Positions 1-21,840 of a stretch of 21,840 nt of DNA are shown piece by piece (the stretch's first letter is position 1; every line of letters begins with the position of its first letter). This DNA is from Saccoglossus kowalevskii (Eukaryota > Hemichordata > Enteropneusta > Harrimaniidae). A program made the position numbers and the translations under genes. Below the pieces are notes generated by a model. That model was not told where the DNA came from and did no database searches. It worked only from the letters and a program-made list of their open reading frames with translations. The stretch lies in assembly GCF_000003605.2 (NCBI RefSeq), contig NW_003132861.1, positions 30,002 through 51,841 of the forward strand, written 5' to 3'.

Positions 1-400
1 ACAAATTATATGTTGCAACTTTCAGTGTCATTCATGCCTGTTTGATTGGATAAAGTTTTACGACTTGGAGGCCATTTTTCCCCTCAAAAATCTAAAAAAA
101 ACAAGCTTTTTCTAGCTGTTAACAGCTTTTTCTCGGATATGTCATCCAGTTTTGTTCAAAGTTGGTACAGGGACAGGTAATAATTGTTTACAAGTGCACA
201 TCGCATTATATGTTTAACAAGTTATAAATTGTCTCAGAAAAGCCAAATGAATAAATTTTTACCCCACCCCCTAAAATTGTAACACATCAATTCTGAACAT
301 TTAATAACAGAATTTTAATACAGCTCATAATGAATTAATTCACTCTGACACAAACTAAGTTCAATATAAGTTTTTAAATTTTTTTCTGAGCGGGGGCTAT
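1..400. other. AT-rich non-coding stretch, no gene seen
   Basis: No open frame, RNA gene or mobile-element end was recognised. The stretch has a short perfect palindrome AGCTGTTAACAGCT at 114-127 and a repeated AGCTTTTTCT on its two sides. Stops are frequent in all frames. Confidence 0.5.
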
Positions 401-418
401 GACATGACATGTCATGTC
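401..418. repeat. 18-base perfect palindrome
   Basis: GACATGACATGTCATGTC reads the same on both strands, and the symmetry stops at the flanking T on each side. It sits at the left edge of the 160 bp tandem repeat block, so it may mark a junction. Its function is unknown. Confidence 0.8.
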
Positions 419-1075
419 TTGTTTAAATGGTACATCCCAACATGTTTTGTCTCCCATAACTATTTCTTTTTTGTTATTTCTTATATTGTTAAAGGATTAT
501 GTTTTGATTTTGACATTGTCCTAGTTTTGTGTAAATAAGGTACATCCCCTCCATAGATGTCCCTGGTCTTCCCTTTTATTTGAATGGTACAGCCCAACAA
601 AGCCCCCCCCCTCCCCTGTATGATTTCAATCTGTAATGCTGTATACCTAAAAATTTACTTTGATATTGACATTGCCTTTCATAACAGCTGATTAAACACA
701 AACACACAATTTCATATAGGTTACTTACCTTTATTTAAATGGTACAGCCCAACAAGGTTCATTCCCCATAAGTAAATGTAATCTTCCTTGTTGTTATCCC
801 TTATGCTTATATTGTTAAAGGATTTTGTTTTGATTTTGACTTTGTCCCACATTTGTGTAGATGAAGTACATCCCATCCATACATGTCCCTGGTCTCCCCT
901 TTTATTTGAATGGTACAGCCCAACAAGTCCCCTTCCTATAAGATTGTAATCTTCAATGTTGTATACCTATAAATTCACTTTGATTTTGACAATCCCTGAA
1001 TTTGTGTAGATGTAGTACATCCCATCTATCCTTGTCCTTGTCCTTGCCTTTATTTAAATGGTACAGCCCATATAA
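419..1075. repeat. Degenerate tandem repeat, ~160 bp unit with ~326 bp higher-order period
   Basis: The landmark 'AAATGGTACAGCCCAACAA' (or a variant) recurs near 423, 578, 735, 905 and 1054, so the spacing is about 150-170 bp. A second landmark, 'TTTTGATTTTGAC', followed by a 'TGTGTAGATGAAGTACATCCC'-like segment, recurs near 503, 829 and 977. The segments 489-573 and 815-900 are much more alike than adjacent units, which gives a higher-order period of about 326 bp. Bivalve genomes are known to carry satellite or Helitron-like elements (BIV160, pearl) with tandem units of about 160 bp. The length match is suggestive, but I did not recognise homology in the sequence itself. Confidence 0.75.
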
Positions 1076-1370
1076 TATCTAGTAAATAATATACAATATT
1101 TTTTCATTACCTGAAATTTGAACAGTGGTTCAGTCAGTGACCTGCTTTCTGAATAGATGCGTAACTTAGCAACCCAGAATCTAATGTTCTCGACCCTGTA
1201 TTATTTTGTGTGCTCACTTGGGAATAGTTTATATGTTTTGTGTTGTTCAAATTTACTTAATGTACCTTCACTCTGGTTACTGAGGTCATAAAATATGTGT
1301 CACTAAAATCACATATTATTATGCGGTAATGTTTTAATTAAGCGAAATGCTCAAAAACATATTTTTTGAG

Positions 1371-1565
1371 TACTGTAAAATACTTTATTTTTGCTTGGAA
1401 TTAATTTTCGCCATTTTCGTTACAGGAATGACTCAGTAAAAATAAAATCCAGCGAATATACCTTTTTTCCTATATTTGACATTCAACTCGTCAAAAATCA
1501 GGGAAAATAAATTCCATTCAAAACCACTAAAATTAATTCCAGCTGAAATTAAGTATTCTACAGTA
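1371..1565. mobile_element. MITE-like element, family 1 copy 1, TA-flanked
   Basis: The left end reads TA-CTGTAAAATACTTTATTT and the right end AATTAAGTATTCTACAG-TA. These are imperfect terminal inverted repeats bounded by TA on both sides, as expected for TA-targeting transposons of the Tc1/mariner type. The interior (for example 'AAAATCCAGCGAATATAC' near 1446) closely matches the interior of the copy at 12877-13089. It has no coding capacity and is about 195 bp including both TAs. The terminal arms are more diverged than in copy 2, so this is likely the older insertion. A non-autonomous DNA transposon is the best call; a simple palindromic repeat is the alternative. Confidence 0.8.
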
Positions 1566-2090
1566 TATTATTCCCATATACACATAAATTCAATTGAATA
1601 ATATTTATCATTATGATATTCTTTCATAATAACATATTCACTGTTAAATTTTTTTCAAATATGCTGAAAAATATTAGTATTTTATATTATATATTAGTAT
1701 ATAATTTAAAATGTTTTCTTAAAAATGGTGAAATGCAAGACCTATTTATAACATAAAAATAGGATTGCAGAAGCAGGTGTTCCAAAGTCTCTTAGTATTA
1801 TTTTATTTTTTTTTTTCTGAAAATAAAATACAGAAATCTATCATATCTTTATTTGACAATCTGACATACAACAATAATAAGTAATAGTGACAGATTTTGT
1901 TATTTTTCTCTTGAATGAATGAAAATCAATAAAATCAATATCTGTTAGAATTCTTGGATAAATAGTTGAATCGCAGTTCACGTTATTATACTGTGCACCC
2001 CTGCTTGCATAAATGGTTTGTCCCCTCATGTACTACTTCAGCTTAAATGTGCCTACATACACTCCTATGTTAAAACTTGTGGGGGAGATT
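1566..2090. other. Very AT-rich spacer
   Basis: It contains TATATTATATATTAGTATAT-like low-complexity sequence near 1680-1705 and a poly-T run near 1801-1817. The 62-codon minus-strand frame at 1841-2029 has no recognisable domain and AT-driven composition, so it is not called as a gene. Confidence 0.4.
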
Positions 2091-2152
2091 CAGTGAAGAC
2101 AGAATGCGCAACGATAAAAGACAGCTTTTTGAAATGTTGATAGGAAACTTCG

Positions 2153-2245
2153 CCAACCAATAGATATTCGCGACTCGGTGTCAACAGCGATGAACCACGA
2201 GATATGGAGATTTAAATTTAAGATTCACCGAGACTGACTCTCATT
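2153..2245 (+). promoter_or_regulatory. Candidate pol II core promoter (CCAAT, TATA-like, initiator)
   Basis: A CCAAT pentamer lies at 2157-2161. A TATA-like TTTAAATTTA lies at 2211-2220. An initiator-like CTCATTA lies at 2239-2245, with its A at 2243. The TATA-to-initiator distance of about 31 bp is canonical, and the CCAAT box about 85 bp upstream is also typical. The surrounding 2100-2420 is visibly richer in CpG (for example ATTCGCGACTCGG at 2166) than the AT-rich flanks. The transcript would read rightwards into the exon ending at 2419. All elements are short and could co-occur by chance, but order, spacing and the downstream donor agree. Confidence 0.45.
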
Positions 2246-2419
2246 ATTACAACATACACGAATGAGAAGATTTCCTCTGCTCTCACTGTCGATCGTTATC
2301 AGTTCTGCACTGTAGTGTTATATGACGAGATAAACTGAAATAATTTCACACCGCTTCTAAAGCAATACAGGTTTTGTTTTAAAACAGGCACTTCGAGATC
2401 CCAAGTGAATACAACACAG
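2243..2419 (+). other. Candidate first (non-coding) exon with splice donor
   Basis: The inferred transcript start near 2243 leads to a strong donor CAG|GTAGGTAA, with the exon ending at 2419. The segment has balanced composition and several CpGs. Its ATGs open only short frames: 2262-2315 (17 codons, MRRFPLLSLSIVISSAL then TAG) and a second, 3-codon frame starting at about 2322. It therefore looks like a 5' UTR or a long non-coding RNA exon. No downstream exon of the same gene could be recognised. The minisatellite at 3629-8815 would be intronic. If the exon call is wrong, this is simply CpG-richer non-coding DNA. Confidence 0.35.
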
Positions 2420-3628
2420 GTAGGTAATTCTATCCTGCTATCACTGACTTTAATTGTGAAGATTTTTTTTTTCTTTCGCTGAAATAATTATTTTGCCTTC
2501 AACTATAGGGAAATCTTGCAATTAATCCTAAAATTATAAAATCATATACAGGAATTTATTAGTTTACCTTCATGAGGTTATGTAGATGTTATTTTCATTC
2601 ATTTTGAATTTTATTCTTCAAAAAATCTAAATATTTGGAATTCGTTTCTTTATCTTTTAAGCTGCAACATTTTATCAAAATGATTATATTTTCATTTATT
2701 TTATGCCGCCGCTATAATGCTGTAAATATTGTTAGTAGTTGTGAGTCAGGATAGTTAAAACCTTTCAGTCCTGGCCTCAAATCCACTTGTATTCAGAAAC
2801 AGTTGATAGACATTATACATTCTTGTGTATACCTCCTCTAAATATCAACTGACTTTGAATCGCTAGGCCATGAAAGTCTGCTGTAAGCTACGGAATTCTT
2901 GTTACTGTAGAAATCTTGCTATTTGATAAATTTTAAATGTTGTTGAGGCTAAAATTTCACAAAAGTCGCGTCTGTAGGACACAAGAGAAAATTTCCACTT
3001 TTAGTAAATCGTTTGTGATGTCTCTCACAATACTTAAGCTGTATATATGTATATTTAAGTTCTTTAATTTTAATATTAATTACTACCCCTCACCAAAAAT
3101 GGAGCTGAAACATTTTATGAAAACTCGTTCACATAAACAGATTTCATCTGTGAAGATTTAGTAAAAAATATAATAATAACTGTGTGTAATTTAAGTCAAT
3201 ACATGTCAAGCCACTGCGGTTTAACCTTTGCGTCTCATACATTCATTTCACATCCTACTTAATACAATATTTACATAGGTTAGTAATATCTCTCAAATCA
3301 AATACATACATGTGGTATCACTTTCTTGGCACATTGCCAAGATAGATTACTTTTCTGTGCTAATGGTATATGTTATGTAATAGTATTTAGGACAAGGACA
3401 TTTCCAGGATATTTCGTTGTAGGAATTGCTTTTTATCTTGTGTAATCACATTTGTTACTTGGTTTGTCGTTCGTGTTTAGTTTAATTTGTTTTGTAATAA
3501 CGCGATTTAAAGAATGTATGAGTTCAGACCATTCATTAGTTCCCAAATAACACATAATTATGTTCTGAGATTGCACACATGTTCCAAACTTTTATAGATC
3601 TTGCATACTTTTACAGATGGTCAGATTC
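2420..3628. other. AT-rich stretch, possible intron 5' part
   Basis: There are no recognisable exons, RNAs or transposon ends. A 74-codon plus-strand frame at 2937-3161 has no domain or codon signal and is not called. A pyrimidine-then-AG site, TTTTACAG, at 3609-3616 directly precedes an ATG (3617) and the first minisatellite unit. It is a possible acceptor but unsupported. Confidence 0.35.
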
Positions 3629-5690
3629 ACAGGTGTTCTGTATTCACATACCTACACAGGTGTTCTTCACTCACATACCTACACAGGTGTTCTGTACTCA
3701 CATACCTACACAGGTATTCTGTACTCACATACCTACACAGGTATTCTGTACTCGCATACCTACACAGGTGTTCTGTACTCACATACCTACACAGGTATTC
3801 TGTACTCACATACCTACACAGGTGTTCTGTACTCACATGCCTACACAGGTATTCTGTACTCTCATACCTACACAGGTGTTCTGTACTCACATACCTACAC
3901 AGGTATTCTGTACTCACATACCTACACAGGTATTCTGTACTCACATACCTACACAGGTGTTCTTCACTCGCATGCCTACACAGGTGTTCTTCACTCACAT
4001 ACCTACACAGGTGTTCTGTACTCACATGCCTACACAGGTATTCTGTACTCTCATACCTACACAGATGTTCTGTACTCACATACCTACACAGGTATTCTGT
4101 ACTCACATACCTACACAGGTGTTCTGTACTCTCATACCTACACAGGTGTTTTGTACTCGTATGCCTACACAGGTATTCTGTACTCACATACCTACACAGG
4201 TGTTCTGTACTCTCATACCTACACAGGTGTTTTGTACTCACATACCTACACAGGTGTTTTGTACTCACATACCTACACAGGTGTTCTGTACTCTCATACC
4301 TACACAGGTGTTCTTCACTCACATACCTACACAGGTGTTCTGTACTCTCATACCTACGCAGGTATTCTGTACTCACATACCTACACAGGTATTCTGTACT
4401 CACATACCTACACAGGTATTCTGTACTCACATACCTACACAGGTGTTCTTCACTCACATACCTACACAGGTGTTTTGTACTCACATACCTACACAGGTGT
4501 TCTGTACTCTCATACCTACACAGGTGTTCTGTACTCGCATGCCTACACAGGTGTTCTTCACTCACATACCTACACAGGTGTTCTGTACTCACATACCTAC
4601 ACAGGTATTCTGTACTCACATACCTACACAGGTATTCTGTACTCGCATACCTACACAGGTGTTCTTCACTCGCATGCCTACACAGGTGTTCTGTACTCGC
4701 ATGCCTACACAGGTGTTCTGTACTCACATACCTACACAGGTATTCTGTACTCACATACCTACACAGGTGTTCTGTACTCACATGCCTACACAGGTATTCT
4801 GTACTCTCATACCTACACAGATGTTCTGTACTCACATACCTACACAGGTATTCTGTACTCACATACCTACACAGGTGTTCTGTACTCTCATACCTACACA
4901 GGTGTTTTGTACTCGTATGCCTACACAGGTGTTTTGTACTCACATACCTACACAGGTGTTCTGTACTCTCATACCTACACAGGTGTTCTGTACTCGCATA
5001 CCTACACAGGTGTTCTGTACTCTCATACCTACGCAGGTGTTCTGTACTCTCATACCTACACAGGTGTTCTGTACTCGTATGCCTACACAGGTGTTCTGTA
5101 CTCTCATACCTACACAGGTGTTTTGTACTCGCATACCTACACAGGTGTTTTGTACTCACATACCTACACAGGTGTTCTGTACTCGCATGCCTACACAGGT
5201 GTTCTGTACTCACATACCTACACAGGTGTTCTGTACTTTCATACCTACACAGGTGTTCTGTACTCGCATGCCTACACAGGTGTTTTGTACTCACATACCT
5301 ACACAGGTGTTCTGTACTCGCATGCCTACACAGGTGTTTTGTACTCGTATGCCTACACAGGTGTTCTGTACTCACATACCTACACAGGTGTTTTGTACTC
5401 ACATACCTACACAGGTGTTCTCTACTCGCATACCTACACAGGTGTTCTGTATTCACATACCTACACAGGTGTTCTGTATTCACATACCTACACAGGTGTT
5501 CTGTATTCACATACCTACACAGGTGTTCTCTACTCGCATACCTACACATGTGTTCTGTACTCGCATACCTACACATGTGTTCTGTATTCACATACCTACA
5601 CAGGTGTTCTCTACTCGCATACCTACACAGGTGTTCTGTACTCACATACCTACACAGGTGTTCTGTACTCGCATACCTACATGTGTTTGT
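3629..5690 (+). repeat. 27 bp minisatellite, 76 units in perfect register
   Basis: The unit is the 18-base core CCTACACAGGTGTTCTGT plus a 9-base spacer (ACTCACATA and variants). The motif ACAGG occurs at 3629 and again in the last clean unit at 5654. The distance, 2025, is exactly 75 x 27, so no net indel has accumulated. Variation is confined to a few positions: A/T/G in the spacer, A/G (ATACC or ATGCC), G/A (GTGTTC or GTATTC), C/T (TTCTG or TTTTG), and a TTCTTCACT variant. GC is 12/27 by count, well above the AT-rich flanks. Because 27 is a multiple of three and the unit lacks stops, all three plus frames and one minus frame stay open for about 2 kb (up to 808 codons, 3617-6043). I treat these as repeat by-products, not genes. 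Confidence 0.97.
4021..4168 (+). repeat. Array segment duplicated 756 bp (28 units) downstream
   Basis: The same ordered series of unit variants, including the rare ACAGATGTTC unit at 4061 and the TTTTGTACTCGTATGCC unit, appears again at about 4777-4924 (ACAGATG at 4817). The offset of 756 is exactly 28 units. This is a block duplication inside the array, which indicates growth by unequal exchange or replication of multi-unit blocks. Confidence 0.85.
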
Positions 5691-5926
5691 TTCTTTGTTC
5701 TCACATGTTCTGTATACAGGTGCTTTGTACTTCCATATCTACACGTGTGTTCTGTACTCACCTGTCTATATGTATAAAGTTTTGGATCACATACCTAAAC
5801 AAACTTTCTGTACTCGCATACCAAAACATAGATGTACATAGGTGGTACATCTACACAGACATATTTACGAGATCACACACCTACACAGGCGTTCTGTATG
5901 TGCTCACACACATACACAGGTGTTTT
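5691..5926 (+). repeat. Degenerate transition zone between the 27 bp and 31 bp arrays
   Basis: The unit core decays (TACATGTGTTTGTTTC, then ATCTACACGTGTG, then CTGTCTATATG) and spacing becomes irregular. Recognisable 31 bp units resume near 5876 with CACACACCTACACAGG. The zone marks where the period changes from 27 to 31 bp by a 4-base lengthening of the spacer, with the core kept. Confidence 0.8.
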
Positions 5927-6174
5927 GTACAAGCTAACACGCCTACACAGGTGTTTGGTATTCATTCACACGCCTACACAGGTGTTCTGTATGCGTTCAC
6001 ACACCTACACAGGTGTTCTGTATGCGTTCACACACCTACATAGGTGTTTTGTACAAGCTAACACGCCTACACAGGTGTTTGGTATTCATTCACACGCCTA
6101 CACAGGTGTTCTGTATGCGTTCACACACCTACACAGGTGTTCTGTATGCGTTCACACACCTACATAGGTGTTTA
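5927..6174 (+). repeat. Two tandem copies of a 124 bp higher-order repeat (4 x 31 bp)
   Basis: The string GTACAAGCTAACACGCC starts at 5927 and again at 6051, 124 bp apart. The four-unit order (GTACAAGCTAACAC, GGTATTCATTCACAC, GTATGCGTTCACAC, GTATGCGTTCACAC) is repeated essentially without change, including the shared CTACATAGG variant at the end of each copy. That variant creates the in-frame TAG that closes the longest open frame of the 27 bp array. The near identity of the two copies points to recent duplication. Confidence 0.9.
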
Positions 6175-8815
6175 GTACAAGATTACACACTTACACAGGT
6201 GTTCTGTACCAGCTCTCACACCTATACAGATGTTATGTGCAGACTGTGGAAGCTCATTCACCTACACAGGTGTTCTGTGGAAGCTCATTCACCTATACAG
6301 GTGTTTTGTGGAAGCTCATAAACCTACACAGGTGTTCTGTGGAAGCTCATAAACCTACACAGTTGTTCTGTGGAAGCTCATTTACCTACACAGGTGTTCT
6401 GTGGAAGCTCATTCACCTATACAGGTGTTTTGTGGAAGCTCATAAACCTACACAGGTGTTCTGTGGAAGCTCATAAACCTACACAGGTGTTCTGTGGAAG
6501 CTCATAAACCTACACATGTGTTCTGTGGAAGCTCATTCACCTACACAGGTGTTCTGTAGAAGCTCATTCACCTACACAGGTGTTCTGTTGAAGCTCATAA
6601 ACCTGAACAGGTGTTCTGTTGAAGCTCATACACCTACACAGGTGTTCTGTGGAAGCTCATTCACCTACACAGGTGTCCTGTAGAAGCTCATTCACCTACA
6701 CAGGTGTTCTGTGGAAGCTCATACACCTACACAGGTGTTCTGTGGAAGCTCATTCACCTACACAGGTGTTCTGTGGAAGCTCATAAACCTGCACAGGTGT
6801 TCTGTTGAAGCTCATACACCTACACAGGTGTTCTGTTGAAGCTCATTTACCTACACAGGTGTTCTGTGGAAGCTCATTCCCCTACACAGGTGTTCTGTGG
6901 AAGCTCATTCCCCTACACAGGTGTTCTGTGGAAGCTTATACACCTACACAGGTGTTCTGCGGAAGCTGATACACCTACACAGGTGTTCTGTGGAAGCTCA
7001 TTCTCCTACACAGGTGTTCTGTGGAAGCTCATAAACCTACACAGGTGTTCTGTGGAAGCTGATACACCTACACAGGTGTTCTGTGGAAGCTCATTTCCCT
7101 ACACAGGTGTTCTGTGGAAGCTCATTCCCCTACACAGGTGTTCTGTGGAAGCTCATAAACCTACACAGGTGTTCTGTGGAAGCTGATACACCTACACAGG
7201 TGTTCTGCGGAAGCTCATAAACCTACACAGGTGTTCTGTGGAAGCTCATAAACCTACACAGGTGTTCTGTGGAAGCTGATACACCTACACAGGTGTTCTG
7301 TGGAAGCTCATTCCCCTACACAGGTGTTCTGTGGAAGCTCATTCCCCTACACAGGTGTTCTGTGGAAGCTCATAAACCTACACAGGTGTTCTGTGGAAGC
7401 TGATACACCTACACAGGTGTTCTGCGGAAGCTCATAAACCTACACAGGTGTTCTGTGGAAGCTCATAAACCTACACAGGTGTTCTGTGGAAGCTAATTCC
7501 CCTACACAGGTGTTCTGTGGAAGCTCATTCCTCTACACAGGTGTTCTGTGGAAGCTCATAAACCTACACAGGTGTTCTGTGGAAGCTGATTCCCCTACAC
7601 AGGTGTTCTGCGGAAGCTCATTCACCTACACAGGTGTTCTGTGGAAGCTCATAAACCTACACAGGTGTTCTGTGGAAGCTGATACACCTACACAGGTGTT
7701 CTGCGGAAGCTCATTTACCTACACAGGTGTTCTGCGGAAGCTCATTTACCTACACAGGTGTTCTGTGGAAGCTCATTCCCCTACACAGGTGTTCTGTGGA
7801 AGCTCATTCCCCTACACAGGTGTTCTGTGGAAGCTTATACACCTACACAGGTATTCTGCGGAAGCTCATTTACCTACACAGGTGTTCTGTGGAAGCTCAT
7901 TCCCCTACACAGGTGTTCTGTGGAAGCTCATTCACCTACACAGGTATTCTGCGGAAGCTCATAAACCTACACAGGTGTTCTGTGGAAGCTCATTCACCTA
8001 CACAGGTGTTCTGTGGAAGCTCATAAACCTACACAGGTGTTCTGTGGAAGCTTATTCACCTACACAGGTGTTCTGCGGAAGCTCATTCACCTACACAGGT
8101 ATTCTGCGGAAGCTCATAAACCTACACAGGTGTTCTGTGGAAGCTCATTCACCTACACAGGTGTTCTGTGGAAGCTCATAAACCTACACAGGTGTTCTGT
8201 GGAAGCTCATAAACCTACACAGGTGTTCTGTGGAAGCTCATTCACCTACACAGGTGTTCTGCGGAAGCTCATAAACCTGCACAGGTGTTCTGTTGAAGCT
8301 CATACACCTACACAGGTGTTCTGTAGAAGCTCATTCACCTACACAGGTGTTCTGTGGAAGCTCATAAACCTGCACAGGTGTTCTGTTGAAGCTCATTCAC
8401 CTACACAGGTGTTCTGTGGAAGCTCATTCACCTACACAGGTGTTCTGTGGAAGCTCATTCACCTACACAGGTGTTCTGTGGAAGCTCATAAACCTGCACA
8501 GGTGTTCTGTGGAAGCTCATAAACCTGCACTGGTGTTCTGTTGAAGCTCATACACCTACACAGGTGTTCTGTGGAAGCTCATTCACCTACACAGGTGTTC
8601 TGTGGAAGCTCATTCCCCTACACAGGTGTTCTGTGGAAGCTTATACACCTACACAGGTGTTCTGTGGAAGCTCATACACCTACACAGGTGTTCTGCGGAA
8701 GCTGATAGACCTACACAGGTGTTCTGTGGAAGCTCATTTACCTACACAGGTGTTCTGTGGAAGCTCATTCACCTACACACGTGTTCTGTGGAAGCTGATA
8801 CACCTACACAGGTGT
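6175..8815 (+). repeat. 31 bp minisatellite, 83 units in perfect register
   Basis: The unit is the same core CCTACACAGGTGTTCTGT with a longer spacer (GGAAGCTCATTCA and variants AAA, ACA, TTT, CCC). ACAGG at 6266 and at 8808 are 2542 bp apart, exactly 82 x 31, so this block also has no net indel. A single 40-base unit (6226-6266) separates it from the preceding variants. GC is 15/31 in the commonest unit. Because 31 is not a multiple of three, the frame rotates each unit. Variants with CATAAACC and GCTGATACACC bring in stops, so the 70-230 codon frames here are not genes. The array ends abruptly at GTGTTATATCATCAC near 8815. Confidence 0.97.
7061..7494 (+). repeat. 217 bp higher-order repeat (7 x 31 bp), two copies
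   Basis: The GCTGATACACC variant occurs at 7061, 7185, 7278 and 7402, giving intervals of 124, 93 and 124 bp. Copy 1 (7061-7277) and copy 2 (7278-7494) match base for base by eye except about one position (TTTCCC against TTCCCC). This is a second level of block duplication, with a period different from the 124 bp repeat at 5927. Confidence 0.88.
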
Positions 8816-9350
8816 TATATCATCACAAATTCACTGGGGAGTAATTGTTACATTGTGTTCACAAAAATATTTGCTGTCAGCCAAGTGCCTATATTATACG
8901 TAAAAGACAAGATTTAGTTTAGTTAGGATGGTGTAGTACTAGATCAATCAATTACGAAATAACATGCAACTAGATATATCAATCGTTGGACATTAATGCA
9001 ATAATGGGGTAATTTCAAATCAGTATTTCAATTCATGGCATCAAACATCTGAGAGATTAAGATTATACTAATTTGTGCAAAATGAATTTTATTTTTATTG
9101 ATTGAGCACATTGTAGCACTCAGGAAATGATTGTTGGACACACCACCTGCTAACTCAAAAAGCTGATTCAGAGAAGATCTGCTGAAATTCAAGTAGTTGT
9201 TGTGATTTTAAGCAGCATTGATCAGGAATTGTAATATGATATATCGTCTTGCATGATTGTGTAAATTTTAGGCTATGTAGGTACCTTGAATGGACCTCTG
9301 TCAAATTTGTTAGTCCCTGTTTGGATACAGTCCGAAAACGTGGATTTATG
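8816..9350. other. Unique AT-rich sequence after the minisatellite
   Basis: Repeat similarity stops sharply at about 8815. No coding frame, RNA or mobile-element end is visible between here and 9350. Confidence 0.4.
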
Positions 9351-9355
9351 CATTG

Positions 9356-9405
9356 ACCTATGTGTGTTCGTGTGTCTGTGCGTTCGTGTGTCTGTCCGTG
9401 CTTGC
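9356..9405 (+). repeat. Short GTGTGTTC/TGTCTGTG-type simple repeat
   Basis: Degenerate GT-rich sequence, with GTTCGTGTGTCTGTGCG followed by a near repeat of itself. It is only about 50 bp. Such tracts often sit inside dispersed elements, but no element boundary is visible. Confidence 0.6.
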
Positions 9406-9570
9406 ATGCATCCTGACCTGAATCTTAGACATGCCTGGACCAATTACATTCAAACTTCTTAAATACATCATAAATAATATTATACATGTGCAGGTCAATT
9501 AGTTCATGGCTGAATGGCGGTCATTTTGTTGTACTGAATGTGGTTTTAGTGCCATATCATTGTCAGGCTG

Positions 9571-9935
9571 TTATTGAGTTGCCATAGAGGGCATGCTTTT
9601 ATTGTGTTGCCATATACATTGTATAGAGGGCATGCTTTTATTGAGATGCCATAGAGGGCATACTTTATTGAGTTGCCATAGAGGGCATACTTTATTGAGT
9701 TGGCCAAGCAGTCATTCTTTTTTGAGTTGGCATAGCGGTCATGCCTTTATTGATTCGTCATATAGGGCATGTTTTTATTGACTTGCCATAGAGGGCATAC
9801 TTTATTGAGTTGCCATGGAATGCATGCTTTTATTGACTTGCCTAGAGGGCATACTTTTATTGACTTGCCATAGAGGGCATGCTTTTATTGACTTGCCATA
9901 GAGGGCATACTTTTATTGACTTGCCATAGAGGATT
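9571..9935 (+). repeat. 28 bp minisatellite, about 13 degenerate units
   Basis: The unit is TTGCCATAGAGGGCATGC followed by TTTTATTGAC, 28 bp measured between 9862 and 9890. Some units are shorter because of ACTTTATTGAG. A 5' unit carries an insertion, ATATACATTGTATAGAGGGC, near 9611, and a similar ACACTGTATAGAGGG occurs just after the array near 9950. Units in the middle (9695-9775) are the most diverged, while the last four (9830-9930) are the most homogeneous. The core GGGCATGC contains the palindrome GCATGC. Confidence 0.9.
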
Positions 9936-9959
9936 GCTTTGTATGCATTACACTGTATA

Positions 9960-10330
9960 GAGGGATAGATGAAGTAAGTATGCCCTGACACACGTAATGA
10001 CCTGAAACATAATTGTTTATGATATGAGCATTTTATTGGCCCTTAACACCAGGAATTATTTTCCAATGTTAACAGGCAAATGTTTTTGTTGCGTTTAAAG
10101 AATGAAACGGTCATACTGCGGCGATAACATTTGTATTGCCTTAATCTCAGCTGATGTATGTTAAGATTATTACTCCCAAAACAATCATAGATATTCCCAT
10201 CAGTAGCGAAATTCCGAGAAAAGTTTGGTAGTTGCAGCTGCTGTTTTACCTAACACAGATTACCCATGGAAATTATACTATACACATACTATACACAGCC
10301 ACCTTTTGTGAAAACACAGTTGTAATACAT
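9960..10330. other. Spacer, nothing recognised
   Basis: Mixed-composition sequence with no open frame of note, no RNA gene and no transposon end seen. Confidence 0.35.
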
Positions 10331-10336
10331 ATACGG

Positions 10337-10391
10337 ATTGGTTAATAACCAACTTGACCCATTAGGTCAAAGGACACTGCTGCAGGTCAAA
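10337..10391. promoter_or_regulatory. Cluster of nuclear-receptor-like half-sites and a palindrome
   Basis: TTGGTTAATAACCAA (about 10339-10353) is a 7+1+7 perfect inverted repeat. It is followed by TTGACC and GGTCAA arms (about 10354-10370). Next comes AGGTCA-A-AGGACA at 10364-10376, a direct repeat with one-base spacing (DR1 layout), and then a third AGGTCA near 10385. AGGTCA direct repeats are the known binding pattern of RXR/HNF4-type receptors. Binding here is inference from motif spacing only, and no gene is visible nearby. Confidence 0.3.
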
Positions 10392-10519
10392 TTTGCAAAT
10401 GCATCATGTTGGAAAGTGATTTTCATCGAGAGTTTGCGTACGATCCAACACATTCGTCAGTGGAGATAATGATGAGAATTTTGACTTTGACTGTGTTCCA
10501 ACAGACTCTAATGTCTGGT
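10386..10519 (+). other. Weak exon-like segment (acceptor-like and donor-like edges)
   Basis: CTGCAG at about 10380-10385 could serve as an acceptor, although it lacks a pyrimidine tract. GTG|GTACGTAATT at about 10520 is a fair donor. One frame is open across all 134 bases and a second across most of it. No domain was recognised, and the region sits among repeats. It is listed only as a candidate for transcript mapping. Confidence 0.12.
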
Positions 10520-10521
10520 GG

Positions 10522-10610
10522 TACGTAATTAATATTGTAATAAAATGTGCATATTTGACTTTTTCTGTTTCTTCATTGTAAAAATCAATGACGACGCAAC
10601 TAATTACGTA
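10522..10610. repeat. Inverted repeat TACGTAATTA ... TAATTACGTA
   Basis: Perfect 10-base arms lie at 10522-10531 and 10601-10610, separated by 69 bases, and similarity extends a few bases with mismatches. It may be the ends of a small palindromic element or a chance AT-rich pair. No target-site duplication was clear. Confidence 0.4.
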
Positions 10611-11045
10611 ATTTGACTTTCCCTCAAAGACACAATTACTCCCCTCAATCTGTCACATGATGAAACAAAATTTTCATTGGCACTCTTTTTCGAGGGGGAT
10701 GCTCAGGTAAGCACCCACTCCTAAAAAATCGTGATTTTCTGAGTTGAGGCCCCTGGGCGCTAACGCGGTCGAGTCCGGTAAGTTGGTGCCTCTGACGATT
10801 GAATTATTAACATGTAGTTGAAAAGTGTACAAACGCTTGAAGCTGTTTTTATTGCGGAAGTGTTTAACTATAACTGGGTGTAAAATTAATAAAAATATGC
10901 CATGCAGTTAAAACACTAATTGAAATATATTGCATGTCATCTAGCAATATTTTAATGAACATCAATAAATCATAGTCACCCAGTGTCTTATGTACTCTGT
11001 GTATTAAAGGCAGTTAAACGCATGTATATGCAATGCATTATGGGA

Positions 11046-11095
11046 GAAAAAAGCATGCCCTCTATGGCTACTCAACAAAGTATGCCCTTTATGGC
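11046..11095 (-). repeat. Two inverted units of the 28 bp minisatellite
   Basis: GCATGCCCTCTATGGC and TATGCCCTTTATGGCAAC are reverse complements of the 9571-9935 unit, spaced as tandem units. A further single piece, GTGCATGCCCTCTACAC, lies near 11980. The pieces in opposite orientation bracket about 1.1 kb, which suggests an inversion or an element flanked by repeat copies. Confidence 0.8.
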
Positions 11096-11099
11096 AACT

Positions 11100-11757
11100 G
11101 AATACAAACAGCAAAGACCTCAACAGGAGCTTGCATCCTGTGACAGTCGATAGAAGATAATCAAAAACTATTATATAAATTATTATCAATTTTATTTGAA
11201 ATATTTGCAAATTTTTTGTTATGTTTTTTTATATGATTATTCATATCAATAATAATATATCATTCATGTCACCAAACAAAAATTTAAGATAGGAAAAATT
11301 ATTTGCAATATAGAAACCAGTTGCAAAATGCTAATTTTGACCCTTTTTCTATGATAGTTTGAACTGTTGTTTTTTCAAAAAATTGTCCAGTAATCCTAAT
11401 TTTTTTTTTTTACAATTTCAGTATCCCAATTATATTATTGTTTAAAGTATGAAAATAATGAAATACTGTAAAACCATTTATTATCAACGACATTTAATCA
11501 GTAAACTTGATAACCATGAAATCATCCAAATTCTTGCAAGAAATGTATACACAGCTTTTCAGGTTAGATATAATTTGTTCGTCTGAGTTCTCCAATAGAT
11601 GAGTTATAATAATTTATTTTATTGAGGCGATTAAAGTCACGCTTGTAACTTTCTTTTTATATGCATTGTAACCTGTTCCCCCAGGTTAGTGGGGTATATT
11701 TCTTTAGAGAAATGAAAATAAAAAATAATTTAATTTCATTATTTTGATGTTTTGAGC
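11100..11757. other. AT-rich stretch with a possible element end
   Basis: TACTGTAAAACC at 11464 resembles the CTGTAAAA ends of the MITEs elsewhere in the window, but no partner end of the same family was found nearby. No gene was seen. Confidence 0.35.
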
Positions 11758-11890
11758 ATATTCACTATGTTTTAATTTCACGAATTTGTCATGGAAACAA
11801 TGAGTTTCATTGTTTTTTTACATGTTCACCAAGATTAAATTTAAGGAATTTTACTTATCAGCGAAATTAAAACCCAGTGAATTTACAGTA
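11757..11890. mobile_element. Short palindromic MITE-like element
   Basis: Left arm: ATTCACTATGTTTTAATTTC at 11760-11779. Right arm: GAAATTAAAACCCAGTGAAT at 11862-11881, its reverse complement with two mismatches. The right end continues to TTTACAG-TA, the same CTGTAAA/TA end seen in the other MITEs. The left terminal bases are decayed (GAGCATATTCACT). It is about 134 bp and non-coding. Confidence 0.65.
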
Positions 11891-12503
11891 TATTCTTCAA
11901 ATCAATCTAAATCAATATGTAATACCACTACATTAACTTGTACAATAGAGGTATATGCAAAGGTTTGATGCAATATTATTGTGCATGCCCTCTACACTAT
12001 CTAAAAATACCATAAACATAAAAATTTCCAATTTAAATTACGCTTTTTTTAAAATCAATATTAGTGTCATAAACGACTCTTCAAAAAAATCTTGCTTTGA
12101 ATATTAATAAACCACTGGAGATACCTAGTCCAATGAATATTAATTTGAGCAGAGAGCTTATAATCTAAGCTAGATTTGTAAACAATGAAGCATCACTGAG
12201 TTATAGGATGAATGTTCGTCTTCGTAGGTCAGTACATTGTCAATAAGTGTGTCTAAGGGATAAGACCATCAAATACTCTGAAAATGAAGATAACAAACAT
12301 CTACATTTTTGGATTCGTTCACAAAATAATTGTAATTTCCCATCGCCAGTAAATCAAATTATGTCTCATTGGAGGAAATATCAGTCAAACAATCAATGCA
12401 CTGTAGATACTTGAATAAATCATTCCAATCAATTTCATTTTTTTTTTTTTTGCAAATTAAGTTTTTCCCGATCAATCTCTGTAAAATATAATTTTATTAT
12501 TAC
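11891..12503. other. AT-rich stretch, no gene seen
   Basis: It contains a poly-T run near 12440-12452. No open frame, RNA or transposon end could be supported. Confidence 0.35.
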
Positions 12504-12617
12504 TTTTTATAGATTTCATTTATGTGCAATCAATTTCTATCATGTTTTGTTGTCTATTGCTGATATCTCTCATGTATTGTGTCATTATATTTGAATATTT
12601 AATGACATGTTTTACAT
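12504..12617. repeat. Dispersed repeat, module 2 alone
   Basis: These 114 bases match 13628-13741 at all but about four positions (roughly 96 percent by eye). The shared segment runs from TTTTTATAGATTT to ATGTTTTACAT. The 66-codon minus-strand frame here is AT-driven and also partly present in the other copy, so it is not a gene. Confidence 0.85.
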
Positions 12618-12876
12618 TTCCCGACAGATTTAGAGATTTAGCTTTAAAAACTTTAATTGTTATTAGGGGTTGGACATTAAAAAGTCCATGATTGAATTTT
12701 GTAAAAAATAAAAAACACATTCACACTTAAAAGAAGAAAAGAAAAAAGAAAATGTGAAAAATCAAATGAAGCTCAAAATGAGGGAAATGATTTGTATAGT
12801 AGTTCCCCACCCCATCAGAGTTTCTAATCCTCTACATGTATTAAAAATTTACTGCATTACATGTTTGGCCCTTACC

Positions 12877-13089
12877 TACTGTAGAATACTTTATTTTCGC
12901 TTGGAATTTATTTTCGCTATTTTCGCTGAAGGGATGATTCAGTGAAAATAAAATCCAGCGAATATACTTTTTTTTCCTATACTTCACATTAAACTCATCA
13001 AAAATCAGTGAAAATAAATTCCAAGCAAAACGCCCAAAAAGCCTTTTCAGCGAAAATTAATTCCAGCGAAAATAAAGTATTCCACAGTA
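12877..13089. mobile_element. MITE-like element, family 1 copy 2, TA-flanked
   Basis: The ends are TA-CTGTAGAATACTTTATTTTC and GAAAATAAAGTATTCCACAG-TA. The inverted termini match over about 30 bases with few differences, and TA borders both sides. The interior carries repeated CAGCGAA/TTCGCTG motifs and matches copy 1 at 1371-1565. It is 213 bp with no coding capacity. The better arm identity suggests it is the younger copy. A 63-codon frame at 12754-12945 runs into the element and is a by-product. Confidence 0.88.
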
Positions 13090-13562
13090 TTACAAAATGA
13101 ACTTTTTGATCTGCAAACTTTATTCCTGTAGTTTCATTATTAGTGATGATTCAGACGACACAGTTACTCGAGTTGAATGAAGTTTTATTTTAGTTGTTTT
13201 CAGCCACCGTGTGAGCTTCAATTGTACGATCCTCGAGGGCCAGTGTAATTAGTACAGGGATGCTGTTTTTATTATTGTTAGCCGTGTATGATAACAGAGT
13301 CAATTTTATTGCTGGGTATTGTATCCCGATGCAATTAACGATCACAAACAGTCATATCCCGGGAGAAGAGACATACCTCGAATAGCTAAGTAACGACAGT
13401 GTTGAGGTTACAGTAACTATTCAATGCATTTCTAATCTCTGTTCAAAAATATATATGATGCTACGTAATACATCCTTATTCTATTAATTGCTTTGTAAAA
13501 TGACAGGTGTTTTATTGAAAACCTGTCGTGATTAAAATAAAAAAAAAAAAAAGGAGAGAAAA
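13090..13562. other. CpG-richer non-coding stretch
   Basis: Between about 13195 and 13390 the sequence is less AT-rich and has CpGs (ACGATCCTCGAGG, CCCGATG, CCCGGGAG). No frame, splice pair or RNA was recognised. It could be a conserved non-coding element; this is inference from composition only. Confidence 0.3.
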
Positions 13563-13741
13563 TGTAGGGATTAACTTTTGCAGTAAAATAATCCTATTTT
13601 GTGAACAAAAATATGCCTTTTCTTCCTTTTTTATAGATTTGATTTATGCGCAATCAATTTCTATCATGTTTTGTTGTCTATTGCTGATAGCTCTCATGTA
13701 TTGTGTCATTATATTTGAATATTTAATGAGATGTTTTACAT
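13563..13741. repeat. Dispersed repeat, modules 1 and 2 joined
   Basis: Bases 13563-13632 match 15150-15219 with about one difference, and 13628-13741 match 12504-12617 with about four. This copy therefore holds both modules, overlapping at a T-rich TTTTTATAG junction, while the other copies hold one each. Module 1 contains a small inverted repeat, TAGGGATTA ... TAATCCTA. The 77-codon frame at 13528-13761 spans it and is not a gene. Confidence 0.85.
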
Positions 13742-14290
13742 GTTACATGTTTTACAATTGAAAAAAAAGATATGAATGTAATATAACAGAAAAAAAAGTC
13801 AAAGGCATAAATAAATTCAAAAATAAAGTACAAGATACATTTATTCTGTTTATTTGTGTGAGTAAAAGTGAGAAAGCCCTGATAACCAAAATGAATATTC
13901 ATGAGGTAATATATAGTATAAACACAAACTTTATTTTTCAATTACTTTTTTTGTTTCAAATTACAGTGGTTAGGAAGCTAATTTAAACTAGAAAGTATAA
14001 AAATATTGCCCAAGAATAAAAAAAAAAGTATCTCTATAAAATATGAAAAATTAAATGGCAAATGTGAAACGAATTTTAACTTGGAAAATAAATAAAGACT
14101 ACATTCCTTCTATGAATTATAATGTTCTTTAGAGGTAGATACAAAACGATTCTCATAGCATCATATTTACGAGTGATCTTAGAATTTTGAAGAAAAAAGG
14201 CAGTGCAAATTCTATTTTCTTCTGTAGACAAATTGAGCTACACTTCATCACTGTCCCTCCCCTTCTTGTTAACTTGCTGTACGATAAACT
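13742..14290. other. AT-rich stretch, no gene seen
   Basis: Several poly-A runs (13758, 13792, 14020). The 72-codon minus-strand frame at 13723-13941 has AT-driven composition and no domain. Nothing else was recognised. Confidence 0.35.
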
Positions 14291-14382
14291 CCCAGCATGC
14301 AGTGTGGTAAACGCCCAGCATGCAGTGTGGTAAACTCCCGGCATGCAGTGTGGTAAACTCCCAGCATGCAGTGTGGTAAACA
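14291..14382 (+). repeat. Four tandem 23 bp repeats
   Basis: CAGCATGCAGTGTGGTAAAC, plus a three-base spacer, starts at 14293, 14316, 14339 and 14362, exactly 23 bp apart. The copies differ only at one or two bases (CGGCATGC in the third, CGCC against CTCC in the spacer). The 93-codon minus-strand frame at 14153-14434 crosses it and is not called as a gene. Confidence 0.93.
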
Positions 14383-14403
14383 TCCGGTTGACCATTACGT
14401 AGT

Positions 14404-14440
14404 GAACTGCGCATATGCAGTACTTTTGTGTCACGTGCTC
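14404..14440. promoter_or_regulatory. E-box and GCGCATATGC motif beside the 23 bp repeats
   Basis: TGCGCATATGCA (near 14408) loosely resembles an NRF1-like site. TCACGTG (near 14431) is a canonical bHLH E-box. With the four GCATGC repeats immediately upstream, this could be a small regulatory block. No TATA box or exon could be tied to it. Confidence 0.25.
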
Positions 14441-15149
14441 CGTGTGTTTTCTGGAGCTGTGTAGTCAGTATACTGTGAGCAGGATTCTAATTATGATGAA
14501 ACCGTTTACCGATATTGTTGAGTTTGTATTAAAAATAAAAAATTGCCTGTTTTGAGAAAATCAAAAAAAGTGTGAGGCTCAACAGCAAAGCACATGATCA
14601 TTTAATTTATTGATGTTCCTGTGAAACAATGTTGCCTGTTTTTAGGTGATGACAAAAGTCTTTGGTAGCAGTGCCATTGTATATAGTATAGGCACTAATT
14701 TAACCTATGAGCAAGTTTTAATTCCTGTTGAATGATGAAAAATAAATCAGGTGAACAAAATCACTTATTGAACTTATAGATTTAACTTAAGTATAGATGA
14801 TCACAATAATGTTATGAGTGACAAGTGAATATTGTTTTCCAAAATTTTCAAAAAAAAGCCCTTTAGTCCGTTTAGTCCAAAATTAACATAGAAATAAAAA
14901 AAAAAATCATTAAAAATTTGCAAAATGTTTTGATTGGGAAAAAATGATGGAAACTCAAAAAGTTACAATAATGTAAGTCCTACCTAGGATTTCAAATAAA
15001 TGTAGCAACTACACGCACTACATGACTCCCTAGTCTCATTGAAAAAAATCACTTCAGGTCAAATCAGTTCAAGTTAACACATTGTCTGCAGACTCCTTTT
15101 TTTGCTTATTCATCACTGCTATCTGTGGAGGCTTTCAGCAGATAGCTTC
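14441..15149. other. AT-rich stretch, no gene seen
   Basis: A 21-codon frame starting at 14494 was noted but has no supporting signal. No repeats or RNAs were recognised up to the dispersed module at 15150. Confidence 0.35.
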
Positions 15150-15219
15150 TGTAGGGATTAACTTTCGCAGTAAAATAATCCTATTTTGTGAACAAAAATA
15201 TGCCTTTTCTTCCTTTTTT
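15150..15219. repeat. Dispersed repeat, module 1 alone
   Basis: These 70 bases (GTAGGGATTAACTTTCGCAG through TTCCTTTTTT) match 13563-13632 with about one mismatch, T/C in the AACTTTYGC segment. Similarity ends at the T-rich tract before AGTGTAATCG, exactly where module 2 begins in the joined copy. Confidence 0.85.
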
Positions 15220-15779
15220 TAGTGTAATCGCACAATTTTCCATCAGTTTATTAAATAAAGAAATCAACTGAGATGAGAAATCTGAGATCATATTGTGCTT
15301 TTATTTGTCGATCAGTCACGCAATGAAAACCATTTACACTTGCAGTTTTTTGAAAAGCTGAGTTTATCAGAAATTGGAATTGTCAATTAACTAAAAAGGT
15401 TACCTCAACCTTAATTCGTTTTTGATTGAGTTTTCAGCTTCTTGGGTGTCATCAATTCACTGAATTGCATGTGGGATTCTCTGTTTGACTGTCAAATAAT
15501 CACTATAATACAAATACCACTATTCATTGTGAAGCATTTCCCATTAGGAGTGGTCTGATATATTCACAAGACTTCTGTATATTTATTGAGTTCTCATATT
15601 TATACAACTATTTTACCCATGTTACTTCATCCAAGCTGACATCGAAATTCACATTGTGTTTATTTCACACCCAAAGCAATATTCGGACAGCAATGCATGG
15701 TGGAATTTATTGTAGTGAAAACAACAAATACCTTATGCCAGCTTTCTATCAGTATAACTCTTGCAGTAACTTTCAGGTT
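15220..15779. other. Spacer, no gene supported
   Basis: A 104-codon plus-strand frame spans 15654-15968. It has no recognised domain, no clear promoter, and it runs into the 3' side of a minus-strand LINE remnant. I do not call it a gene. Confidence 0.35.
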
Positions 15780-15905
15780 AAAGGGCAGCAGTCATCGCAC
15801 AGCGTCCTGTTCGATATGGGACTCATAGCGACGTATACAACGCGTGTAAAATACATTGTTTATTTACAAGAAATTCGAACACATGCTGCGCGACGACCAC
15901 CACGC
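15780..15905. other. CpG-rich block, possible dispersed repeat or exon
   Basis: The block contains many CpGs (CATCGCACAGCG, AGCGACG, ACGCGTG, TGCGCGACGACC), which contrasts with the CpG-poor surroundings. It begins with TTAAAGGGCAGCAGTCATCGC. One plus frame is open through it, with a basic stretch (HAARRPPRFKF). A repeat fragment seems as likely as an exon. Confidence 0.3.
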
Positions 15906-15959
15906 TTTAAATTTTTGGTCAAGTTACTCAAAACTTTTGCCAACTATAGAACTTTAATG

Positions 15960-16560
15960 GAAAGGTGAATTGAGATCACATTGTAACCTAAAGAATGATA
16001 GTCGTATGTGTTTAAATATATTATGAAACCAGTCTTAAGATTTCTAACAATTGTGTATGGGACGAGATCCCTTAATCTACATCGAGCATTTCTGTATATT
16101 GCAGAAGACTGACCAATATTTGTGAGATATTTCTCACATGTTAATTCATGTTTCACCTTACAATAACTTACAAGTTTAGGACTTCTAGAGCTCTAATCTT
16201 GTCTGAAAATATCAAAGCACCTATGTTTAAACAGAATACACCAGAATTACTTGCATATTGGTCAATCCAAATATGTCCAAAACCATATTTATAGAGAAGA
16301 TTTTTAACTGTCAATGCCTAGCAGATAGTACCGCTCCTGCCATATTAAGTTAAAAAACTTTCAACATTTACATACACTCTAAGATAATTTTGTCCTAATT
16401 CTCCCCTAACAGCCAATTAGTGTACTTTCTCCACATCATTAATATCAGAAAGTGTGCCCCAAATAGCATTACCGTAGAAAAGAATTGGGAGGATTTTACA
16501 ATCAAATATACGAGAAGAAACATCAGGTGGCACACCAACATGGTGTATATAGTGACATCA
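15960..16560 (-). pseudogene. Decayed LINE reverse transcriptase ORF, C-terminal half
   Basis: Read on the minus strand, several frames give LINE-like peptide pieces in the expected order. Near 16530-16420 is FDCKILPILFYGNAIWG followed by DVEKVH then a stop; this matches the post-RT pattern of a 'piLlYGsEvWG' box followed by 'ieklH'. Next come GELG (about 16400) and then VKNLLYKYGFGHIWIDQ (about 16305-16255), a typical 'VK.LL..YGFG.VW..Q' segment. Then KVKHELTCEKYLTNI (about 16155-16110) matches 'K....E.YL..i'. Stops and at least two frameshifts separate the pieces, so it is not functional. The 63- and 70-codon minus-strand frames here are partly fragments and partly shadows of this relic. 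The family is recognised from motif order only. Confidence 0.75.
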
Positions 16561-17482
16561 CTAGCAGTGTCATTCATCTTTAGCATTTTGATTCATAACG
16601 TAGGTATTTGAAGATGGACATTTTTCTGAATATTTAGTTAATAGCTATTGCTGCATCGTCAGTGGAATCCACAAAGTCTCTCCATGATTGTCAGCTTGGC
16701 TCTCTCTCATTTCAGTAAATTTAAAGATTTTCACTGTATCTGCTATTTTTCCATTTTCAGTATAATGCAATACAATATATCAGTGAAAATTAACCCATCA
16801 TTTTAGAAGTTGATGTTTCAATCAGTGAATGCAATTGAAAAATCCTTTATTAAAGTTTAAAAAACGTAAAATTAATGTAAACTAAGAACATCAAGTAGAA
16901 ATGTAATTGGCATATTTGGTACAAAATGTCAATTTAAATGCCACAAGTCAGCTCAATTTCCGCGGCTTTAATCGTTGTTCTGGTTGATGTAGCACGAGAA
17001 GTTGGCTTTTTAAACAATAATTTGATGAATAACTCATGGTTCATCAGATTATTGCATTTTTGTTAACTACATGCTTCTTAAACGTTACTGACACCTATTC
17101 TAAATGAATGCCTTGAGACTCATCTTCAGTTAATTTAATTTTGATTAATGAAGCAAGCTCTTGAAGGAACAAGCGGCTCCCTTGATTGTGCACGTTTTTT
17201 TTATCCCTGAATTTATCCTGCAATTAGCTCAATTCATAGAATATATGTCGGACACTCGACCGTATCATCTGTACGAGGTTTCACTTTGAAGTGTGCGGTA
17301 TATCATCGTATCTTTGATTGGTTCAGCCAAATGTTAGATATTTCATAGAGAATTAATTCTCATCGAAAGATATTTTAGTGTATTAATGTCTGCTTATTAT
17401 TTCTTAACCTTTTAGAATCATATGAAAAACAGTGGCTTATAAAACTCACGAGAATTCAACATAACTATTGTGAAAAACAAAA
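16561..17482. other. Non-coding stretch with homeodomain-like AT motifs
   Basis: No gene was seen. From about 16940 to 17330 the sequence is less monotonous, with CpGs (TTCCGCGGC, GTCGGACACTCGACCG) and TTAATTTTGATTAATG-type motifs. It could be a conserved non-coding element. A hairpin at 17016-17053 is listed separately. Confidence 0.3.
17015..17054. repeat. Short hairpin, 15 bp arms with one mismatch
   Basis: CAATAATTTGATGAA (17015-17029) pairs with TTCATCAGATTATTG (17040-17054) across a 10-base loop, TAACTCATGG, with a single mismatch. It is too short for a typical microRNA precursor. It may be a protein-binding palindrome or a relic of a small element. Confidence 0.6.
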
Positions 17483-17868
17483 ATGGCTGCCTCTAGACTT
17501 ATTTTGAAAAGTCCATTTTGTTCATGGTATTAAGTAATAGTATCCATTCAATTCTCATTGATACATGGAAGGATTTGTTCATTTTTTTTGGCAACAATTT
17601 TTATCAGCAAGCATTTTTTTAACTTTCATGTATCAATAAAAATTAAATGATTATAACAAAATTGTGCAAAGAAGTATTCAGCTAATGATTATGGTTACTA
17701 ATTTAAATGTTAAAATTTTTTTTTCATAAATTAAATTGCTTTGAAACATCAGTTGTTGCATGTTTGGCAATATGTTATTAACATCGTCTCTGTAAAATCT
17801 TTAGAGCTATCATAATTTAAGAAAAAGATATTGGCCAGTTAATCAAAATTTTGTCTAAAGGCAGCCAT
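17483..17868. mobile_element. Candidate MITE with ATGGCTGCCT termini
   Basis: The left end ATGGCTGCCTCTAGAC (17483-17498) and the right end GTCTAAAGGCAGCCAT (17853-17868) are reverse complements at 15 of 16 positions. Both arms continue with an ATTTTGA-like segment. The 386 bp interior is non-coding and holds a second inverted repeat, TTGATACATG (17559-17568) against CATGTATCAA (17628-17637). No clear target-site duplication was seen, which keeps the call below certain. It is unrelated by sequence to the CTGTA-ended elements. Confidence 0.6.
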
Positions 17869-18066
17869 ATAACAGCCGTGCATGAACTTTAAACCCCTTG
17901 ATCCAGGCTTCAACTTTTAGTGCATATAGTATATACGCTATTATAATCTTTGAAATATTGGAAATCTGTGTGATTTAAGACTTTTGGATCAAATCGGATA
18001 AATCAAAGTGACATTAATAGCTTGATACGCAGTCAAAATGACTATTCGGTGATCTGCACATGATGA

Positions 18067-18144
18067 GATGTTATCACTTCCAATTAACTTTCTCATTTTC
18101 TGACTGTACTCGTTAATACACAGATGGAAGCGATATACAACATC
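18067..18144. other. Imperfect 78-base stem-loop
   Basis: GATGTT pairs with AACATC. ATCACTTCCA pairs with TGGAAGCGAT with one mismatch. ATTAAC pairs with GTTAAT. All are nested in order around a 23-base loop (about 18089-18111), with bulges ATAC and ACACAGA on the 3' side. The asymmetric bulges make it a poor canonical microRNA hairpin, but nested three-part complementarity is unusual by chance. The transcribed strand, if any, is unknown. Confidence 0.4.
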
Positions 18145-18243
18145 ATTTTAGTGGTTCACTTATCGGTCAAATGCCATTCCACTAAAAAAAATATCTTTTT
18201 CCAAAAAAAATTTGAAGGTGTTTTTTTTTTGTTTTTGACCATA

Positions 18244-18447
18244 AAGCTTTGAGCGCCAAAGTCAACTTTTGTAACCGTTCACAAAATTTGTTCATAATTT
18301 TTCAAAACTTTTGATCAGAACTTGTAGCAAATAAAGAATTATATTCATTTGAACCAAAATTATCAAAATGAATATAGAAAAACTCCTGAAAACCAACAAA
18401 ATGTCTCACCAAAGTTCGGTTGGAAAAATTATGACGCTCAAAGGCTT
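18244..18447. mobile_element. Degenerate palindromic element, ~204 bp
   Basis: Outer arms AAGCTTTGAGCG (18244-18255) and CGCTCAAAGGCTT (18435-18447) are complementary with one extra base. Inner arms TATATTCATTT (18340-18350) and AAATGAATATA (18366-18376) are perfect 11-mers around a 15-base centre. The flanks between them are weakly complementary. This fits an old palindromic MITE. No target-site duplication was recognised. Confidence 0.5.
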
Positions 18448-18786
18448 GAAAGTGTTGTCCTGGGAAAGTCATGTGAGTATCAAACCGAATTTAATAGAAA
18501 CTGCAAAGTGTTCAGATAACACATCAATTGTGATTTGAGGTGCAAGAATCGTTATTCTGAGTACATTCAGTTTCGTCTGATTGGAAAATATAAAATTTGA
18601 ATCACGTTTATATGAGAATCAACTTGATGAGATTATAACCAAATTGGAATGCAGATTATGTCCGAACTCCTAGGCACCAAAAAGATTTTATTACCCATGA
18701 TCCATTATTACATTGTACGACAGTGATTCATTGTTTCGTGCAACATTCTTTGTCTGACACCTGTGATTCGATCGTATATTACCAGG
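18448..18786. other. Spacer upstream of the 18.79 kb TATA box
   Basis: No repeat, gene or RNA was recognised. Confidence 0.35.
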
Positions 18787-18794
18787 TATAAAAG
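18787..18794 (+). promoter_or_regulatory. Strong TATA box, TATAAAAG
   Basis: GGTATAAAAGTTC is a textbook TATA context, the best in the window. A start about 30 bp downstream falls near 18817. TGTCAGTTCAGT, an initiator-like TCAGT pair, follows at about 18836-18845. A short ORF with a good start context begins at 18857. AT-rich DNA gives chance TATA boxes, so this is only a candidate. Confidence 0.3.
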
Positions 18795-18856
18795 TTCAGA
18801 CTATTAACTGTAAACCGAATACATGACTGTATACTGTCAGTTCAGTAGCATATAGG

Positions 18857-18949
18857 ATGGAATCATGGCCACCTGGGTGTGCAGATAGTTTTAGGATTAA
18901 CAACGTTCCAGATCATTGCTCAAACTTATTATGTATCCCATTTCCGTGA
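18857..18949 (+). CDS. Possible 30-codon ORF or first coding exon
   Basis: The ATG at 18857 has A at -3 and G at +4, a strong initiation context. The frame encodes 30 residues starting MESWPPGCADSF, contains three Cys, and ends in TGA at 18947. Donor-like sites lie at or near the end (TCC|GTGAAG at about 18946; GAAG|GTGAAA at about 18951; AAG|GTGAAG at about 18970), so the frame could be a first exon. It lies 63 bp after a strong TATA box. There is no signal peptide and no recognised family. Chance is a realistic alternative. Confidence 0.15.
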   Translation: MESWPPGCADSFRINNVPDHCSNLLCIPFP

Positions 18950-19359
18950 AGGTGAAATTAAAGTCAAGGTGAAGGTACATTGCTGATGTCGTTTTTTCCC
19001 ATTCATTACAAGCCAGTAATTTAAGTTATGCTCGGACCAAACTGAGCTACAGTAATATGTGATATATACAATGTATTTTGTAATATTTATAATTGATAAA
19101 TTACAATAGTATGTGAATTTATATAGATTTAAGTCAACACTTACGGTTCAGTCATTTTCATGTTCGTGTCATGTTCAAGCAAACTGTTCTATCATAAAGA
19201 AATGTAGAGTACATATTTTCTGAGGCAAAGTCAAACATTTTTTGCAAAATTCTTGACAATAAAATAGTTACCTGAACCTGACACCACCTCAGTAGGAATA
19301 TATTGCTGTTTATGTATGTCTATGAATATATATTTATTAAAACTTTTGTGATAACATTT
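18950..19359. other. Spacer, nothing recognised
   Basis: AT-rich, with no open frame or repeat boundary identified before the LINE fragment begins near 19360. Confidence 0.35.
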
Positions 19360-19915
19360 TGAATACTCCAGTTTTCTAGATGCTCATAATTATGTTCAGA
19401 TTCACAAAGTTTTAGTTTGCTAATCAACAGGGTTTGTGACAAGTGTAACAAAGGTCTAATTGAAAATGAAATGTACTTTCTGATGGAATGCAACAAATAT
19501 AATGAGTTGCGTACCGATCTTTTCAATAAAGCTAAGGATATGATCCCAGCATTTAAAAATAAACCTACAGAGAAAAAAATCATGGAATTATAAAAACATT
19601 ATTATACCAGTAGCACAGTTCATAAGTAAAAGCTTTGAAGTCAGGAAACAGGATCTTAGTTGACATTTTAATGCCTGCTGTCAGTAATATTAACTTTTAC
19701 ACTTTTTTTCTTTGTTATGACAAATTTTACCTATTTTTCATTATTTTAGTAATCTTACATTATTTAGTATTTTAGTGATTTTGTATTATTTAGGGATTGT
19801 ATTTTGTTATCTAGCATATTGTTTTCTATTCTTGTTTTCTTGTACCTTGTGACAATTTCTTTTCCGTCCGGGGATTGTGTCAATTTAAGTAAATAAATAA
19901 AAAATAAATAAAATT
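19360..19915 (+). mobile_element. 5'-truncated LINE: C-terminal zinc-knuckle-like end, 3' UTR and TAAA tail
   Basis: In the plus strand, 19426-19592 encodes NRVCDKCNKG, then a segment ending YFLMECNKYNELR, finishing MEL-stop. This is the classic C-terminal 'R.C..C......E.h.l.eC..Y..lR' motif of LINE reverse transcriptase proteins. A frameshifted continuation, VAQFISKSFEVRKQDL (about 19606-19653), looks like the extreme C-terminus. A 3' UTR follows, with a distinctive CCGTCCGGGGATTGTGTC near 19865, then a (TAAA)n tail to about 19915. The lack of the rest of the ORF fits the usual 5' truncation of LINE copies. The UTR matches the inverted copy at 21467-21840. An 87-codon minus-strand frame across 19320-19583 is a shadow. 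Confidence 0.85.
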
Positions 19916-20630
19916 CTCTCTGTTATCTCAGTAGCTAAGTGTACTTCTATTCACACTATCAAATCAACTAAAACCCTCAAACATCAATACATCTGTTTAG
20001 ATTGCACCTTTGTAACAACAATAGCAAGGATAGATACTGCTGAAAAAATCAAAACAGTAATCATGAAAATACTTCACACTATTAATTGAATTATGAAGAA
20101 ATTTAATAAACTTAAAATCTTTTCAGAAAGTAAATCCAAATCTACTCCACCAGTCTAAACATGACTTGGGGAACTTCCTTTTAACTGATCCATGTATTTT
20201 CATAAGGCTGAGAAAACAAATATCTCTGTTCCTCGTTTCCGCGCGCATCATTTTAAACTATGCGCTTCGGACGTTTTTTTTTCTTTTTAAAGCATTCCAA
20301 AATGCGCTTGTACTCGCACTTGTCTCAAATTTCCCATATTTTAGCTCAGTATTAAAAAAAAAAAAAATTGTTTCGCCGCCTCATTTTTAAAATTTACATG
20401 AAACGAGAAATAGAGATTTTTTTTTCCTGGCTTAAAGTGTTTTTTTTTTTAGAGGGCGCTATTCAAAAATGTCCTGTTTGACCTTGACTTGTTCTGTAAT
20501 CAGAAAAGGTTATTAATTGACCAGCTGTACATGGTAACATTACATTAATGAATTGCATTGTTTGATTTGATCTTTCTGGAACAACATTGATATATGGATA
20601 GTTATTGTGTACTGTAATATAAAGAGGAAA
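19916..20630. other. Mixed spacer with a CpG-rich patch
   Basis: 20215-20325 has clustered CpGs (TTTCCGCGCGCATC, ATGCGCTTCGGACG, ATGCGCTTGTACTCGCAC) in otherwise AT-rich DNA, with two copies of ATGCGCTT. Long poly-T and poly-A runs follow (20353-20366, 20437-20450). A 74-codon frame there is not convincing. The patch may be a SINE-like fragment or a regulatory island; I recognise neither. Confidence 0.3.
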
Positions 20631-21226
20631 TACTGTAAAACATGTTGAAAAAGCGACATGCAATTTTAGCGAATTGCGATAAAATGACGTAACAGCGAAA
20701 TGTCGATTTAGCGAATCTCTTTTGTCATTGTTGACTTCCTGTTTTCACAATACTTGTCTGTTGCGCACCAAAACAAATGTGCATTTATCACCTTCATAAA
20801 AACAAAGAAAAACTGTCAAGTGTAATTTGATTATGTTCGCAATCATGAAAAACTGATTCAACAGGGATTTGAAAAAGCGGGTATTGTTGCTGCGTTACAT
20901 CCAGAATATTGAACTTTTACATTGGAACTCAAAAATTACTAAGTACTACTAATTTCCGTAATAATATATCAGTATCACTTCATTTATTTATTTTCATTGA
21001 AATAATGACCACAATGAATACGTTTATTTTTTTTGTGTTAATTTACTTTTCAATAAAGTGTATCTATCATGTCAGTACGTTTGTTTTTTTTGTTTACAAA
21101 GTGTGTGTGGAGAAAAAAGACATTGTTTGGTGGCCATTTTGAATTTATAATAAAGTCATTAGCGACATCTTGAATTAGCGAATTAGTTCTCTCGCTAAAC
21201 TCGCTAAAAAGACATGTTTTACAGTA
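20631..21226. mobile_element. 596 bp TA-flanked MITE-like element
   Basis: The left end TA-CTGTAAAACATGT (20631-20645) and the right end ACATGTTTTACAG-TA (21212-21226) are perfect reverse complements, and AAAAAGCGA / TCGCTAAAAA complementarity continues inward. TAGCGAA-type motifs recur on both sides. The termini share CTGTAAAA and the TA border with the shorter MITEs, which suggests a common mobilising transposase. The interior has no plausible transposase; the 77-codon frame at 20909-21142 is AT-driven. Confidence 0.85.
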
Positions 21227-21291
21227 TAACTACATTTAAGGTTGCACTATTTTACACACAGACTGCCTGACTGATTAATAATTTGATCACC

Positions 21292-21456
21292 ATGAAAAAC
21301 AATGACATCAGGACACCTTATAAATTTCAGGGTTTGCTGGTAAAGTTTTCTCATGAACTGCACAAAATTCAAATACGAAATGATGCTTACAGGTTTCTGC
21401 AGATGATACAAAGTGGGGAGGCATTTTTAACTCGCTTGCACTACATGTGTGTTTGA
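21292..21456 (+). CDS. Possible 54-codon ORF or exon, unknown
   Basis: From ATG 21292 to TGA 21454 the frame encodes 54 residues with a balanced, protein-like composition (for example KIQIRNDAYRFLQMIQSGEA), unlike the AT-driven frames elsewhere. An acceptor-like AAATTTCAG|GG lies near 21330, so the real unit could be an exon starting there. It sits between a MITE end (21226) and an inverted LINE 3' end (21467). No family was recognised. It could be a host exon, a fragment of another transposon, or chance. Confidence 0.2.
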   Translation: MKNNDIRTPYKFQGLLVKFSHELHKIQIRNDAYRFLQMIQSGEAFLTRLHYMCV

Positions 21457-21466
21457 ATTTACTTAT

Positions 21467-21840
21467 TAACTCTTACACAACCCCCGGAGGGAAAGAAAAT
21501 GGTCACAAAGTACAAGGAGAAATATACATATAAAAAAACAAAACAAAAACACAATATACTAAATAACAAATACAATCACTAAATTACTAAATAATACAAA
21601 ATCTCTAAAATACAATCTAATATATTATATATTATAGCCTAAGAGTATCCAATAATTTGCATGATGTATAAATTAAATAAAAATAATTAGTAGGTGAAAG
21701 AGACATTAGCTGCATTTTTATCACAAATCTGCACATATCTTTTAATCTATATAATATTGAGCTAAAAATATACTTATGTCGCGCGCAGTTATCTAACATG
21801 AACAAATTTTACTTTCTGTATGATGTTCTCCAAGCTAGTT
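21467..21840 (-). mobile_element. LINE 3' end on the minus strand, cut by the window edge
   Basis: The reverse complement of 21467-21625 reads through GATTTTGTATTATTTAGTAA, then TTTCCCTCCGGGGGTTGTGT, to GTTAATAAGTAAAT. It lines up with the 3' UTR of the plus-strand LINE at 19736-19885. No intact ORF could be read from the upstream part (21640-21840), so that part is either decayed coding sequence or more UTR. The element's 5' part would lie beyond the right window edge. Confidence 0.75.

Follow-up and report, generated by a model that had tools for sequence, protein, structure and literature searches.

Does a repeat core persist through a change of unit length because it is functional, or because its copies share an ancestry? 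This question is raised by a tandem array in a 21,840-bp stretch of Saccoglossus kowalevskii DNA (the window, meaning the whole stretch that was analysed), in which units of 27 and 31 bp carry the same 18-base core, CCTACACAGGTGTTCTGT, with different spacers.

Layout and genomic setting of the array

Segmentation with up to six core mismatches per unit resolved 174 core-like units, arranged head to tail over 5.2 kb on the + strand (Table 1), and Tandem Repeats Finder covers the array with two overlapping rows (3628-8758 and 5873-8816). At a limit of two mismatches, shuffled sequence would contain 0.01 core copies; the window contains 168, every one of them on the + strand. Among the 173 unit spacings (the tally omits the last of the 174 units), 76 are exactly 27 bp and 93 exactly 31 bp, with one each of 62, 56, 86 and 40 bp. 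The majority spacer of the 27-bp array (A27), ACTCACATA, occurs in 34 of its 75 units, while most spacers of the 31-bp array (B31) consist of GGAAGCTCAT plus a three-base variable end. The majority-consensus core is identical in A27, in B31 and in the intermediate 31-bp family (I31), and the GC content of the array is about 44-48%. With units of 27 and 31 bp, within the 9-100 bp range of minisatellites, and 174 of them over 5.2 kb, the feature is an ordinary single-locus minisatellite with a heterogeneous period, a known kind. Both methods bear out the 27-to-31-bp compound minisatellite described in the initial annotation. What it placed between the arrays, decayed sequence and an intermediate family, is also present. 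Its total of about 159 units is too low, the actual number being about 174, and nearly equals the sum of the intact units in the main arrays (75 + 82); the array itself is where it was placed, with a right edge one decayed unit further on, at about 8833.

Table 1. Components of the minisatellite (window coordinates)
Feature	Position	Strand	Description
Left-edge unit, 27-bp type	3624-3650	+	core changed at 3 positions; spacer ATTCACATA
27-bp array (A27)	3651-5675	+	75 indel-free units, 22 distinct types, mean pairwise identity 0.914
Six-unit block within A27	4002-4163	+	exact repeat at 4758-4919, 756 bp (28 units) away; segmental copy
Decayed zone	5676-5879	+	seven degenerate units
Intermediate 31-bp family (I31)	5880-6220	+	11 units, 7 distinct; 6 spacer types: ATGTGCTCACACA, ATGCGTTCACACA, ATTCATTCACACG, ACAAGCTAACACG, ACAAGATTACACA, ACCAGCTCTCACA
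40-bp junction unit	6221-6260	+	core changed at 3 positions, 9 additional bases, then first GGAAGCTCATTCA spacer
31-bp array (B31)	6261-8802	+	82 indel-free units, 33 distinct types, mean pairwise identity 0.916
Decayed last unit, right edge	8803-8833	+	22/31 identical

In the decayed zone, segmentation places five units of the 27-bp type, measuring 34, 28, 33, 23 and 27 bp, up to 5820, followed by two of the 31-bp type, 29 and 30 bp long, at 5821-5879; this assignment, made by dynamic programming with custom scores, is uncertain there. Unit lengths are so irregular in this zone (23-34 bp) that they do not fix the site of the period change.

The array occupies a single locus. Across the 572-Mb genome outside it, the core has 178 near-matches with up to three mismatches compared with 177 for a reversed control, so that the core is not over-represented at other loci and a search for it beside other spacers, as envisaged in the initial annotation, gave a count at chance. 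Exact and one-mismatch cores number 148 in the array and one elsewhere; a simple model of base composition predicts about 0.4 such hits genome-wide. The solitary one-mismatch copy (C2342:134421), whose spacer matches at 8/13 positions (p 0.066), is not a second array and was treated as chance; a link between the array and a 17-bp unit of the same contig was borderline (p about 0.04) and is not claimed. A B31 query gave at least 45 matches in the genome, and all 45 of those listed lie inside the 5.2-kb array, in place of the many loci or very long arrays that characterize satellite DNA. The left flank (window 3061-3628) is single copy in the genome, and so is the right flank (8821-9262) apart from a 38-49-bp dispersed piece.

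Additionally, we considered A27 as a coding repeat, since its 27-bp consensus unit can be read without stops in four of six frames, which yield open reading frames of 672, 732, 746 and 808 aa. Shuffled units average 3.4 open frames of six, and because the observed count is of this order, a coding array is rejected. Moreover, the four open frames carry no synonymous bias (p 0.19-0.72), the sole low value (p 0.005) falls in a frame closed by stops, and the period shifts to 31, a number not divisible by 3; a coding origin is therefore scarcely credible. Searches of the window with Rfam, at gathering scores, and for tRNAs gave no match.

The 4-bp step between the spacers

The two spacer lengths can be related by a single step. 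When 4 bp are removed after spacer base 1 or 2, three of the six I31 spacer types match 27-bp-type spacers at 8/9 positions (shuffled p 0.003, 0.005 and 0.010), and the other three match at 7/9 (p 0.037-0.075). The mean match over the six types is highest at deletion offsets 1 and 2 (7.33 and 7.50 of 9), and the 8/9 cases include the unit that starts at 5880, where the decayed zone gives way to intact 31-bp units. Judged from these alignments, the A27 and I31 spacers are homologous and offset by a 4-bp indel. A TTCA duplication giving ATTCATTCACACG, our first idea, gave way to a 4-bp indel at the spacer start, which is the more general explanation.

The link onward to B31 is looser. The B31 spacers are closer to I31 spacers than column shuffles are, weakly (p 0.02), and the best single I31/B31 spacer pair is borderline (p 0.05). 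In a direct comparison of A27 and B31 spacers, similarity was not significant for the eight commonest types (p 0.13-0.76). Since the direct link is not significant and the I31/B31 pair is borderline, the case for descent through intermediates is partly positional. Depending on the spacer used, the A27 majority spacer differs from B31 spacers at 3 or 4 sites plus the indel. A circular run of at least 18 shared positions in 27 would arise by chance with a probability of 0.26 for 3 differences, 0.086 for 4 and 0.024 for 5.

The lack of significant likeness between A27 and B31 spacers would be expected of two unrelated minisatellites that share an 18-base stretch by chance or were joined by rearrangement. 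However, the shared core lies on the same strand and is far above chance in the window, the I31 spacers that tie to the 27-bp type at 8/9 sit between the two arrays, and none of the listed B31-query matches lies at another locus, all of which make an unrelated origin highly improbable.

Variation of core and spacer

Whether the core is protected was assessed within each family and across them. Excess conservation of the core was p 0.17 in A27 and p 0.029 in B31 when the block was fixed, and p 0.56 and 0.30, respectively, when any 18-base placement was allowed. The fraction of variable sites did not differ between core and spacer in A27 (7/18 and 5/9, p 0.45) or in B31 (10/18 and 5/13, p 0.47). 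In the 11 units of I31, non-majority bases make up 0.066 of the core and 0.210 of the spacer (p 0.0175 for the fixed block, 0.030 for any placement). On a tree of the 62 distinct unit types, we obtained 1.94 inferred changes per site in the core versus 3.85-3.92 in the spacer (p 0.008-0.010 for the core as given, 0.13-0.15 for any 18-base placement). The idea of a kept core and a free spacer thus stands as an average, while the spacer excess falls in some positions only; in B31 it is confined to five of 13. The 18 bases do not form a sharply delimited conserved block: across the 82 units of B31, 8/18 core sites and 8/13 spacer sites never vary. An absence of extra conservation in the core nearly describes A27 and B31, despite the fixed-block p of 0.029 in the latter, and does not describe I31. 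Overall, these comparisons do not point to a clearly protected core.

These data bear directly on the proposal that the core is a functional element, such as a protein-binding site or a start site of recombination or conversion, under selection while the spacers drift. Its low variability in I31, which holds for any block placement, and its identity in all three consensus sequences are what such selection would give, and the core includes CAGGTG, an E-box-like hexamer. On the other hand, the core shows no genome excess, its variable-site fractions in A27 and B31 resemble those of the spacers, one-off variants in B31 number 7 in the core and 3 in the spacer, and the B31 spacer stretch GAAGCT is wholly invariant, unlike the core. 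Nor is an unusual single-strand fold predicted for the 27- or 31-bp units, with z values of 0.51 for two 27-bp units, 0.25 for their reverse strand and -1.41 for two 31-bp units in forward orientation, for which 17 of 200 shuffles fold as well. Selection on the core is accordingly unlikely. In a more specific version, the core would be the active part, where breaks or strand invasion start, so that new arrays grow from it and conversion restores it, which we consider quite unlikely. That spacers were replaced stepwise around such a core (ATGTG, ATGCG, ACAAG and GGAAG types) is similarly doubtful, and there is an equally slim chance that the low I31 core variability is a trace of its activity. 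If true, this version would provide a concrete sequence to test as a start site of repeat turnover.

Turnover and history of the array

Within the long arrays, variant units are interspersed, with signs of block duplication in A27. Specifically, the longest block found in 500 unit-order shuffles of A27 is 4 units, two fewer than the segmental copy of Table 1, while the longest recurring block of B31, 5 units, lies within its own unit-order shuffles (maximum 6). Associations between variant sites in A27 are clear at 1 and 4 bp only, which is what fine-scale reassortment would give. In B31, associations over longer distances, 12-30 bp, persist in four cases (sites 18-30, sites 4-19, and two that run into the following unit, from sites 26 and 30 to its sites 18 and 29), and these long-range associations count against an explanation by neutral turnover.

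Long tandem arrays are often mis-assembled, and we used one assembly, so the structure might reflect a collapsed or chimeric repeat. Yet a decayed middle between uniform sides and a unit block common across 756 bp would be expected of real turnover, and a chimera would supply no intermediates; an assembly artefact is thus very unlikely.

Known minisatellites share parts of this pattern. Human CEB1 is likewise a single-locus tandem array with polymorphic units of unequal length, its 1.8-kb allele containing 42 polymorphic repeats of 36-43 bp; it is G-rich and forms G-quadruplexes (PMC2673046), in contrast to the GC content found here. The two unit lengths of the present array are sorted into uniform blocks. 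The human Y-chromosomal MSY1 also has short units with base-substitution variants; in its array of 25-bp units, turnover involves no exchange between alleles, the proposed process being gene conversion by synthesis-dependent strand annealing; a hairpin is invoked and other unit lengths are never seen (PMC2599865), whereas the present array combines two lengths and the folds predicted for its units are unremarkable. Variants of MSY1 are arranged in blocks, and those of the present array are interspersed. Compound minisatellites of Candida glabrata combine different repeat types in one minisatellite, as does this array, but those repeats are intermingled and carried by many EPA adhesin genes (PMC4052548), whereas the types here lie side by side without coding signal.

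Taken together, the best explanation is very probably a single-locus minisatellite that evolved neutrally and has units of two lengths. Between the two possibilities left by the initial annotation, core function or ancestry, we favour ancestry, because the I31 spacers are homologous to those of A27 through the 4-bp indel and the core occurs at chance level elsewhere in the genome. We infer a neutral course of events, beginning with a 4-bp insertion or deletion after spacer base 1 or 2, next to the core, in an ancestral array with a period of 27 or 31 bp. A 27-bp segment would then have expanded leftward through unequal exchange, slippage or short-tract gene conversion and, after further spacer changes, the same processes may have amplified a 31-bp segment rightward, leaving older units between the two expanded segments to decay; of the intact units, those of I31 are regarded as the oldest. 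The core would be the part where no indel or fixed substitution happened to fall, common to all units by descent and homogenization. The array is useful as a teaching case and possibly as a marker locus rather than as a sign of conserved function; it constitutes a well-preserved record of a minisatellite period change, in which both sides of the 4-bp step, the intermediates and the daughter arrays adjoin one another.

Organization of the array and its surroundings

The window, C2453:30002-51841, carries one tandem array at ~3624-8833, which Tandem Repeats Finder describes as two overlapping rows (3628-8758 and 5873-8816). The 18-base core, CCTACACAGGTGTTCTGT, has 168 matches in the window with at most 2 mismatches, on the + strand only, against 0.01 expected. 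Segmentation allowing up to 6 mismatches gave 174 core-like units rather than the ~159 of the initial annotation, and the 173 spacings (27 bp in 76 cases, 31 bp in 93 and odd in 4) confirm its description of a compound, two-period minisatellite with a common core. The array comprises a 27-bp array (A27), an intermediate 31-bp family (I31) and a 31-bp array (B31), with a decayed zone between A27 and I31.

Features of the array, the window and the contig C2453 that holds it (L039, L044 and L045 are stretches of C2453)
Feature	Position	Details
A27	3651-5675	75 units
Decayed zone	5676-5879	degenerate units
I31	5880-6220	11 units
Junction unit	6221-6260	40 bp
B31	6261-8802	82 units
Dispersed piece	9263-9311	38-49 bp
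Second minisatellite	9550-9932	28-bp unit ATAGAGGGCATACTTTTATTGACTTGCC; higher-order period 110 bp
Inverted pieces of the 28-bp unit	11047-11110; 11983-12003	1-2.4 kb away
23-bp repeat	14285-14381	TAAACTCCCAGCATGCAGTGTGG, 4 copies
Stretch with terminal inverted repeats	~1373-1565	arms 33 nt, 73% complementary
Stretch with terminal inverted repeats	~12877-13089	arms 25 nt, 96% complementary
33-bp minisatellite	C2453:83790-84636 (L039:1949-2795)	
17-bp minisatellite	C2453:134868-135417 (L044:3027-3576)	
Synaptotagmin-like ORF	L044:8124-9095	~101 kb right of the array
Second C2-domain ORF	L045:171-446	

Nothing speaks for the A27 unit as a protein-coding repeat, since its open frames (four of six) are at the level of shuffled units (3.4 on average) and synonymous bias is absent from all of them. 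One stop-closed frame does show such a bias (p 0.005), which we take as chance among six tests. Rfam and tRNA scans of the window were empty.

Elsewhere in the window, the two stretches with terminal inverted repeats are related and look like a small non-autonomous transposon, a putative element type, and a reading frame at 19420-19580 (+) may, judged by eye, correspond to the terminal part of a protein from a non-LTR retrotransposon. On the contig, a stop-to-stop ORF matches synaptotagmins (best E 1.5e-61, Synaptotagmin-3). Pfam, run on 10 of 60 listed contig ORFs, found C2 domains in 2 and no match for 7, including all four from the window; a repetitive ORF had three matches, and the sole one above its cut-off was discounted, as it spans just 13 residues. 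These ORFs point to an animal host.

The contig also carries other minisatellites. Specifically, the 33-bp and 17-bp consensus units are alike at 14/17 positions (shuffled p 0.004), and blastn aligns the two arrays in opposite orientation at ~70% identity, with E-values inflated by periodicity. By eye, these arrays, 50 kb apart, have CAGTTTA(T/G)A in common, while the remaining bases differ. Because the two look related, units of differing period may not be unique to the main array, and the pair is possibly a second instance of a retained core with an altered period.

Core and spacer variation, and the core in the genome

The initial annotation suggested that the core is kept while the spacer is free to change, and we compared their per-site variability. 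The counts cover the A27, I31 and B31 units and omit the units at both edges (the last one decayed), the junction unit and the decayed zone. For A27, the mean non-majority frequency comes to 0.038 in the core and 0.084 in the spacer (p 0.17 with the core taken as a fixed block; p 0.56 with any placement of an 18-base block allowed), while the B31 values are 0.022 and 0.104 (p 0.029 and 0.30). Core and spacer have similar proportions of variable sites, with no significant difference in A27 (7/18 vs 5/9, p 0.45) or B31 (10/18 vs 5/13, p 0.47), and one-off variants number 7 in the core vs 3 in the spacer of B31, and 0 vs 1 in A27. Spacer variation in B31 is confined to positions 19, 26 and 29-31; positions 20-25, 27 and 28 are invariant in 82/82 units, as are 8/18 core sites. 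The I31 core is less variable than its spacer (0.066 vs 0.210; p 0.0175 fixed, 0.030 any placement), p values that are optimistic because the 11 units represent 7 types with repeated groups and are not independent. A tree of 62 distinct units gives 1.94 changes per site in the core vs 3.85-3.92 in the spacer (p 0.008-0.010 fixed, 0.13-0.15 any placement). The contrast is thus modest: it is clearest in I31 and is lost in A27 and B31 once the post-hoc choice of core is allowed for.

A core dispersed in the host genome was not borne out. Across 572,110,611 bases in 4830 contigs, allowing up to 3 mismatches, the core matches 247 times in forward and 103 times in reverse orientation, vs 84 and 93 for its reversed control. 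The window holds 172 of these (all forward, all inside the array; control 0), leaving 178 outside vs 177 for the control, with no excess. At most 1 mismatch gives 149 forward and 0 reverse matches, 148 of them inside the array; the single outside copy, at position 134421 of another contig (C2342), is solitary, without an array, and compatible with chance. A 155-base B31 query returned at least 45 matches, and all 45 listed lie in this array. Both flanks are single copy, except that the right one includes the dispersed piece, which has 12 further copies among the matches listed (other contigs, 88-95% identity). A functional core is very unlikely: the I31 contrast leaves it a small opening, while function has little support and is unnecessary to explain the array.

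Period change and history of the array

We deleted 4 bp from every I31 spacer type, trying ten positions in turn, and scored the shortened versions against the full set of A27 spacer types. Of the six types, three then match A27 at 8/9 positions (shuffled p 0.003, 0.005 and 0.010) and the other three at 7/9 (p 0.037, 0.072 and 0.075). Mean support peaks at deletion after spacer base 1 (7.33) or base 2 (7.50), and individual types permit offsets 0-2. Just past the decayed zone, the first intact unit (5880) reads TTCTGTA-TGTG-CTCACACA vs TTCTGTA-CTCACATA; in one of two equal alignments, TGTG would be an inexact duplicate of the TGTA before it, as slippage might produce. The decayed zone segments into five 27-bp-type units (34, 28, 33, 23 and 27 bp) and then two 31-bp-type units (29 and 30 bp), lengths too irregular to place the switch.

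The eight commonest B31 spacer types, compared directly with A27, show no significant likeness (p 0.13-0.76). Against I31, the mean best match is 7.28/13 vs 4.79 for column shuffles (p 0.02), with the best single pair at p 0.05 and just one of the six commonest types below 0.05. In the chain A27-I31-B31, the first link is therefore well supported and the second weakly.

Within A27, a 6-unit block at 4002 is repeated exactly at 4758 (maximum 4 in 500 unit-order shuffles), while the longest repeated block of B31, 5 units, is matched by shuffles (maximum 6). No clear gradient in mean divergence from the consensus runs along either array. In A27, variant sites are strongly associated at no distances other than 1 and 4 bp; in B31, strong associations span 1-5 bp, and four more persist at 12-30 bp. 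This pattern is consistent with fine-scale reassortment plus some higher-order copying; recurrent mutation could also contribute.

Minisatellites of heterogeneous period are a known kind. CEB1 units span 36-43 bp (PMC2673046), multiple lengths as in the present array, and Candida glabrata has minisatellites described as compound (PMC4052548). MSY1, a 25-bp minisatellite with proposed turnover by conversion, is described as never showing other unit lengths (PMC2599865), unlike the 27 and 31 bp here.

The array is very probably an ordinary minisatellite at a single locus, and its history is unusually legible.
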